DNA of 64,000 nucleotides from Bacilli bacterium (GTDB taxonomy: Bacteria > Bacillota_I > Bacilli_A > RFN20 > CAG-826). The position numbers and the translations under genes were made by a program. Below, piece after piece: positions 1 to 64,000 of the stretch (the stretch's first letter is position 1; every line of letters starts with the position of its first letter). The stretch is from NCBI GenBank assembly GCA_022641095.1, contig JALCDB010000001.1:62001-126000 (forward strand). The letters are read 5' to 3'. The notes beneath the pieces were generated by a model. That model was not told where the DNA came from and made no database searches. It saw only the letters and a program-made list of their open reading frames with translations.

Positions 1-506
1 CTGCATATTGCCTTGTTTAAGTAAGAATCGTTTTTTGTCCATGTCGATGGAATTATTAAGACCAATTCTCCATCACTTTTCAAAAGTGAGAGAGATTTAA
101 TAACAAAGTATGAATATAAATTAGCTTTTCTAGGAAGCGAGGAATATATTTTCTTTGACCTTAACATTTCCTTTGTAATTCCGTATTGTTTGAGACCGTT
201 TATCTCTTCTTGCCTAACATATGGAGGATTCATTATTATTCCGTCAAACAATAAACCAGAATAATTTAAAAAATCACAATTTATCTTTTTGAAACCAAAT
301 GGAGCATCGAACGAATCAAATAATTTTTTATCTAGTTCAATAGCGGTTACATTTGAAAAGCCCTTATCTTTTAAAGAATTAACGAACACACCTTCTCCAA
401 AGCAAGGATCTAAAATATTGGCTTTTTTTCCCATATCAAAAAGACCAACCATGAAATCAGAAATTATTTTTGGTGTAAAAACTTGCCCTAAATTAATCCT
501 GCCCAT
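1..506 (-). CDS. N6-adenine DNA methyltransferase, partial (cut by window edge)
   Basis: I translated the minus strand from the ATG at 506; the frame stays open to base 1, so the C-terminus lies outside the window and the ORF track omits it. The start has a good Shine-Dalgarno (GGAGTGA, about 8 nt upstream). The N-terminus reads MGRINLGQVFTPKIISDFM, followed by the SAM-binding motif DPCFGEGVF and the catalytic motif NPPYVRQ. These are hallmarks of gamma-class (Eco57I/TaqI-like) N6-adenine methyltransferases, which transfer a methyl group from SAM to adenine in a DNA target. It overlaps the end of a small HTH gene, an arrangement seen in controller-regulated restriction-modification systems. 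Whether it is a type IIG fusion or a separate methyltransferase cannot be seen here. Confidence 0.85.
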   Translation of the reverse strand, partial: MGRINLGQVFTPKIISDFMVGLFDMGKKANILDPCFGEGVFVNSLKDKGFSNVTAIELDKKLFDSFDAPFGFKKINCDFLNYSGLLFDGIIMNPPYVRQEEINGLKQYGITKEMLRSKKIYSSLPRKANLYSYFVIKSLSLLKSDGELVLIIPSTWTKNDSYLNKAIC

Positions 507-690
507 CGACAATCACTCCGTTTTCTTTGCATAAAGCAACAATTCTTCTTTTGACTTTAGTGGTCGGATTACAGTGTCCATTTTCCCAACGATTTATCGA
601 AATATAGGAGACTCCTAAAGTTTGAGCAAGTTCAGTTTGAGTGAGAATCAGTTTCTCTCTTAATTTTTTAATTAAAATCTGATAATTCAT
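493..690 (-). CDS. Small XRE-family HTH regulator, possible R-M controller
   Basis: A 65-residue protein that is almost entirely a Cro/cI-type helix-turn-helix (LTQTELAQTLGVSYISINRWENG). Its end overlaps the start of the adenine methyltransferase by 14 nt, so the two are probably co-translated. Small HTH proteins directly before a methyltransferase often act as controller (C) proteins that delay restriction until the host DNA is methylated; that role is inferred. The upstream spacer holds a TATACT -10-like box and a GAGGATAAAG ribosome site. Confidence 0.75.
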   Translation of the reverse strand: MNYQILIKKLREKLILTQTELAQTLGVSYISINRWENGHCNPTTKVKRRIVALCKENGVIVDGQD

Positions 691-770
691 AATTCTTTAT
701 CCTCTTGATGCCTGACAAATAAATCCAAATAAAGTATATCATTTTTGTTTCACTTTTTATTAGAAAAAGT

Positions 771-1997
771 TTATCTTTTTGGCAATTCCTCCAATATTTT
801 ATAAAGGCAATTAACAACTATAGAGTTTCCAGCCATTTTATAAAGTTGAGTTTCAGATAAATTGCTATCCATTATGCAGTTTATTCTTTCATCACTCCAG
901 CCCATAAGTCGCCAACACTCTCTTGGTGTTAGTCTTCTAACGGAAATGAGATCATTTGGATCATTAACCACTACTCCCACATCATAGGTTGAACATTTAA
1001 GAGTGGGAATCATCCCTTTTTGAACCACACCACGCTTAGACTTGCATCGGTTGGTGTAGATTCCATCTCCCACTTCAGCTGCGACATAGCCATCTCTTGT
1101 GGCTTGAGGAACGATGACAACATTGTCCTTCTGCACCGTGGTTATGGTGTTGCATAGCCCTTGCTTATTTATTTCGAGTTTTTGCTCGTACTTATTATCT
1201 TCGTTTTTCCTTCCTCTTAATGCTCCAATAGCAGGAACCATGATGAAATTATCGGTTGCCCTACTTCCTGGACAAGTCGAAATGGTATAAGCATAGGCAC
1301 TTTTCTCGGTCAATAAGCGAAATCTCACGCCACGGACAAAGCCGTTACGATCTTTCATTGAGGCAAAGCATTTGATGAGCCTATCGCTAAGGAAATACTT
1401 CTCGTCAACGTTAGGTTCAAGCAAATCGCTAAGGGTAACTTTCAGCTCTTCCTTTTTTGGGAAGACAAAGTCTTTATCACAATCGAGAATGGAAATCATG
1501 AAGGTTCTTTCCCTATTTTGTGGAACTCCATAGTCTTTAGCGTTTAGAACCTTCCAGAACGACTTATAGCCAAGGGATGATAAATAATCCACCCACACTT
1601 GAAAAAGGGGCATAAACTTCTTGGAAACGATGTTCTTGACGTTTTCAAGGAGCAGATACTTGGGTAGTTCGTTAACTGATGCACTTTGTTTGAGGAGTCG
1701 TTGAACTTCCCAAAGAAGAGAACTTCCAGTTCCACTATCCTTTTCAAAACCCTTCATAGAACCAGCAAGCGAGATATCAGTACACGGAAATGAATAAGTC
1801 CATAAGTCCGCTTTAGGAAGAAAATGAATGTTCCTAATGTCTCCGAGATTGTTTACTGGTCCATGAAGAAGTTCATACGCTTTGATAGCGTATTTATCGA
1901 TTTCACTTATGGCCACCACTTCATGCTCAATATTAGCTTCTTTCAAAGCCTCGGCTTGAGCTCCGATTCCTGCAAATAACTCAATGACTCTTATCAT
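771..1997 (-). CDS. DNA cytosine-5 methyltransferase
   Basis: A 408-residue C5-cytosine methyltransferase with the family motifs in order: motif I ELFAGIGAQ at the N-terminus, motif IV FPCTDIS with the catalytic cysteine, motif VI ENV, motif VIII QNRERTFMI, a variable target-recognition region, then RRLTPRECWRLMGW and the C-terminal MAGNSIVV. It methylates cytosine in duplex DNA using SAM. No cognate restriction enzyme is visible beside it. It sits in a minus-strand run with phage-like genes, so an orphan phage or island methyltransferase protecting the element is likely. Target specificity cannot be read from sequence. Confidence 0.93.
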   Translation of the reverse strand: MIRVIELFAGIGAQAEALKEANIEHEVVAISEIDKYAIKAYELLHGPVNNLGDIRNIHFLPKADLWTYSFPCTDISLAGSMKGFEKDSGTGSSLLWEVQRLLKQSASVNELPKYLLLENVKNIVSKKFMPLFQVWVDYLSSLGYKSFWKVLNAKDYGVPQNRERTFMISILDCDKDFVFPKKEELKVTLSDLLEPNVDEKYFLSDRLIKCFASMKDRNGFVRGVRFRLLTEKSAYAYTISTCPGSRATDNFIMVPAIGALRGRKNEDNKYEQKLEINKQGLCNTITTVQKDNVVIVPQATRDGYVAAEVGDGIYTNRCKSKRGVVQKGMIPTLKCSTYDVGVVVNDPNDLISVRRLTPRECWRLMGWSDERINCIMDSNLSETQLYKMAGNSIVVNCLYKILEELPKR

Positions 1998-2049
1998 ATC
2001 GTTGACTCCTCACTTTTCTTTCGTGGAGTACTCGCTTCAGGTCAACGAT

Positions 2050-2460
2050 TTATTGGTTCATCCATTTGCGAATTATGATGTTCTTTATCTCATAAACTCT
2101 CGTCCTTGATACTTTCATTTGCTTGGCTAGTTCCGTGCCACTACAGCTGTTCATCACCAGTTGATTCATCACGATTCTTTCTTGTTCAGACAAGGTGACG
2201 ACAAACTTATCCAAAGGCACTAGTTTTACTTCCAGTTCCTTGATTTTCTTTTCCGTTTCCATCATCTTGTCGAGCCATATGACATTGGGGTTGTGATAAG
2301 GGTCGCTTTGCGTATGTGGTCGTTCGCCATAGACAATTCCTGGAATCGACATAAAACGTTCGTAGTAACGAGCGTAGTCATCTTCAAGTCGAGCAATCTC
2401 GTGGAGCGTTTTCTTGGTCTCACGGATCATCTCGTTGAACTCACTATTGATGGTGACCAT
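2050..2460 (-). CDS. Phage-type sigma-like HTH regulator
   Basis: A 136-residue protein with a charged, helical N-terminal half and a C-terminal sigma-70 region-4-like HTH (LSEQERIVMNQLVM...GTELAKQMKVSRTRVYEIKN). It resembles ArpU/DUF1492-type late-gene regulators of Gram-positive prophages. It overlaps the end of the preceding gene by 17 nt and precedes the cytosine methyltransferase. Its proposed role, activating downstream island genes, is inferred from family resemblance. Confidence 0.6.
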   Translation of the reverse strand: MVTINSEFNEMIRETKKTLHEIARLEDDYARYYERFMSIPGIVYGERPHTQSDPYHNPNVIWLDKMMETEKKIKELEVKLVPLDKFVVTLSEQERIVMNQLVMNSCSGTELAKQMKVSRTRVYEIKNIIIRKWMNQ

Positions 2461-3373
2461 CTTCGTACTCCTTTAGGAACTTGAGCCACTCCTCCGATTC
2501 CTTGGCTCGTTCATCTTCTCTTGAAAGCCAGTCGATGTTGTTGATAAGGGCTTGTTTGATAAAGCAGAACTTATCGTCAATCGGATTGCTTGGATGCTTG
2601 AGGTAGTTTGAAACATACCGAACCGCTCGGATGATGTCGTCAAATTCGTAATGTGGCGTAAAACTGGCAAAAAGGGCAGGATACTTACCTAAGTCCTCGT
2701 CATAGAGGGACACCGTGCCATTATGGATGAGCAGTTTTGTGAAATAGTCGACTTCAAAGGGCAATTCCTCAATTGCTTTATCAAATTTATCTTCTTCATC
2801 TTGTTTATCGACTTCCCTTTGACTTTTACTTTTACTTTCTCTTTTACTTTTACTTTGTGAATTATTGTCGGTATTAATGTCACTTGAACTGGGGTTATTG
2901 TCGACAATAATGGCATTTTTGCTGACACTTTCCACCTTTGCGGAGCAAGTTAAAAAGGTCGAGAGTTCGACTTTGTCTTTTTCCGAGAGAAGACAATACT
3001 CATCCACTTTAGCATTGCTTCTTCGCTTGGTTGAAAGGATGTATTGCTTTTGAATCGCCTTCGAAGTGATGATTCCTTTCTCAGCTAGACTTTTGTCAAT
3101 CAAATCAAGTTCACTAAAAAGGGTCAATATCGTAAGCACATCGTCTTTGCTCACCCATTTGTCGCTACGAAAATCATCGACAATATTATCTGCCAAATCT
3201 TCGAGCGAAATCTTCAAATAATAACCTTCCCTGTACACGTTAAAGAGCACTTCAAAATAAATCATCAAGCCAGTAGGACCGTATTTCCTACGGAGCTTTA
3301 CGATTTTCTTGTCGCTCATGAAATTCGTTTGTACAGGAAAATAAGGCAAGCCACTTTTATAAGGTCTAGCCAT
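2444..3373 (-). CDS. Replication-module protein with Lin1244/Lin1753-like N-terminus
   Basis: A 309-residue protein. The N-terminus (LPYFPVQTNFMSDKKIVKLRRKYGPTGLMIYFEVL) matches the Lin1244/Lin1753-like domain found in replication proteins of Gram-positive phages and integrative elements. A low-complexity Ser/Lys/Asp linker (about residues 170-200) follows, then a DnaD-like helical C-terminus. It probably helps initiate element replication or recruits the helicase. It is in the same minus-strand operon as the excisionase-like and sigma-like genes. The function is family inference. Confidence 0.6.
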   Translation of the reverse strand: MARPYKSGLPYFPVQTNFMSDKKIVKLRRKYGPTGLMIYFEVLFNVYREGYYLKISLEDLADNIVDDFRSDKWVSKDDVLTILTLFSELDLIDKSLAEKGIITSKAIQKQYILSTKRRSNAKVDEYCLLSEKDKVELSTFLTCSAKVESVSKNAIIVDNNPSSSDINTDNNSQSKSKRESKSKSQREVDKQDEEDKFDKAIEELPFEVDYFTKLLIHNGTVSLYDEDLGKYPALFASFTPHYEFDDIIRAVRYVSNYLKHPSNPIDDKFCFIKQALINNIDWLSREDERAKESEEWLKFLKEYEDGHHQ

Positions 3374-3490
3374 CTAAAATCCTCCTATCTTTTTGAATGT
3401 CTACCAAAGACCATAGAGTGCCATTTAAGGCATAGCCTAGGTAATTGAAAGCACCGCTCACGCCAACGCTCACTGGAATTAGCGTTGAGT

Positions 3491-3697
3491 TTATTTCTCT
3501 TTGGTTAAGCATTCTTGTTGCCTGATAAATTCATCGTAGGCAGCTTCTTTGATTCGCCACTCGTTGCCAATCTTAAAGCCACGTAGTTTTCCCTTTTTGA
3601 TAAGAGCCACTACGGTTCTTCGTTTGACTTGCAATAAGTCTGCTAAATCACTGATGGTATAAGTTCCATCACGACTTTTTGAGTCCTCCATTTTCAT
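3491..3697 (-). CDS. Excisionase-family DNA-binding protein
   Basis: A 68-residue protein with a winged-helix/MerR-like fold signature typical of excisionases (TYTISDLADLLQVKRRTVVALIKKGKLRGFKIGNEWRI). I chose the ATG at 3697 because AAAGGAG lies 6 nt upstream; the ORF track starts one codon earlier at a GTG. It overlaps the end of the antirepressor gene and lies just past the tyrosine integrase, so a directionality-factor role for that integrase is plausible. Confidence 0.7.
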   Translation of the reverse strand: MKMEDSKSRDGTYTISDLADLLQVKRRTVVALIKKGKLRGFKIGNEWRIKEAAYDEFIRQQECLTKEK

Positions 3698-4427
3698 CAC
3701 TTTCTCCTTTAAATTCGTTTAGGATTCTTTCGATGAATGAGATACCGCTCTTATAGACGAATGTATGTTTTGAAATGATGACTTTTCCTTTTTCGATAGC
3801 CTTGGCCTCCACCACTCTAAAGAAGTGCTTGTCGCAGTATTCTTGCTTGGCGATGTTGTCGTCCCCTAGCACACCTTTGAGTCGTAGGATCTTGAGCAGT
3901 CTGGTATTTTTAATACCATCGATTCGTAAAAGTTCGTGAACGATGTCGATGTCCACGCAGTTGCGAGAGCCAAACAAAATGTCCATTGAAGAAATCTTCG
4001 GTTCGTTGATTCTCTTTTCACTTTCCAAAACGGATACTCGAATTCCGATATTCTCGTATTCATCCAGAAGTTTGATTGCAATGTCAGGGTCTTTTAAGTC
4101 CTCGACACTATACTTCACATAAAGTTTTGCTTGTGGCAGAATCAAGCGAAAAATCCAATCGTTAACATCATCGGCTTCCTTCCTTGTTGACTGGAAGATA
4201 ACCGTTGAAACATTATCAGCTGTAATGAAGAGTTTTCTTTTTACTTTCCCTTCACTATCGGTCACGTCCGCTAACTTAACTCCGCCTTGATTCAACTTCT
4301 CACGGCATTTAGGAACGCTCCTAATTTTGAGAATCTTGCATAAGTCCTCCAGACAAAAGCAAGGTTCATCATCGATGAGCGACACTCGGATTGTTCCAAA
4401 GTCCGCTCTTGTAAATTCTTTAATCAT
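3669..4427 (-). CDS. Bro-N domain phage antirepressor
   Basis: A 252-residue protein. The N-terminal half is a Bro-N domain (FGTIRVSLIDDEPCFCLEDLCKILKI...ITADNVSTVIFQSTRKEADDVNDWIFRLILP) and the C-terminal half resembles antirepressor C-terminal domains. Such proteins antagonise the prophage repressor on induction. The start at 4427 is preferred: it has an AAAGGCG site and begins just after the integrase stop, whereas the longer ORF would overlap the integrase. It sits between integrase and excisionase, a classic lysogeny-control layout. Confidence 0.8.
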   Translation of the reverse strand: MIKEFTRADFGTIRVSLIDDEPCFCLEDLCKILKIRSVPKCREKLNQGGVKLADVTDSEGKVKRKLFITADNVSTVIFQSTRKEADDVNDWIFRLILPQAKLYVKYSVEDLKDPDIAIKLLDEYENIGIRVSVLESEKRINEPKISSMDILFGSRNCVDIDIVHELLRIDGIKNTRLLKILRLKGVLGDDNIAKQEYCDKHFFRVVEAKAIEKGKVIISKHTFVYKSGISFIERILNEFKGESDENGGLKKS

Positions 4428-4431
4428 AAAC

Positions 4432-5376
4432 TCACGCCTTTCCTTTTTGATTTTTTGAATCGTTAAAAAGTAGGTCGCCAAGTTCGTTTTCTATTGTGGA
4501 GTTCTCTCTTTGGAGGGAATGCATATATCTTTCCGTAGTCTTTGGATCCTTGTGGCGGAGGAAATACTGGATGTCAGTTGTATCCTTATGAAGAATGTTC
4601 GTGGCAAAAGTAGCAGCTGTGTGCCTTAAACTATGTGCCGAGTAACGCTCATCATCGATTCCGATTTGCCTCAAGAGGTCTTTAACCACGGTGCGGATTG
4701 TATAAGTCGATATCCTTCTATTTTCGTCCGTGACGTTTCGCCCATGATGAATAAAAAGCGGTTCATAATCATCGCTTCTTTCCATAAGGTAATTCGTCAA
4801 GGCTTCATAGATATGATCTGAGAGTTTAACAAAGTCATCCTTCTCGGCGTGACCCTTGCCCTGGATATAAAGACGAATCATCTCATCGTTTTTGGAGATG
4901 TCTTTGACATCTGCTCTTTCAACTTCGATGGTTCTAAGTCCAGTTCCGAGTAGGAGCACCACTAACGCATAATTTCTTATGTCCTCAATGGTGTGTTTAG
5001 GTCGAGTCGCTAGCCTTTTGGCTCTTGAGATGAGTGCCCTGGCTTGTTTCAAAGTCAAAGGCTGACGCTTAAAAACTGGTTGAATGGTACTGCATTGTAT
5101 CTTTAAAACGATGTTTATACCTTTTCCAGTCGCTTGCAAATCCTCATAAAAGCCACGAAGACAAATGATGTACTTTTGCACTGAAGCTGGAGACATTCGC
5201 TTTTCAAGGGACTCTTTGTAATCAACTATCGTTTGACGTGTAGGTGAGTCAGTGATATTTGAAACATAGTGAAAATAGTCCATTAAGATTTTTTTATAAT
5301 CTTGTTTAGTTTTAGGCCTACGAGTGAGGCCATCGATATATTCCTCGATCAGTTTTAATAAATTATCTTGTTCCAC
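4432..5376 (-). CDS. Tyrosine recombinase / integrase
   Basis: A 314-residue phage-type integrase. It has an N-terminal SAM-like core-binding domain (about residues 1-100) and a C-terminal catalytic domain with LLGTGLRTIEVERA (first Arg), HSLRHTAATFATN (H-x-x-R) and the terminal LRHKDPKTTERYMHS containing the nucleophilic tyrosine. It catalyses site-specific strand exchange at att sites. No N-terminal arm-binding domain is obvious. It appears intact and probably drove integration of the left part of this island, although two serine recombinases lie only a few kb away. Confidence 0.93.
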   Translation of the reverse strand: MEQDNLLKLIEEYIDGLTRRPKTKQDYKKILMDYFHYVSNITDSPTRQTIVDYKESLEKRMSPASVQKYIICLRGFYEDLQATGKGINIVLKIQCSTIQPVFKRQPLTLKQARALISRAKRLATRPKHTIEDIRNYALVVLLLGTGLRTIEVERADVKDISKNDEMIRLYIQGKGHAEKDDFVKLSDHIYEALTNYLMERSDDYEPLFIHHGRNVTDENRRISTYTIRTVVKDLLRQIGIDDERYSAHSLRHTAATFATNILHKDTTDIQYFLRHKDPKTTERYMHSLQRENSTIENELGDLLFNDSKNQKGKA

Positions 5377-5494
5377 TCTTTTTTAAAGCGTTTGAAAAAA
5401 CAAGTTGATAATTCGACACTTTTATTGATTTAATCTAGTTGGTAGCGAGGTTGATTTGTTACCAGCTAGATGATGGACAAAAATGTTTCGTCAT

Positions 5495-5773
5495 CTAGTT
5501 TTTTTGAACACCTTTTAACTCCTTATACATTTCTACGTGCTTGGTTTCTGCTTCTAATAACTCCGTTGCATCAAAGCCGAGGTTGTTTACCATTTTCAGC
5601 AATAACGCAGCTCGCATTTGATTCCCACGAGTGCCATTTAAGATGAAATAGTAATATCGTTTTGTGATATCCAACCTTCGAGCCATTTCTTCAGCTGAAA
5701 AGCCAAGTTGCACTTGCTTATCAAAAAGATATTGTCGTTGCTCTGGGTTAGTAGACTTCTTACTATCGCCCAT
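5495..5773 (-). CDS. Small HTH repressor-like protein
   Basis: A 92-residue Cro/cI-like HTH protein (FSAEEMARRLDITKRYYYFILNGTRGNQMRAALLLKMVNNLGF). It is divergent from a second regulator at 5998. The start has an AAAGGGGG-type ribosome site. Its promoter region contains a long interrupted inverted repeat that could be its own operator. It may control the integrase/antirepressor operon downstream. Confidence 0.65.
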   Translation of the reverse strand: MGDSKKSTNPEQRQYLFDKQVQLGFSAEEMARRLDITKRYYYFILNGTRGNQMRAALLLKMVNNLGFDATELLEAETKHVEMYKELKGVQKN

Positions 5774-5800
5774 GATATAAATCCCCCTTTCTACCGTGGA

Positions 5801-5851
5801 AACTAATGGTAATCAAAGTATATAAAACCCAACAATTACCAAAAATTAGTT
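5801..5851 (-). promoter_or_regulatory. Promoter with flanking inverted-repeat operator
   Basis: AACTAAtGGTAAT at 5801-5813 and ATTACCaaaaaTTAGTT at 5835-5851 form an interrupted inverted repeat. Between the arms, read on the minus strand, is a TATACT -10 box for the 5773 gene. A dyad around a -10 element is the usual layout of a repressor site. Assigning it to the 5495 or the 5998 regulator is inference. Confidence 0.5.
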
Positions 5852-5997
5852 GGGGAATTATTTATGAAAAAGCAACAAAGTGAGTTGTCGCTCATAAGGT
5901 ATTATCTTACTTTTTTATAATTTTGTAGAGCGATGCACTTTGCAAATACCACATTTGTTGTGCTATTATTTACTCTAAGAAACAAGGAGATAAATAT

Positions 5998-6594
5998 ATG
6001 TCAGATAACTTAGTTGATGCTCTCTCTTCTTTATACATAGGCGAGAACCTAAAGACCCTTAGAACGGAGAGAAACCTTTCCACCACTGATGTCGCCAAGA
6101 TTATCGATAAGTCACGCCAAGGATATGTCAATTATGAAAACGGATCACGTGAGATCTCCATCAAAGACCTTGTCACTTTATCCAAGTTCTATAACCTTTC
6201 CATCGATGAGATAGTTAGGAATCCATACAACCTCACAAGCAAGAACATCCTTTCTTATCGTGCCTATGAATATGACGATGAGAATAATCTCGTGGGTGCA
6301 CCTTTCATTAGAATCGATAACGCCAATGCCGACATCATTGCCGTGCGTTTGTCCGAGACCGAGATTAAGTTCTTCTGGAGAACTCAGGTGTTAAACGAAG
6401 GCAAAGAAATGCTCTTCACTTATAAAGACATGCCATTCATTTCAAAGGTTTATAAGGAACGTGATGGTTCATTGCTATTCTTCCTCCGTGATAACCCATT
6501 CCGTGTACCACCTAAACTAAAAGGTGAGGTTGTTTTCATCGGTGTCCACTTTGCAAATCTCGAAAAAGATTACAAAGTAAAAGGGTTCTTTTGA
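5998..6594 (+). CDS. XRE-family transcriptional regulator (cI/ImmR-like)
   Basis: A 198-residue protein with an N-terminal HTH (IGENLKTLRTERNLSTTDVAKIIDKSRQGYVNYENGSREISIKDLVTLSKFYNLSIDEI) and a C-terminal domain of unknown type rich in beta strand. It has AAGGAG before the ATG and a promoter TTGCAA-18-TATTAT immediately upstream. It is divergent from the 5773 gene, forming a switch-like pair as in temperate elements. No LexA-type Ser-Lys protease motif is evident, so induction may instead work through the antirepressor. That is inference. Confidence 0.75.
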   Translation: MSDNLVDALSSLYIGENLKTLRTERNLSTTDVAKIIDKSRQGYVNYENGSREISIKDLVTLSKFYNLSIDEIVRNPYNLTSKNILSYRAYEYDDENNLVGAPFIRIDNANADIIAVRLSETEIKFFWRTQVLNEGKEMLFTYKDMPFISKVYKERDGSLLFFLRDNPFRVPPKLKGEVVFIGVHFANLEKDYKVKGFF

Positions 6595-6698
6595 TACGAA
6601 ATGAACTATCAGTACATTTACAAATAAACAAAGAAAAAGATACAATACGATAAGGTGAGTTAGTGTCAGTACGAAACTACGTGAAGTAGTCCTAAAAG

Positions 6699-6729
6699 CA
6701 CAAGATCCAATTGGATCTTTTTTTGTGCA
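6699..6729 (+). terminator. Rho-independent terminator after the XRE regulator
   Basis: The palindrome AAGATCCAATTGGATCTT (6702-6719) is nested in outer GCACAA/TTGTGC arms and contains a run of T residues. It lies about 100 bp past the stop of the regulator gene. Confidence 0.8.
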
Positions 6730-6741
6730 TGAAAGGACAAA

Positions 6742-6882
6742 ATGGAAGATAAAGAAATAACAATTTATGAAATTGAAAAACATAAATTAGACCAACTAAA
6801 AAAGAAGGGTTTGATAACCCTAGAAGACTGGTATAAAGCATTACTTATTTTAAGGAAAAAGTATGGACTGCCAGTAGTTTAA
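6742..6882 (+). CDS. 46-aa SHOCT-like small protein before the recombinases
   Basis: Too short for the ORF track. ATG at 6742 is preceded by GAAAGGA and stops at TAA 6880-6882. The product reads MEDKEITIYEIEKHKLDQLKKKGLITLEDWYKALLILRKKYGLPVV (shown here only as a short peptide; 46 residues). The LxQLKKxGLITxEDWYKALxxLRKKYG segment resembles SHOCT short-helix domains. It lies 80 bp upstream of the first serine recombinase in the same direction and may be an accessory or directionality factor; that role is a guess. Confidence 0.6.
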   Translation: MEDKEITIYEIEKHKLDQLKKKGLITLEDWYKALLILRKKYGLPVV

Positions 6883-6962
6883 TGATGGGTATCATATGCG
6901 TTTAATTAACTTGATAATATCACTTTGTTAAGTGATATATGTAAGCAAGAAAGGAGTAATTT

Positions 6963-8636
6963 ATGGAAACAAAAATTCAAGAAATTTTACAAGAACCAGT
7001 GATGCCAAAAGTCTTGAAGGTTGCTGCTTATGCTCGAGTGTCGACTAGCGAAGAAGACCAGCAACATTCATACCAATCACAAGTCACGGAATACACCGAG
7101 CGAATTAAAGCTAATCCCAATTGGTCATTCGCTGGTCTCTATGGCGATGAAGGAATTAGTGGCACTTCCTTAAAGCGAAGAGTCCAATTCAACAAGATGA
7201 TCCAAGAAGCTAGAAACGGCAACATCGACTTAATCATCACTAAGTCCATATCTCGTTTTGGAAGAAACACTATTGATGTTTTGAAAATTGTCCAAGAAAT
7301 GAGAGAAAGAAAAGTCGAGATTTATTTCGAGAAAGAGCAAATCTACGCTTCTGACACCAAAGTAGATGTTCTACTCACAATGCTCTCCTCATTTTCTCAA
7401 GAGGAATCAAGGAGCATAAGCGAAAACGTTAAATGGGGAATAAGAAAAAGAATGAAACGAGGTGAATACGCTAGTAATATTTCAAACATTCTCGGTTATT
7501 CAAGGAGTAAGGATGGAACGGTTGAAATTGACGAGGAAAATGCCAATACAGTACGAATCATCTTTAACCTTTTCTTGGCTGGATATTCCTACCGAGACAT
7601 TATCGATTATTTAAAAGAAAGGAACATCAAGACGGCCAGCGGAAAAGAAAAGTGGTCAGTTTCCACTATTTCAATGATGCTTTCAAACGAAAAATACTGT
7701 GGCGATTTATTGTTTCAAAAAACAATGATTGTAAACTTCTTATCGCATAAAAGCGTGAAAAATAATGGTGAATTGCCTAAATATTTGATAAAAGACCACC
7801 ATGAACCAATCATTAGTAGAGACAAATTCAATCTTGTTCAGTTGATGATGAAAAATATCAAAGGTGACAAGAGAATGGGCAATCGCCACTACCCTCTTAG
7901 TGGACTTTTAGTTTGTGCCGATTGCAGGAGGTCAATGCTTATGGTGACTTGTCATCCAGGAAAGCAATACTCATGGAAAGTCTTCTCTTGCAAAGCAAAA
8001 AGAAACACTAGTGAATCCACAACTTGCACTTGCCACAATAAGCCAATAAAGGCAGTTGAGTTTGAAAAGGAAATCACTAATATTCTTGTCAAGTACATCA
8101 ATCTTCAAGGCTATTCGGTTTCTGGGCTACTTGAAACCATCAACCAAGCTAAAGCAGATAGCGAGGACACCGTCCTTAAGATTGAGTCATTAAAAGCAAA
8201 AATACTGCATCTTCAAGAGGAAGTAAAAAGAATTGTACGATTAAAGATATCAACCAATGATTCCTTTAATTCATCGCTCTATGAAGAGCAATTCAACAAA
8301 ACGAAAATGGAACTTACCGAGAAACAAAAACAGCTGGAAGATTGTGAAACTAAATGCCTAGAAAATATGCAACGTTCTATCGATTCCACCGCTATTGAAT
8401 CTTTTCTAAACTCAGATGACAAGATTCTAAGCGACAAGGTTATCGATTCTTATGTCAGAAAGATTGTGAGGATATCAGAACAAGAATTCATCGTTGTTTT
8501 AGGAAAAGGATTCTTAACTAACGAGCAAGCAATAGATAACTTGCCAAGAATTCAAAGCAAGAAACCTTTATTCATAACCAAATGCGAAAACAATGGCTTG
8601 AACCTTATTATCAAAGCCATAGAACTGGAGGGCTAG
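6963..8636 (+). CDS. Large serine recombinase 1
   Basis: A 557-residue large serine recombinase. The N-terminal resolvase catalytic domain (about 18-160) has the nucleophile motif AAYARVSTS and the IITKSISRFGRNT segment. The recombinase domain and a zinc ribbon (LVCADCRRSM...CKAKR...TCTCH) follow, then a C-terminal coiled coil (about 400-470). It integrates or excises DNA at att sites without host factors. It has AAAGGAG before the start. The next recombinase begins two bases after its stop, so the pair is co-expressed and may act together. Confidence 0.94.
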   Translation: METKIQEILQEPVMPKVLKVAAYARVSTSEEDQQHSYQSQVTEYTERIKANPNWSFAGLYGDEGISGTSLKRRVQFNKMIQEARNGNIDLIITKSISRFGRNTIDVLKIVQEMRERKVEIYFEKEQIYASDTKVDVLLTMLSSFSQEESRSISENVKWGIRKRMKRGEYASNISNILGYSRSKDGTVEIDEENANTVRIIFNLFLAGYSYRDIIDYLKERNIKTASGKEKWSVSTISMMLSNEKYCGDLLFQKTMIVNFLSHKSVKNNGELPKYLIKDHHEPIISRDKFNLVQLMMKNIKGDKRMGNRHYPLSGLLVCADCRRSMLMVTCHPGKQYSWKVFSCKAKRNTSESTTCTCHNKPIKAVEFEKEITNILVKYINLQGYSVSGLLETINQAKADSEDTVLKIESLKAKILHLQEEVKRIVRLKISTNDSFNSSLYEEQFNKTKMELTEKQKQLEDCETKCLENMQRSIDSTAIESFLNSDDKILSDKVIDSYVRKIVRISEQEFIVVLGKGFLTNEQAIDNLPRIQSKKPLFITKCENNGLNLIIKAIELEG

Positions 8637-8637
8637 T

Positions 8638-10284
8638 ATGGAAGTACAAGTAATTGATAGCGAAATCAAGCAAAGACAACTGAATGTATGTGCCTATGCT
8701 CGTGTTTCCACTAACAAAGACGAACAAGAGGCGGCCATTGAAACCCAAATCGATTATTATAGCGAACTAATTCTTAGCAATCCTGAGTGGAACTATTGTG
8801 GTATTTATGCCGATGAAGGAATCACTGGAACGAGCATGGCAAAGAGAGTGCAATTCAATAAGATGATTGAACTGGCTTTGAGTGGGAAGATAGACATCAT
8901 CCTTTGCAAGTCCATATCAAGATTTGCTCGTAACACTATTGACTTCAAAGAAACAATCCAAAAACTAACCGAGGCAAATTGTGAGGTCATCTTTGAGAAA
9001 GAAAACATTTCATCAAAAGACCCAAAGATTGAAATCTTCTCTTCTACTTTGGCCAGTATAGCCCAAGAGGAATCCAGGAGCATAAGTGAGAATGTCAAAT
9101 GGGGATTAAAAAGGAAATATCAAAATAACGAGTTCTGGATAAACGAAAACCAACTCATCGGTTACAAATACGATGAGAATCACAAAGTGGTTATCGATAA
9201 GTCCCAAGAAGAAATCATTAGGATTATTTTTGAAGAATACGCAAAGAAGACAAGCGTTTTTAGAATATCCAAAATGCTCGAGAAGAAGGGATTCCTTACT
9301 CCAAACAAGAACCATAAATGGAGTGCAAGCACCATTCGATCGATTCTTCGCAACGAAAAGTACATCGGCACGGTAATTTTACAAAAGAAGTTCGTCAAAT
9401 CTTACAAAGAGAAAGAAGTTAGAATTAAGAACACTGGCCAAAAGCCAATGTATGTCCTCGAAGATGCCATTCCAGCTATTATCGACAAAGAACTATTTGA
9501 TAAGGTTCAATCGCTAATCAAAGAAAGGCGAGAGCAATTCCAAATCAAATCCAAAGCAAGCGGGGACAAGTTCGAAAAGAATAAAAACTACCCATTAACT
9601 GGTATGGTTCTTTGTGCCAAATGCCATAAGCATTACTATGTGAAAAGAAACAATCCAGGAAAGGCATGGGAGAGGTTCATGCTTTATTGTGGTTCAAATC
9701 GTAGCACCACCACTTGCCCTGGAGAGTCTTACTTTGAAGACATTGTGGAACAAGCGATGGTTAACGCATTCAATGATTTAATAAGAATGAAACCGATACT
9801 TAAAGAGAAACTGATTCAATCCTATTCCTATTCCCAAGACTATCTTATGGCCAAAGAAAGCATAGAAAAGAGTCAAGTTGAGATAAACGATTACAAAGCA
9901 AAGATGGAATCATACCAAGGCGATAGTGATTTCTCAATCGAACTTAAAAAAGAAGTTCAGCATAACATTGATGTAATCAATACCAAAGTAGCAATAGAGC
10001 GAAACAACTTATCCACCCTATTAAGCCCAGAAAACCGAGCAATCAAATTCCTAAAGGACATGGACGGAATTAAGGTCAATGTTAAGAAGATAAGCGATTT
10101 CAATTATCGAAAACTATTCAGTAAAATCATTGCAGTGAATAAAGACGAGATTCACATATTAATTGGAGAGAGAACCGATTATCCAAATTACGATATAAAG
10201 TCCACTGCTTTGTTAGAAGGTTCGATAGATTATATCGTTAGAATTACCGACCACAAGCTAAGATACAAAGTAATCATTTTCTAG
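8638..10284 (+). CDS. Large serine recombinase 2
   Basis: A 548-residue paralogue of the preceding gene with the same order: catalytic domain (CAYARVSTN, ILCKSISRFARNT), recombinase domain, zinc ribbon (MVLCAKCHKHYYVKR...LYCGSNRSTTTCPG) and C-terminal coiled coil. Tandem non-identical large serine recombinases occur in several Gram-positive transposable and integrative elements where both are needed. A palindromic candidate att site and a terminator follow the stop. Confidence 0.94.
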   Translation: MEVQVIDSEIKQRQLNVCAYARVSTNKDEQEAAIETQIDYYSELILSNPEWNYCGIYADEGITGTSMAKRVQFNKMIELALSGKIDIILCKSISRFARNTIDFKETIQKLTEANCEVIFEKENISSKDPKIEIFSSTLASIAQEESRSISENVKWGLKRKYQNNEFWINENQLIGYKYDENHKVVIDKSQEEIIRIIFEEYAKKTSVFRISKMLEKKGFLTPNKNHKWSASTIRSILRNEKYIGTVILQKKFVKSYKEKEVRIKNTGQKPMYVLEDAIPAIIDKELFDKVQSLIKERREQFQIKSKASGDKFEKNKNYPLTGMVLCAKCHKHYYVKRNNPGKAWERFMLYCGSNRSTTTCPGESYFEDIVEQAMVNAFNDLIRMKPILKEKLIQSYSYSQDYLMAKESIEKSQVEINDYKAKMESYQGDSDFSIELKKEVQHNIDVINTKVAIERNNLSTLLSPENRAIKFLKDMDGIKVNVKKISDFNYRKLFSKIIAVNKDEIHILIGERTDYPNYDIKSTALLEGSIDYIVRITDHKLRYKVIIF

Positions 10285-10288
10285 ACTT

Positions 10289-10330
10289 GGTGTGGGTACG
10301 AGTATGGTATTCAATACCCTGCACCCCACC
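10289..10330. other. Candidate attachment site downstream of the recombinases
   Basis: GGTGTGGG at 10289, the near-perfect palindrome GGTATTCAATACC at 10306-10318, and CACCCCACC at 10322 lie directly after the second recombinase. Large serine recombinase att sites often flank the recombinase gene and are imperfect dyads with a short core. The arms are not equidistant from the centre and no partner copy was found in the window, so this is tentative. Confidence 0.3.
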
Positions 10331-10346
10331 CTACAACAAAAAAACT

Positions 10347-10395
10347 AGAGTTCGAATAAAGACGCATATTTAGTGTCGGTTCGAACTCTTTTTTT
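10347..10395 (+). terminator. Rho-independent terminator after the recombinase pair
   Basis: AGAGTTCGAA at 10347-10356 and TTCGAACTCT at 10380-10389 form a perfect 10-bp stem followed by seven T residues. It closes the recombinase operon and marks the probable right end of the AT-rich island. Confidence 0.85.
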
Positions 10396-10473
10396 AATAG
10401 TAATAATGTAAGAAAACAAATGAAAAGCATAAAAAAAGCATATGATTTGCGTATCATATGCGTTCGTTTTAAA

Positions 10474-10547
10474 TGGCAGGGGCGGAAGGAATCGAACCCT
10501 CATCAAAGGTTTTGGAGACCTCTGTTCTACCACTGAACCACGCCCCT
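10474..10547 (-). tRNA. tRNA-Trp (CCA)
   Basis: The minus strand folds as a cloverleaf: AGGGGCG/CGCCCCT acceptor stem, D-arm GGTTCAGTGGTAGAAC, anticodon stem GAGGT/ACCTT with loop CTCCAAA (anticodon CCA, Trp), T-arm with GGTTCGATTCC, discriminator G and an encoded CCA. It lies just beyond the mobile island. Confidence 0.95.
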
Positions 10548-10559
10548 AGGGCGCGGCTA

Positions 10560-10976
10560 TTATAAACCTCGGGCGAGACGACTTACAAGAGACATGTCGA
10601 CCTTTCCCTCGTAATTGGCCTTGAAGTGCTTCATGACCGCGGGCAGCGTCTTGTCAGGCAAACCCTCGATGATTTTCCTGATCTCCGCTTCGTTAAGCAT
10701 TTTCGGCATAAACGGGGCCAAGGCCGCTTTCTGCTTCTCGATGGAGGCGGCCTGCTCGGGGCGGCCTGCCGCCTTGAAGGCGTCCCGTTCCTCGTCGAGC
10801 TCCTTCAAAAGCTTCTGGGCGATTCTGACGATGTCGGCGTCGGTGACTTCCTTCCCACTGCCGTTGGTCTTCAGTTCCTGATAGCGGGAAATGACGATGC
10901 TGAGGCTCGACCGAGCTGCCTCGTCGTGGGCTTTCATCGCCTGAACGTTCGCTTTTCTTATGTCGTCGATGATCAT
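10560..10976 (-). CDS. yqeY: YqeY/GatB-like domain protein
   Basis: A 138-residue protein matching the YqeY family, related to the C-terminal tail domain of GatB that contacts tRNA. Visible signatures are the N-terminal helical bundle (VQAMKAHDEAARSSLSIVISRYQE...ITDADIVRIAQKLLKE-type) and the EKQKAALAPFMPKMLNEAEIRKII segment. Bacilli usually carry it as a single small housekeeping gene of unclear function. It follows the Trk genes on the minus strand. Confidence 0.88.
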   Translation of the reverse strand: MIIDDIRKANVQAMKAHDEAARSSLSIVISRYQELKTNGSGKEVTDADIVRIAQKLLKELDEERDAFKAAGRPEQAASIEKQKAALAPFMPKMLNEAEIRKIIEGLPDKTLPAVMKHFKANYEGKVDMSLVSRLARGL

Positions 10977-10980
10977 ATCT

Positions 10981-12606
10981 TTAGGCCTCCTTAGCCATTT
11001 GACGCTTCCTTCTCACGTTCGCGACCGAATCGACGCTCAGTCTCTCCAAGGCGAAATGAATCGGCAGAATCTCAAGACGCCCGAAGAGCATGGCAAGACA
11101 AAGCAAAGACAAGAGCCAAGGATAGGAGAAGGCGCTAGCCGCCTTGAAGCTAAGAAGCCCGATCGAGTCAAGGCCCGTGCCGCTGAGGGCGCTCATGAAT
11201 TCGAAAAGGGAATCGCTGAGCCCCATGCCCGGCAGGAAAGCGAGGGCGGTAGCCCCAAGAAGGAAAACGATAAGGTAAAGGATGGCGTAGTTATGGGCTT
11301 CGTCGGCCGTCGAAGGATCTTCCTCCTTCAGTTTTCCAAGACGGAAAACCGGATTGGGATTGATGGCGCGCCGGCTCGAAAAACGGTAGCGGATGCCATA
11401 AACGAAATCCTTGAGCAAGAGGCCAACGCGGAATTGCTTGATACCCCCGGCGGTCGAGCCGACCCCGCCGCCGATGGCCATAAGCAGAATGCTGGAGAAA
11501 AGAAAGACGTTCCCCATGGCGTGGATGGAGACGAAGTTGCTGTAGCCCGTGGTCGTCATCGAGCTGATGACGCCGAAGGAGCAGTAACGGACCGCCGTCC
11601 AAAAATCAAGCCCGCTTGAGGATCCGTTCGTGTATAGGTACACGGACGACCCGGCGGTCAAAAGGGTGAAAAAGACGATGCCCACGAGCCCGATCTTGAC
11701 CTCGATGTCTTTGAAAAAAGCTTTCCAACGGCCCCGCAAAAGGAAAGTGTGAAGGACGAAGTTCGTCGCGCCCAAAACCATCAAAACCATCGTGATGATC
11801 TCGATCGCGAGGGCATTCACGGGAGTGACCCCGTTGTAACAGGTCCCGTTGATGCTTTGGAAATAGAGGTAGCCAACGCTACGGGTGCTGAAGCCGCCTG
11901 TGGCGATGGCGGCGATGCTGTGGCAAAGGGCATCGAAAAGATCCATCCCGGCGAGCCAAAGGGAAAGGAAACCAAGCGCGATATAGCCGAAATAGATGCC
12001 GAAGATGAGTTTGGCCGAACGCCCAAGGTTCGGCAAAAGTTTGTCGCTGTGCCCTTCGGCGAAATAGAGTTTGAGATTGTAGCGGTCGCTGATGGCCCCG
12101 GCGACGATAAGGACCAAGCCGATGCCACCGACGAACTGCATCAGAGCCCGGTGAAACAGGAAAACGTGAGGGCAGAAACTATGCGCCGAATCCAAAAAGC
12201 CGGTGAAAACGGTCAACCCCGTGGCGGTATAGCCGCTCACGGCTTCGAAAAACGATTCGAGGAAACTCATGCGGTAGCCGACTTCGCCGCCGTTAAGGGC
12301 CGGGAACTGGGACAGGAAGAATGGGAATCCGCCGATCAAAAAGGCGAAAAGCCATAAGAGGACGAGAAGCAGCGAATCGTCGTTTTTGCCAAAATGGGCT
12401 TTCGGATGGCCGGCGATGAGGGAGAGCCATAAGACGAGGCCAAAGAAAAACGCGCTCATGCCCGGGAGGAAAAAATCGAGCCAGCAGGAACTCTCGCCTG
12501 GGTAGAAGCACATGAAAAGAGGAACGAGGGTCACGAGGCCCTCGAACATGATGAAAATGCCCAAATACCCGAAAACCAGACGGTATCCGCTGACTTCCTT
12601 CTTCAT
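10981..12606 (-). CDS. trkH: TrkH/KtrB-type potassium uptake channel subunit
   Basis: A 541-residue polytopic membrane protein with four MPM repeats, each with a selectivity-filter loop: SGYTATGLT, AIATGGFST, SSMTTTGYSN and SALSGTGLDS. It conducts K+ (possibly with Na+ or H+) into the cell and is gated by cytoplasmic TrkA/KtrA subunits. Two TrkA-type genes lie directly upstream in the same operon, supporting the assignment. The length is typical of the TrkH branch. Confidence 0.95.
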   Translation of the reverse strand: MKKEVSGYRLVFGYLGIFIMFEGLVTLVPLFMCFYPGESSCWLDFFLPGMSAFFFGLVLWLSLIAGHPKAHFGKNDDSLLLVLLWLFAFLIGGFPFFLSQFPALNGGEVGYRMSFLESFFEAVSGYTATGLTVFTGFLDSAHSFCPHVFLFHRALMQFVGGIGLVLIVAGAISDRYNLKLYFAEGHSDKLLPNLGRSAKLIFGIYFGYIALGFLSLWLAGMDLFDALCHSIAAIATGGFSTRSVGYLYFQSINGTCYNGVTPVNALAIEIITMVLMVLGATNFVLHTFLLRGRWKAFFKDIEVKIGLVGIVFFTLLTAGSSVYLYTNGSSSGLDFWTAVRYCSFGVISSMTTTGYSNFVSIHAMGNVFLFSSILLMAIGGGVGSTAGGIKQFRVGLLLKDFVYGIRYRFSSRRAINPNPVFRLGKLKEEDPSTADEAHNYAILYLIVFLLGATALAFLPGMGLSDSLFEFMSALSGTGLDSIGLLSFKAASAFSYPWLLSLLCLAMLFGRLEILPIHFALERLSVDSVANVRRKRQMAKEA

Positions 12607-12612
12607 AAAAGG

Positions 12613-13350
12613 CTACTTCGACTCCTTCTTTTCGTCCTTTTCGATCCCATCGGCATTCAAAATCGAGGCTTTGGCCGGAGGGGCGTTTTTCTCGATGCGC
12701 TTGACGTAATCCAGAATGCGGTTTTGGTCGACGGGGTCGCAAACGATGAGCAAAGTGTCTTTCGGATAGATGACGATTTGGCCGGAGGGGATGATGATCC
12801 GATAATTGCGGTAAATGGCGGCGATGGAGGCGTATTTTGGGAAATTGATGTCCATGATGCGTTTATTGGCGATCGCGTAATCGGTGAGGACCGGGGCCTC
12901 CATCACCATGATTTTGTTGTTTTCGAGGGAGAGGGTCTTGATGATGCTCTCGACCGAGGATTCGCTCTTGATGGTCTGCGCCAAAAGATAGGTGCTGCTG
13001 ACGACTGAGTCGATTCCCAGTTTCTTATAAAGCTCGACGTTGTTCGGGTTGCTCACCACGCAGATGCACTTCTTGACGTTGAACATGCGCTTGGCCAGGG
13101 TGCAGCAAGCGTAACTGTCGGTGTCCTTCTCGCACAAAGAGATGAAAACATCGGCGTCGTAGACGTCGGCCTCCTCGAGAATATAGCTTCGCCATGGGCG
13201 GCCGACGATGACGGAAACGTGTTCTTTGGCCGATATCTCCTTAGCCAATTGACGGGAGGAATTGATGACGATGATCCGGTTCTCGCGAGCTTTGAACATC
13301 TCGAGGATGAACTCGGCTTGCTTGGTGCCGTTGGCGATGACGATTTTCAT
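12613..13350 (-). CDS. trkA: TrkA-type potassium regulator with RCK N and C domains
   Basis: A 245-residue protein with an RCK-N Rossmann-like domain (about 1-130) followed by a RCK-C domain (about 145-225; IMDINFPKYASIAAIYRNYRIIIPSGQIVIYPKDTLLIVCD). The nucleotide-binding glycine motif is degenerate (VIANGTKQAEFI instead of GxGxxG), so NAD or ATP binding is probably lost or altered. It overlaps the upstream TrkA gene by 4 nt (ATGA) and precedes trkH by 6 nt. It probably pairs with the intact RCK-N protein. Confidence 0.88.
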   Translation of the reverse strand: MKIVIANGTKQAEFILEMFKARENRIIVINSSRQLAKEISAKEHVSVIVGRPWRSYILEEADVYDADVFISLCEKDTDSYACCTLAKRMFNVKKCICVVSNPNNVELYKKLGIDSVVSSTYLLAQTIKSESSVESIIKTLSLENNKIMVMEAPVLTDYAIANKRIMDINFPKYASIAAIYRNYRIIIPSGQIVIYPKDTLLIVCDPVDQNRILDYVKRIEKNAPPAKASILNADGIEKDEKKESK

Positions 13351-13763
13351 TTGCCCTCGCCTCCGTTTTCCATCGCGGTGAACTTATTGAGCGAAAGCTC
13401 GAAAGGATAGATGGCGTGAACGTTCATGCCAAGGATGAGCAGACTTTTCTCGGGATCGTTGAAACGGACGTAGACCTGCGGAACCTGATAGATCTTCGAA
13501 CACAGATGGGCGAGGAAAAGGTTGATGTTGTCGTCCCCGGTCGTGATGATGACCTCGCTCGCGGTTTTGACGTAGGCGTTCTCGAGGACCGTTTGATCCG
13601 TCGCGTCGCCCGCGATCTTGTAGCCGCTATAGGAATCGTCGAGCCGATCGAAGGACCGCTCGTCCTCGTCGACGACGATGACGTTGCCCCCCAATTCGTT
13701 TTCATGGTTGGCGATGGAAGCCCCCAGCCTCCCGCAACCGATGATAAGGATCTTGTTTTTCAT
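13347..13763 (-). CDS. TrkA-N (RCK) nucleotide-binding protein
   Basis: A 138-residue stand-alone RCK-N domain with a canonical GxGxxG (ILIIGCGRLGASIA) and the acidic strand VIVVDEDERSF for ribose binding. No RCK-C domain is present; it seems to be supplied by the next gene. The split suggests a heteromeric gating ring: an intact nucleotide-binding subunit plus a degenerate partner. A TATAAT box and a GGAAGT ribosome site precede the start. Confidence 0.88.
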   Translation of the reverse strand: MKNKILIIGCGRLGASIANHENELGGNVIVVDEDERSFDRLDDSYSGYKIAGDATDQTVLENAYVKTASEVIITTGDDNINLFLAHLCSKIYQVPQVYVRFNDPEKSLLILGMNVHAIYPFELSLNKFTAMENGGEGK

Positions 13764-13785
13764 AAAAATACTTCCAAATTATACT

Positions 13786-14388
13786 CTACCGCTCTAACGG
13801 GGGCAATTCGCCATCGAGACGAAGGTTCTGACATATCTCGACTTCGGGATATTTCTTAGCTGTTTCCTCGTATTTTGCCTTGGTGGCTTTTCTCTTTAAC
13901 CCCTTCCAGCCGACCGTCGCGTAGGTCAAAAGGCACCAATCCACGAACTCTTTGGTGGCCGTGTTGAGGTAGTAATGGGGGGTTTTGCTCCGAAAGTAGG
14001 CGAGGGTCGTCCTGGGGTCAAAATGCTTAGGGTCGTAGACTTTGCTCGCCGAAAGCATGTCGCAGACGTATTCGCACGCCCACTTGTAGGGCATGCGCTT
14101 CATGAGGATACGCCCATTGAAATAATCGGTCCAGTATTCCCAGTGGTGCGGGTTTCTTCGCGTGTGGTGCTGGCAGACGCTTGAGAAATAGCCGTTATGG
14201 AGACGCTCCTTGTAGACGGGCGAGAAAGTCCCGGCGTAGTATTTGGCGCTCGTGAGGAACTCGACGGGGCTGAGTTTGGACAGATCGTGAGGCAGGACAT
14301 GGAAAAAAATGCCCATGTGCCACGCGTTCCGCAGAACCTGATGCCGATGCTTGCTGATCGTGACGAAATGCCGGAAAGGATGGCTCAT
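13786..14388 (-). CDS. DUF5662 family protein
   Basis: A 200-residue soluble protein rich in His and Trp with the DUF5662 pattern: PHDLSKLSPVEF, VCQHHTRRNPHHWEYW and a C-terminal YLNTATKEFVDWCL. The conserved His/Asp clusters resemble an HD-like metal site, but no activity has been established that I can cite. The start overlaps the Sir2 stop in an ATGA, so it is translationally coupled. Confidence 0.75.
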   Translation of the reverse strand: MSHPFRHFVTISKHRHQVLRNAWHMGIFFHVLPHDLSKLSPVEFLTSAKYYAGTFSPVYKERLHNGYFSSVCQHHTRRNPHHWEYWTDYFNGRILMKRMPYKWACEYVCDMLSASKVYDPKHFDPRTTLAYFRSKTPHYYLNTATKEFVDWCLLTYATVGWKGLKRKATKAKYEETAKKYPEVEICQNLRLDGELPPLER

Positions 14389-15116
14389 TGGAGAATCTCC
14401 GTCAAAACCTTGCCGACGTCGTCGTGGATCACGTAATCGAAGAAAGAGTCGCGGGGGGTCGCTTCCCTGTTGACGATGATGGAGGTCGAACCCCCGAAAT
14501 AATTGATGAGTCCGGCGGCCGGATAGACGTTGAGGGACGTACCCCCGACGATGAGCACGTCGCTGTAGCGGAGCGCGTCCACCGCCTTCTCGAGCAGCCT
14601 CTCGTCGAGCGGCTCTTCGTAGAGGACGACGTCGGGCTTAAGGACTCCGCCGCAACGGCAGTAAGGAACCCCGTGCGGATCGATATCCTTAAGGTCGTAG
14701 AATTGGCCGCAATCCTCGCAATAGTATCGGCGGACGCTGCCGTGAAGCTCGTAAACGGCGCGGCTTCCCGCATCGAAGTGAAGGCCATCGATGTTCTGAG
14801 TCAGGATGGCGATCGGATGGTGCTGTCTCTCATAATTCGCCAAAGCGATATGGGCGGCGTTGGGCTTAGCGTCCTTCCGCACCATCGCTTTCCAATAGAA
14901 ATCGTAAAAAACGTCCGTGTGCTCTTTGAAATAGGTATGCGACAGCATGGTTTCGTAAGGGACTCCGTATTCGCTATGGATCTTGTAGAGACCTTCGGGA
15001 GAGCGGAAATCGGGAATGCCGGAGGCCGTCGAAACGCCCGCCCCGCCGAGGAAGACCACGCGCGGATGGCCGTTCATGATCCCTTTGATGCTTTTTATCG
15101 CCTCTTTCTCATCCAT
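14385..15116 (-). CDS. Sir2 family NAD-dependent protein deacylase
   Basis: A 243-residue sirtuin. Motifs in order: GAGVSTASGIPDFRS (NAD binding), TQNIDGLH, ELHGSVRRYYCEDC with catalytic His, a second zinc pair CRCGG, and VGGTSLNVYPAAG. It removes acyl groups from lysines, producing nicotinamide and O-acyl-ADP-ribose. I prefer the ATG at 15116; the ORF-track start adds about 60 residues without homology. A TATAAT box ends 7 nt before this ATG, so the transcript may be leaderless. Confidence 0.92.
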   Translation of the reverse strand: MDEKEAIKSIKGIMNGHPRVVFLGGAGVSTASGIPDFRSPEGLYKIHSEYGVPYETMLSHTYFKEHTDVFYDFYWKAMVRKDAKPNAAHIALANYERQHHPIAILTQNIDGLHFDAGSRAVYELHGSVRRYYCEDCGQFYDLKDIDPHGVPYCRCGGVLKPDVVLYEEPLDERLLEKAVDALRYSDVLIVGGTSLNVYPAAGLINYFGGSTSIIVNREATPRDSFFDYVIHDDVGKVLTEILQ

Positions 15117-15270
15117 AGACCCCATTATAGATGGTTTATCCGCATGGCAAAGGGCGGAATCGAAAAAGGCAGGCATCGGCCCGCCTCTGTCCTCGGAATC
15201 GCTTTTCGATCGATGGGGCGACGGAGCCAGGGCCCCCCGAAGGCTCCTCGGACGCCGACCGGAGACTAAC

Positions 15271-17061
15271 CTATTTCGCGAAAAGCGTCCTCTCAAGTTC
15301 GTCCACGAGTTCCTTCATGCGGGCCGTGACCGCCAAAAACGGGTCCTTTTTCGTAAGGTCGACCCCGGCGGCCCTAACCTCCTCGATCGGGAAATCGGAT
15401 CCGCCCATTTTGAGGAGCCCAAGGTAACGCTCGAAGGCCCCCGGCTCGCCCCTCTTGACCAATTCGTAAAGAAGCATCGAGGCGGTGAAGCTCGTCGCGT
15501 ACTGATAGACGTAAAACGGCGTGTAGAAAAGATGGGGGATATAGGCCCAAACGAGGGGCTTCAGTTTCTCTTCCGTGATGTCGATGCCGTAATAGACTTT
15601 GTAGAGCTTCGTCATTTCGTCCGAAAGAACCTGGAAGTTGATGGGCTTCCCCGCCTCCGCCATCTTGCTCACGTCGTACTCGTAATGGGCGAAGAGGGTT
15701 TGCCGGTAGAAGGTCGAAACGATTTGGTCGATGGCCTTCTGAAGGAGGCAGATCTTCGTCTCGCGGTCCAGTTTTCCCGAGGAAAGCATGTAATCGAGCA
15801 GATTGTGCTCGTTGAAAGTCGAGGCGATCTCGGCCACGAAAATGGTGTACTCCTGCTTCATCACGGGCTGGCTCTCAAGGGAATAGAGGGTGTGGATGCT
15901 GTGACCGGATTCGTGGGCCACGGTGAAGCAATCGTCGAGCCGACCCTCGAAATTGAAGAGGATCACCGGATGCAAGGCCTCGCTTCCATCCTTGTAGCCG
16001 CCGTTGCTATAGGCGCCGGTCCGTTTTCCCAACCCCGGGTAAACGTCGACGTACCCATCTTTGAGAACCTCGTGGGCCTTTTCCTGAAAATCCGCGGGAA
16101 AGCGCGAGATCGAGGCGAAGAAGATATCCTTGGCTTCCGGGTAACTATAGCGTTTCTCGCTATGGGCCAACTCCAGGAAACGGTCGTACGAGCGGTGCTT
16201 GCTCAAGCCAAGGTACTTGGCCCTGATGTCCAGATACCGATGCAAAGGCTCGGCGTTTTGGCTGGCCGTCTCGATAAGGTTCATAAAGACGGAGGCGGGT
16301 ATTTTGTTCCCGGCGAGATGGCTCTCGAGGATCGAAGGGTAATGGCGGGCCTTCATCTCGCTGAGTTCGCCCTGAAGGACGGTGTTGTAAATCTCGCCAT
16401 AGGCGTTCTTCCGCTCATCGAAATAGGAATAGAGGGCCTCGAAGATCCTTTGGCGGTCTTCGGCCTTCCCCGCGTCGGCGATGAGGCTCGTCCAGTTGCT
16501 GAGGCTGACGGTCGTCTCCTTGCCGTCGCCAAGGGTGACCCTCTTTGGCGCGTAATCGCCGACGGAAAGGTTGCTGTAGAGTTGGGCGCCTTCGCTTAGA
16601 AGAGGCGAAAACGCGCTCGCGAGTTCCTCTTTTTCGGCGGAAAGGACGTGCTTGCTCGTGAGGAAAAGCTGCGCGAATCGATGGTCGAATTCCTTGAACT
16701 CGGGGTTTTCGGAAAGGAATCTCTTGATGCCCTCTTCCCCGATGGCGAGGATTTCGGGGCTCTCGAAGGCGGTCGCCTCCGACAAATCGCTCAAGGCCAA
16801 ACGCACTTTGGCGAGCCGGGCGGAATTCTTGACGAGGCGTTTGTCGACGTCGCTCGCGCACTCGGCGTAGAGGTATAGGCGCGAGGCCAACTTCTCGAGC
16901 GAGCGCTCGGTGGAGAGGTAGCTCCGTAAGTGCCCGAAATCGGACAACTTGCCCTTGTGGCTCGCCAAAGAGGGGATGATCTCCTCTTTCAGTTTCGCGA
17001 GATCCCTGTCGAAACTCCCCTCATCCGGATAGATTTTGCTTAAGTCCCACTTGTCAGCCAT
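15271..17061 (-). CDS. pepF: Oligoendopeptidase F
   Basis: A 596-residue M3-family zinc metallopeptidase. The catalytic motif VAHESGHSIHTLYS (HExxH) lies near residue 385 and the third zinc ligand lies further on in the IASTFNEHNLLDYML region. It hydrolyses oligopeptides in the cytoplasm. Length and architecture are typical. A TATAAT box and AAGGAG precede the start. Confidence 0.95.
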   Translation of the reverse strand: MADKWDLSKIYPDEGSFDRDLAKLKEEIIPSLASHKGKLSDFGHLRSYLSTERSLEKLASRLYLYAECASDVDKRLVKNSARLAKVRLALSDLSEATAFESPEILAIGEEGIKRFLSENPEFKEFDHRFAQLFLTSKHVLSAEKEELASAFSPLLSEGAQLYSNLSVGDYAPKRVTLGDGKETTVSLSNWTSLIADAGKAEDRQRIFEALYSYFDERKNAYGEIYNTVLQGELSEMKARHYPSILESHLAGNKIPASVFMNLIETASQNAEPLHRYLDIRAKYLGLSKHRSYDRFLELAHSEKRYSYPEAKDIFFASISRFPADFQEKAHEVLKDGYVDVYPGLGKRTGAYSNGGYKDGSEALHPVILFNFEGRLDDCFTVAHESGHSIHTLYSLESQPVMKQEYTIFVAEIASTFNEHNLLDYMLSSGKLDRETKICLLQKAIDQIVSTFYRQTLFAHYEYDVSKMAEAGKPINFQVLSDEMTKLYKVYYGIDITEEKLKPLVWAYIPHLFYTPFYVYQYATSFTASMLLYELVKRGEPGAFERYLGLLKMGGSDFPIEEVRAAGVDLTKKDPFLAVTARMKELVDELERTLFAK

Positions 17062-17230
17062 ATGCCACGCTCCTTATTTCAACGCCGATTATACAGGATT
17101 TCGGGCACGTCTAATATCCATCGATGGAAAATAATCGGTTTGGGCTTCCCCTCAAAGACGCGGAGAGCGAAAAAAGGGCGCAAAGCAAAAGGCAGGGGTT
17201 AAAATGAGTCAGTCCACGGAGGCAACGGCC

Positions 17231-17992
17231 ATGAGAATCGTATCGTTCAACGTCAACGGGATCCGCGCCATCTTAGGGAAAAACCTGCCCGAGGATTTCA
17301 AGAAGCTCGATCCCGACATTTTCGTGATCGAGGAAACCAAGTGGAGCGAAGGGCTCCATCTCGGGTTCCCGTTCGTCCCTCTCGGCTATGAGCCCTATTG
17401 GACCGTGAGCAAAGTCAAGAAAGGCTATTCGGGCGTCGCGATCCTCACCAGGGTCAAGCCCTTAAGCGTTTCCTATGGGCTGAAGGGGGGCAAGTACGAC
17501 GACGAAGGTCGGATCGTCACCCTCGAATTTCCCTCTTTCTATCTCGTCGGAGCCTATGTCCCCAATAGCGGCGAGGGCCTGAAGCGCCTCCCCTTCCGCC
17601 TGACCTTCGAGGACGACATGCTCGCTTACTTGAAGGAACTGGACGCGAAAAAGCCCCTCATCCTCACCGGCGACCTCAACGTGGCCCACGAGGAAATCGA
17701 TATCAAGAACCCCAAAGCCAACGTCCATAACGCTGGGTTCACGGCGGAGGAGCGAGGCCGGATGGACCGCCTTCTTTCGAGCGGGTTCGTCGACGCCTTC
17801 CGAAGGCTGCACCCCGCCAAAATCCAGTATTCCTGGTGGAGTTACCGCTTCCACGCGAGGGAGAACGGCGCCGGATGGCGCATCGATTACTTTATCGTGA
17901 GCGAGCGCCTTTTCCCGCAGGTGAAGGATTCCCTTATCCACAATGAAATCATGGGCAGTGACCACTGCCCCGTCGAACTCGACGTTTTTTAA
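17231..17992 (+). CDS. exoA: Exodeoxyribonuclease III (AP endonuclease)
   Basis: A 253-residue exonuclease III family enzyme with FNVNGIRA, IEETKW (metal-binding Glu), LTGDLNVAHEEIDIKNPKAN, GWRIDYF and GSDHCPVEL with catalytic Asp-His. It cleaves abasic sites in base-excision repair. The ATG at 17231 is chosen because GGAGG lies 9 nt upstream; the ORF track begins nine codons earlier without a conserved N-terminus. It converges with a membrane-protein gene. Confidence 0.95.
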   Translation: MRIVSFNVNGIRAILGKNLPEDFKKLDPDIFVIEETKWSEGLHLGFPFVPLGYEPYWTVSKVKKGYSGVAILTRVKPLSVSYGLKGGKYDDEGRIVTLEFPSFYLVGAYVPNSGEGLKRLPFRLTFEDDMLAYLKELDAKKPLILTGDLNVAHEEIDIKNPKANVHNAGFTAEERGRMDRLLSSGFVDAFRRLHPAKIQYSWWSYRFHARENGAGWRIDYFIVSERLFPQVKDSLIHNEIMGSDHCPVELDVF

Positions 17993-18034
17993 GCCAAGGG
18001 ATCTCAAAAAAGGCAAATACAGCACCGCCGACTC

Positions 18035-18865
18035 TTATCGTTCCGTGGGGTCATTTTTGACGACCACCGCCTTCGAGGAAGGTTTCTTGTTCCTCTTCCT
18101 TTGCGGCTTCTTTTTGAAAATGCGCTTCAAGTGGGTGCGGCTTTCGGCCTTGGCGGCTTGAAGCAGTTCGGCCTTCCGTTCCTTGTTTTTCGCCACCACC
18201 TCATCCCCCATCGCGGCGATCTCGTCGCGCAACTCCTGATCCTCAAGCGGGGTCGAGGGGTCCTCCTCGGGCCCATTGACGAGATCGTCCAACCTCCGCA
18301 ACGGCTTGTTGAGGACGCGGAAGAAAGTCCGCTGCGGAGAGGAGATGCGGTCGACCGTCCTGACGACGGGGTTATCCATGAATTCGTCGAAATCCATCTC
18401 CAAAGCCACAAGGAGCATATGCGAGTACTTCGTGAAGGCGGCTTGGAAAGCCTGAAGCAGAATCTGGATGAAAAGGGCGACGATCGAGACGATGGTGAGG
18501 CACTTCTGAAGGAAACTGTCGTCAAAGACCACGATGGTGTAGATCGATAAGCCAACCGTGAACGCCCGCGAAACGATCTTGAAATAGGCGACGGCGCGAC
18601 GGACGCCGTTCCTCACCACCCGTTCATAAGAACCTTTTTTGAAAAAAGTGATCAGATAAAGGACGAAATAGACGAACGAGATTCCTAGAAGAGCGAGGTT
18701 GATGACGAAAAGCGGAAGGTTCTTGTTCTGGTAGACGTTAAAAACGTATAACCCCATCAGGATAAGTTGAACGACGATCTCGTAAACCCTTCTGAAAACG
18801 GCTAAATCAGACCAAATCTTATGAACGACCGCGGTCGTTTTGTCGGCGTCGAGCGATTTCATCAT
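18035..18865 (-). CDS. Membrane protein of unknown function
   Basis: A 276-residue protein I do not recognise. About four hydrophobic helices lie in the first 160 residues (for example IVVQLILMGLYVFNVY, LFVINLALLGISFVYFVLYLITFF, LTIVSIVALFIQILLQAF). A long cytoplasmic-looking C-terminus follows, ending in a strongly basic tail (IFKKKPQRKRNKKPSSK). No enzymatic motif is visible. Confidence 0.7.
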   Translation of the reverse strand: MMKSLDADKTTAVVHKIWSDLAVFRRVYEIVVQLILMGLYVFNVYQNKNLPLFVINLALLGISFVYFVLYLITFFKKGSYERVVRNGVRRAVAYFKIVSRAFTVGLSIYTIVVFDDSFLQKCLTIVSIVALFIQILLQAFQAAFTKYSHMLLVALEMDFDEFMDNPVVRTVDRISSPQRTFFRVLNKPLRRLDDLVNGPEEDPSTPLEDQELRDEIAAMGDEVVAKNKERKAELLQAAKAESRTHLKRIFKKKPQRKRNKKPSSKAVVVKNDPTER

Positions 18866-19268
18866 ACCCCATGACCCTCTCGCGGTTCTATTCTACGGCA
18901 ACCGGCAGGGAAATGAAGGAAAAGGCGGTTTGACAAAGAAGCCGGGCATGATTCGATGCCCCGCACAACCGAGGCATCCTTTCGGCGAGGAAAATTTTAC
19001 GTTCGGCTCACCTCGCTTTTTTTCTTTGCGATGGGAAGCCGCTCGCAAAGCGAGCCGATTCGCCTTTTGGTTGACGAAGGGTCCGCTAGCGGCGCGGAAA
19101 GAGGTTCCCTTCGTGGCTCATGCCCTTGCCTGGATTCCGGAATAAAGAGCAGGCGAACCCGTTGCCTGCGCTTGACGAATCGGCGAGTCTCGTTTCCTTT
19201 CTTCCTTGCCCCGGGTCAGGAAAAAGGAAGGAAAACGAAAATGTTTCGCAACGAGGAAGGGTATGCGA
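18866..19268. other. Gene-free spacer upstream of the surface operon
   Basis: About 400 bp with no convincing coding frame on either strand. It contains a GGGCAT/ATGCCC hairpin (18944-18961) and a CTCGC/GCGAG hairpin near 19032-19044 but no T-run terminator. Short ORFs here have no ribosome site or recognisable product. I assign nothing to it besides the promoter that follows. Confidence 0.5.
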
Positions 19269-19297
19269 TTGCATTCGCGTGCACGCATGTATAGAAT
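19269..19297 (+). promoter_or_regulatory. Promoter of the riboswitch-controlled surface operon
   Basis: TTGCAT (19269-19274), a 17-bp spacer and TAGAAT (19292-19297) form a sigma-A-type promoter. The predicted transcription start, near 19304, is just a few bases before the aptamer, as expected for a riboswitch leader. Confidence 0.65.
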
Positions 19298-19310
19298 GCA
19301 AATAGTGAAA

Positions 19311-19380
19311 GGTAGAACCGGAGCAATTCGGCGACGCAAAACTAGAGGGTCTCGCCATCGTCGAGAGACAGCCAGTTGCC
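19311..19380 (+). promoter_or_regulatory. Cyclic-di-GMP-I (GEMM) riboswitch aptamer
   Basis: The leader folds as a class I c-di-GMP aptamer. P1 pairs GGUA (19311) with UGCC (19380). P2 is the CCGGA/UUCGG hairpin closed by a GCAA (GNRA) tetraloop. The diagnostic GACGCAAA follows. P3 is AACU...GGGUCUCG/CGAGAGACAGCC...AGUU. These match the GEMM consensus, including the tetraloop that docks on P3. The surface-gene ATG is only 17 nt after the aptamer and no terminator intervenes, so control of ribosome access is more likely than attenuation. I could not run a covariance model. Confidence 0.8.
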
Positions 19381-19397
19381 ACGAATAGGGCATTTTA

Positions 19398-21872
19398 ATG
19401 GCGGGACCAAAGAAGAAATCGTCAATTGGGAAATCGCGTCTCATCGTGAACGCGGTCCTTTTGATTCTCTCGATTCTCACGATGAGCGTGGCCAGTTACG
19501 CCTGGTTCGCCACCAGCCAGCAGGCGACCGACCAAATAACACTGAGAACCGACGGAAACGCCATTTCGATAGACGCCTATGCCTATCGCCAGAACTACGA
19601 GCTCGACGGCGAAGGGAACCCCATCCCGGTCGCCTACAGCAAAAACGGAGGGTCGGCTTTGCTGAACGCCACGAAAGGCGCGACCGACAGCGCGGGCAAT
19701 TACGCCGTCAACTTCTCGAGCGAGGCGCTGCAGACTTTCGCTTATGGCGACCTCTATAGCGGCGAACTCGCCGCCAACGAAGCGAACTTCCCCCATCTTT
19801 ATATCGAACTGCGCTACATCAAGCCCGCCCTTAACGGCTTCGTCCAGGCCGCCATATCGGATTTTTCCTACGCCCCCGACATCGCCGGGTTCACCAATAT
19901 AACGCAAGAGCTCGACTACCAGTACCGTTCCACCACCGTTCAGAACACCTCTTCGAGCAAGCACGTGAACGGCTTGAAGGCCGCCTACGCCGATTCCGCT
20001 TACGCGGCGAGCCCTTGGACTTCCCTCGGCTCTGCCCCGAGCGACATCGAGCTTTACAACAACACGACCGATATCTCCGGATACGCCTACGATCCGAGCT
20101 ACACCCCGCTCAACCAATGCTATGTCAGAGGTTTCTCCTCCAAGCACAATTCCGAATACTACTATTCGAAGGCGACCCTCATCGAGTTGCGGGTCGACCC
20201 CCTCGCCTGGATCAAGTATTTCAACGCGAACCCGGGGCTCGACGCGAGCCGGCTCAACTTCGGCATATCGTTCAGCATCTCCCTGAATTTCTCCTCGACC
20301 GCCTTCTTCTCCAACGACAAAGCGCCGAAGCTCGTCGTCTCGAAAACGAGGGCCAACTTAAGCGTCGACGGGGGCGCGACGGCCAGTTTCATCGCCTATA
20401 ATTTCTCCGCGACCCCAACGATAACGACGGCTTTTTCGGCCTCGGGGGTCGCCAGCGCGTCCGTTTCCGGAACGACGATCGCCCTTTCGGGCATAAGCGA
20501 AGGGAGCGCCATCCTCACCCTCACCGCATCCGCCCCTTCCGAAACCGCCTCCGCCACCATCGAGGTCAACGTCTATAGCGGCCCGACTCTAGCCCTGTCC
20601 AGTTCGGCGATGACGATGACCGAGGGCGAGGACGACCTCATATCCGTCGAGCCGATCCTCTTCCGCAATTCCCCGACCCTATCCGTCGCGAACTCCGATG
20701 AGAGCGTCGCTTCCGCCACGGTCGTCTCCTATTCCGTTCTCGTCGAGGCCCTTTCCGCCGGAACGACGACGGTGACGGTCAGCGGCCGCGCCGGCGACGG
20801 CCACGTCTACAGTTCCTCCTGCCTCATCACCGTCGAGGCCGGAACGAGGTCGCTGACTTCCATCGCTGTGACGAGCCTTCCGAGGAAAACCGCCTATATC
20901 GTCGGGCAATCCTTCAGCACCGAAGGGATGGTGGTGACGGGGAGCTACAGCGACGGGACCGTCGGCGCCGTTTCCGGCTACCGGGTCGCGCCGTCTTCGG
21001 GAACGATCTTCACCGAGGACGAGATCGGAAGCGTCGCGATCGAGGTTTCCTATTTCGACGAGACCGCCTCCTTCTCCGTCGAGGTCGCCGCCAACGACAA
21101 TTATCGGCTCGTCACCTCGTCCAGTTGCCTGATTCAGGGGGAACGGTATCTGATCGCCTCCGGTTCGTCTTTGTCCGAAAGCGTCGATATCTTGGGCATT
21201 GAAGAGGAAAACGAGCATCGGTCGGCCGTTTCGTCCATCGTGTCCTCCTCGACGCCGCCCAGCATCGCGTACTCCTCAGCCATGGATGCCCTCACCCTCA
21301 ACGGAAACGAGGACGGCTGGCTCCTGAAAGAGAAAATCGACGGGGTTTCGCAATACCTTAATTTCCCCGGAACCGGTTCCGGCCTCCTCGGCGCGACGGA
21401 TGGGAACGCGACCGGATGCGCGTGGTCCATCGCTTTCGACGAGGCGACCGGGCGGGCCCGGATCCAAAGCGCTTCCTCAAGCGGGACTTATCTCCAATAC
21501 GATTCCGCGAACGGGTGCTTCGACTGCGGGGCGTCCCCGGATACCGTTTTCCTGTTCACGAACTCCCTTTCGGTAGCGGACACCTCTTTGACGCTCGTCC
21601 CCTCTTCGCTTGAGCTGTTCGTCGGCGACAGCGACGGCGTGACCGCCAGCGAGGGCCAAGGGACCGTTCTCGTCTCGGCCGCCATCGCCGACCCAAGCGT
21701 CGCCAGCATCGCCGTTGACGGGAATTACATCGAAGTGACGGGCCTCGCCGCGGGAACCACCTCGCTCACCGTCGTCGGCAAGGGCAACACGGGCGAGGTG
21801 AGGTCGAGTTGCCCCGTGACCGTTACGGACCCACCGCCGGAGGAAACCCCGGATACGGGGACGAATCCATGA
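19398..21872 (+). CDS. Secreted surface protein with Ig-like domains
   Basis: An 824-residue exported protein. The N-terminus has a basic stretch and one hydrophobic segment (LIVNAVLLILSILTMSVASYAWFATSQ); the SYAWF boundary resembles TasA/CalY-type secreted fibre proteins. Bacterial Ig-like domains follow: BIG_2-like repeats (about 310-480; LSVDGGATASF..., LTMTEGEDDLISV-type) and a BIG_3-like repeat (about 485-560; TAYIVGQSFSTEGMVVTGSYSDGT). A lectin-like segment (about 570-730) and a final BIG_2-like repeat come next. It has no sortase motif. It is the first gene of the c-di-GMP riboswitch operon and probably acts in adhesion or matrix. Confidence 0.82.
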   Translation: MAGPKKKSSIGKSRLIVNAVLLILSILTMSVASYAWFATSQQATDQITLRTDGNAISIDAYAYRQNYELDGEGNPIPVAYSKNGGSALLNATKGATDSAGNYAVNFSSEALQTFAYGDLYSGELAANEANFPHLYIELRYIKPALNGFVQAAISDFSYAPDIAGFTNITQELDYQYRSTTVQNTSSSKHVNGLKAAYADSAYAASPWTSLGSAPSDIELYNNTTDISGYAYDPSYTPLNQCYVRGFSSKHNSEYYYSKATLIELRVDPLAWIKYFNANPGLDASRLNFGISFSISLNFSSTAFFSNDKAPKLVVSKTRANLSVDGGATASFIAYNFSATPTITTAFSASGVASASVSGTTIALSGISEGSAILTLTASAPSETASATIEVNVYSGPTLALSSSAMTMTEGEDDLISVEPILFRNSPTLSVANSDESVASATVVSYSVLVEALSAGTTTVTVSGRAGDGHVYSSSCLITVEAGTRSLTSIAVTSLPRKTAYIVGQSFSTEGMVVTGSYSDGTVGAVSGYRVAPSSGTIFTEDEIGSVAIEVSYFDETASFSVEVAANDNYRLVTSSSCLIQGERYLIASGSSLSESVDILGIEEENEHRSAVSSIVSSSTPPSIAYSSAMDALTLNGNEDGWLLKEKIDGVSQYLNFPGTGSGLLGATDGNATGCAWSIAFDEATGRARIQSASSSGTYLQYDSANGCFDCGASPDTVFLFTNSLSVADTSLTLVPSSLELFVGDSDGVTASEGQGTVLVSAAIADPSVASIAVDGNYIEVTGLAAGTTSLTVVGKGNTGEVRSSCPVTVTDPPPEETPDTGTNP

Positions 21873-24523
21873 AGGAAACGCCAAGGAAGAAACTGAAAGG
21901 CACCCTCGGGGGCATCCTCGCGATAGCGATGGCCGCTTTCGTTTCGCTCAACGCCGTGAGCGCCCTCGCCGCCTACCTTTCCATCAGCCGGGACTTTTTC
22001 TCCGCCGACTACCGAACCGACGAGATCGGGGACACCTATTTCAGCGGGGGCGGCGGGACGAGCGAGGACCCGTACCTGATCGATAACGCGCAGAATCTGC
22101 GGAACCTCCAAAAGCTCAACGCCCTGGGACTCTTTTCCTCGGCGACCTGCTTTTCGCTTGGCAGTTCCTTCGTCTGGGACGACGCGGCGAAGCCCCTCCT
22201 GCCGATAGGAAGCGACGACCAGCCCTTCGACGGGACCTTCAACGGGCAAGGCAACACGATAACCTCGCTCGTGGTCGACGGCGACAACACCTGGGACGTC
22301 GGGATGTTCGGCTACGTCGGGATCAACGGCACGATCGAGAATTTCTTCCTCGACGCCCCGACCATCTGCCTCGGCGCCAACGACGGGGGCGGCTCCTCGG
22401 CGACGACCAACCCCCTCGACGTTTACCTGAAAAGCGCGGCCCAAGCGCTCCCCGAACCCCAAGGGAAAGACGCCGGGACGGGCTTAACGTGGACGAACGC
22501 GTCCGCTTCCTCGACGATTTCCGGATTGCAGCAAAGCGTGAGCGCCTCCATAGGCGGGACGACGAGGACCTTCCCCATCGATTGGAAATCGAGCGACCCG
22601 AGCCTTCTGAGCGAAAACGCCGACGGGACGTGGTCGACGCACGCCAATGGCCTCAGCGAGAACCCGGACACGGACCTTTACCAGGTCATGCTCACCGGAC
22701 GGGTCTACGGCCGCGTCGACGGGCAGGTGATGCCCTACACCCTCGAACGCTACGAAGTCGTCATCTACGGAAACGGGCTCATAACCGATGACACGGTCAG
22801 CCTTGAGACCGGGACGAGCTCCGCCGCCACCACCGTGACGCGCGGGATGTTCAAAACCATCTGGCCCCTCGACGGCAACGGAGCGGACACCGAATACCAT
22901 TCGATATACGTCGGCTTCTTTTGCGGCCATCTCGACGGGATGGCCACTTATCTCGGGCTCGTCGGGGGCAACTCCGCCTCGGGTTCCGCCAACGGCAAAA
23001 TCGTCGTTTCGGGAAGGATCGCCGAATCGCGGACCTGCCTCATCGGGCGCTGCCGCGGCGACGATGTGCGCGATGGCACCGGATCCAACCAATTCGGCCA
23101 TACGTACGACTTCACCAAGAACACGGACAGCTGGACCGCGATCGAGGCGCCGACCCAGGGCGCCTACACGGACCCTTCCCAGTTCAGCGCCCAGAACACC
23201 GCGGCGCAGAGCCTTAACGCGAAGTACGGGGTCGAATCGGCCAGCGACACCTATAAGTACCTGCGCCTTTACCCAAGCGTCACCCATGGCGCGGTCTCCT
23301 ACGATTACGAAGGGGAGGACGGCTCTTCGCAAACGGCCAGCGACGTGAGAACGCTCACGTTTTCCCACGCTTTGCAAGCCAACACCTACACCGCCTACCA
23401 CCGGACCAACTTCGCCTGGCCGACCTCCGACCTCAACGGGGACGGCCAACTTGACCAAAACGACATCCCGGAAGACGAGGAGGAAACGCGCTCCGACGTC
23501 ACGAGGAAACTAAGGAACTCAAGCGTGGACAACAACATGAACCTCGCGGCGGACTTCGCGCTCAATAACGGCATTTGGATCAGCACCAAGGGGGCCAACG
23601 ACGACGTCATGAACACCCTCATGGGCAATAACGTCTTCACCCTCAATTTCCGGATAACCTACGTGGCGAGCACCTCCAACCCGAACAAAACCGCCAATTC
23701 CTGGCAAATCCTTTACAACAACTACAACCCCCACATCGCCCGCCTGCAGATCACGAATTTCTGGGGTTATCTGTTTTTGGGCAGTTACTACGCCTTTATC
23801 TACAAGGACAGCCCGCTTCAGAATCTCCTTTGGTTCGACCTCCATCACCCCATGACGACGACCGACGACAGCACTTTCGCCCCCGTCACGGAAAACGGCG
23901 CGGACGCCTCCTACTACACCCCGGTTCCAATCGTCGCCGACGGAAGCCTCCAAGAAGCCAACGTGAGCGTCACCGTCGACCGCAACTCCTCCTTCTGGAC
24001 GACCATGTTCACGAATTGGCTCAGCAACGACACCTGGTATCCGTGCTTCGCTATCGGAGCCGGGAAGACGGATTCCTTGTCCCATGGCAACACGGCGTTC
24101 GATTACTGGTCCACCACCTCATCGCAGCGAGGGCTCCCCAACACAAACGAGCAGTTCTTTCACGATTCGTTCGCCCTCAACGGCGACCTCGATCTGAACT
24201 TGCTTTCCTTTCAGTGCATCTTCACCAACGCCAACGGCAACATCACCGACCTCATGAACAACGTCGACTACATCTACGACAAAACCGACTGCGCTTACGA
24301 CGCCAGCGCCGGCGCGTTCTCGGACTGGAACCGTTCGAGCGGGGTCAAGGTGAATTTCGACGTCACGACCGCCCTCACCAGCGGGAACTCCACCTATTAT
24401 TTCTACCGGGAAGTCGGCAACGGCGGCATCAATTCGACCGTCCACGCCCTTTATTCCAACGCGAATTACAAGCCCGCCAACGACGACAATTACCAAAAAG
24501 CGGACATCGAGGCCGTCCCATGA
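21869..24523 (+). CDS. Large secreted surface protein with GLUG-like region
   Basis: An 884-residue exported protein. The start at 21869 overlaps the upstream stop as ATGA; the longer ORF-track start lies inside the previous gene. A signal peptide (GGILAIAMAAFVSLNAVSALAAY) is followed by a right-handed beta-helix-like GLUG region (EDPYLIDNAQNLRNL...FDGTFNGQGNTITSLVV...NVGMFGYVG-type, about 60-150). The rest is a long Asn/Thr/Ser-rich beta region of unknown fold. It is probably a cell-surface adhesin, co-expressed with its neighbours. Confidence 0.8.
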   Translation: MKETPRKKLKGTLGGILAIAMAAFVSLNAVSALAAYLSISRDFFSADYRTDEIGDTYFSGGGGTSEDPYLIDNAQNLRNLQKLNALGLFSSATCFSLGSSFVWDDAAKPLLPIGSDDQPFDGTFNGQGNTITSLVVDGDNTWDVGMFGYVGINGTIENFFLDAPTICLGANDGGGSSATTNPLDVYLKSAAQALPEPQGKDAGTGLTWTNASASSTISGLQQSVSASIGGTTRTFPIDWKSSDPSLLSENADGTWSTHANGLSENPDTDLYQVMLTGRVYGRVDGQVMPYTLERYEVVIYGNGLITDDTVSLETGTSSAATTVTRGMFKTIWPLDGNGADTEYHSIYVGFFCGHLDGMATYLGLVGGNSASGSANGKIVVSGRIAESRTCLIGRCRGDDVRDGTGSNQFGHTYDFTKNTDSWTAIEAPTQGAYTDPSQFSAQNTAAQSLNAKYGVESASDTYKYLRLYPSVTHGAVSYDYEGEDGSSQTASDVRTLTFSHALQANTYTAYHRTNFAWPTSDLNGDGQLDQNDIPEDEEETRSDVTRKLRNSSVDNNMNLAADFALNNGIWISTKGANDDVMNTLMGNNVFTLNFRITYVASTSNPNKTANSWQILYNNYNPHIARLQITNFWGYLFLGSYYAFIYKDSPLQNLLWFDLHHPMTTTDDSTFAPVTENGADASYYTPVPIVADGSLQEANVSVTVDRNSSFWTTMFTNWLSNDTWYPCFAIGAGKTDSLSHGNTAFDYWSTTSSQRGLPNTNEQFFHDSFALNGDLDLNLLSFQCIFTNANGNITDLMNNVDYIYDKTDCAYDASAGAFSDWNRSSGVKVNFDVTTALTSGNSTYYFYREVGNGGINSTVHALYSNANYKPANDDNYQKADIEAVP

Positions 24524-25377
24524 ACGGACGCTCCCGGCTTAAAATGGCCGCCGAAATAGCCTTGATCGCGCTCACGGTCGGTTCTTTGTCCGTCGGCACT
24601 TACGCTTGGTTCTCGATGCAAAACCGGGCGACGGCGACCCTTTGGAGCATGCACATCGTAAAAGGGCTGAGCAACAAACTGAAATACTATCGGGGCAACT
24701 ACGATCCCGCGAGCGCCTCCTACACCGGTTATCCCGACATCCGGATGAGCGGAGTCGGCCCCTCCAACGCCTCGACGGTGTCTTCCTACGCCTCGGATTT
24801 CATCACCGTCCCCGGCGGGAAGTTCTCGTCCGGAGGGCCGCTTGACATCTCCCATCTGACCCCCGGATACTGCCAAACTTTCTCTTTCGAGGTCGGAAAC
24901 GATTCGGGAGCGGACATCCCGGTGGAGATGGACCTGACCTCCTTTCTTTCCCCCGAAAGCCCAACCAACCGGATTTACGACGGCGGGAACACCGATTGTC
25001 CCATCACCCTCGGAAGCGCGATCGACATCTATGCCAAAGGCTATGAGCTGAGCGATGACGACGTGGCCAACACCGCCTTCGCCAACTCTTTCGTCAAGGA
25101 TTACATGGAAGCGGCCCCTGAGGACCGTTTCACGTACCATGATATCCGCGACGGAGCGGGCCAAAAATACGTTCTCTATGATGGCATGATCCCAGGGAAG
25201 AAGACCTATATCGTTTTTCTCACCCTCGAGTTCACCGACTTGGGGGATACGTTTTACGCCTACGAGGGCACGGACGGAACCTACCTCTATTACGTTCGCT
25301 CCCCAAACGGAAGCAGCGACTGCTACCAAGGCCTTACCTTCGCGCTAAAGGATATTTTCATCAAGAACCCGGAATGA
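24520..25377 (+). CDS. TasA/camelysin-like secreted protein
   Basis: A 285-residue exported protein. ATG at 24520 overlaps the upstream stop as ATGA; the 515-aa ORF in the track is a false extension through another gene. The N-terminus (MAAEIALIALTVGSLSVGTYAWFSMQNRATATL) has the GTYAWF motif seen where SipW-type signal peptidases cut TasA/CalY fibre proteins. The body is beta-rich with an extended Gly/Ser/Tyr composition. It may be the fibre-forming member of the operon. No SipW peptidase is in the window. Confidence 0.72.
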   Translation: MNGRSRLKMAAEIALIALTVGSLSVGTYAWFSMQNRATATLWSMHIVKGLSNKLKYYRGNYDPASASYTGYPDIRMSGVGPSNASTVSSYASDFITVPGGKFSSGGPLDISHLTPGYCQTFSFEVGNDSGADIPVEMDLTSFLSPESPTNRIYDGGNTDCPITLGSAIDIYAKGYELSDDDVANTAFANSFVKDYMEAAPEDRFTYHDIRDGAGQKYVLYDGMIPGKKTYIVFLTLEFTDLGDTFYAYEGTDGTYLYYVRSPNGSSDCYQGLTFALKDIFIKNPE

Positions 25378-25469
25378 GAAAAAGGATCTTGATTATCGCC
25401 TTTTTTAAGGCCTTATGAGTGCAAAAAGGCGGCTGTGGTGCTAAATTTTAGGTAAGAAGGCTACGCAAA

Positions 25470-26465
25470 ATGGATTCACGCTACTCGAAGATGAACTATC
25501 GCCGTTGCGGCGATTCGGGGCTGATGCTGCCCGAGGTTTCCCTAGGGCTATGGCACAATTTCGGGAAAAACTCCGACTATGGCAATATGAAAGAGATGAT
25601 CCTCACGGCTTTCGACAACGGGATAACCTACTTCGACTTGGCTAACAACTATGGGCCGGGGCCGGGCGAGGCGGAGCGGAATTTCGGGAAAATCCTTCGT
25701 GAGGAGCTTCTTTCCCACCGCCACGAACTTCTAATAGCCACGAAAGCCGGCTATACCATGTGGGATGGGCCTTACGGCGATTTCGGAAGCCGCAAATACC
25801 TTATGGCGTCAATCGACGAGAGCCTCGAAAGGATAGGGTTAAGTTACGTGGACATCTTCTACCACCACCGAATGGACAAGAACACCCCGCTCGAGGAAAC
25901 TATGGGGGCGCTCGAGGACATCGTCCGAAGCGGCAAGGCCCTTTACGTCGGGCTATCGAATTACGATGGGCCGACGTTAAAGAAAGCCGCGGGCATTCTC
26001 TCTTCCCGCCACGTGCCTTTCATCGTGAATCAAAACCGCTATTCGATTTTCGATCGGAGCATAGAGAAGAACGGACTTCTCAACGCGACCGCTTCTTTGA
26101 GAAAGGGGCTCGTCTGCTTTTCGCCTCTGGCCCAAGGGCTTCTTACCAACCGCTACCTCAAAGGCATACCCGCCGACTCGCGGGTGCGGACCGACGGCCG
26201 TTTCTTAAAGGAAAAAGACATCACGGAAGGGAAGCTCACCCGCATTAGGTCGCTGAACGAGATGGCTCTTTCCAAAGGCATGAGTCTCGCCGAGATGGCT
26301 TTGGCGTGGGTTCTATCCCATAGCGAGGTCACGAGCGTCATCGTCGGAGCCAGCAAGGCGAGCCAGATAATCGATGACGTCAAGGCCATATCGTTTAAGC
26401 GCCTCGGCGACGACGAGATAAAGGCGATCGACGATATCGTCTTTCCAGAAAAAAATGACGATTGA
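25470..26465 (+). CDS. Aldo/keto reductase (YghZ-like)
   Basis: A 331-residue aldo/keto reductase of the YghZ/Kv-beta-like branch. The tetrad can be read as Asp and Tyr in ITYFDLANNYGPGPG, Lys in LIATKAGY and His in DIFYHHRMD; the NADPH-binding C-terminus is VTSVIVGASKASQI. It reduces small aldehydes with NADPH. The start is MDSRYSKMNYRRC; a second ATG six codons in is possible. Its end overlaps the following UDG gene by 11 nt. Confidence 0.93.
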   Translation: MDSRYSKMNYRRCGDSGLMLPEVSLGLWHNFGKNSDYGNMKEMILTAFDNGITYFDLANNYGPGPGEAERNFGKILREELLSHRHELLIATKAGYTMWDGPYGDFGSRKYLMASIDESLERIGLSYVDIFYHHRMDKNTPLEETMGALEDIVRSGKALYVGLSNYDGPTLKKAAGILSSRHVPFIVNQNRYSIFDRSIEKNGLLNATASLRKGLVCFSPLAQGLLTNRYLKGIPADSRVRTDGRFLKEKDITEGKLTRIRSLNEMALSKGMSLAEMALAWVLSHSEVTSVIVGASKASQIIDDVKAISFKRLGDDEIKAIDDIVFPEKNDD

Positions 26466-27018
26466 AGAGTTGGCTTGCGAAGTTGAGGAATGTCGGCGCT
26501 GCCCCTTGTTTTCGACGCGCAAAACACCTCTGTTGGGGTCTGGGAACATCCGTTCCAAGATCATGTTCGTCGGCGAGGCCCCCGGGGAGAAAGAGGACGA
26601 AAGCGGAGTCGCCTTCGTGGGCCCGGCCGGGAAAGTCCTCGATGAGGAAATGGCGTTTTTGGGTCTTAGCAGAGACAGCGCCTATCTTTGCAACGTCATC
26701 AAATGCCGACCCCCATACAACCGAACCCCAAGCCGAAGCGAGCAAGAGGCCTGCCTCCCTTTCCTAAGATGGCAGTTCCTCTTCATGAGGCCGCGCATGA
26801 TGATTCTCCTTGGTTCGGTGGCCTCGAAGGCCATCATCGACCCCCATTTCAGCATCATGGCCGCCCACGGGAAGATAGTAGAGAGGAAGGGGGTTCTCAT
26901 GTGCCCGACTTTCCATCCGTCAGCCATCCTGCGCGACCCGATGAAAAAAGACGTCGCATGGAAGGACTTAGCAGCGTTCAAGGAAGCGATCGACAGGGAA
27001 AAGCTTCGAAACGTCTGA
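26455..27018 (+). CDS. Family 4 (Fe-S) uracil-DNA glycosylase
   Basis: A 187-residue family 4 uracil-DNA glycosylase. Four cysteines suited to an iron-sulfur cluster are present (CRRC near residues 14-17, KCRPP and EAC further on). Active-site motif 1 is VGEAPGEKED and motif 2 is FHPSAILRDP. It excises uracil from DNA in base-excision repair. It overlaps the aldo/keto reductase end and is presumably co-transcribed. Confidence 0.92.
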   Translation: MTIEELACEVEECRRCPLFSTRKTPLLGSGNIRSKIMFVGEAPGEKEDESGVAFVGPAGKVLDEEMAFLGLSRDSAYLCNVIKCRPPYNRTPSRSEQEACLPFLRWQFLFMRPRMMILLGSVASKAIIDPHFSIMAAHGKIVERKGVLMCPTFHPSAILRDPMKKDVAWKDLAAFKEAIDREKLRNV

Positions 27019-27109
27019 GGCCGGCATTTCCTTGCGGTTCGGCGTTTTTAGAGGTGGCAAAGATGTTTTCGTGCGCGAAGAAACCCTCGACTGGACTGCC
27101 ACGATAAAA

Positions 27110-27589
27110 TCAGTGTCTCTGCTGCGCTACGTTCTTGTCGATTTCCCTTAACAAATCGGACTCCGGAACGATGACCCATTGCCTTTTTTCTCCGAAAACA
27201 ATGGAAAAATCGCCAAACCTTTCGATCCTGCGAGGCTTCATGACTTTCCTTAACGCTACCGTTTGCCCGCTTCGTTTGGAATCCGATCGGGTGCATTGAA
27301 CCTCCAATGTTCCTTCGCGCTTCAAATTGGCCGTGCATTCCCCATAGATGTGAACTCCGCCATCGGTGAAAGTGAGATACCACGCAATCCCGGCCAGCGC
27401 TGCAAGCGGGACGACCGCAACGAGAAACGCGATTCTCGCAGACTGATTCTCAACGAGCCCGGCAAGGACTCCATCGATGATGAGAGCGAGATCGACCGCG
27501 ATAAACCCCAATATGCCCCATCTCTTCTTCTGCCGCATTATCCTTCCGAAATCCTGTTTGGATAAGGAATACCTATATAAAACATCCAT
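27110..27589 (-). CDS. Small membrane protein of unknown function
   Basis: A 159-residue protein I do not recognise. It has an N-terminal cytoplasmic stretch, two hydrophobic helices (WGILGFIAVDLALIIDGVLAGL, ARIAFLVAVVPLAALAGIAWYL) and a C-terminal soluble domain. It is convergent with the UDG gene. The preceding gene ends four bases upstream, so the pair is an operon. Confidence 0.65.
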   Translation of the reverse strand: MDVLYRYSLSKQDFGRIMRQKKRWGILGFIAVDLALIIDGVLAGLVENQSARIAFLVAVVPLAALAGIAWYLTFTDGGVHIYGECTANLKREGTLEVQCTRSDSKRSGQTVALRKVMKPRRIERFGDFSIVFGEKRQWVIVPESDLLREIDKNVAQQRH

Positions 27590-27593
27590 ATCA

Positions 27594-28175
27594 TCATTTC
27601 TCCAAAAGAGTCCTTGCTTGCCTATATGATTCGAAGCCTCTCACCGTGCCATCGATTCCAGAATGCTTAATTTGAAACGAAATATAATTACTATTATAGA
27701 AATTATAGTCATCGCACGAATAAAATGGTGACCAATCAAGATAATGGTTATTGCCGGAATTCTCAAAACGATATCTGTATCTTAGAATCTTCGTTTCGTT
27801 TTCGTTGCTGCCCTTTCCAACGGAAAAGGTCTGCTGAACGCCCACTAAATAGGCCAATAAATCTTTTTTCCTGGCTAAAGACTGAGCGTTTGTTTGGTTC
27901 ATTTTGTCAGGGTTAATTCTAGGGAATTTTTCGTTTTCCTTGAGAATTTTTTTATTTCCATTAGAGTCTAGTGACGAAATCTCGGATCTGCCCGCGCACT
28001 TTGAGTCAAGAATCTCGAACTCATCTCCGCCCGTTCGGTCAAATTCAGACGAACTATGAAACTGGTAATCATAGTCATCAACGGCTTTTTTTTCACATTC
28101 AAGATCGACTTCAATCCCAGAAATCGAACTGGCAACAAAGCTCACCAAAATTGCTAGATAGATTGTTTTCAACAT
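27594..28175 (-). CDS. Exported protein of unknown function
   Basis: A 193-residue protein starting at the ATG at 28175 (the track's TTG start is nine codons earlier). The N-terminus MLKTIYLAILVSFVASSISGIEVD looks like a signal peptide or membrane anchor; the rest is polar. The gene is visibly AT-richer than its neighbours and begins close to the broken edge of a serine recombinase fragment, so it probably arrived by transfer. No function can be proposed. Confidence 0.6.
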   Translation of the reverse strand: MLKTIYLAILVSFVASSISGIEVDLECEKKAVDDYDYQFHSSSEFDRTGGDEFEILDSKCAGRSEISSLDSNGNKKILKENEKFPRINPDKMNQTNAQSLARKKDLLAYLVGVQQTFSVGKGSNENETKILRYRYRFENSGNNHYLDWSPFYSCDDYNFYNSNYISFQIKHSGIDGTVRGFESYRQARTLLEK

Positions 28176-28221
28176 TTCAACACCCCAATTTTTATGTTTC
28201 AAATATTATTTTAATATTAAA

Positions 28222-29319
28222 AATACCAAGTTCTATGGCGGAATCGTCCCTCTAGGGTACAGGATAGCGGACAAGAAATACGAGATAGACGAGAAAGAAG
28301 CCGCGATCGTCCGAGAGGCCTTCTCGAGAAGGGCGAGGGGCGAGACCTTCCGATCGATCATGGGCGACTTCAACCGACGTGGGATCAAAACGAAGAGGGG
28401 GAAGCCCTTTTCCTATAATTCTTTCCAGAATCTGCTCAAAAACGAGAGATACGTCGGGACCTATCTATACGGCGACACGAGGATCCCCGACGCCATACCG
28501 GCCATCGTCGATTTCGAGACTTTCAGGGCCGTCAAGGAGGAATTCGACATGGACAGGCACCGTCTGGCGACGCCGCATGACGTCGCGAATGGCGCCGGGT
28601 ACGCGCTCACAGGGAAAATCTACTGCGGATCCTGCGGGGCGCCGATGGTTGGCGTTTCCGCGGGCGGAAAAAGCAGGAAGGCCTACCACTACTACGTCTG
28701 CCGGAACGCCTACGGCAAGTACCGCGACCCCGCCAACCCATGCAGGAACCCGAAGCTCCGGAAGGAGGAGATAGAAGGGCTCGTCGCGAACGAGGCGAGG
28801 CTAGTCTACAAGGACAAGAGGCTCCAAAAGCTCTTCGTCGACACGTTCACGGAGGCCTTCGGCAAGATAATGAGGGGGACGGTCGACCAAACGGCGCTCA
28901 TCCAGGCGGAGATCGCTAAGGCCGAAAAGAGGAAGGGCTCGGCGCTCGACGCCTTGATAGCCAATCCGGCGCTGGCCAAGGACCTGACCGCCAAAGTGGA
29001 GGGGATCGACAAGGAGATCTCCGACTTGGAGGCCCAACTGAAGGGCCACCGGGCCAACCTGTCGTCCGTGAGGATCAGGCGGGAGGACGTCGAGGCGTTC
29101 CTCGACCGAGTGTTCGCCGATCCGGGCTCCTGCGACGCCGAGATCATCGACGCGATGGTCCAAAAAGTTACCTGCTTCGAGGACGGGCGCATCGAGATAG
29201 TCATGAATATATCCGATTACGCCACAGAAAAAGCACCGCAAGCGAGCGGTGCTTATATCTGCAGAATGGTGACCCGGACGGGATTCGAACCCATGAATGT
29301 ATGCGTGAAAGGCATATGA
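28222..29319 (+). pseudogene. Serine recombinase remnant lacking the catalytic domain
   Basis: The frame contains the recombinase domain of a large serine recombinase (YGGIVPLGYRIADKKYEIDEKEAAIVREAFS..., NRRGIKTKRGKPFSYNSFQNLLKNERYVG), the zinc ribbon (GSCGAPMVG...YYVCRN...PCRN) and a coiled coil. Homology starts abruptly near 28234, where AT-rich sequence begins, and the resolvase catalytic domain is missing. The ORF-track ATG at 28360 is internal. The 3' end reads through a hairpin and into tRNA-Glu, so the last residues are not native. It is a dead recombinase left by an old element. Confidence 0.82.
29226..29252 (-). terminator. Terminator of the tRNA-Asn/tRNA-Glu unit
   Basis: On the minus strand, GCACCGC TCGCTT GCGGTGC is followed by TTTTT, just past the tRNA-Glu 3' end. 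It overlaps the reading frame of the recombinase remnant. Confidence 0.75.
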
Positions 29320-29343
29320 GTTAAGCCGCTTCTCCACCGGGCC
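29267..29343 (-). tRNA. tRNA-Glu (UUC)
   Basis: Acceptor stem GGCCCGG/CCGGGTC, D-arm, anticodon stem TATGC/GCATA with loop CTTTCAC (anticodon TTC, Glu), T-arm GGTTCGAATCC and an encoded ACCA end. It is directly downstream of tRNA-Asn on the minus strand. Confidence 0.93.
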
Positions 29344-29349
29344 AAAAAA

Positions 29350-29424
29350 TGGCGCTCACTATAGGGCTCGAACCTACAACCGATCGGTTAACAGCCGATT
29401 GCTCTACCATTGAGCTAAGTGAGC
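29350..29424 (-). tRNA. tRNA-Asn (GUU)
   Basis: Acceptor stem GCTCACT/AGTGAGC, D-arm TAGCTCAATGGTAGAGCA, anticodon stem TCGG/CCGA with loop CTGTTAA (anticodon GTT, Asn), T-arm GGTTCGAGCCC and an encoded GCCA end. Confidence 0.95.
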
Positions 29425-29497
29425 GCATCGAACTTGCGCCGCAAAAGCGCAAGGACAATTTTACTGACCGAAAGGGCTCTTTGCAAGAAGGAACGAG

Positions 29498-29734
29498 TTA
29501 TTTCGCGACCAGTTTCGATTCGATGGCTTTGAAGAGGTCGCCCACGGTTTTGAAACCGGAGAGTTCGGCCGTCTCGAATTGGATGCCGTACTTGTCCTCA
29601 AGATCAAGGCAAAGCTCCACGACGTCGAGGCTGTCGAGGCCAAACTCTTTGAGCGATTTCGTTTCGTCGAGTTTATCCTGATGGACCTTGGCCGCAAATT
29701 GCTTTTTGATTTCTTCCATTTGTTCAGCTGACAT
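29498..29734 (-). CDS. acpP: Acyl carrier protein
   Basis: A 78-residue acidic acyl carrier protein. The phosphopantetheine attachment serine is in FGLDSLDVVEL, at the start of helix II, and the helix III region is YGIQFETAELSGFKTVGDL. It carries acyl chains as thioesters during fatty-acid or phospholipid synthesis. It stands alone, with its own TTGCGC-17-TATAAT promoter and a GAGGTAA ribosome site. Confidence 0.93.
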   Translation of the reverse strand: MSAEQMEEIKKQFAAKVHQDKLDETKSLKEFGLDSLDVVELCLDLEDKYGIQFETAELSGFKTVGDLFKAIESKLVAK

Positions 29735-29754
29735 GATTATTACCTCACGCTGAA

Positions 29755-29783
29755 ATTATATGTTCTTTCCTCTTACGGCGCAA
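29755..29783 (-). promoter_or_regulatory. Promoter of acpP
   Basis: Read on the minus strand, TTGCGC (29783-29778), a 17-bp spacer and a perfect TATAAT (29760-29755) precede the acyl carrier protein start by about 20 nt. Confidence 0.65.
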
Positions 29784-29801
29784 TGAGGGCGAAAACCCGT
29801 C

Positions 29802-29827
29802 AAAAAAAGGCCCAATCGCCGGGCCTT
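29802..29827 (-). terminator. Terminator of the Tad pilus operon
   Basis: On the minus strand, AAGGCCC GGCGATT GGGCCTT is followed by TTTTTTT. It lies about 25 bp past the stop of the pilin gene and closes the minus-strand Tad operon. Confidence 0.85.
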
Positions 29828-29849
29828 TGCCTCTTCTCCCCCTCCTTCC

Positions 29850-29999
29850 TTAGGAAGCGAGGGAAGTCGTGACGTTATCGATTTGCGACGAAATGTTGTC
29901 GGCCGTTTTCGTGAAGGCGGCGTAAAGCACGCTTCCGATGGCGGCGAAGATCGAAAGCACCAGGAGCATCCCTAGGAGCTGACCCTTCAGTTCGGACAT
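29850..29999 (-). CDS. Flp-like small pilin
   Basis: A 49-residue protein starting at MSELKGQLLG, chosen because AAAGGAGG precedes this ATG; the track's longer start lacks one. The pattern of a short basic leader, KG, then one hydrophobic helix (QLLGMLLVLSIFAAIGSVLYAAF) is that of type IVc (Flp/Tad) prepilins cut at Gly. It is the last gene of a Tad-like operon. A strong ribosome site and terminal position fit a major pilin made in quantity; that is inference. Confidence 0.7.
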   Translation of the reverse strand: MSELKGQLLGMLLVLSIFAAIGSVLYAAFTKTADNISSQIDNVTTSLAS

Positions 30000-30015
30000 T
30001 TTTCTTTTCCTCCTT

Positions 30016-30354
30016 TCATTGCTGATATCCAAGAATGGCTTCCCGAGTGACCGAGACGACCATCGTTTGGCTTTGGATGATGAGCGGCGCGTAATCCTTG
30101 TAGACCACGAATTTGTATTCCGCCCCGAAGTAGGCTTCGCTCGAGAGGGCTTTGATCGAAGCCCCGGAAGATTCCTTCACGTAATCCTCGATGGCGCTCG
30201 TGAGGCCGTTCGACCGCGAGATCTGGTATCCCGCTTGAAGAGCCACCGCATCAAGGTCGGCATGGATGAGCTGAAGCGAATACAGATCGCCCATATAGGC
30301 CAGAACCGGCACCAGAAAAAGAAGCGAGAGGAGAAAACCGAGTTTAGATGACAT
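30016..30354 (-). CDS. TadE-like pseudopilin
   Basis: A 112-residue protein with an N-terminal hydrophobic helix (LGFLLSLLFLVPVLAYMGDLYSLQL) followed by a small soluble domain with an amphipathic start, as in TadE/TadF minor pilins. It overlaps the tadC end and precedes the Flp-like pilin. No cleavage motif is certain. Confidence 0.5.
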   Translation of the reverse strand: MSSKLGFLLSLLFLVPVLAYMGDLYSLQLIHADLDAVALQAGYQISRSNGLTSAIEDYVKESSGASIKALSSEAYFGAEYKFVVYKDYAPLIIQSQTMVVSVTREAILGYQQ

Positions 30355-31030
30355 TCCCCGTCAGGCCCCCCATCGCCGCCATGATTCCGATCGTGATGAG
30401 AACCGATGTGAGCCCACTGGCCAGCAAAGGCAGGAACGACACGCCGGAGAGCTCTCGCAGATACCGTTCCTTGGCCGCGGACCGTTTCTCATCGGCCAGG
30501 GAGGAGAAAAGGGCCTGATACTGCCGCAAGGCGGTTGGGGAAGCCCCCTCATCGACCATCCGATAGACCGCCACCATGACCTCCTTCAGGAGGAGATTGC
30601 TGAATTTTGAGGCGAAAGCCACGAAAGGGGCGACCGTTTTGTCGTCGTCGATGTCGCGAAGAAGATCATTCAGCCGCCGTTCCATCTCCGGGCTCGCGAA
30701 GCGCGCGATTTCCCCTAACGCCCCATAGACCGTGCAGCCATTCTCGACGTAGATTCCAAAGAAGGCGAAAACGGAGACGAATTCCTCCTCCAAGCATTCG
30801 CCGCGTCTCTCCCTTTCCCGCTTCTTGCCTCCCACGAGGGCGATCGCCCCGCCGATAGAGACGGCCGCGATGGCGAGGGCGAGGAAAATCTGCCCAAGGA
30901 AACGATAAACGGCGAAAGCCCCGAGGAAGCCGAGAGAAAGAACCAAGAGAGCCAGCCAAACGGAGACGTTTTCCCCACGTTTGGCCAACGAGGCCTTTCC
31001 TTTGCCCTTGCTTTTCAGTCCCTTAAGCAT
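30344..31030 (-). CDS. tadC: TadC-like inner-membrane platform protein
   Basis: A 228-residue membrane protein with the type II secretion F domain pattern: two N-terminal helices (VSVWLALLVLSLGFLGAFAVY, IFLALAIAAVSIGGAIAL), a cytoplasmic helical segment with FGIYVENGCTVYGALGEIA and DEGASPTALRQYQALFSS, and a C-terminal helix. The start at 31030 (MLKGL) has GAGGAAG upstream and overlaps the tadB end. With TadB it forms the platform that works with the TadA ATPase to assemble pili. Confidence 0.72.
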   Translation of the reverse strand: MLKGLKSKGKGKASLAKRGENVSVWLALLVLSLGFLGAFAVYRFLGQIFLALAIAAVSIGGAIALVGGKKRERERRGECLEEEFVSVFAFFGIYVENGCTVYGALGEIARFASPEMERRLNDLLRDIDDDKTVAPFVAFASKFSNLLLKEVMVAVYRMVDEGASPTALRQYQALFSSLADEKRSAAKERYLRELSGVSFLPLLASGLTSVLITIGIMAAMGGLTGNVI

Positions 31031-31736
31031 GGCGCTTCCTCTTAGCGAAAAGGGGCTCGCCCGTGAAGATGGCCCCAAAGAGAAGGAAAGAAACAAGGGC
31101 GATCGCGAAATAGAGAACCGTCAGAGACAAGTACAGCGGGTTGGCCATCAAGACGTCGCGGTAGGAGCGAAGGCAGATGCGGACGAAGAGGATGATGAGC
31201 CCGCTCATGAGCCATAAAGAGAGGAACTCGGCTAAGCAACCCAAGCCTTCTTTCTTTTTGGCCTCGGCTTCTTTCTCGATCCGCGTGGCTTCCTCCAAGA
31301 GCCCTTTTCCGATCGTTAGGGGGTCGCCGCCTTGCTCCTCATAGATTTTGAAGAGGTTCGCGAAAGTCGCGAAATATGGTTCCCCGAAATAGGATTTGAG
31401 GCAATCGATCCGTTCCTCGATGGGGTCCTTCTCCACCGAGGAAGCCAAAGCGCTCAAAGAGGGGCTCGCCCCGCTTAGGCCCGCCTCAAAGGCCCGTTCG
31501 GGGGCCTTGCTCACCGAAAGGGTGATGAAGAAACCGTTCACGAACCGATAGCATTCCCGGCGTTTCCTTTCTTTAACGAAATGCCCTTCGATCATTGGCG
31601 CCAAAAGGAGCGAAAGAACCACAAGAAAGAGAACGCCGACCCCTATTCCGATCGGAAGGCTCCACGTCACGAGATAAGCCAAAACGCCGTTAAGAAGGCT
31701 CACGGAAAAAGACGCCGCCAGCAGTTTGATTTTCAT
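31023..31736 (-). CDS. tadB: TadB-like inner-membrane platform protein
   Basis: A 237-residue T2SS F-domain protein. Two N-terminal helices (LLAASFSVSLLNGVLAYLV, IGIGVGVLFLVVLSLLLAP) precede the cytoplasmic region with FFITLSVSKAPERAFEAGLSGASPSLS and FKIYEEQGGDPLTIGKGLLEEA, then two C-terminal helices. It overlaps the ATPase gene upstream and tadC downstream, giving the usual tadA-tadB-tadC order. Confidence 0.75.
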   Translation of the reverse strand: MKIKLLAASFSVSLLNGVLAYLVTWSLPIGIGVGVLFLVVLSLLLAPMIEGHFVKERKRRECYRFVNGFFITLSVSKAPERAFEAGLSGASPSLSALASSVEKDPIEERIDCLKSYFGEPYFATFANLFKIYEEQGGDPLTIGKGLLEEATRIEKEAEAKKKEGLGCLAEFLSLWLMSGLIILFVRICLRSYRDVLMANPLYLSLTVLYFAIALVSFLLFGAIFTGEPLFAKRKRHA

Positions 31737-32689
31737 TTCCCTCTCCTTTGAAAAACGACTTCGATTTCACCCGTCCGCGGGTTGGTTCGGCCGATTTCCT
31801 CGACGCGGCGCTCAACCTTCCCGTCGTCCCGTTGTCGCTTGCCAAGGAAGGCGAAATAGCGGAAGAGGCGATGAACGTCATCGGAGAGTTCCGTTTCGCT
31901 TAAGCGCCTATCCCCCATCATCGCGAGCCGCGCCATCCGCTCAGGCATCTCGAGGAGGCTCTTCGCGTGAATCGTCGTTATGATCGCGTGGCCGCTGAGG
32001 GCGGAGAGGATCCCTTCAAGCATCTCCCCGCCCCGCGCCTCGGCGATCACGATGTAATCCGGATCGCTGCGTAACGCGTTTTTCACCAAAAAGGGAAACG
32101 TCGCCATGGGAAGCGAATCGTTGACGAGCCACGTCGTCAGATCGATATTGGGGTTGCTCACCATCCCCAACTCCTCCAAGTTGTCGATCACGATGACCCG
32201 TTTGTTTCCCTCCATCCGCCGCAAAAGCCACTTCTCGAGTTCCGTCTTCCCACTTGAAGTCGGGCCTCCGATGACGATGTTTTCGCCTTCCTTAAGGGCC
32301 GTAAGCAAAAAAGGCTTCGAACCGCCAAAAAAATCGCCGTCCCCTTCCAGAATGTCCCGATCGCTTCCGATCCGAAGGGAGAAAGAGCATGTCTTCGCGT
32401 CATGGCTGCGCGAAAGGGAAGGGAAGACCGCGTTGAGCCGGTAACGGGAAAAGGAGACGTCAAGGATCGGGGACCGATAGGAGAATTGGCGTTCGGTCAG
32501 ATTGGCGATCTGCCGCAGGAAAGCCGCCACGTCGCCCTCATCCTGTCGAAGGTCGGCCTTGCGCCGCCCCTCCTCGTTGGCCTCGTAAAAGAAGCTCTCC
32601 CCGTTATAGGAAACGTCGGTGACGCCCGGAATCAAGAGTATGTCCTTTAGAAACGAGGATTCCAGGAACCGAACCGCCCGCTCACTCAT
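31733..32689 (-). CDS. tadA: TadA/CpaF-type secretion ATPase
   Basis: A 318-residue member of the GspE/TadA ATPase family. It has a short N-terminal domain (VSYNGESFFYEANEEGR), Walker A GGPTSSGKTELEKWLL (about residue 145), an Asp box near VIDNLEELG, and Walker B/His box IVIAEARGGEMLEGILSALSGHAIITTIHA. It powers pilus assembly at the inner face of the membrane. It is shorter than CpaF proteins, which have longer N-termini. Confidence 0.9.
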   Translation of the reverse strand: MSERAVRFLESSFLKDILLIPGVTDVSYNGESFFYEANEEGRRKADLRQDEGDVAAFLRQIANLTERQFSYRSPILDVSFSRYRLNAVFPSLSRSHDAKTCSFSLRIGSDRDILEGDGDFFGGSKPFLLTALKEGENIVIGGPTSSGKTELEKWLLRRMEGNKRVIVIDNLEELGMVSNPNIDLTTWLVNDSLPMATFPFLVKNALRSDPDYIVIAEARGGEMLEGILSALSGHAIITTIHAKSLLEMPERMARLAMMGDRRLSETELSDDVHRLFRYFAFLGKRQRDDGKVERRVEEIGRTNPRTGEIEVVFQRRGK

Positions 32690-33089
32690 AATCGGTCCCT
32701 TTCACGAGCCAAAAACTGACGTGATTCCGATACGTCTTGCCAAACCCCACCGAAGCGAGGAGAGAGACCCCCAAACCCGTGCAATATGCCGGAGTGCCCG
32801 CGCATTCCTTGCGCGTTGCCTCGTCATAGAAGGCATAATCGACCTCATAGTCCCCTTTCTTCACGTAATCGGACAAATTAAACGAGAAATATGAGGAAGC
32901 GTTCCTCACGAAAGCGGCGACGAGAAAGCGGGGCGCGTCCCCTTCCTTTTCCCCGGGGACCACCGCCGATTCGGCCGCCCCCTTGTTGAGGCCGCGGAAC
33001 GTCCGATCGATCCCGCCATACCGAAACCCGAACTGAAAGACGCTCGTGGAAAGGACGAAAAGAAGCGACCAAAGCAAGGTATAGGCCAT
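32682..33089 (-). CDS. TadE/pseudopilin-like membrane protein
   Basis: A 135-residue protein starting at MAYTLLWSLLFVLSTSVFQFGF (33089). The ORF track adds 56 residues that lie inside the upstream gene. One N-terminal hydrophobic helix and a beta-rich exterior domain with a cysteine pair (KECAGTPAYCTG) suggest a minor pilin or TadE-like protein. The start shares one base with the upstream stop (TGATG), so it is coupled. Confidence 0.5.
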   Translation of the reverse strand: MAYTLLWSLLFVLSTSVFQFGFRYGGIDRTFRGLNKGAAESAVVPGEKEGDAPRFLVAAFVRNASSYFSFNLSDYVKKGDYEVDYAFYDEATRKECAGTPAYCTGLGVSLLASVGFGKTYRNHVSFWLVKGTDYE

Positions 33090-34234
33090 CACTCGCCCAC
33101 CTCCACGCAATAGCCCCCATCGCCGCATCCGCCGAAAGGCTTGGCGCTTGAGGCGACCGAGAAAGGGAAACGAAGGCCGATCTCGCCGCTCACGCCCATG
33201 CCGATGACGGAGAGAAGGAAAGAGTATTGTTTGGTCCCCTCCTCGCCTTTGCGGCATGGTGGCAGATAGAACTGATTGGTCAAAGTCTCCCCGTCTCTTG
33301 GCTCATCACCCTCCCTCATCCTTCCGTCGCCGTAGGAATAGAGGCACTTCTCCGCCAGCGAGGGAACGAAGGAAAGCCCGTCCTTCTCGATCGACAAATC
33401 CCAAAAACGCTTTCCGTCCCTCATCGATCCGGTCGCGAATTCCTCAACGCGATTCGAGAGTCTGAGGCTCGCCGAACCCCATTTCACGAGGGAAAAGTCG
33501 CCAAGGGAACCCGAAAAGGCAATCCTCATCGCGGAAAGAGGAAGGCGGTTGTCGCTTAAAACCCCATAATCGGCCTTGAAACCCGAAAAGGAATAAACCG
33601 GGGAGGAAGAGGGGGAACCGTCATCGTAAACGGTCAGACGATTGGATTCCGCGATCGCCCCGCGATAAGGCAAGGCATACTCCCGATCCCCATCGTCCCG
33701 AAGCGGGACCGTCGTCACATAGGTTTTCGTGCCCTTCCGCGCCGTCGCGAAAACGTCGCAAACCTCATGGGAGGGAACGTAAAAGCCCGGAACGTGGAAA
33801 GAAGGCAAAGCAAAAGTTCCCGCGTGGGGGAACGAGTAGGCAGCCTCTTTCATTCCGAAATACTTGCCCACGCTCGTCTTGGCTTTCGTGAGGGTGGAGA
33901 CGAAATAGGAATTGAGGACGTAGTCGCCCGGTTCCTCGACGTAGGCCTTAAGGTCGTTCGAGAACGATTCCCCGGCGACCATGGGGCCGAAATGCCCATA
34001 GATCCTTAGCGGAATCGTGTGATGGCCGCTTGAAGGCTGGCCACTCGAAGAGGGCGCGGAAGAATGGATGCTATGGAAAGTGATGTCCGGATCGGAAGCA
34101 TCCGCGGAGGGAAGCGAGGAAAAGGGCAGAAAACTGTAACTTTTCTTGATACGGCCGGCGGGAGAGGACGCGAAACTCAAGAGCAAAGGCGTTCCTAAAA
34201 GAAGGGCTAACCCCATCAAAGTGGATCTATTCAT
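33089..34234 (-). CDS. Exported Tad-locus protein, possible adhesin
   Basis: A 381-residue secreted protein that I do not recognise. The start at 34234 (MNRSTLMGLALLLGTPLLLSFASS) gives a clear signal peptide; the track's 525-aa version is an out-of-gene extension. The mature part is Ser-rich and beta-like with a C-terminal Cys-rich end (GGCGDGGYCVEVGE). First structural gene of the Tad run, so a pilus-tip or TadG-like role is possible but unproven. The ribosome site is weak. Confidence 0.5.
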   Translation of the reverse strand: MNRSTLMGLALLLGTPLLLSFASSPAGRIKKSYSFLPFSSLPSADASDPDITFHSIHSSAPSSSGQPSSGHHTIPLRIYGHFGPMVAGESFSNDLKAYVEEPGDYVLNSYFVSTLTKAKTSVGKYFGMKEAAYSFPHAGTFALPSFHVPGFYVPSHEVCDVFATARKGTKTYVTTVPLRDDGDREYALPYRGAIAESNRLTVYDDGSPSSSPVYSFSGFKADYGVLSDNRLPLSAMRIAFSGSLGDFSLVKWGSASLRLSNRVEEFATGSMRDGKRFWDLSIEKDGLSFVPSLAEKCLYSYGDGRMREGDEPRDGETLTNQFYLPPCRKGEEGTKQYSFLLSVIGMGVSGEIGLRFPFSVASSAKPFGGCGDGGYCVEVGE

Positions 34235-34238
34235 TTGT

Positions 34239-34580
34239 TCAAAAACTCGATGATGTCTTGCGGAACACTTCGCTGACCGTGCGACTGTATTTCTTCTGAT
34301 CGCACATTGGCAGCCACCAGTAGGCATAGTGGCGGCCGTACTCCAGACATTCGCAAAGGAACACCTTCCGCTCCAAGCCGTGCAAAGAATAGTAGAAATC
34401 GTAGACGCGCTTGACGAAGGCGCCGGCGGCATGGGTTTGCTTGCGGACCAAGAAAGCCTTCTCGAGGTCATACACGTGGTAATCCGGGCTGTGTCCGACC
34501 TCGATAAGGGATTGACGGTACACCGCGCCCACAAGCCAAGCTTTTTCTTTGGCGTTTTGGCGCGGAAAGCTGATTTCCAA
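34239..34580 (-). CDS. Small protein resembling Mollicutes MG284/MPN403 type
   Basis: A 113-residue protein rich in Tyr and Trp. The C-terminal YAYWWLPMCDQKKYSRTVSEVF resembles the short MG284/MPN403-like proteins of Mollicutes (recalled similarity, weak). It lies four bases before the exported Tad-locus gene and probably shares its transcript. Function unknown. Confidence 0.45.
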   Translation of the reverse strand: MEISFPRQNAKEKAWLVGAVYRQSLIEVGHSPDYHVYDLEKAFLVRKQTHAAGAFVKRVYDFYYSLHGLERKVFLCECLEYGRHYAYWWLPMCDQKKYSRTVSEVFRKTSSSF

Positions 34581-34731
34581 TTCCTCTTCCGTAACCGAGC
34601 CCTCCTTTCACCCATTAATATAGAGCGGCCCCTTGGCTTCGTACCAACGAAATGAACGGAAATCATAAAAAGGCCAGTCGTTAAGCCAAGAAAAGTTTGC
34701 CTTTGCTATTTCTGCGGCCAGAGCCTTGGGG

Positions 34732-34746
34732 TATAATATCCGCAAA
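34732..34746 (+). promoter_or_regulatory. -10 box of gmk placed for a leaderless transcript
   Basis: TATAAT at 34732-34737 ends eight bases before the gmk ATG and no Shine-Dalgarno lies between them. Transcription would start at or next to the A of the start codon. No clear -35 element was found at the usual distance. Confidence 0.5.
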
Positions 34747-35312
34747 TGATCATCCTCACCGGCGCTTCCGCCAGCGGCAAAACCGAAATCGCCCGGCTTT
34801 TGGCGAAGAAGTACGGCATCGTCAAAGCCGTGACCCACACCTCCCGACCCCCGCGCAAAGGGGAACGGAACGGAGTGGACTACTTTTTCGTGACGAAAGA
34901 GGAATTCCGCGCCCTTAAGGAACGAGGCGACTTCGTCGAAACCACGGTGTACAACGACAATTATTACGGAACGAGCAAAACCCAGGTCACCGACCTCAAG
35001 TGCGTCGTCGTCGACCCTAACGGCCTCAAATCCTTCATCGCTTTGAAAGACCCCTCCGTCGTGACGTTCTATCTTCTCGCCACCGAGGAGACCCGCATCA
35101 GTCGGATGCGTTCCCGCGGCGACGAGCCGGAAGACATCGAGCGCCGCATCGAAGGGGATCGGGTGGACTTCCGACCCGCTTGCATCGCCCCGACCGACTT
35201 CACGATCGTGACCGATGAGGAAACGCTTGAGGAACTGACGGATAAGATCTTCATCAAATACCGCCGGAAGCTCCAAGAACGGGGCCTAGGGGCGAAAGGT
35301 CGAATCAAGTAA
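34746..35312 (+). CDS. gmk: Guanylate kinase
   Basis: A 188-residue nucleoside-monophosphate kinase that makes GDP from GMP and ATP. It has the P-loop LTGASASGKTEI (GxSxxGK-type), THTSRPPRKGERNGVDYFFV with GMP-binding Arg and Tyr residues, and LLATEETRISRMRSRGD in the lid. Length is typical. Its 3' end overlaps the end of the convergent SDR gene by 27 bp. Confidence 0.92.
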   Translation: MIILTGASASGKTEIARLLAKKYGIVKAVTHTSRPPRKGERNGVDYFFVTKEEFRALKERGDFVETTVYNDNYYGTSKTQVTDLKCVVVDPNGLKSFIALKDPSVVTFYLLATEETRISRMRSRGDEPEDIERRIEGDRVDFRPACIAPTDFTIVTDEETLEELTDKIFIKYRRKLQERGLGAKGRIK

Positions 35313-36167
35313 GGCGATGAAATCCGCGGCGCCTTGGGCGCTTTTTTTGTGAGGCGGCTTGTAAAAACGCGGATACCCATCGAGCCGGAACCAGTCATCG
35401 GGAGCCACATACGCTCCGCGAGGCCCCTCTCCGCTCGCAAGCAGGGAAATCCCCAACGCCGCCTTCCAGGCCGGCTGGAAGAAGGTTTTCATGAATCCGT
35501 TGGCAAACGGCAGAAACCACCGCGGATAGCCGCGGATGATCGCCGTCTTCGCGATGCCAGGGCTCAGGAGAGCGACGTCATGGGCCGTTTTCTCATATGC
35601 CATTTCGTAGATTGCCATCACGGCTCGCTTGCTCACCCCGTATCGGTGAAAGCAACCACCGCGCGAAGCGCCCACATAGAGCGAATAATCGCGATGGCGC
35701 GGCGCTTGGCTAGCCACCGAGCCGACAAAAACGAAACGGCTGTCGCCGTGGGCTTTCGCCAACCCTTCATAGAGAAGATAGGTCCCGATGGCGTTCGTCA
35801 TGAAAACGAGCGAAGTCCCGTCTTTTAGAAAGGCCTTCTTTTTGGCGGGGTTAAAAACCCCGGCGTTCAAGACGATCGCGAAGAACTCTTCTTTCTCAAG
35901 GCGTTTCACCAGCGCGGCGACGGAAGAAGGCTCGCTTTGGTCATAATAGACGAAGGAAAGGCAAGCCTCCGGCACGTTCTCGCGGATTCTCTTTCGGGCT
36001 TCCTCCGCTTTGCTTTCATTCCGGCAGGCGACGGTGACCGCCGCCCCTTTGTAGCAAAGCTGCTGAACGGCTTCGAAGCCGATTCCGCTCGTGCCGCCCG
36101 TCAGCAAAACCCGCTTGCCTTTGAGGGAAGGGACTTTCGCGTCAAGCCACCTCTTGCCACTGATCAT
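35286..36167 (-). CDS. Short-chain dehydrogenase/reductase
   Basis: A 293-residue classical SDR: LLTGGTSGIGFEA (cofactor glycine motif), ACRNESKAEEARKR (NADP-type basic residue after beta 2), LNAGVFN, a Ser in FVGSVAS and the catalytic YGVSK. It resembles retinol-dehydrogenase-like SDRs; the substrate cannot be stated. The start overlaps the CNNM stop as ATGA, making it third in that operon. Confidence 0.88.
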   Translation of the reverse strand: MISGKRWLDAKVPSLKGKRVLLTGGTSGIGFEAVQQLCYKGAAVTVACRNESKAEEARKRIRENVPEACLSFVYYDQSEPSSVAALVKRLEKEEFFAIVLNAGVFNPAKKKAFLKDGTSLVFMTNAIGTYLLYEGLAKAHGDSRFVFVGSVASQAPRHRDYSLYVGASRGGCFHRYGVSKRAVMAIYEMAYEKTAHDVALLSPGIAKTAIIRGYPRWFLPFANGFMKTFFQPAWKAALGISLLASGEGPRGAYVAPDDWFRLDGYPRFYKPPHKKSAQGAADFIALLDSTFRP

Positions 36168-37459
36168 GGTATTTTCCTGCGAGGATGGTAAACCACCTCG
36201 ACTTCTTTGACCGTGTATTCGCTCACCGCGGTCACCTTGAGATCGATCCGGCCTTCTTTGAAGTGGTCACCGACCTTGGCGAAGCGCCTCAAGCGGTCGT
36301 TGACCCAACCGGAAACGGTCGTGTAATCCTCATCGATGCGGTCCTCGTTAAGCTTGAATTTGACGAAAAACTCGTCGATGCCCATGGATCCTTTGACCAA
36401 ATAGACGTTCCGTTTGTCCGTCTGAACGAAATCCGCTTTCACGACATCGGTCTCATCCCACATCTCGCCGACGAGTTCCTCGAGGATGTCCTCGAGCGTG
36501 AGGATGCCTTCGACCCCGCCGAACTCGTCGCGAACCACGGCGATATGGCGATGGCTTTCCTTAAGGAGGGCCATCGCGCTCGATATTTCCATCGTATGGG
36601 GGACGTTCACGATCGGCATGATGAGATCCTCAAGCGAGGGTTTCAACCCCTGCACCAAAACCCGAAGGAGACTCTTGACGGGAATGTAGCCCAAAACATG
36701 GTCGAACGAGCCCTTATAAACCGGGATGCGACTGTGGCGGAAGGCATCCGGCTCGGCCAAAAAAGCGTCGAATGAGGTCTCGATGTCATAGCCTTTGACC
36801 TTATTGCGGGGGGTCATGATCTCGTAGCACGTCGTCTCTTTGAAACGGATCGAGCGATGGAGAAGTTCGCTCTGATCCTCATCGATGACGCCCTCGTTCT
36901 CGATGTCGTCCACCATCGCCTCAAGCTCGTCGTCGCTGGCGAGGGCGCTTTCCTTAGGGGCCTTCTCGATAAGAGGCGAGGCGATCCATTCGGCGAATTT
37001 GTTGGCGGGCTTAACGAACGGGAAGAAAACGATGGAGGAAAGCCTGACGAAGCCCGTTAGGAGACGGGATAGACCGAAAGAGTGGGCTTTGGCGAGGGCC
37101 TTGGGCACGATCTCCCCAAAAACAAGGAGAACGAAAAGCAGGATGAGGGAGGCCAAAGTCGCGGCTGCCTCCTCCCCGAGGGAAGCGCTCCAAATGTCGG
37201 CGCTCAGCAAAGCCATGAGAGAGGAGGCCAAAACGTTCGCGAAATCGTTGCCGAAAAGAACCGTCGAGATCGTGGCGTCGAAATTCTTGGCGTATTTGTA
37301 GGCCCGCTCGCTTCGCTTCTCGCCGCGGAGGGCTCGTTTCTCAAGACGCAGTTTGTTGACCGAACTGTAAGCCATGTCGGCGGCGCTATAAATGGCGCTG
37401 ATGGCAAGCAAAACGAGCAAAAGGCAAACGTAAAGCGTATCCTTCCAGCCCCACGTCAT
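36164..37459 (-). CDS. CNNM/HlyC-CorC family membrane protein 2
   Basis: A 431-residue protein: an N-terminal DUF21 transmembrane domain (about 5-190; AISAIYSAADMAYSSVNKLRLEKRA), two CBS domains (about 210-330; EIMTPRNKVKGYDIETSFD, HIAVVRDEFGGVEGILTLEDILEELVGEMWDE) and a CorC_HlyC C-terminal domain. The family is linked to Mg2+/Co2+ homeostasis. It starts inside the stop of a paralogue (ATGA overlap), so the two may form a heteromer. Confidence 0.9.
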   Translation of the reverse strand: MTWGWKDTLYVCLLLVLLAISAIYSAADMAYSSVNKLRLEKRALRGEKRSERAYKYAKNFDATISTVLFGNDFANVLASSLMALLSADIWSASLGEEAAATLASLILLFVLLVFGEIVPKALAKAHSFGLSRLLTGFVRLSSIVFFPFVKPANKFAEWIASPLIEKAPKESALASDDELEAMVDDIENEGVIDEDQSELLHRSIRFKETTCYEIMTPRNKVKGYDIETSFDAFLAEPDAFRHSRIPVYKGSFDHVLGYIPVKSLLRVLVQGLKPSLEDLIMPIVNVPHTMEISSAMALLKESHRHIAVVRDEFGGVEGILTLEDILEELVGEMWDETDVVKADFVQTDKRNVYLVKGSMGIDEFFVKFKLNEDRIDEDYTTVSGWVNDRLRRFAKVGDHFKEGRIDLKVTAVSEYTVKEVEVVYHPRRKIP

Positions 37460-38481
37460 TTCGCGAGCTCCTTCTCGGGGGATATGCCTTCCCCGATCGG
37501 GCCGACGAGCTCCTCAAGAACGTCCTCCATCGTCACCATCCCCAACAAAGCCGAACCCTTCCTCACAAGGGCGATTTGGGTGTGATGGGCCCGGAAGCCG
37601 TCCACGATGTCGTCCATGTGGATGGAAGGGGTCACGAAATACGGCTTTTGGATGTAATCCTTAAGGGGAACGTTCGGATTGCGGAGGAAGGCGCTCAGAA
37701 AATTCTTGACGATGAGGATGCCGACGATCTTGCCCCGATCGCCATAATACACCGGAATCCGAGAATATTTGGTCTCGCATAGCTTTTGGGCCAATTGGTC
37801 GTTTGTGAGGCCCTTGAGATCGATTTCGTACATTCGGTTCGCCGGAGTGAAGACTTCCTTGACCGCGGTGTCGGCGAAATCGAAGGACGCTTGGATGAGA
37901 TTGCTCTCGGTCCCATCAAGAAGCCCGTGCTTTTCGTTGCTCTCCAAGACAAGGTTGAAATCCTCCTCGGTGAGTTCGGGCCCCCTTTCGCTATGGAAAG
38001 CCTTTTTGGCCACCCAGGCGAAGAAACGAAGGAGAGAGGCGAAAGGATAGAGGGCGATGATGAAAAAATACAGCGGATAGACCATCAAAGAGGCGGTGCG
38101 GTTCGGGATCTTGCGGGCGATCTGCTTTGGCATCGTCTCGCCGAAAAGGTAAAGGAAAAGGGTGATGACGATGGAGGAGATGAGGGAAGTGAGGGTGCTG
38201 TCAAAGCCGACGGGGAGCATGAGCAAAAAAGCCCGGGTCGACATCACGGAAAGGACAACCGAGGCGGCGTTGTTCATAATCAGGATCGCCGCGAGGGCGG
38301 TGTCGAACATACCGTAGACCTTAAGGACTAAGGCGGCGGTTCTGCTCCCGTCGTCCTTCGCGACCTGAAAACGGTATTTGTTAAGCGAGGAGAAGGCGGT
38401 TTCGGCGGCGCTGAAGAAGCCCGATAAAATTAAAAAAAGGATTGCGAGACCTAAGTAGAGCCATATCAGAGGATCCGTGAT
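37456..38481 (-). CDS. CNNM/HlyC-CorC family membrane protein 1, non-AUG start
   Basis: The track starts at an internal Met (38310), but the same open frame continues upstream with the missing first DUF21 helix: ITDPLIWLYLGLAILFLILSGFFSAAE, then TAFSSLNKYRFQVAKDDGS. No ATG, GTG or TTG exists in frame there. The codon best placed after AGAAGGAG is ATC at 38481; CTG and ATA nearby are alternatives. DUF21 is followed by paired CBS domains (VFTPANRMYEIDLKGLT; IALVRKGSALLGMVTMEDVLEELVG). It ends soon after the CBS pair, with no CorC_HlyC domain, unlike its downstream partner. Confidence 0.8.
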   Translation of the reverse strand: MTDPLIWLYLGLAILFLILSGFFSAAETAFSSLNKYRFQVAKDDGSRTAALVLKVYGMFDTALAAILIMNNAASVVLSVMSTRAFLLMLPVGFDSTLTSLISSIVITLFLYLFGETMPKQIARKIPNRTASLMVYPLYFFIIALYPFASLLRFFAWVAKKAFHSERGPELTEEDFNLVLESNEKHGLLDGTESNLIQASFDFADTAVKEVFTPANRMYEIDLKGLTNDQLAQKLCETKYSRIPVYYGDRGKIVGILIVKNFLSAFLRNPNVPLKDYIQKPYFVTPSIHMDDIVDGFRAHHTQIALVRKGSALLGMVTMEDVLEELVGPIGEGISPEKELAK

Positions 38482-38545
38482 CGCATCAACTCCTTCTATC
38501 AGGACTAACCGATGGTTTAAATTGTACCATAACCCGCCGAAAACG

Positions 38546-38580
38546 CAAAAAGCGTTCTCCCTTGACGAGGGAAAACGCTC
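38546..38580 (-). terminator. Terminator after the coiled-coil membrane protein gene
   Basis: On the minus strand, AGCGTTTTCCCT CGTCA AGGGAGAACGCT is followed by TTTTTGCGTTTT. It lies just past the stop at 38596. Confidence 0.8.
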
Positions 38581-38595
38581 ATTTGAGCGCTCCGA

Positions 38596-40506
38596 TCAGT
38601 CGTCGTCCTCGTCGGACCCCTGCGGCTTGTAATCCTTGAGTTCGGCGGCGTAATTGCGGTTTTCGACGTTTCCTTGGACGAGTTTGTCCTTGCCGCAGGC
38701 CTCGGCGATAAGCTGCTTGGCGCGCTTGAGGGACAGATCGCTCTTGACCTTGAAGCAGCCCGGGATCTCTTTGTAGATGTTCTTTCCCGAAGCGTCTTTG
38801 ACGGGAATCGGCCCGTTGGCGTAATCTTTTGGGTCTATCGCCAGGTAGAGTTTAAGCCCTTTGCCGGCGATGGCTATCTTAAGGTAAGTCTTGGTGTGGA
38901 GGCGGAACGTGTCGCCCGAATTGGAGACGCGGCTCTTGAGCCCATAGGAAAGGGCCTCGGCCTTCAGGGTGTTGTAGTTGGCCCGTAGATCCTTGTCGGC
39001 CTCCGTCAAACGGGTCGGGAAGGGGATGCGGATGATCTTCGGGGTTTCGGGGACGGGAACGAAAGAAGGGGCGGGGACCGGCGCGACCGGGGCCACCACG
39101 GGCGAGATCGCCGATGGAGGCGCCGCGGACGGGGCCGGCGAAGGGACGAATGCCAAGGGCGCCGCCTGAGCGATAAGGGCGCCGTTAGGGAATTTGCGAT
39201 CGAGCTCCTGGGCCACGATGGTGCGAACCTCCTCGGGGCGAAGCGAGGCGCTTTTCGTTTTGGCCAGTTCGTCGTTGGAGGCGCGAAGTTGAGCCGCCAG
39301 TTCTTCGACGCGGGCCTCACGGAGGTTTTCATCCCCCTCGCGAGCGGCCTTTTCAGCGGCTTCCCTTTCCTCGCGCCGAGTTTCGCGCTCTTGCTCGTTT
39401 CTGGCATCGGCGTCGCGCTCGGCGGCAAGGGCTTTGGCGATTTCCTCGGCGATAAGCTGACGGATCTCGCTGGCCTTCATGCCGTCCTGAGCCGGGGCCA
39501 TGTCCACCGGTTTCGCCTGACCGATCTCCTCGCGGATGATTTGGCGAAGGTCGTCGCTAGTCAGCGTCGCGCTATCCGCGGGCTCCTCCGCTTTCGCCTC
39601 CTTGGCCTCATAGTCGCCAAGTTCCTCGCGGATGATGCTGGTCAGATCGTCCTTGGTCACGTATTGCCCGTTGTTCATATTTTGTTTGCTTACCCCTTTC
39701 CCGCCGTAATTGATGTACTGGATAATCCCAGGCTGAGGGCCCTGATAGGACTGACCGGTGACGGTCGTCTGCTTGTCGGGGATCTCGCTCAACTCGTCAT
39801 TGAGCGTCTGGCGGTATTCGTCTTCCCCCTCGGCTTCCTCCGAAGCGATCGGGGCCGGATTCTCCTCCGCCGCTTCATCGGCGGCCGGAACGAGGGGCTT
39901 TTTCCTCTTCGCGCCCGGATTCTTGCCCATGTCGGCAAAAGAAAGGATGAGGGCCACGACGAGAAGGATCAGGGCGATGGCCCCGAGAACGTATGGCAGC
40001 AAGTCCATGATCCAAGTCATGGGCGTGGCGCCAGAGATCCCCCTCACGATGGCGACGATATTCGCGTACTGGGCGGGAACCGTCCCGCCCTCGAATTGGC
40101 TTATCCAAGCCTCATGGGTCAAGTTGGCCGAAGCCCACATGCCAGGCAGAAAACCGTAAATAACAACGTCGAGGGATAGAGCCCCGGCGAGCAGCCACGC
40201 GAAGCCGACGAAGAAGGAGTTCCCCCGATGGCGGAGCCCCATGACGACAAGGTGAACGACCCAAAGAATCACGATTAGGACCATTCCGATAAAAAAGGCC
40301 CACATGATCGGGTACTGGCCATAGGTTTTCGCGAAAGAGGAGAACTTAAAGAACTCAAGGCGCGAAGGGGCCCAGTATTCCAGGCCGCTTCCTTGGAAGC
40401 CATAGGCCATATAGCCCGTGGATTGCGGCACGAAGAAAAAAACGATAAACGCCACGCCCACGAGGACGGAAGCCACTATCGACAGGATGATTGACGCTTT
40501 TTTCAT
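38596..40506 (-). CDS. Membrane protein with short helical repeats and a C-terminal domain
   Basis: A 636-residue protein with four transmembrane helices in the first 200 residues. A charged linker leads to four short repeats of about 16 residues (DDLTSIIREELGD, DDLRQIIREEIGQ, SEIRQLIAEEIAK, EEVRTIVAQELDR). A Glu/Arg coiled coil and a Pro/Ala/Val-rich stretch follow. The C-terminal domain (YNTLKAEALSYGLKSRVSN...KIAIAGKGLKLYLAIDPKDY) resembles an unnamed domain I recall from Firmicutes envelope proteins. Its role may be as a scaffold; no enzymatic motif is visible. Confidence 0.7.
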   Translation of the reverse strand: MKKASIILSIVASVLVGVAFIVFFFVPQSTGYMAYGFQGSGLEYWAPSRLEFFKFSSFAKTYGQYPIMWAFFIGMVLIVILWVVHLVVMGLRHRGNSFFVGFAWLLAGALSLDVVIYGFLPGMWASANLTHEAWISQFEGGTVPAQYANIVAIVRGISGATPMTWIMDLLPYVLGAIALILLVVALILSFADMGKNPGAKRKKPLVPAADEAAEENPAPIASEEAEGEDEYRQTLNDELSEIPDKQTTVTGQSYQGPQPGIIQYINYGGKGVSKQNMNNGQYVTKDDLTSIIREELGDYEAKEAKAEEPADSATLTSDDLRQIIREEIGQAKPVDMAPAQDGMKASEIRQLIAEEIAKALAAERDADARNEQERETRREEREAAEKAAREGDENLREARVEELAAQLRASNDELAKTKSASLRPEEVRTIVAQELDRKFPNGALIAQAAPLAFVPSPAPSAAPPSAISPVVAPVAPVPAPSFVPVPETPKIIRIPFPTRLTEADKDLRANYNTLKAEALSYGLKSRVSNSGDTFRLHTKTYLKIAIAGKGLKLYLAIDPKDYANGPIPVKDASGKNIYKEIPGCFKVKSDLSLKRAKQLIAEACGKDKLVQGNVENRNYAAELKDYKPQGSDEDDD

Positions 40507-40638
40507 TCAAAAGCCTCCTTCTATTTCGCTATTCAATTTTATATTACGCACACCCACGCGCAAAAAGAAAGCAAAGAAAGCAACTTTTGCGAGGATTTCG
40601 ATGTGCTGACACACGATAGTTAACCATAGTTTACTTAT

Positions 40639-41484
40639 TCACTTCGCATAAACCTGAATCCACGAAGGAAGGACGGAAAAATGGGCGCGGCCCACCGGTC
40701 CCGGTTCGCCGTCGAGGCACCATCGGAGGGAATCCATCGGACGGATGTCGACCTCCGTCACCGGCACCACTTCGCTCGTCGGGCGAAAAAGGGTCTGAGC
40801 TAAGCCGTTGGACAAGGATCGCTTGGGCAAAAAGAGCTCCATCTCCCCATCGTGGACCGATGATTTCCTGTTAACCCCAAACCCGCCGATGTGGCTTCCG
40901 TTCATCACCATGAGGAAGGGGACGATCCTCGTCACCGTCTTCTTAGCAGTGACGTAACGGACCGCATAACCGGCCTTTTTGAGGGTCGATTTGGCGGCCA
41001 AACGGTAATAAATGGCCTTGCCCCATCGTTTTTTCGCGCTCCGCTTGACTGAGTAAGCGATATCGCTGTAACAACCGGCGGCCGCCACGTAAGCGAAATA
41101 CGAATCCCCGATTCTGCCGATGTCAAAAGGCTCCGTTTTCCCCGCTTTTATGATTCTAAGGGCGCGCGCGAAGGAATGGGTCACCCCGAAATTCCTTCCG
41201 ACGTCGCCAAGGGTCCCGAAATTGATGAAACCGATTTTGGGGCGGACCGGCAAGGGCGCGATGGCGTTGATCAAAGCGTTGAACGTGCCATCCCCGCCAG
41301 CGACGATGAGGGTGTCGTAGTGAGGGGCTTCCTGCGCGGAAATCCTGCTCAAATCCCCCGGCTTTTCGCATTTTGCGAACTCAAGCGGAGCGAAAACGGA
41401 CCCGAGGGCGGCGCGGACGCGGCCGATTCTCTTCGAAAAATCCCGGCGTCCGCTCGCGGACGTATAAAGGACGAGGGCTTTCAT
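40639..41484 (-). CDS. Diacylglycerol kinase-like lipid kinase
   Basis: A 281-residue member of the DAGK_cat/YegS/DgkB family. It has the nucleotide motif IVAGGDGTFNALINAI and NFGTLGDVGRNFGV, then a beta-rich C-terminal domain (MELFLPKRSLSNG, LRWCLDGEPG). It phosphorylates a lipid such as diacylglycerol for recycling to phospholipid; the exact substrate is unknown. A TATATT box ends 8 nt before the ATG, suggesting a leaderless transcript. Confidence 0.88.
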   Translation of the reverse strand: MKALVLYTSASGRRDFSKRIGRVRAALGSVFAPLEFAKCEKPGDLSRISAQEAPHYDTLIVAGGDGTFNALINAIAPLPVRPKIGFINFGTLGDVGRNFGVTHSFARALRIIKAGKTEPFDIGRIGDSYFAYVAAAGCYSDIAYSVKRSAKKRWGKAIYYRLAAKSTLKKAGYAVRYVTAKKTVTRIVPFLMVMNGSHIGGFGVNRKSSVHDGEMELFLPKRSLSNGLAQTLFRPTSEVVPVTEVDIRPMDSLRWCLDGEPGPVGRAHFSVLPSWIQVYAK

Positions 41485-41510
41485 GCCCCTTCAATATAGC
41501 ACAGCGGACC

Positions 41511-43196
<1,686 letters not shown>

Positions 43197-43916
43197 TCAA
43201 CGCTTATTTGCCGAAACCCCGACGAAGCGCTTTCTTTCTTCCCGCAAGGCCATCAGTTCCTCTTTGCGCCCTGCGGGAATCCGGAACGAATCGCGGCATT
43301 TGGATATCGTTTTGCGGAAAAGGGCCGGATAAGCCCGTTTCGATTTGAGGAAGGCGAGGACGTCCCCATAATGATCGATGGCGAGAGTGGCGAGAAGCCA
43401 GGCTTCCGCCATAGTGACGTAGTACTCGCTCTCTTTCTTTATCCCCCCGATGAAGGAGGCGGCTTTTTCGTCTCGGCGATAGGATAGCGCGTAGACGTAG
43501 GCGAAGCGGCGCACGAAAGGATAAGGCGAGGCGATGAACTCCCGATAATACGGAAGATAGGTTCCGAGGGGGGCCGGCTTTATGAATTGGGGGCAGACGT
43601 CGGTGACGGCCCACGAATCGGCGCAGGGCAGCCTCTCCCGCAAAAAGGCCATCTTTTCGTCAAAGGAGACGCATCGCCTAAGGCCGATGATGAAGAAGCA
43701 AATCGTGAGCTCGACCGAGTCGGTCAAGGAAAAGTCCGCGAGCGAAAGGCTTGGGTCGGCGGCATATCTGGCGGCCACTTCCTTGACGTAAGGGATTTTC
43801 ACTCCGATGGAACGGATTTCCGAGCCATAGAGGTTCGCGTTCCCAAGGCGATAGGAGGTTCGAGGGGCTTTTGGGTTTTCGAGTTCCCCCACGAGGCGAC
43901 GATAGGCGTCTTTCAT
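43197..43916 (-). CDS. AlkD-like DNA alkylation repair protein
   Basis: A 239-residue all-helical protein of the AlkD/AlkC HEAT-like DNA glycosylase family. The motif DSWAVTDVCPQF matches the conserved WDLVD-type catalytic Asp region, and FVRRFAYVYALSYRR is the recognisable HEAT helix. It removes alkylated bases from DNA. A GATAAT box lies six bases before the ATG with no ribosome site, again suggesting a leaderless start. Confidence 0.85.
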   Translation of the reverse strand: MKDAYRRLVGELENPKAPRTSYRLGNANLYGSEIRSIGVKIPYVKEVAARYAADPSLSLADFSLTDSVELTICFFIIGLRRCVSFDEKMAFLRERLPCADSWAVTDVCPQFIKPAPLGTYLPYYREFIASPYPFVRRFAYVYALSYRRDEKAASFIGGIKKESEYYVTMAEAWLLATLAIDHYGDVLAFLKSKRAYPALFRKTISKCRDSFRIPAGRKEELMALREERKRFVGVSANKR

Positions 43917-43934
43917 CTTTTGATTATCCCATAA

Positions 43935-43971
43935 AAAAGAAAAGGCCGCGGGAAAGGAGAATCGCGACCTT
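43935..43971 (-). terminator. Terminator after trpB
   Basis: On the minus strand, AAGGTCGCG and CGCGGCCTT form a 9-bp stem (one G-U pair) followed by TTCTTTTTT. It lies between the trpB stop and the AlkD-like gene. Confidence 0.75.
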
Positions 43972-43985
43972 GGGGAAAAGACCGT

Positions 43986-45407
43986 CTAATCGAGGATGCC
44001 GTAATCTTTGCCGTAATGCTCGATCACGTAATCGATGTCTTTGTCGCCGCGGCCCGAGAGGTTGACCAAGATGGAGCCATGCTTCATTTGCTTGGCTCGG
44101 CGGATGGCATAGGCGACCGCATGGGCGCTCTCGAGGGCGGGGATGATGCCTTCGAGCCGGCTCAGCATGAAGAAAGCGTCAAGAGCCTCCTTGTCGGTCA
44201 CGACGTCATAGTTGACGCGCCCAAGCTCATGGAGGAAGGCGTGCTCCGGGCCAACCGAAGGATAGTCGAGGCCGCTGGCGACGGAATAGACCGGGCCGGG
44301 CCCCCCTTCCTTATCCTTGATCATCATGGAGTTGAAACCGTGCATGACCCCTTCGCTTCCGAAAGCCATGGAGGCGGCGTTGTCGCCGAGTTTGGGGCCG
44401 CGCCCGAGCGGCTCGACGCCGACGATCTCCACCGGCTCCGGCAGGAAAGCCTCGAACATGCCGATGGAATTGGAGCCGCCGCCGACGCAAGCGCAGACGA
44501 TGTCGGGAAGCTCGCCCGTCATTTGGACGAATTGCTCCTTGGCCTCCTGCCCCACGATCGATTGGAAATCGCGGACCATCATCGGGAAAGGATTCGGGCC
44601 AACCGCCGAGCCGATCGCGTAGAAAGTGTTCTTCCACGTTTTCATATACTCGACGAAGGCGGCGTCCACCGCCTCCTTGAGGCACCCCGCCCCCTCCTTC
44701 ACCGGGACGACCCGGGCCCCTAAGATTTTCATTCGGGCGACGTTGGGGGCTTGCTTCGCCATGTCGACGACGCCCATGTATATTTCGCACTTCAATCCGA
44801 AATAGGCCGCCGCGGTCGCCACCGCCACGCCGTGCTGGCCGGCGCCGGTCTCCGCGATCACGCGGGTTTTGCCAAGATATTTGGCGAGCATCACCTCACC
44901 CATCGTATGGTTTATCTTGTGGGCGCCGGTATGGTTAAGGTCTTCGCGTTTCAGGTAAATCTGAGCCTTGCCCAAGTAGTTGGAAAGGCGCTCGCAATGA
45001 TACACCGGGGTCGGGCGGCCTTGGTATTGGCTCCTGATCCGACGAAGCTCACCGATGAACTTGGCGGATTTGCAGATGGTCAGATACCCGTCGTAGATTT
45101 CCTTGAGGGCTTTCTCAAGGCCCTTCGGCACGTAAGCTCCGCCGAAGCGGCCGAAGAAGCCATCGTCGTCCGGGTATTTCTTCATGTAGGTGCGGAAGTC
45201 AACGTCGTAACGCTCTTTGACATTGACCTCTCCGCGCCCTGAAGGGTTCGTCCTCGCGTCAAGGGGCTTCGCGGCGTCTTCCGGGATCATCCAGCTGCGC
45301 CCGACCTTCATGGCGCCCGGGATCCTCCCTTGGTCAAGAAGAACGCGCACGCGCCGCTCATTCACCTTCCAATCCGCCGCGGTCTCGACGACGCTGCGAT
45401 AATTCAT
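43986..45407 (-). CDS. trpB: Tryptophan synthase beta chain fused to an N-terminal HTH
   Basis: A 473-residue protein. Residues from about 80 are a canonical Trp[32 protein letters not shown] with the PLP lysine, [11 protein letters not shown], the phosphate-cup [12 protein letters not shown], and GVEPLGRG. It makes tryptophan from indole and serine. The first ~55 residues instead read as an excisionase/MerR-like HTH ([40 protein letters not shown]). The frame is continuous, so this is a true fusion. No trpA or other trp genes are nearby, so it may salvage indole. A dyad lies in its promoter. Confidence 0.93.
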
Positions 45408-45435
45408 GTTTTTCCCCTCCTATTATGGATAAAAT

Positions 45436-45464
45436 ACTTTATTCCGTATTCGGTATTTAGTCAA
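45436..45464 (-). promoter_or_regulatory. trpB promoter with a dyad in the spacer
   Basis: Minus-strand TTGACT (45464-45459), a 17-bp spacer and TAAAGT (45441-45436) precede a strong AGGAGG. The spacer contains ATxCCG-AATA-CGGxAT (45441-45456), an inverted repeat placed where a bound repressor would block RNA polymerase. The HTH fused to TrpB is an obvious but untested candidate. Confidence 0.5.
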
Positions 45465-45648
45465 TCAAAAGATATATAAGATTATTCATCCGATAAATTG
45501 AGTTGTTTTTCATAATGATGATTACTAACATATCATACCGATTGATAATATATGCATGGTTTTTAATATATTTAACCCTATATCGGAATATTGGTTTCTT
45601 GTCTCTTTCGTTCCCGCTTGGGCGCGGCCCCGCTTTCGCTTCGCCACG

Positions 45649-45678
45649 AAAAAAGGCATCCCGCTTCCGCGAGACGCC
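45649..45678 (-). terminator. Terminator after tRNA-Glu (CUC)
   Basis: On the minus strand, GGCGTCTCGC GGAA GCGGGATGCC (10-bp stem with two G-U pairs and a GGAA loop) is followed by TTTTTT, directly after the tRNA. Confidence 0.8.
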
Positions 45679-45687
45679 GCTTTTGTC

Positions 45688-45762
45688 TGGTGACCCTGCC
45701 CAGATTCGAACTGGGGAACCCGCCTTGAGAGGGCGGTGTCTTGACCGCTTGACGACAGGGCC
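45688..45762 (-). tRNA. tRNA-Glu (CUC)
   Basis: Acceptor stem GGCCCTG/CAGGGTC, D-arm, anticodon stem CCGCC/GGCGG with loop CTCTCAA (anticodon CTC, Glu), T-arm CAGTTCGAATCTG and an encoded ACCA end. A second Glu isoacceptor is consistent with the GC-rich codon use of the core. Confidence 0.93.
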
Positions 45763-45814
45763 AGCGCGTATTATTAAACCATCGCGCACGCGGACTTGCA
45801 AGAAAGAGAAGGAA

Positions 45815-47482
45815 TCAGGCCGCTAAAGAGGCGGCCAGCGCGAGCAAACGCCGTTTCGTCTCCGCTTCGCCGAGGATTTCGATGACCTCGTGGAGATTGG
45901 GGGACTGCTTAACGCATGTTAGGGCCACGCGAAGGATTTCCGCCGCGTCGCTGAGTGAGCCCATATAGGCCCCTGGATTCGCTTTGTAGTCTTTGTTGCT
46001 GAGGGCGAAGCCGCTCTTCTCGGCGATCGCCTTGACGCCATTCCACCACGTTTCCTCGTCCGACCCGTAAGCCATCCCATTCGCGAACTCGGTGAGAAGC
46101 TTGGCTAAGAAGCCTTTGTCGAAAGCGGGATTGAACGGGAGCCCAGCAGCCACCATCTTCTCGTAATCGTCTCGGTAGAAGAAACGGACCAAAGGTTCGA
46201 TGTCACCGTATTTGGCATAGTCTTTGCGGGGGTTTTTCCGTTCCTTTTCGATGTTGAGGATCTTCCCGAAATAGGCTTCCCCGCCCGCGATTTTCTTTGA
46301 AAGCGCCCCGTCGTGAGACGCGGCCCACGCCTTGACTTTCAAAAGCAGGCTCGCCGCCGGCTCCTTGGCGATGATCTCCTTGGAGAAATAATTGAGTTTG
46401 GCAAGGTCGAAAAGCGCCCCGTCGAGCGACATTTTCTTAAGGGAGAAGGGGAACTTCGACAAATCGTAACTCTTATTGGCCGCGCTCCACTCCTCGAAAT
46501 TGCTGTTGGCGATCGACATGAGATAGACAAGCAAAGCCTCCGGAGGATAACCCTGATCGAGGAAATAGGAAACGGCGGCCTCGGGGTCCTTGCGCTTGCT
46601 GAGTTTGCGCTTATTGCCGTGGTCGAGTTTCATGATGACCGGCAGATGGGCGTATTTGGGGGCTTTCCACCCCAGGGCTCGGAACATATCGAGGTGAATC
46701 GGGGTCGAGGGGATCCACTCCTCGCCGCGGGTGATGAGGGTCGTGCGCATGAAGTGATCGTCGACGACGTGGGCGAAGTGATACGTCGGAAGGCCGTCGC
46801 TCTTGAGGATGACGACGTCGACGTCGTTGTCCTGAAGCTCGATCTCGCCGCGGATCGCGTCCGTGAACTTGGTCTTTTTGTCATGGTCGCCCTGGCTTCG
46901 GTAACGGATGACCCAGGGCGTTCCCGCCTTGATGCGGGCGATTTCCTCGTCGACCGAAAGGCTGCGGTCGCGGGCATAAGCCCCATAGTAGCCGGGCAGG
47001 ACTTTGTTGGCCTCTTGGGCGGCCCTTATCCTGTCGAGGTCCTCGGGGGTGCAGAAATCCGGATAGGCCCGCCCCCGGCGGATGAGCTCTTTGATGACGG
47101 CGCGATAAATGCCTTTGCGGAGCGACTGCCTGTAGGGGCCGTAGTCCCCGAGGTCGCCTTCAGGGCGGTACCCTTCGTCGCTATCGAGCCCGAAAACGGC
47201 CAGTTGATCGATCAGATCCTTGCCGCTTCCGGCGATGGTGCGCTTCGTGTCGGTGTCCTCGAGGCGAAAGAAGAAAACGCCGTTCGAGCGTTTGGCAAGG
47301 GTATAGCCGATAAGGGCGGTGAAAAGGCTGCCGGTATGGAGAAAGCCGGTCGGGGAGGGGGCGAAGCGGGTCACCTGGGCGCCTTCCTGCAGTCTCCGGG
47401 GTGGGTATTTCCTCTCAAGGTCGTCGATCGTCTCGTTTACGTCGGGGAACAACAGTTCCGCCAAATCATCCAAGTCAGCCAT
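45815..47482 (-). CDS. gltX: Glutamyl-tRNA synthetase
   Basis: A 555-residue class I aminoacyl-tRNA synthetase. The HIGH-type motif is in APSPTGFLHTGSLFTAL and the KMSKS-type motif is KRKLSKRKDPEA; LEDTDTKRT binds the tRNA 3' end. It attaches Glu to tRNA-Glu; two tRNA-Glu genes are nearby. The start MADLDDLAELL (47482) is used because AAAGGAAG precedes it. A TATAAT box lies about 50 nt upstream. Confidence 0.95.
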   Translation of the reverse strand: MADLDDLAELLFPDVNETIDDLERKYPPRRLQEGAQVTRFAPSPTGFLHTGSLFTALIGYTLAKRSNGVFFFRLEDTDTKRTIAGSGKDLIDQLAVFGLDSDEGYRPEGDLGDYGPYRQSLRKGIYRAVIKELIRRGRAYPDFCTPEDLDRIRAAQEANKVLPGYYGAYARDRSLSVDEEIARIKAGTPWVIRYRSQGDHDKKTKFTDAIRGEIELQDNDVDVVILKSDGLPTYHFAHVVDDHFMRTTLITRGEEWIPSTPIHLDMFRALGWKAPKYAHLPVIMKLDHGNKRKLSKRKDPEAAVSYFLDQGYPPEALLVYLMSIANSNFEEWSAANKSYDLSKFPFSLKKMSLDGALFDLAKLNYFSKEIIAKEPAASLLLKVKAWAASHDGALSKKIAGGEAYFGKILNIEKERKNPRKDYAKYGDIEPLVRFFYRDDYEKMVAAGLPFNPAFDKGFLAKLLTEFANGMAYGSDEETWWNGVKAIAEKSGFALSNKDYKANPGAYMGSLSDAAEILRVALTCVKQSPNLHEVIEILGEAETKRRLLALAASLAA

Positions 47483-47591
47483 TTTTTTCTTCCTTTGTGG
47501 ACCTATGGAATTATAGGACAGCGAAGTTGCTTCTTCCACTTGATTAGAGTTTTGCCATTACCTATAATAATCAACGCGTCTCAAAAGATGC

Positions 47592-47665
47592 GCAGGTGTA
47601 GTTCAATGGTAGAACATTACCTTGCCAAGGTAAATACGCGGGTCCGATTCCCGTCACTTGCTCCA
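47592..47665 (+). tRNA. tRNA-Gly (GCC)
   Basis: Acceptor stem GCAGGTG/CACTTGC, D-arm TAGTTCAATGGTAGAACA, anticodon stem TTACC/GGTAA with loop TTGCCAA (anticodon GCC, Gly), T-arm GGTCCGATTCC and an encoded TCCA end. The phage region starts immediately after it, so its 3' end is the likely integration site. Confidence 0.94.
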
Positions 47666-47676
47666 AAGCACAATTA

Positions 47677-47700
47677 ACCCCGATTATGTCGGGGTTTTTT
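47677..47700 (+). terminator. Terminator downstream of tRNA-Gly
   Basis: CCCCGA TTATG TCGGGG followed by TTTTTT, 12 bp past the tRNA. Confidence 0.85.
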
Positions 47701-47708
47701 GTTTAATT

Positions 47709-47738
47709 GGTGTCAAAAAGGTGTCATTTTTGGTGTCA
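47709..47738. repeat. Three GGTGTCA direct repeats at the phage edge
   Basis: GGTGTCA occurs at 47709, 47720 and 47732, spaced 11 and 12 bp (about one helical turn), between the tRNA terminator and the first phage gene. Similar closely spaced heptamers serve as arm-type integrase binding sites in attP/attL regions of tRNA-integrating elements. The integrase itself is not in this part of the window. Confidence 0.45.
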
Positions 47739-47740
47739 AA

Positions 47741-48316
47741 TCATTCCTCTATAGCCTTCTTGACGCGGAAGAACATGTCTTTGTATTCGGACGGTTCCTT
47801 TTTCTCGTCGTGCGCATCCTCTATCTCATCATCGGAAACCTTCTCTCCGAATGACCTAGCCAGCATCAGGAACGATGCAAGCCTTTTCTTCGGGAACGCC
47901 AGTTCATCGTCCTGCGGAAAGAAAAGACCGTTTTCGAAAAGCTCTATGGCCCTTATCGCTTCCTCGCTTTTGCGCTTGCACGCGTGAGCAGGCACTCGTG
48001 CGCATGTCCCGAACACCAATCTATGGCCCTCTTCCTCGCAAAACAGTATGTTCGGAGTATAGGACCACGGCTCTTTATACTCTTTCAAAGAGTATATAGA
48101 GCACTCAACCTTCAGTCCTTTCAAGAAAAAGAGCCTGTCTGACGTGAATCTGACAGGCGATTCCTTTTCTGTGATTACGGTAAAATCCAAGTCTCTTGGA
48201 TGAGACGACCAAACCGAGCTTCCTTTTTGGAAAATGGCGACTATCCCTGATTTATGGATGCCGAGATATTCCAAAAAAGAAAGCAGAGATGCCAAGTCGT
48301 CCCTTGATAAAACCAT
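47741..48316 (-). CDS. Nucleotidyltransferase-like protein at the end of the DGR operon
   Basis: A 191-residue protein. FQKGSSVWSSHPRDLDFTVIT has the GS-x(9)-DxD layout of DNA-polymerase-beta-type nucleotidyltransferases; the C-terminal half is helical and acidic. The third acidic residue is not obvious, so activity is uncertain. Its ATG follows the stop of the 16-aa gene with no gap (TGAATG), making it the last cistron of the DGR transcript. A role in DGR function, phage counter-defence or toxin control are all open. Confidence 0.5.
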   Translation of the reverse strand: MVLSRDDLASLLSFLEYLGIHKSGIVAIFQKGSSVWSSHPRDLDFTVITEKESPVRFTSDRLFFLKGLKVECSIYSLKEYKEPWSYTPNILFCEEEGHRLVFGTCARVPAHACKRKSEEAIRAIELFENGLFFPQDDELAFPKKRLASFLMLARSFGEKVSDDEIEDAHDEKKEPSEYKDMFFRVKKAIEE

Positions 48317-48367
48317 TCAGCAGCGTTTCTTCCCGGTTTTCTTTTTGCCTTTAGCTTTGCAAGCCAT
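48317..48367 (-). CDS. 16-aa lysine-rich peptide ORF
   Basis: ATG at 48367 has a strong AAAGGAGGAAATTGAT site; the peptide MACKAKGKKKTGKKRC ends at TGA 48319-48317. It starts one base after the stop of the 97-aa gene and its own stop abuts the next ATG. Half of the residues are Lys or Arg. It could be a nucleic-acid-binding peptide or only a translational coupler. It is too short for the ORF track as its own entry. Confidence 0.5.
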   Translation of the reverse strand: MACKAKGKKKTGKKRC

Positions 48368-48368
48368 A

Positions 48369-48662
48369 TCAATTTCCTCCTTTCTTCGATTCGGCGACGA
48401 CTGAATCGCAGTAGGCATTGAAGGCGGTGAACTCATCATCGGTGATTCCGGCCTTGTCAAGCAGCTTCTTGATGGCGTGCCTGAACAGTGCGTTCTGCGA
48501 ATTGAGCGGATACTTTTCGGCAATCTTCATGTTGATGCCTACGTGGGTATCGTCTTCGTCCTTCAAAGTAGAGGCTAGGGAATTCGCTTCTTTAGCCTTT
48601 CTTTCGATGCCCCTCTCCTTTTCTCCTACGCTGACGATAGAGACCTTTCTTTCATCTTCCAT
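48369..48662 (-). CDS. 97-aa protein downstream of the DGR reverse transcriptase
   Basis: A 97-residue charged, mostly helical protein I do not recognise. Its start overlaps the end of the reverse transcriptase gene by 11 nt, and its stop is one base before the 16-aa ORF. The N-terminal half is Glu/Lys-rich; the C-terminal half (ALFRHAIKKLLDKAGITDDEFTAF) looks like a small helical bundle. Position suggests an accessory of the retroelement. Confidence 0.6.
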   Translation of the reverse strand: MEDERKVSIVSVGEKERGIERKAKEANSLASTLKDEDDTHVGINMKIAEKYPLNSQNALFRHAIKKLLDKAGITDDEFTAFNAYCDSVVAESKKGGN

Positions 48663-49794
48663 TTTCCAGTTCCTCCTTAAAGAACCTTTCTAATCTTTTT
48701 ATCTCTTTGGCGGCGTTCCCATATTCTAGGGAAGCCACCATTGATTCCTTGCTTTGTCTGATAGTCTCGATTGGGACTCCTGCTCTTTTCATCCTCCGCA
48801 ACTTTCTTATTGACTCCGGAATCTTCCCTTTCTTCGGCTTGAGTATCAGCCTGCCGTTGGATTTCAGGATGTATCTCCATCCAAGGAAATTGATTCCGTT
48901 CTTCAGCGGGAAGACGAGCGTTTTCTTCTCGGAAGCCTCCAGCCCCAATTTGGACAGCTCTTCTCGTGTGCCCTTCAGGTATCGCTGAGCTTCCTCTTTG
49001 GTTTTGAAGACGGCTACCGAATCGTCCATGTACCTGACGTAGCACTTCGCCTTCATCTTCTCTTTGGCCCAATGGTCAACTCCATCGAGGACGGACAGTG
49101 CCATCAACTGTGATAGTTCGCTTCCTAATCCTATTCCGGTCGAGCCTTCGTGATTCTCGATTGCCATTCGGCACATGTCGACTGCGAATGGGTCTGGAGC
49201 CCTCTTCTTCACGGCCTCCAGCGCAACTTCATGCGGTATGGAGTCGAAGAAATGATGTATGTCAACGTATGCCACGTATCCTGAAGGGCCGTTCCTCAAG
49301 TAGTGCCTATGGAGCAGGACCTTTAGCCTTCCTCTGGTGAAATCGGTTCCCTTGCCCTTCTGGTTCGCCCCATTGTCGTAGATGAAGTGCCGAGTCAGGC
49401 CGTCGTACAGATATGCGTTGCACAGCGCTCTCTGCACTACCCTGTCGCGATGGTACGTCGCCTCGATTTTCCTCTCCTTCGGCTCATAGACGACGAACCT
49501 CTTGTACGGCATGATTCTGTATCTTCCGCTGATTAGCTCCGCCTTCAGCCTAGAGAGATTGGAGATGAGGTTGGATTGGAACCCTATTACCGAATCCTTC
49601 CAGTTGACACCCCTGCGGCACTCCTGCGAGGCTTTGTAGAGGTTGTCCAAGTCTGATGTGGATATTAGGGCGGGTGATAGAGGCAATCGGTTCACCGAGC
49701 CCCGTCCGCCCTTTTCTTTCTTCGGCCTGCTTGCGCAAGCCATGGAAGGAGGCTCCTTGCCAGAGAGTTTTTCGGCACAACAATCGTCAGTCAT
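48652..49794 (-). CDS. Diversity-generating retroelement reverse transcriptase
   Basis: A 380-residue reverse transcriptase. YHRDRVVQRALCNAYL is typical of RT0/1 of DGR and retron-like RTs. Motif A is YVAYVDIHHFFDSIP, and motif 4 is GIGLGSELSQ, the [ILV]GxxxSQ form that marks DGR enzymes (group II introns have QGxxxSP). The catalytic YMDD is in VRYMDDSVAVF, and FLGWRYI lies beyond. It copies the TR RNA with errors at adenines. The start at 49794 has AAGGAGGA; the track's upstream Met lies inside the TR and is rejected. Confidence 0.95.
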   Translation of the reverse strand: MTDDCCAEKLSGKEPPSMACASRPKKEKGGRGSVNRLPLSPALISTSDLDNLYKASQECRRGVNWKDSVIGFQSNLISNLSRLKAELISGRYRIMPYKRFVVYEPKERKIEATYHRDRVVQRALCNAYLYDGLTRHFIYDNGANQKGKGTDFTRGRLKVLLHRHYLRNGPSGYVAYVDIHHFFDSIPHEVALEAVKKRAPDPFAVDMCRMAIENHEGSTGIGLGSELSQLMALSVLDGVDHWAKEKMKAKCYVRYMDDSVAVFKTKEEAQRYLKGTREELSKLGLEASEKKTLVFPLKNGINFLGWRYILKSNGRLILKPKKGKIPESIRKLRRMKRAGVPIETIRQSKESMVASLEYGNAAKEIKRLERFFKEELENGR

Positions 49795-49814
49795 GTTTAC
49801 TAAGTCCTCCTTGT

Positions 49815-49922
49815 CAATCGAGCGGCACCCCGTTGGCATTGTTGGCATTGTTGTTGTTCAACGCGCCAGCGGGCGTCACCATTGCGGCATTGCCGCAGTT
49901 CCACGGGTTGGTGGACCGGAGC
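49815..49922 (-). repeat. DGR template repeat (TR)
   Basis: A 108-bp segment between avd and the reverse transcriptase gene that aligns without gaps to 50455-50562 (offset 640). There are 15 mismatches, and all 15 are T on the plus strand here, i.e. A in the TR RNA. Of the 25 such adenines, 10 are unchanged. In the target frame the TR would encode a run of AAC/AAT codons (LNNNNANNANG), the usual hallmark of a DGR template because AAY codons cannot mutate to stop codons. The GC-rich 3' end (GGGGTGCCGCTCG) is the likely IMH* region. Confidence 0.97.
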
Positions 49923-49966
49923 AATGCAGTTGGTTACAGCCTCCCGCCATTTATGGAAGCCAGTTT

Positions 49967-50383
49967 TTAATCTGGCAAACCACCGAACTTAACGCAATCG
50001 GATTGAATCCACTTCTGCATAATCGTCTTCGTATATGTGGCTGTGTCTATCCAGTATGATATGGCTTCGAGCTTTATACCGAAGCATGCCCTTGCCGTTG
50101 CAATCAACGCAAGGAACTTGCCCATTTCGGCCAAAGCCTCCATTTGGACTGACCTTCTGACCTCGTAATCGGATTTCGTCTTCGGATAAACGCTGTTGGC
50201 GCCATTCACCAGTTCGACTATTGATATAGCCTTTTTGACAAGTTCGTCATTGAGGCACCATCTATAGCGTTTTGGGAAGTGCTTTTCGTTAGAGACTATG
50301 TTCACAGTGTATCCGGCCAATTTCTCGGCTTGGAGAAGAACCTCTAGTTTTGTTTCGTTCCTCTCCCCTACAACTACGGACAT
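49967..50383 (-). CDS. avd: DGR accessory variability determinant (Avd)
   Basis: A 138-residue helical protein of the Avd/four-helix-bundle family: KLAGYTVNIVSNEKHFPKRYRWCLNDELVKKAISIVELVNGANSVY, then EALAEMGKFLALIATARACFGI and YWIDTATYTKTIMQKWIQSD. Avd forms a basic pentamer that binds the reverse transcriptase and TR RNA and is needed for mutagenic retrohoming. It lies between the VR-bearing target and the TR, the standard position. AAGGAG precedes the start. Confidence 0.93.
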   Translation of the reverse strand: MSVVVGERNETKLEVLLQAEKLAGYTVNIVSNEKHFPKRYRWCLNDELVKKAISIVELVNGANSVYPKTKSDYEVRRSVQMEALAEMGKFLALIATARACFGIKLEAISYWIDTATYTKTIMQKWIQSDCVKFGGLPD

Positions 50384-50399
50384 GGTGTTTTCTCCTTAT

Positions 50400-50420
50400 T
50401 CCGTCTCTAAATGAGACGGA
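50400..50420. repeat. DGR hairpin/cruciform downstream of the VR
   Basis: TCCGTCTC TAAAT GAGACGGA is a perfect 8-bp stem with a 5-nt loop, 35 bp past the VR end and just after the target stop codon. No T-run follows on either strand. In the Bordetella phage DGR a GC-rich hairpin/cruciform at this place promotes homing. Confidence 0.75.
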
Positions 50421-50438
50421 TATTCGATTGTTCGATTA

Positions 50439-51977
50439 TTACTCTCCAAGAATGCAAGCGAGCGGCACCCCGTAGGCATAGCCGGCATCGCTGGCGCTCA
50501 ACGCGCCAGCGGGCGTCACCAAGGCGGCACGGCCGCAGTTCCACGGGTGGGTGGACCGGAGCCACTGATATTTGGCCGTTGTGCCATAGTATTTGATTCG
50601 GTCGACGTTAGTGGCTCCGTCGAAGGCTTGATAGACGACATTGCCGGCTAGATAGTCATTGTAATCAGTTCCAAATCCAAGTTCCGCGACCGAAGGCAAG
50701 CAGACTTTGTCATGGACGGTAATCTTCCTGAGATTTCCAGCCGTATCGTTGCTTACGGTAACGTCCGGGTCGTCTAGGAACTGCACCGGCTTGGTCAGGC
50801 TTAACGCCTTCATGAGGTTATAGTCGCTGTCATTCATGTAATAAGAGAAGTCATGCTTTCTGAGATACTTCATGAGTTCGCTGTCGAAGGTCTTCAGATT
50901 GGGGGTTCTTTGGTCGGTCCATCCGTTGGACGGCTTTATGTCGAAGATAGACTTCATCTTCCACCAAGTCCCTGCGGCTGTCTCCCCGATGTTCCATTGG
51001 CGGATAGTCGAGGTTGCATACTCTCCGCTTCCGTAATATACGCATCTGCTGAAATTTACAATTCCATAGGTATTCTTATATGTGACAGTAGAATCGTATT
51101 CTCTCGTATAAGTTCCCATATCGACTGCCGCGCTATCGGTGGAGGAGTTGTAAGCCATTAGGCTCAAAGTCTCCAAGACGGTGCTATGGTCGGCGGCATA
51201 GGTCTTGACGGTGGTAGGAACGTGGTCGGCTTTCGCGCCGCTTTCGTAATAACTTCCGATTACGTCGATATGGAAGCCACCGCCCAGAGGAATGGCAACG
51301 GTTGTGGTAAAGACATAAGTCCCGTCGGCAACGAGGTCATTGTCCCCTGCGGTCTTGGTTGTGATTTTGTATTTCCCGGCAGGGATGATGGCAAGGGTGT
51401 TAGCGAAAGCGAGCTCTGGATTGGTCTTAAATTGCTGGGCTTCCTTGATGCAGTCCTTGGAAAGGATGGTAACGTTCTTCCCATCGGAGGAGATGTTGAC
51501 GACCTCGTAGGTGTTCTGCGCCGGAGATTCCGATGCCAAGATATAGTCGTTAGACTTCAACGTTCCTGCCGGCGTAAGCCCGTAATCGCTCAGAGTGACT
51601 ACTGTGCCGTCGATTGTCTCAAGATGCCAATTGGAGCCATCGTAAACGTATTTCAGACTTGCCTCTTTGGTACCGACCTTGCTTATGAATGTCTCGCTGA
51701 CGACTGTTGCTCCGGTGATTCCGGCTGTCCCGTTTTCGGTCAGTGTCCCTTGGAATGTGGCAACCGTAGGGCTAGAAAGGACGACGAGTTCGTCATGCAG
51801 GGCGAAAACCTCGTTAGCAGAACCCAGTTTTAGAAGGTTGTCAATCTCTCCCCAAGTCAGTTCCCTGAGAGCCTTCGTGCCCCTCATGAGGATAACCGCT
51901 ACGAGCTTGGTAATTCCGTCTGCTATGTTCTTCCCTTCCAGTCTAGTCATCAACTCCGTCGATAAATCTTCGCTCAT
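50439..51977 (-). CDS. DGR target: variable phage receptor-binding protein
   Basis: A 512-residue phage protein. The N-terminus looks like an attachment/trimerisation module, the middle is beta-rich, and the C-terminal ~150 residues form a C-type-lectin-like domain of the DUF6273/formylglycine-enzyme type (FDIKPSNGWTDQRTP..., YQWLRSTHPWNCGRAALVTPAGALS..., GVPLACIL). The last 40 residues are the VR, where variation concentrates. It probably sits at the tip of a tail fibre and contacts the host. AAGGAGG precedes the start. Confidence 0.93.
   Translation of the reverse strand: MSEDLSTELMTRLEGKNIADGITKLVAVILMRGTKALRELTWGEIDNLLKLGSANEVFALHDELVVLSSPTVATFQGTLTENGTAGITGATVVSETFISKVGTKEASLKYVYDGSNWHLETIDGTVVTLSDYGLTPAGTLKSNDYILASESPAQNTYEVVNISSDGKNVTILSKDCIKEAQQFKTNPELAFANTLAIIPAGKYKITTKTAGDNDLVADGTYVFTTTVAIPLGGGFHIDVIGSYYESGAKADHVPTTVKTYAADHSTVLETLSLMAYNSSTDSAAVDMGTYTREYDSTVTYKNTYGIVNFSRCVYYGSGEYATSTIRQWNIGETAAGTWWKMKSIFDIKPSNGWTDQRTPNLKTFDSELMKYLRKHDFSYYMNDSDYNLMKALSLTKPVQFLDDPDVTVSNDTAGNLRKITVHDKVCLPSVAELGFGTDYNDYLAGNVVYQAFDGATNVDRIKYYGTTAKYQWLRSTHPWNCGRAALVTPAGALSASDAGYAYGVPLACILGE
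50455..50562 (-). repeat. DGR variable repeat (VR)
   Basis: Pairs with the TR at 49815-49922 and encodes residues LRSTHPWNCGRAALVTPAGALSASDAGYAYGVPLA of the target. Compared with the TR, Asn codons have become His, Arg, Ser, Ala, Asp, Gly and Tyr, while the rest is unchanged. The GC-rich 3' end (GGGGTGCCGCTCG) is the IMH; it differs from the TR at one base, 50458. Confidence 0.97.
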
Positions 51978-52009
51978 AATTCAATTCCTCCTTTTTGGAA
52001 TTTAATCAA

Positions 52010-53242
52010 CTAATGCGTCTTCAACGCAGAATAGTTCAGGCAAACCTTCCCGAACGAATTCCTGTAGAGGTTATAATTGGCAAGCCTCTCGGCTTCGCTT
52101 GCCTGCCTCGTCAGCTCGTTTTGCTGGCGAGTTGCCTCTTGCGATTGCCTAGTGGATTCGTTTGAAGCCCTAGTGGCCTCCGCCGAAGTCCAGCTGTCCC
52201 AAGTCGATTGGAATGTGGATGACATCTTGTCTAGTCCGATTGAGCCGTCCTTTATGGTGGCGGTTATCTTGTTGTTCAATACGCTCACGCTTATGCAAGC
52301 GTCCGTGGTATCTCCGGTGTAAACGTCGAACAGGTCGGTTACATCAATCTCGACATTCGCCCCTGCCGCGTTCCCCGTCGGGTGGAACCACAGCTTCTTG
52401 GTTGCCGAGTCATAGCCTTGGCTATCGAAGATGAGTTCGGTGGGAAGGTTATAGTCGGCTGTGCTTATCTCATCGTTGTTCTGGTTGAACAGATGAACCG
52501 TGATAACGCCTGTGGACTGAACGTACGTCAGGGTTACCTTTTTGCCGTAATTGGCGGCATTGATTTTATTGCCGCTTGAATCGTAAGTGGCTACGTCTGC
52601 GTTTTTGGCGTTTGCGACTTTCGATGTTCCGTCGAGAATGTCTGAGATTCTGCGTTTGTTGGAATCCGAAATGGAATAGTAGATGCCCAATGCGGCAACT
52701 ACTCTGTTAACGCTTGAAGCTATATTCTGGCCGTCTTCCCTAGTCATCAGATTATCGGTCGAGCTGATTCCGCTCGATGCCGGATACTCCGCATAAGGAA
52801 CCTTGGAATTGTCCAATTTAATATGGACGTGCTTAGCCTCTTCGTCGCTAATCTTCTTTATGTCGTCTGTATGGGTTGCGTCTGCCGCCTTAGAACGGGC
52901 TATCTCGCCTTGAAGGGCTACCAAAGTAGCATAAGTCGATGAAATCTTATTGCCTTCGGAATCGTTGGTCGCTTTACCTACGACCTCGGTTCCATCGAAC
53001 ACGGAATCTATGATTGAGGAAATCTCGACAATCTCGTCGTTGGTCGCCACGGCCAGCTTCTGAATCCAGACGAACAGGATGTCGGTGGCTTTGTACAGCT
53101 GGCGCTTGATTGCGTCCGCAGACCATCCCTGAGCCGTCGGAGAATTCGGAAGGGCATGCGGGCTATTGGCTTTCAGATAGTTAAAATTGCCGCTGTTCAG
53201 CTGGGCTTCCGAAATCGGGGTCACGTCTAGTTTCTTTGCCAT
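52010..53242 (-). CDS. Phage tail/fibre structural protein
   Basis: A 410-residue protein I cannot name precisely. The N-terminus (LDVTPISEAQLNSGNFNYLKANSPHALPNSP) is helical, the middle is beta-rich, and residues ~345-390 form a coiled coil built of seven-residue units (ATRASNESTRQSQEATRQQNELTRQASEAERLANYN). It starts with a good AGGAG site and directly precedes the DGR target, so it may be the shaft that carries the variable tip protein. Confidence 0.6.
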   Translation of the reverse strand: MAKKLDVTPISEAQLNSGNFNYLKANSPHALPNSPTAQGWSADAIKRQLYKATDILFVWIQKLAVATNDEIVEISSIIDSVFDGTEVVGKATNDSEGNKISSTYATLVALQGEIARSKAADATHTDDIKKISDEEAKHVHIKLDNSKVPYAEYPASSGISSTDNLMTREDGQNIASSVNRVVAALGIYYSISDSNKRRISDILDGTSKVANAKNADVATYDSSGNKINAANYGKKVTLTYVQSTGVITVHLFNQNNDEISTADYNLPTELIFDSQGYDSATKKLWFHPTGNAAGANVEIDVTDLFDVYTGDTTDACISVSVLNNKITATIKDGSIGLDKMSSTFQSTWDSWTSAEATRASNESTRQSQEATRQQNELTRQASEAERLANYNLYRNSFGKVCLNYSALKTH

Positions 53243-53324
53243 TTGAATCTCCTTTTACATTTTCGATATTACGTCATAAACTCTGTTTTTATCAGTGGCT
53301 ATCGGGTGACATAAAAGTGCCATT

Positions 53325-56300
53325 TCACGACATGAAGTCAGCCGCCTCGGACTTTGTGAACCCCAGACTTATCAGATAGTTCCTCAACGCTGGTTCGTTC
53401 TCTTCGCTCGGCTTGTACCCCATCAGCGACAAAGCAAGAAGTTTTCCTCCCCTGCTCATTCCTGCGGAATTGACGAGTTTGAGAGTCTGCTGCTTTTTCG
53501 TCATGTATTTTGTATCGGACAGTTCGGAAGCCTGCTGTATGAGGAGGAGGTTCATCGCGATGTCGAAATCTCCTCCTGCGTACGCAAGCAGGCGACCAAG
53601 TTGCGAAGTGGGCTCGATTCCGACCGCTTTGTACTTAGCGGCCTCATAGAAGGCGTCGTATGCCTTTTTGATTATCTTTGCTTTCGCGTCGTCGCCCATC
53701 TTCTGATAGACGCTGGACGATATTACCTTGTCTACGGCGCTGGCTGATTTTGAGTAGAACGCCCTGAACGCCGCAGTCTCTTCGGACGTAAGGTAAACCG
53801 TGTTCCCGTCCTCGTCGGTGTAGTAAGTAGGGACGTTCTTGGCTACGGCGTTTGAATATCCTGCGATGGACAGCCTAGAAATCTCCATAAGCTGGTTCCT
53901 AGAGGCGTTTCCTATTTTGTACATAGAATAAAGCGTTCCCAAATCGGAGACGGCATCGGTCAGGTTCCCGTCGTCTACTGACGACTTGTACGAAGCCGTT
54001 ATGCTCTTGGCCGAAAGGTTTTCAAGCCATCCGTACATGCTCATGTACGTACCCTCGTCGATGCTCTTGATTATCCCCTTTATCAGCTTGTAGACGTTGT
54101 TAGCCGGTATTCCTAGGAATTCGGCCATGTCCCTAGCGAAAACGTTGATTGCGGCCCTCAGCTTGGCCTCGTCTCCTCCAGACGAGATTATCGACTTGAC
54201 CGAATCTACGAAATTGTTGATTCTGTCAAGCGTGAAAACCGAGACGTCGCTGTTGTTTTCCACAGAATTTGCTATGGTTCCGAGATACGGAATCCAGTTG
54301 ACGAACGCCTCAAGTGAAGCGTCCTTGGCGAATTCAGCGGCATCGACCGATTCGTCCCAGTCCTTCTTGCCGTAAACGCGGTCCATGAATTCTTTTATCC
54401 CGGCTGCTCCTAGACCGGAAAGTATAAGCCCGGCAATGGTCCCAGCCGTCTTCTTGGAGTAAGCCTTCTTCGAATACGATTTGTCCCATTTTGCTTTTTG
54501 GGACTTGGCAAAGTCCCTGTCTTCCTGAGAGGCGTTTTCGTCGTTCATTGTTTTTTCGTATTCCGAGGCGCGTTTGCCGGCGTTGGCCTCCTCGAACGTT
54601 GACTGGTTCACCTGCTGCGCCTTGTTTTGGTTGTCGGAGCCGAACAGACCCCACGCCATCCTCTTCAAGTCGCCAAGGTAGCGGCTTCTGAGAGGCGACG
54701 TGTACATGCTGTTGTTGTTCGACTGCGTCATAAGCAGAAGGTCGGTGAAAATCTCAGCCGACCTGCTGTCGCTGGCTTCTGAGCCTAAAGCGAATCCCTC
54801 TTCCTTCGCTATCGTCTCCGCCACCGCCCATACGGAAACGACGTTGTTCAGCTCATCGAGCTTCTCCATGCCAAGAAGACCTATCTTGTGGAACATGTTA
54901 AGCGTCTCCGTGGACAGTTTCCCCTTGGCGAGCCCGTGGTTCTCGACGCGCTCCTTGAAAATCGGGACCAGACGCTTAATCTTCTCGGCGACGCTCTTGG
55001 CGTGCAAAAGGTTGTATCCCATCCTCGGAATTGAGCGCATGTACGTAGAGACTCCGCTCTCACCCATTACCGTAAACGAGGAAAGCAACTGCCTTAGCTG
55101 TGAGCCGATGTTCAATGAAAGCACCGATGCCTGAAGATTGTTCGTAATACTGGTCAATTTACCGCCCTTTGAGAATGACATGTCGTCAAGCAAAACATGC
55201 GTCATGTAGTTTCTCCAGTTGACGCCGCTATTCCAATCAGGGCATGTCTCGGACATTATTTGGTCAAGGGACTCCCCGTCAATCTTGACGTTGAGCTGGA
55301 TTCTGACGTCATCCAAGAATGACGTGTAACCCTCGCGGAACGAAAGGTCGTCGATATATTGGTCAATCTGTTCCGTGAATCCGATTATCTTCATCGGCTT
55401 TCCGTGCTCGACGCGGGCCTTGGTCCTTCCCCAAGACGCTCCGCTGATGTAGTTCCTTCCGGAAATCGCGCCCTCGTTCATTTGAATCTGCGACCCGTCG
55501 GTTTGCGTTCCGAAATAATTGTCCTCAATCTCAGGCGTGACTCCGAACGTGTCTTTATACCATTTGATGTATCTTGATGTCCCGTTTCCGTTGAGGAACT
55601 CCTTGACTATGGCTTTCGTGCAGGCGAGTTCGTCTTCAGTCAGCAGCTTCTCCAAACGTTCCTTGTCTCCCTGCTGCAACGGGAACATGGTAGAGACCTT
55701 TTCCCTTCCAGAAACCAGAGAAATCTTGTTGTTTCCGACTATCTCCGGCCTAGTCTCCATCGTGAAGATGATGGCCGCCGCCTGCGACTTGGTCATCTTT
55801 ATTCCCTTGAAGTTGACTTGCTTGGAAAGCGCGGCTCCAAGCGATTTTCCAATCTTCCTGTCGCTGAATCCGTATCTTTCCGAAATGGAGTTCACGAAAG
55901 ACTCCATCTCGTGCTTGTTCCTCAGCTTCGAGTTCTCGGCTTTCTGCCATCCATGCGTAGAAGCCTCGTAAAGCGGATGCTCCTTTCCAAGGTAGGTTGC
56001 GATGAAAGTAGGGATGTTCATGGAGGAATCCTTATACGAGGTGATTACTCCTGCGTGCTTGCCTACGCGAGCGTTGCGAGTGTATCTGGCCGCCATCACG
56101 CCGTCTTTGGCTTTCGCGACCTGAGCGTCGTGCTTAGCTAGGCTCTGCTCATTCAAGTCATGGGCTATGCTGTCCATGATGCTTCGTACGTGGCTCATGT
56201 CCTCGACTGATAGCTCTTTGTTTACGTCTATCCCTGAGGCGTATTTCTGCGAAAAGTAATCCAAGTCGTTTTTGATTGACTGGTTGAACCCGATTACGCT

Positions 56301-59300
56301 TCCGACATAATTCTCAGACGTGTATCTTGACGCCATAGGGATAATCGTGTTCTTGATGTAGTTCGGAGACACCGTCAATCCAGAATGCGAAATCCTGAAT
56401 CCCTTTACGAACTCGTGGTAAAAGTCCGCGATGGAGGCATCGATGTCAGAATATCCCTGCAGATACTGTCTTGTTTTATCGAATTTGTTTTTCAAAGACA
56501 CCGCTTTGTCTCTGATGTGTGACACGACCTTCGTTCTGTCAAGCAATGTCGACATCATGTCTTTGAGCCTATTCATAGATTTCTCGAATTTGGCTTTCTC
56601 TGTTTCTTTGCCAGCGGACGATATGACGTCGTATGCCGCCTCTTTAAGAACTTTAATCTGAGGCTCGGCGACATGCTCAGAAGCATCGTCAACCATCTCC
56701 ATGGCAGTGCCTCCATCAAAAACAGCTGAGCGTGAAATGGCCTTGTCCACGATTCTATCTACTGCTAGTTTTACATCTCGCTCGTTGCCGAGGTTCAGCG
56801 CGGCGAAAAGCTCTTTTCCGTCGATTGCGGTTCCGTTTGTTTCATCTGCTCCTATAATCTTCTCCAGTTCAGCGATGACGTTCTTTCCTGCGTCAATGGA
56901 AGATTTGAGCGTATATGAAAGCTCTTTGTTTCCCTGAGCGCTGTCTTTGATTAGCTCGGCGTTTTGCCTAATGTTCCTCGCCACTTTGCCGGAGTATGGA
57001 GGATTGTCGGCCTGAGGTTCGCTTGTCTTAACTTCATTATTGGATGGAGCCGTTTCGGCTGGTGCACCGGTGCTATCAGTTTTATTGTCGGCAAGAGATT
57101 CCGCGTAATCCATAAACGCGGATTTGAAGTCATCTACAGCATTGCTTAGGTCCTCATGCCATGCGTCCATGCTGCCGCTGGTCGAATCGTAATATGCCGA
57201 CGCGTTTTCCAAGAAGTCGTCAAAAGGATAATTGTTTTCTTCGCCTTCCAGATACAAATATGCGCTTGTCGCCCTAGCTAAATCTGCATCGCTTATATTG
57301 CCTTCGTAAGAAAGCGTTTCAAGCTCACTCCTCATGCTGTCCAAATCATCTATCAGCGTTGGGATTAGGTTTCCGTTAGCGAGAGTCCTGTAAGCGTTGA
57401 AGGCCTCCGCCGAGCCGTCTTCAGGCTCAGTGGCCAAGTCGCTTGAGTATTTGGCCACGATGCCCGCTAGTATCGTTGAATCAACTGGCATGTCGCCGCT
57501 GTATTGGTCGGCATTCTCCTCGTATTTTGTATACGGAAATTTAGGCTTGGCACGCTTGGCTACGTACGCAGGCACGTAATCTGAAGAGAGCTGTTTATCG
57601 ACATCGTAGCCTGATTTTACCAATAAGGCTTTTATTGCGGATGTGTCCTGACCGACTTTCTCGAAATCAACCGATGAGATGGCTGATTGCAAAACGGTTT
57701 GCTTGGAGGCATTCGAATTATCCGCTTTCCACTTTTTATAGGTGTCAACCGTCCACTTGTCTCTTATCGCCGAAGATGCGTCCCAATCCCCAGATGGGCA
57801 AGCGGCGGAGTCGTGTATATATCTTTGAATCTCTTCGAGAGAATCAAACATTGCCTTGTATTCTCCCGAATATTTCATGAAAACAATAGGCTCTCCGTTG
57901 TTCTTTGCGGTGAAAGAATCCTTTATTCTCGAATCTATGAACGAAGGGTCAAATGGAGTACTTGATGTTGGAATAAAACCATATTTTGAATAAAGCATCG
58001 GAAGGTTGACGCCCTCTCCGACTATGTTATAGCAATCAAGTTTTATCCCGCCGTTGTCTATTGCCAAAGCCATGGCTTTGTCGACGAACCCTTTGGTCGT
58101 ACCTACGTTTATGACGTTTATGATGTCTCCATCTGAAAGAACCGAAATAGACGATTTGCCGTCAGGCGACACAAGCGTGAACTTCGCTTTTTGAAAATCT
58201 TCGAGAGAATGCTCCGAAAGTTTCTGCCTAACCTCAGGGTCGATTGTTTCCATGAGGTTTTTAATCGCTTTATAAGTTGCGTTTGGGGCGTTTACTAGAT
58301 ACTCGTTTCCATCGGAATCTACGATTAAATCCAGTCTTCCACCGCTTTCACCGGTGGCGTATTCTTCTCGTAGCAGCTTCTTAGATATTTCGCTAATTGG
58401 CCTTCTGGATTCATCTGCTCTTTTCCACTTGCCGCGAGATAAATTCCGTATGACACCGGATTCCCCTTCGCTGCCTTTGCTATTTCTTCCAAGTATTCTT
58501 TGAATGTCATTGTTTTCTCCTTCACCATTATTGCTTTGCTCGAAAGTATTTTCAAGCATATTTGATTTTTTACCATTTTGAGGTAGACTATTAGCGGAGG
58601 TATCACTTATGGGTTCCAAAACGCGATTCGTGCTCACTTGCACTGGGCGATTAGTCAAATTCGGAGATGGTTCAGACAAAGAGTTTTCTGATGGAGCTTG
58701 GGGGCCGGTTAAAGGCTCATTGCTCGGATTTGAGGTAGACCCAAGGGAAGACGGTACCGAAACTTTCGACTCAGAGGAAGATGCAGTCAAAGCTTTGAAT
58801 GATTTGGCTTCTTCGGATACCAAGGAACGCAAAGACATGAAAAGCTCGTCTTCTGATGCCTCTTTCCCCCAAGCTAAAGCGAAAGCCTGACCCTTTGCGT
58901 CGTATTCCTTTCTCTCGTCTTTTGATAATTTCTCAATATCAACACCGCGATACTTCTCGTAATAGGTATCGCTTTTCTTTTTGAGGTCCCAAGATTTCTG
59001 GTCGTGGAGCTGAATCTCAACGTTGATTCCCTTCTCGGTTTTCAAATTGAGATGTATGCCTTTATAATCTGGCTTGTCTTTTACATCTATTTTGATTAAC
59101 CCTTTTTTGATTTTCGCAATGATGCTGGGAACATTGTCTACCTGATTTTTGTCTTTGAATATGAAAGAGCCTCTTATAGGGTCCTTCAGGAGGTTTGGGT
59201 CCAATCCTCCTTTTTCTTTCGCGTTCCTGTAAATCCTATCCGCTATCGACGAGACGCTTTTCTGGCTAGGATTAAGTAGGATGTTTCCAGCGGCGTCCTC

Positions 59301-61565
59301 TCCCAAATCAAGACCGATTCCAAAATCCCTTGAAATGCTGTCGAACATCATTTCTTTCGTAACTCCGAATTCCTGCTTGGCTTTGGCGAAAAGGGTTTTA
59401 GCCATACCGAACAAAGGCTCTGTATTCCCATCCTCAACTATTTTTCCATTTGCCCCAATCTTCGCCTTTGATACGTCGAAAATCTTCCCACCATCTTTCC
59501 CGATTATCACATATTTGTTCTTGTCGGTGAGTTTTATATACGAATACGTATCGTCTATTTTGGTTATATCGGATTCCTTGGCAGATGACAAGGACTTAGC
59601 TTCTTCAGCAGTTATATCCTTACCGCTAAACGTTATTTTCTTTCCCGAATATTTTCCGCCTAGGGGCAATTCCATTTTTCCAAACACCGAAGGAAGCTTC
59701 CCAGAAGATATTAGGCTGAGAGACGTCTTCACTTCGCCTATGTTTTTAGGAGATAGAATCAGAGACTGACCTTGTTTTTTGACTGGGACTGATGGGCCGG
59801 TAGGGTCGCCTGAACTCTTTATGGAAATCTCGTTTGAACCCTTTTTTGCCTCAATCATTATTCTGCCGTTCATGCTTGTTTCATACTTTCCGGTTTCCGA
59901 GTTGAAAGACCAAGAGTTATTCTTGGCTGAATTATTCATTGAGGTGACCATATCAGTGGCATTGCTACCCTGAATTATCCTAGACATGAGGCTCTTCTGC
60001 GCATTTGTGAAAACCTTGTCGGCCACAACTTTCTCCCCATCGACTGAAACGAAGTCGCTTCCTTTAGCTGAGCTCTTGCTATGAACTGATTCGTAATCGA
60101 CCGAATCATACATCGCTTTGGCTTGGTTTATCGCTGATTCTTTGTACTGGTTCGCCATCTTCACGTTCTTATCAAGCCTAGCCAAAAGAGAAGATTGCTC
60201 TTTTTCCGACAAGCCTCCTTTAGCCATTTTTTTAATTATTTTTCCGCTTTCGCTTAGAACTGTATGCATCCTATCGTTCCAATAAGACGCCGTGTATCCT
60301 TCTTTGCCGCCAAGAGATACGTATTTTCCTGTCTCTTTTGCTGTCGTTATTATTCCGCTTGTGATAGCGCCCTGAGCGAAGGCAATACCTGCATTCTTGA
60401 ATGTTTCCATTGCTTTCTCATTTGAGCCATAGGCTTTGTTCAGAGCGTCGTCGTCATACGTAATCTGCTTTACCAACGGGTCTGAAAGCACCATGGCGGC
60501 CTGTCTTGTCCCATCTATTCCTGCCTTGGTCGCCATTGACGTTATAGTTCCAGTCAATGCGCCAGCTTGCTCAGCGGCTTTTTGACTTAGGCCAGAAGCT
60601 AATTTGTTTTTTACCGTTGCGTCTGCTACTTTCCCTCCGAGTTTATCGGCTACACCGCTTGTGCTGTTTGATGTGGCCGTTGCGCCTATCCCATATGTGA
60701 CTCCGGTTACAACAGCCGATATCCCTCCTTTCAAACCGCCATATGCCGAGGCGCTCTGGAATGATGCGCCTTCATTGGACGCCTGCGAGAACCCAGAGCC
60801 AGCTGCGCTAAGACCTGCATACCCAGCTTGGACAGCAACTCCAGCGATTTTCTTCCCTATGCTTGCACCGGCTGAAGAACCTCCTGTGGCTATCGCCAAA
60901 GCCAAGCTTGGAAGCAATTCTCCGATTGTAGTGCCAATCCCATACACGAAATTATTTACGTCTGAATTCCCAAAGACGTTTTTGTTCTCGTTTAGGTCAG
61001 CCCTTGCATCCTTTGCGCTCTGGCCCCAGTTGGTCCAGTATTCTGATTTCCATTTATCTGGGTTTAAGTAGCTAATCGGAGACGTGAGTTCGTTAATCTT
61101 CTGGGTTACCGTTGTGGCTTGGGCCACCCAATCGTATTTGGCGGCGTTTTGAGTCCATTCCGTTGTTCCGTTCGACTGCCCCCAGAATCCTCCTGAAAGC
61201 CCGCCAACGAGCATCATGCCGGCATCCCATACTGAATCGACGGCGTTGTAGATTCCTTCTGTTATCGACGTGCTTATATTGCCGAAGAAATCGCTGACAT
61301 TCTCCCACCAGCTTTTGCCCTCATCGTCATTGGCTCTTTTCTCCTTCTCGGCCTCGACCGACTTATACGCGTCTGTGCCTGCAACCGAAGAATTCTTATA
61401 TTGCGTGAGGAAGTTGCCAACCTGCTCATCGCTCAAAGAGGCGGCATCGAAAGATGTTCCGCCCACATCGTTGACCTGCTCGGGGTTCAAAGAGGAGATT
61501 CCCTCTTTCTTTCCCCCGAACATTATCTTCAGATATTCGCTTCTGCTTCTTGAATAGTCAGGCAT
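53325..61565 (-). CDS. 2746-aa polyvalent phage virion protein
   Basis: A single 8.2-kb frame. Residues ~210-340 are Gly/Ala-rich and hydrophobic, as in internal virion/ejection proteins. Residues ~795-875 (DPIRGSFIFKDKNQVDN...DYKGIHLNLKTEKGINVEIQLHDQKSWDLKK) resemble a RelA/SpoT-type nucleotidyltransferase. Residues ~1145-1200 (GFVDKAMALAIDNGGIKLDCYNIVGEG...LYSKYGFIPTS) look like the GNAT-type domain found in phage polyvalent proteins. Long helical parts follow, with another hydrophobic stretch near 2370. It is probably packaged and injected into the host. AGGAGG precedes the start. Confidence 0.7.
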   Translation of the reverse strand: MPDYSRSRSEYLKIMFGGKKEGISSLNPEQVNDVGGTSFDAASLSDEQVGNFLTQYKNSSVAGTDAYKSVEAEKEKRANDDEGKSWWENVSDFFGNISTSITEGIYNAVDSVWDAGMMLVGGLSGGFWGQSNGTTEWTQNAAKYDWVAQATTVTQKINELTSPISYLNPDKWKSEYWTNWGQSAKDARADLNENKNVFGNSDVNNFVYGIGTTIGELLPSLALAIATGGSSAGASIGKKIAGVAVQAGYAGLSAAGSGFSQASNEGASFQSASAYGGLKGGISAVVTGVTYGIGATATSNSTSGVADKLGGKVADATVKNKLASGLSQKAAEQAGALTGTITSMATKAGIDGTRQAAMVLSDPLVKQITYDDDALNKAYGSNEKAMETFKNAGIAFAQGAITSGIITTAKETGKYVSLGGKEGYTASYWNDRMHTVLSESGKIIKKMAKGGLSEKEQSSLLARLDKNVKMANQYKESAINQAKAMYDSVDYESVHSKSSAKGSDFVSVDGEKVVADKVFTNAQKSLMSRIIQGSNATDMVTSMNNSAKNNSWSFNSETGKYETSMNGRIMIEAKKGSNEISIKSSGDPTGPSVPVKKQGQSLILSPKNIGEVKTSLSLISSGKLPSVFGKMELPLGGKYSGKKITFSGKDITAEEAKSLSSAKESDITKIDDTYSYIKLTDKNKYVIIGKDGGKIFDVSKAKIGANGKIVEDGNTEPLFGMAKTLFAKAKQEFGVTKEMMFDSISRDFGIGLDLGEDAAGNILLNPSQKSVSSIADRIYRNAKEKGGLDPNLLKDPIRGSFIFKDKNQVDNVPSIIAKIKKGLIKIDVKDKPDYKGIHLNLKTEKGINVEIQLHDQKSWDLKKKSDTYYEKYRGVDIEKLSKDERKEYDAKGQAFALAWGKEASEDELFMSLRSLVSEEAKSFKALTASSSESKVSVPSSLGSTSNPSNEPLTGPQAPSENSLSEPSPNLTNRPVQVSTNRVLEPISDTSANSLPQNGKKSNMLENTFEQSNNGEGENNDIQRILGRNSKGSEGESGVIRNLSRGKWKRADESRRPISEISKKLLREEYATGESGGRLDLIVDSDGNEYLVNAPNATYKAIKNLMETIDPEVRQKLSEHSLEDFQKAKFTLVSPDGKSSISVLSDGDIINVINVGTTKGFVDKAMALAIDNGGIKLDCYNIVGEGVNLPMLYSKYGFIPTSSTPFDPSFIDSRIKDSFTAKNNGEPIVFMKYSGEYKAMFDSLEEIQRYIHDSAACPSGDWDASSAIRDKWTVDTYKKWKADNSNASKQTVLQSAISSVDFEKVGQDTSAIKALLVKSGYDVDKQLSSDYVPAYVAKRAKPKFPYTKYEENADQYSGDMPVDSTILAGIVAKYSSDLATEPEDGSAEAFNAYRTLANGNLIPTLIDDLDSMRSELETLSYEGNISDADLARATSAYLYLEGEENNYPFDDFLENASAYYDSTSGSMDAWHEDLSNAVDDFKSAFMDYAESLADNKTDSTGAPAETAPSNNEVKTSEPQADNPPYSGKVARNIRQNAELIKDSAQGNKELSYTLKSSIDAGKNVIAELEKIIGADETNGTAIDGKELFAALNLGNERDVKLAVDRIVDKAISRSAVFDGGTAMEMVDDASEHVAEPQIKVLKEAAYDVISSAGKETEKAKFEKSMNRLKDMMSTLLDRTKVVSHIRDKAVSLKNKFDKTRQYLQGYSDIDASIADFYHEFVKGFRISHSGLTVSPNYIKNTIIPMASRYTSENYVGSVIGFNQSIKNDLDYFSQKYASGIDVNKELSVEDMSHVRSIMDSIAHDLNEQSLAKHDAQVAKAKDGVMAARYTRNARVGKHAGVITSYKDSSMNIPTFIATYLGKEHPLYEASTHGWQKAENSKLRNKHEMESFVNSISERYGFSDRKIGKSLGAALSKQVNFKGIKMTKSQAAAIIFTMETRPEIVGNNKISLVSGREKVSTMFPLQQGDKERLEKLLTEDELACTKAIVKEFLNGNGTSRYIKWYKDTFGVTPEIEDNYFGTQTDGSQIQMNEGAISGRNYISGASWGRTKARVEHGKPMKIIGFTEQIDQYIDDLSFREGYTSFLDDVRIQLNVKIDGESLDQIMSETCPDWNSGVNWRNYMTHVLLDDMSFSKGGKLTSITNNLQASVLSLNIGSQLRQLLSSFTVMGESGVSTYMRSIPRMGYNLLHAKSVAEKIKRLVPIFKERVENHGLAKGKLSTETLNMFHKIGLLGMEKLDELNNVVSVWAVAETIAKEEGFALGSEASDSRSAEIFTDLLLMTQSNNNSMYTSPLRSRYLGDLKRMAWGLFGSDNQNKAQQVNQSTFEEANAGKRASEYEKTMNDENASQEDRDFAKSQKAKWDKSYSKKAYSKKTAGTIAGLILSGLGAAGIKEFMDRVYGKKDWDESVDAAEFAKDASLEAFVNWIPYLGTIANSVENNSDVSVFTLDRINNFVDSVKSIISSGGDEAKLRAAINVFARDMAEFLGIPANNVYKLIKGIIKSIDEGTYMSMYGWLENLSAKSITASYKSSVDDGNLTDAVSDLGTLYSMYKIGNASRNQLMEISRLSIAGYSNAVAKNVPTYYTDEDGNTVYLTSEETAAFRAFYSKSASAVDKVISSSVYQKMGDDAKAKIIKKAYDAFYEAAKYKAVGIEPTSQLGRLLAYAGGDFDIAMNLLLIQQASELSDTKYMTKKQQTLKLVNSAGMSRGGKLLALSLMGYKPSEENEPALRNYLISLGFTKSEAADFMS

Positions 61566-61586
61566 ACATAGACCTCCTAACGTTTT

Positions 61587-62633
61587 TTAGACTTGCTTCC
61601 CGCCTCTGAAATAGACTTTCGTTCCAGTATATTGGTTATACCGGTTGGATACTTGGGAACCGTCCTGCTCCCTGTCGTCGTCGGAGCAAAGATAGAATTT
61701 CCCGTTCACGTACATGACAAGATACGTCTCTCCTTTCCCGCTTCCCCTTTGAAGCCTGAACAGAGTCCCGTCGGTGGCCTTTCCATCCTTGACGTAATTG
61801 ACCATTGCCTGAACCTCGTCTCCAACGATGTTCTTCAACGTATCCGTTGAAGTGTTGTCCTTGTTTCCGACGGTCGCGCTGGCTATGTCGTTCGAGGAGT
61901 ACCCTGCCGTATTTATTCCGGAATAAGTGCTCTTGTTGGCGTTGACGAAGCTGACGCCGCCCTCCGCTCCTGTAAGCGTGCTGTCATAGGTTGACTTCTT
62001 AGTGGAATCAACCTCAATGTCGGTATTGGTCGTAGCCGTTCCGTTCTTCACGCTTTCTATGGTCGAGAGGATATAGTTCGACGGCTGGTTCCCGTCTTTG
62101 TCCTTCCAAGTCCCGTCGCTCTGAAGCGTATATCCGTAATTCTTCATATACGAGCTGATTTGGTCGTCAGAGCCGTCTGAGTAAGAAAGGAATGTGGCAA
62201 GCTGGTTGTCGCTTTCGGTTGCGGCTGTCTCGGCCTTTTCGGCATTTGTGTCTGCCCTTGTCTGCGCTTCCTCTGCGGCGGTGTTCTCTGCCTCGTTGTA
62301 GGCTTGCTGATTCTGCGAATAGAGGTTGGCGGTGTTGTTCTCGACGCCTACGTGCGCAGACGTGCCGTATCCTTGCGTCTGCATGCCTGAGCTTGCAAGC
62401 TCGTTGTTGAGGTTCTTCTGGGTTTGCTGCTTGAGGTTATAGGCGGCGATGTCTGAATTGAAAAGCGCCTTGTAGTTCTTCTCATGCTGGTATTTCTGGA
62501 TTTCGTCCATGAAAGCGCTGGAGTCCCCGGAAGTAGCTCCGTCTCCTGTAGTGGATGGCTCTTCCTCGTATTTCTTTACCGTTCCGGAGCCATCGTTCTC
62601 AAGCAACGAGTCTTTATCCTTCTTAATCGCCAT
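61587..62633 (-). CDS. Putative internal virion protein
   Basis: A 348-residue protein starting at MAIKKDKDSLLEN (62633), which has AAGGAGG before it; the track's start is 27 codons upstream. It is Asn/Gln/Thr-rich with a coiled coil (about 45-150; QKNLNNELASSG..., YNEAENTAAEEAQTRADTNAEKAETAATES) and a small C-terminal beta domain. It overlaps the previous membrane protein by 11 nt. I do not recognise the family; its place next to the giant virion protein suggests a structural role. Confidence 0.55.
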   Translation of the reverse strand: MAIKKDKDSLLENDGSGTVKKYEEEPSTTGDGATSGDSSAFMDEIQKYQHEKNYKALFNSDIAAYNLKQQTQKNLNNELASSGMQTQGYGTSAHVGVENNTANLYSQNQQAYNEAENTAAEEAQTRADTNAEKAETAATESDNQLATFLSYSDGSDDQISSYMKNYGYTLQSDGTWKDKDGNQPSNYILSTIESVKNGTATTNTDIEVDSTKKSTYDSTLTGAEGGVSFVNANKSTYSGINTAGYSSNDIASATVGNKDNTSTDTLKNIVGDEVQAMVNYVKDGKATDGTLFRLQRGSGKGETYLVMYVNGKFYLCSDDDREQDGSQVSNRYNQYTGTKVYFRGGKQV

Positions 62634-63726
62634 TGTTCTGCCCTCCTTGGCTTTTTGCCAATATGTCGGAATCCGCAGGCACTTCGTTATTCTCTTCGCT
62701 GTGCCAAGCGGCAATCCTCTCGTTCATAGTATCCGTAAGCGCCTTGGGGGTGAATTCGCCGGCCTCCAAGAACTTGTTGTAATCCCTGACGACGGACATC
62801 TTCTCCTTCAGCTCCTTGCAAAGGAAACGAACGTACGCCGAAGCCGTGAACGCCCCTCCAAGGACACCTAATGTCAACGACGAGATTCTAGCGATTAGGT
62901 TCCAGACCGCCTCTGCCGTTCCGATTCCGGAAGAGATGTCGGCGGCAAGAAGCCCTATCAAAGTCGCGTATCCGGCGGTAATGATTATCTTTAGGACGAA
63001 GGACAGAGCCAAAGACTCAGTTCTTTCCTTACCTGTTCTTATAGGACGCTCGAGCGACGTCAGGTCTATATCCTTCATCCCGGTGTCTGATATGTAATAC
63101 GCCGGCTCTCCGACGTTTACGCAAATCTTCCCTGTAAGGACCTCCTCTACGTAGCAGGCCCAAGTACCCTTGATTGCCGGAATCAGGACTTCCTTGCCAT
63201 CGCGTGTCTTCCTTACGATGTCCTTGCCTTCCTTGGATGTCGGCTTCTCCTTCTGGTTTTCCCTCACGCCAGAGATTATCTCTATGTCGTCTTCCCTTGC
63301 GTAGTCCACTATCGCCTCGGCCTCCATTCGGCCCATTCCGTGCTTCGTGAGGTGATGGATTTTCTTTTCTCTCAGTTGGCGCTGAGTGAGCCAAGGTATG
63401 AATTGGTCGAAATAGACGATTCTCATGCTGTCGTAAAGCTCTTTAATCAGTTCGTCGAAAGATTCGATTAGCTTGTTGTAGTCTCCGACCATAGAGGCTT
63501 TAAGGGACTCGCATACGCCTATGTATCCGAGAACCATTCCGCCAAGCCCAATGGAACCGTTGAACACGGTCCTGTTTCCCCATTTGTTGACGTCGAAATG
63601 GTTTGGGTCGAAGATAAGGTTCCAGATATACGAGCCTATGATTATCGCGATAATGACGATGAATCCAACGACCACGAAAGACATCTTCATGATGAATTCC
63701 GGTGTTTTCCTGTTCTTGTCATTCAT
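62623..63726 (-). CDS. Phage membrane protein of unknown function
   Basis: A 367-residue protein with four hydrophobic helices: IMKMSFVVVGFIVIIAIIIGSYIW and GSIGLGGMVLGYIGVCES near the N-terminus, then LSFVLKIIITAGYATLIGLLAADI and ISSLTLGVLGGAFTASAYVRF near residues 250-310. A soluble domain of about 150 residues lies between the pairs. It overlaps both neighbours. Function is not evident. Confidence 0.55.
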   Translation of the reverse strand: MNDKNRKTPEFIMKMSFVVVGFIVIIAIIIGSYIWNLIFDPNHFDVNKWGNRTVFNGSIGLGGMVLGYIGVCESLKASMVGDYNKLIESFDELIKELYDSMRIVYFDQFIPWLTQRQLREKKIHHLTKHGMGRMEAEAIVDYAREDDIEIISGVRENQKEKPTSKEGKDIVRKTRDGKEVLIPAIKGTWACYVEEVLTGKICVNVGEPAYYISDTGMKDIDLTSLERPIRTGKERTESLALSFVLKIIITAGYATLIGLLAADISSGIGTAEAVWNLIARISSLTLGVLGGAFTASAYVRFLCKELKEKMSVVRDYNKFLEAGEFTPKALTDTMNERIAAWHSEENNEVPADSDILAKSQGGQNNGD

Positions 63727-63994
63727 TGTCGTCGTACCTCGTTTTCTTGAACGTCGAATAAGCCATGCAAATCATGCAGACAAGGAACGCGGCGATGATG
63801 AGTATTACGGCAATCATCGCGAACCATTTTCCTTGGAACCAAGCCAAAACGGCGTCCCATCCGGTAGTGGCTATGTAATATCCGGCTATTCCGCAGATTG
63901 CCACCGTGGCCGCCCCTGTCACAATCGCTATTGTCCCCAACGCGATTTTACCTTTGTTTTTTGGGGCCTTGAATTTTGCTTTCATCAGAACCAT
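63719..63994 (-). CDS. Small two-helix phage membrane protein
   Basis: A 91-residue protein with two helices (IALGTIAIVTGAATVAICGIAGYYIA and FAMIAVILIIAAFLVCMICMAYS) and a basic N-terminus. It overlaps the next gene by 8 nt. A holin-like role is conceivable but unsupported. The true start could be the ATG at 63985; no ribosome site is resolvable at the window edge. Confidence 0.5.
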   Translation of the reverse strand: MVLMKAKFKAPKNKGKIALGTIAIVTGAATVAICGIAGYYIATTGWDAVLAWFQGKWFAMIAVILIIAAFLVCMICMAYSTFKKTRYDDNE

Positions 63995-64000
63995 GTCCCC

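Follow-up and report, generated by a model that had tools for sequence, protein, structure and literature searches.

The c-di-GMP riboswitch leader and the operon that it precedes

The window, a 64-kb stretch of DNA (C1:62001-126000) from a 1.59-Mb assembly that is 89% complete (G000), carries on its forward strand an operon of three overlapping genes, 19398-25377. The first gene, W1 (19398-21872), encodes an exported protein of 824 aa with a SYAWF motif and Pfam matches to Big_3 (PF07523) and to a pil_N-like domain (PF13629). W2 (21869-24523; 884 aa, LAAYL motif) and W3 (24520-25377; 285 aa, TYAWF motif) also encode exported proteins, each overlapping the preceding gene by ATGA; a Pfam search of these two returned no match. 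In all three proteins an N-terminal hydrophobic segment is followed by YAWF (W1 and W3) or AAYL (W2). The sequence-only reading of this DNA had tied the leader to three exported proteins, and the three genes with their N-terminal membrane or export signals bear this out, but the operon ends at 25377 and not at 21872. No TasA-type match to W1 or W3 was found in Pfam or NCBIfam, and a structure model of W3 (pLDDT 50) gave no significant fold match in the PDB, the TasA fold search being likewise empty. Elsewhere in the window, on the reverse strand, a T2SSE (type II/IV secretion ATPase) gene at 31736-32689 and neighbouring membrane proteins may make up a pilus-like cluster not far from the surface operon, and a 2,746-aa open reading frame at 53325-61565 has no Pfam match.

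The leader was scanned with Infernal cmscan against Rfam. The c-di-GMP-I family RF01051 (gathering cut-off 35 bits) matched positions 19301-19383 on the forward strand with 48.2 bits (E=2.3e-6 for the 64-kb window and 1.4e-8 for the genome), in agreement with the class I aptamer proposed earlier. Judged from its sequence, this leader RNA is a genuine class I c-di-GMP riboswitch and adds a member to a family already described. The G at 19311 (position 11 of the Rfam alignment) and the C at 19379 correspond to G20 and C92 in Vc2 numbering. With these assignments all canonical ligand contacts are kept in the Rfam alignment: G20, which contacts the ligand guanine, A47 at 19338, and C92, the partner of the ligand guanine. 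Of the parts named in the sequence-only reading, the P2 hairpin (CCGGA-GCAA-UUCGG, 19318-19331) with its GCAA (GNRA) loop, the GACGCAAA core (19333-19340, with A47 inside it) and the P3 stem (19340-19377) are all present, but P1 is poor, with about one G-C pair plus a possible GUG/CAC pairing, and with mismatches in the P1 of the GGC-type model RF03167 as well. In P1b, UG replaces a CG pair. The consensus CUAA/UAUG-type (11-nt-type) receptor is deleted from P3, the GCAA loop of P2 being present. The start codon (19398) lies 14 nt past the Rfam end of the aptamer, not 17 nt as had been claimed.

Upstream, a possible promoter, TTGCAT-17-TAGAAT (19269-19297), can be read just before the aptamer, where one had been placed; the candidate sequence stands, but it is weak (8/12 to consensus), and a consensus scan of the leader with a threshold of 9/12 found no promoter. 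A probable Shine-Dalgarno sequence, AGGG, is located at 19387-19390. A search for a terminator near the window leader found none, so that a terminator was rejected there and its reported absence agrees with our result.

Given the retained contacts, the window aptamer is predicted to bind c-di-GMP. An alternative ligand, either a different cyclic dinucleotide (3',3'-cGAMP, for instance) or that of a GGC-type variant, could be considered, since position 20 is A in 36 of 48 copies from the genus (G in 10 and C in 2; e.g. L041, L044, L030) and A20 has been tied to cGAMP preference in Geobacter, while the change A20G in a GEMM-Ib switch gives cdiG selectivity (PMC6456294). The GGC model RF03167 also matches the window copy (42.9 bits). 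The window copy itself, however, has G20 and A47, and its RF03167 score stays below the cut-off of 59, the core being GACGCAAA where the RF03167 consensus has GACGCGAA. We thus rejected both the GEMM-Ib (cGAMP) assignment, for the G at 19311, and the GGC assignment for this copy. In addition, all readable GGDEF domains whose GG[DE]EF-type motif is intact, including the three in G000, have the c-di-GMP-type Asp where Hypr enzymes have Ser or Thr. For this reason c-di-GMP remains the likely ligand, and for the window copy a switch for a different one is very improbable.

A predicted start-codon capture helix in the window leader

The 5' strand of P3, GGUCUCGCCAU (19348-19358), is an 11-bp complement of the start codon region, AUGGCGGGACC (19398-19408), and could thereby also act as an anti-start strand. 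The stacking energy of this helix is -23.2 kcal/mol, and equally good pairing was found in 0 of 227 other gene starts and in 0 of 3,000 shuffles in a gapless-helix test. That test replaced a generic duplex energy test, which was uninformative because it allowed long loops and scored 19 of 111 starts as well as this one. The helix is part of the minimum free energy fold of the window leader, and when nascent lengths were folded it displaced P3 once 19405-19408 had been transcribed. In the free (apo) fold the start region is predicted to be sequestered, with 2% of it unpaired in the ensemble, versus 33-41% when the aptamer is forced; the Shine-Dalgarno sequence is partly paired with the C92-containing UGCC in the same predicted fold.

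Translational control, which had been called probable, is supported by this start-sequestering helix, an element absent from the earlier reading. The helix predicts a translational ON switch, both the ON direction and the translational mode following from the modelled folds. The opposite arrangement, an OFF switch whose apo RNA is open and whose ligand-bound aptamer, ending 14 nt ahead of the start codon, keeps the ribosome out, would accord with several genus copies whose start lies 8-17 nt past the aptamer with no evident terminator or strong anti-start helix, where direct occlusion is conceivable. In the window, by contrast, it is the apo fold that buries the start codon and the aptamer-forced fold that exposes it, and the sister terminators described below, built on the aptamer 3' strand, are of an ON design; we regard an OFF switch as unlikely.

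In the computed energies the anti-start fold is favoured over the aptamer fold by ∼18-20 kcal/mol, with similar gaps in other genus copies. Such a gap requires kinetic control of the switch; otherwise the gene may be mostly off. The latter would fit a decayed, non-functional remnant, in which the aptamer is still recognisable and the anti-start helix holds the gene off; the weak P1, the UG for CG in P1b, a bit score below those of the other two G000 copies and the large energy gap itself point that way. Against this, all ligand-contact residues are retained, the energy gap falls within the range of the other copies, and the leader is identical in the close relative G008 despite 28 differences in the 1 kb upstream and 56 in W3, though W1 has only 3. 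Decay is thus an improbable explanation of the leader.

The same start capture was sought in 17 other close-start copies, and only the identical counterpart in G008 has it. Among the others, the G002 copy has a terminator and those of G015, G016 and G017 have aptamer 3'-strand hairpins that include the AUG, while the remaining copies show nothing clearly over background. The paralogous copy on contig C3 of G000 likewise has no comparable anti-start helix. The one relative that shares the helix, G008, is nearly identical, so it gives the helix no independent comparative support.

We consider it likely, on balance, that c-di-GMP turns on translation of W1-W2-W3 through the leader (19301-19397) when ligand is high. 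In the proposed mechanism, the start-codon region would, in the absence of ligand, capture the 5' strand of P3 in the 11-bp helix, and the C92-containing UGCC would pair with the Shine-Dalgarno sequence, so that ribosomes would be blocked from starting. The aptamer is transcribed ahead of the start region, so c-di-GMP bound co-transcriptionally could hold P3 and C92 within the aptamer, with the start remaining accessible.

Expression platforms of sister copies

Two further RF01051 copies occur in G000, at C2:18216-18302 (63.2 bits) and C3:76190-76264 (52.4 bits). Behind the C3 copy lies a paralogue of the W1-W2-W3 operon (identities of 40%, 47% and 34%, respectively), and in Ca. Alloenteromonas a riboswitch precedes W2-, W1- and W3-like genes. 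W3 belongs to a family of eight among riboswitch loci.

In many sister copies the aptamer 3' strand also forms the 5' arm of a terminator. In the C2 copy a hairpin of -33.7 kcal/mol is followed by UGUUUUUGUU, and the W1 homologue of G002 has a terminator of the form CCAGUUGC-loop-GCGACUGG-U6-AUG. Terminators that use the aptamer 3' strand would be on with ligand, the direction also predicted for the start-capture design. The pilM GEMM of Geobacter metallireducens is likewise an ON switch, in which, as in many sister copies, the RNA can form either the terminator or the aptamer but not both (PMC9262584); its ligand is cGAMP and its control transcriptional, whereas the window copy is apparently translational.

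Two other arrangements were observed. In G015 and G016 (L045 and L069) the hairpins of the aptamer 3' strand take in the AUG and have a U-run behind them, possibly combining terminator and start-codon capture. In A. granularum (L167), strain zrk2 (L175) and Izimaplasma HR2 (L177), 2-3 c-di-GMP-I aptamers lie within ∼1 kb, with spacings from 0.16 kb, and precede one gene group.

Linkage of the riboswitches to SipW-type secretion

The C2 riboswitch is followed by a membrane protein, a VAFF-motif protein, two genes, a SipW-like peptidase, and EAL and GGDEF-EAL proteins. From gene order and spacing, this cluster probably forms one transcript. The peptidase (C2:23745-24332) matches NF046067 with E=1.6e-13, yet under the curated cut-offs, and has candidate Ser, His and Asp residues. 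As the W proteins have SipW-type export signals, they may be processed by this SipW-like enzyme, which would itself be under a terminator-type c-di-GMP riboswitch; a role of the W proteins in surface fibres or biofilm may be suggested. We also noted that this cluster (L008:10217-19193 and L009:1-2240) contains AAA-like and DUF2357 proteins beside the peptidase, the EAL protein and a degenerate GGDEF-EAL protein, through which the switch may act back on c-di-GMP turnover.

To place this arrangement in a wider frame, Acholeplasma, Izemoplasma and related Bacilli were surveyed. Of 72 riboswitches, 40 have a SipW-type peptidase within 8 kb, where uniform placement would give 1.8, and these 40 are spread over 20 of 25 genomes; we read the figure as an enrichment and attach no P value, because neither the sites of one genome nor related genomes are independent samples. 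Presence of SipW did not by itself discriminate genomes with a riboswitch in the genus, as 36 of 37 genomes have it, so that the information lies in physical linkage alone. With a simple motif rule, a YAWF-type protein is among the first three genes at 32 of 42 readable sites of the genus (two of the 32 being GGDEF-EAL proteins caught by the loose rule), and several other sites have variants such as LAWI or VAFF. FAWF/YAWF proteins are also riboswitch-led in Acholeplasma granularum, A. oculi, strain zrk2 and HGW-Tenericutes-1, and some riboswitches of Izimaplasma HR2 lead FAYW/FAFW proteins.

These observations lead us to favour, by a modest measure, a c-di-GMP-I regulon common to the Mollicutes-adjacent Bacilli (Acholeplasma, Izemoplasma, Ca. 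Alloenteromonas and uncultured kin), whose main riboswitch output would be SipW-secreted YAWF surface or fibre proteins, with platforms that range from terminators to capture of the start codon by P3. The aptamer family itself is already known, and the interest lies in this clade-wide link with SipW-type secretion, a concrete and testable c-di-GMP output for the branch of Bacilli next to the Mollicutes. Because the cultured species A. oculi and A. granularum share the riboswitch-SipW-YAWF arrangement, a connection of c-di-GMP with secreted surface proteins could be examined at the bench.

Surface targets of c-di-GMP riboswitches have precedents. In Bacillus thuringiensis, also one of the Bacilli, such riboswitches (Bc2/cap and cbpA) lie in the 5' UTRs of surface adhesins (PMC4933901, PMC7423583), but the adhesins controlled there bind collagen and do not form a three-gene SipW-type operon. 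The C. difficile regulon likewise has several copies per genome and surface or adhesion functions (PMC6200980), in another lineage and with other targets, and its Cd1 is an OFF switch (PMC9262584). A SipW-type peptidase together with dedicated exported matrix proteins is known from sipW-bsaA of C. perfringens and tapA-sipW-tasA of B. subtilis (PMC7395162, PMC13082335). These are regulated otherwise, for example by SinR in B. subtilis, whereas the window operon is riboswitch-led and its proteins have no detectable TasA homology. In the literature examined we found no c-di-GMP riboswitch described for either of these two systems and no described c-di-GMP target for A. granularum or A. oculi, and a limited search found no report tying SipW-type systems to c-di-GMP riboswitches.

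Lineage and c-di-GMP enzymes

The PepF protein of the window is 100% identical to that of 'Bacilli bacterium isolate UW_MP_BACIL6_1'. Its next relatives (∼60%) come from MAGs labelled Erysipelotrichaceae, Clostridia, Bacillota and Bacilli and from Ca. Alloenteromonas pullistercoris, and those of Izemoplasma, Anaeroplasma and Acholeplasma are ∼45-51% identical. This supports a Mollicutes-adjacent lineage of Bacilli, as the sequence-only reading had supposed. Its remark that c-di-GMP signalling is little discussed there is fair, but not absolute, since 14 GGDEF/EAL proteins were noted in Acholeplasma laidlawii in 2008 (PMC2408644).

The suggested check for GGDEF and EAL genes showed that G000 does not lack diguanylate cyclases: it has three intact GGDEF genes above the cut-off and two EAL-domain proteins, one a degenerate GGDEF-EAL protein and the other strong and intact-looking. 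A search of G000 for PilZ gave no match. In the genus, GGDEF is present in 19 of 19 riboswitch genomes and absent from 14 of 18 others (Fisher's test, 5e-7). Among 36 genomes obtained via named records it is present in 25 of 25 with a riboswitch and absent from 10 of 11 without one (4e-8), A. laidlawii being the exception. Both figures describe associations, not strict probabilities, because related genomes are not independent. RF01051 had no match in 14 control genomes, and the riboswitch occurs in 91 of 196 genomes of the wider family. A. granularum and A. oculi have 11-15 GGDEF genes per genome. In four genomes (G001, G011, G010 and G009; L062, L063, L065 and L067), a riboswitch lies directly before a protein of 1,018-1,040 aa that matches GGDEF, so that c-di-GMP may there control its own metabolism.
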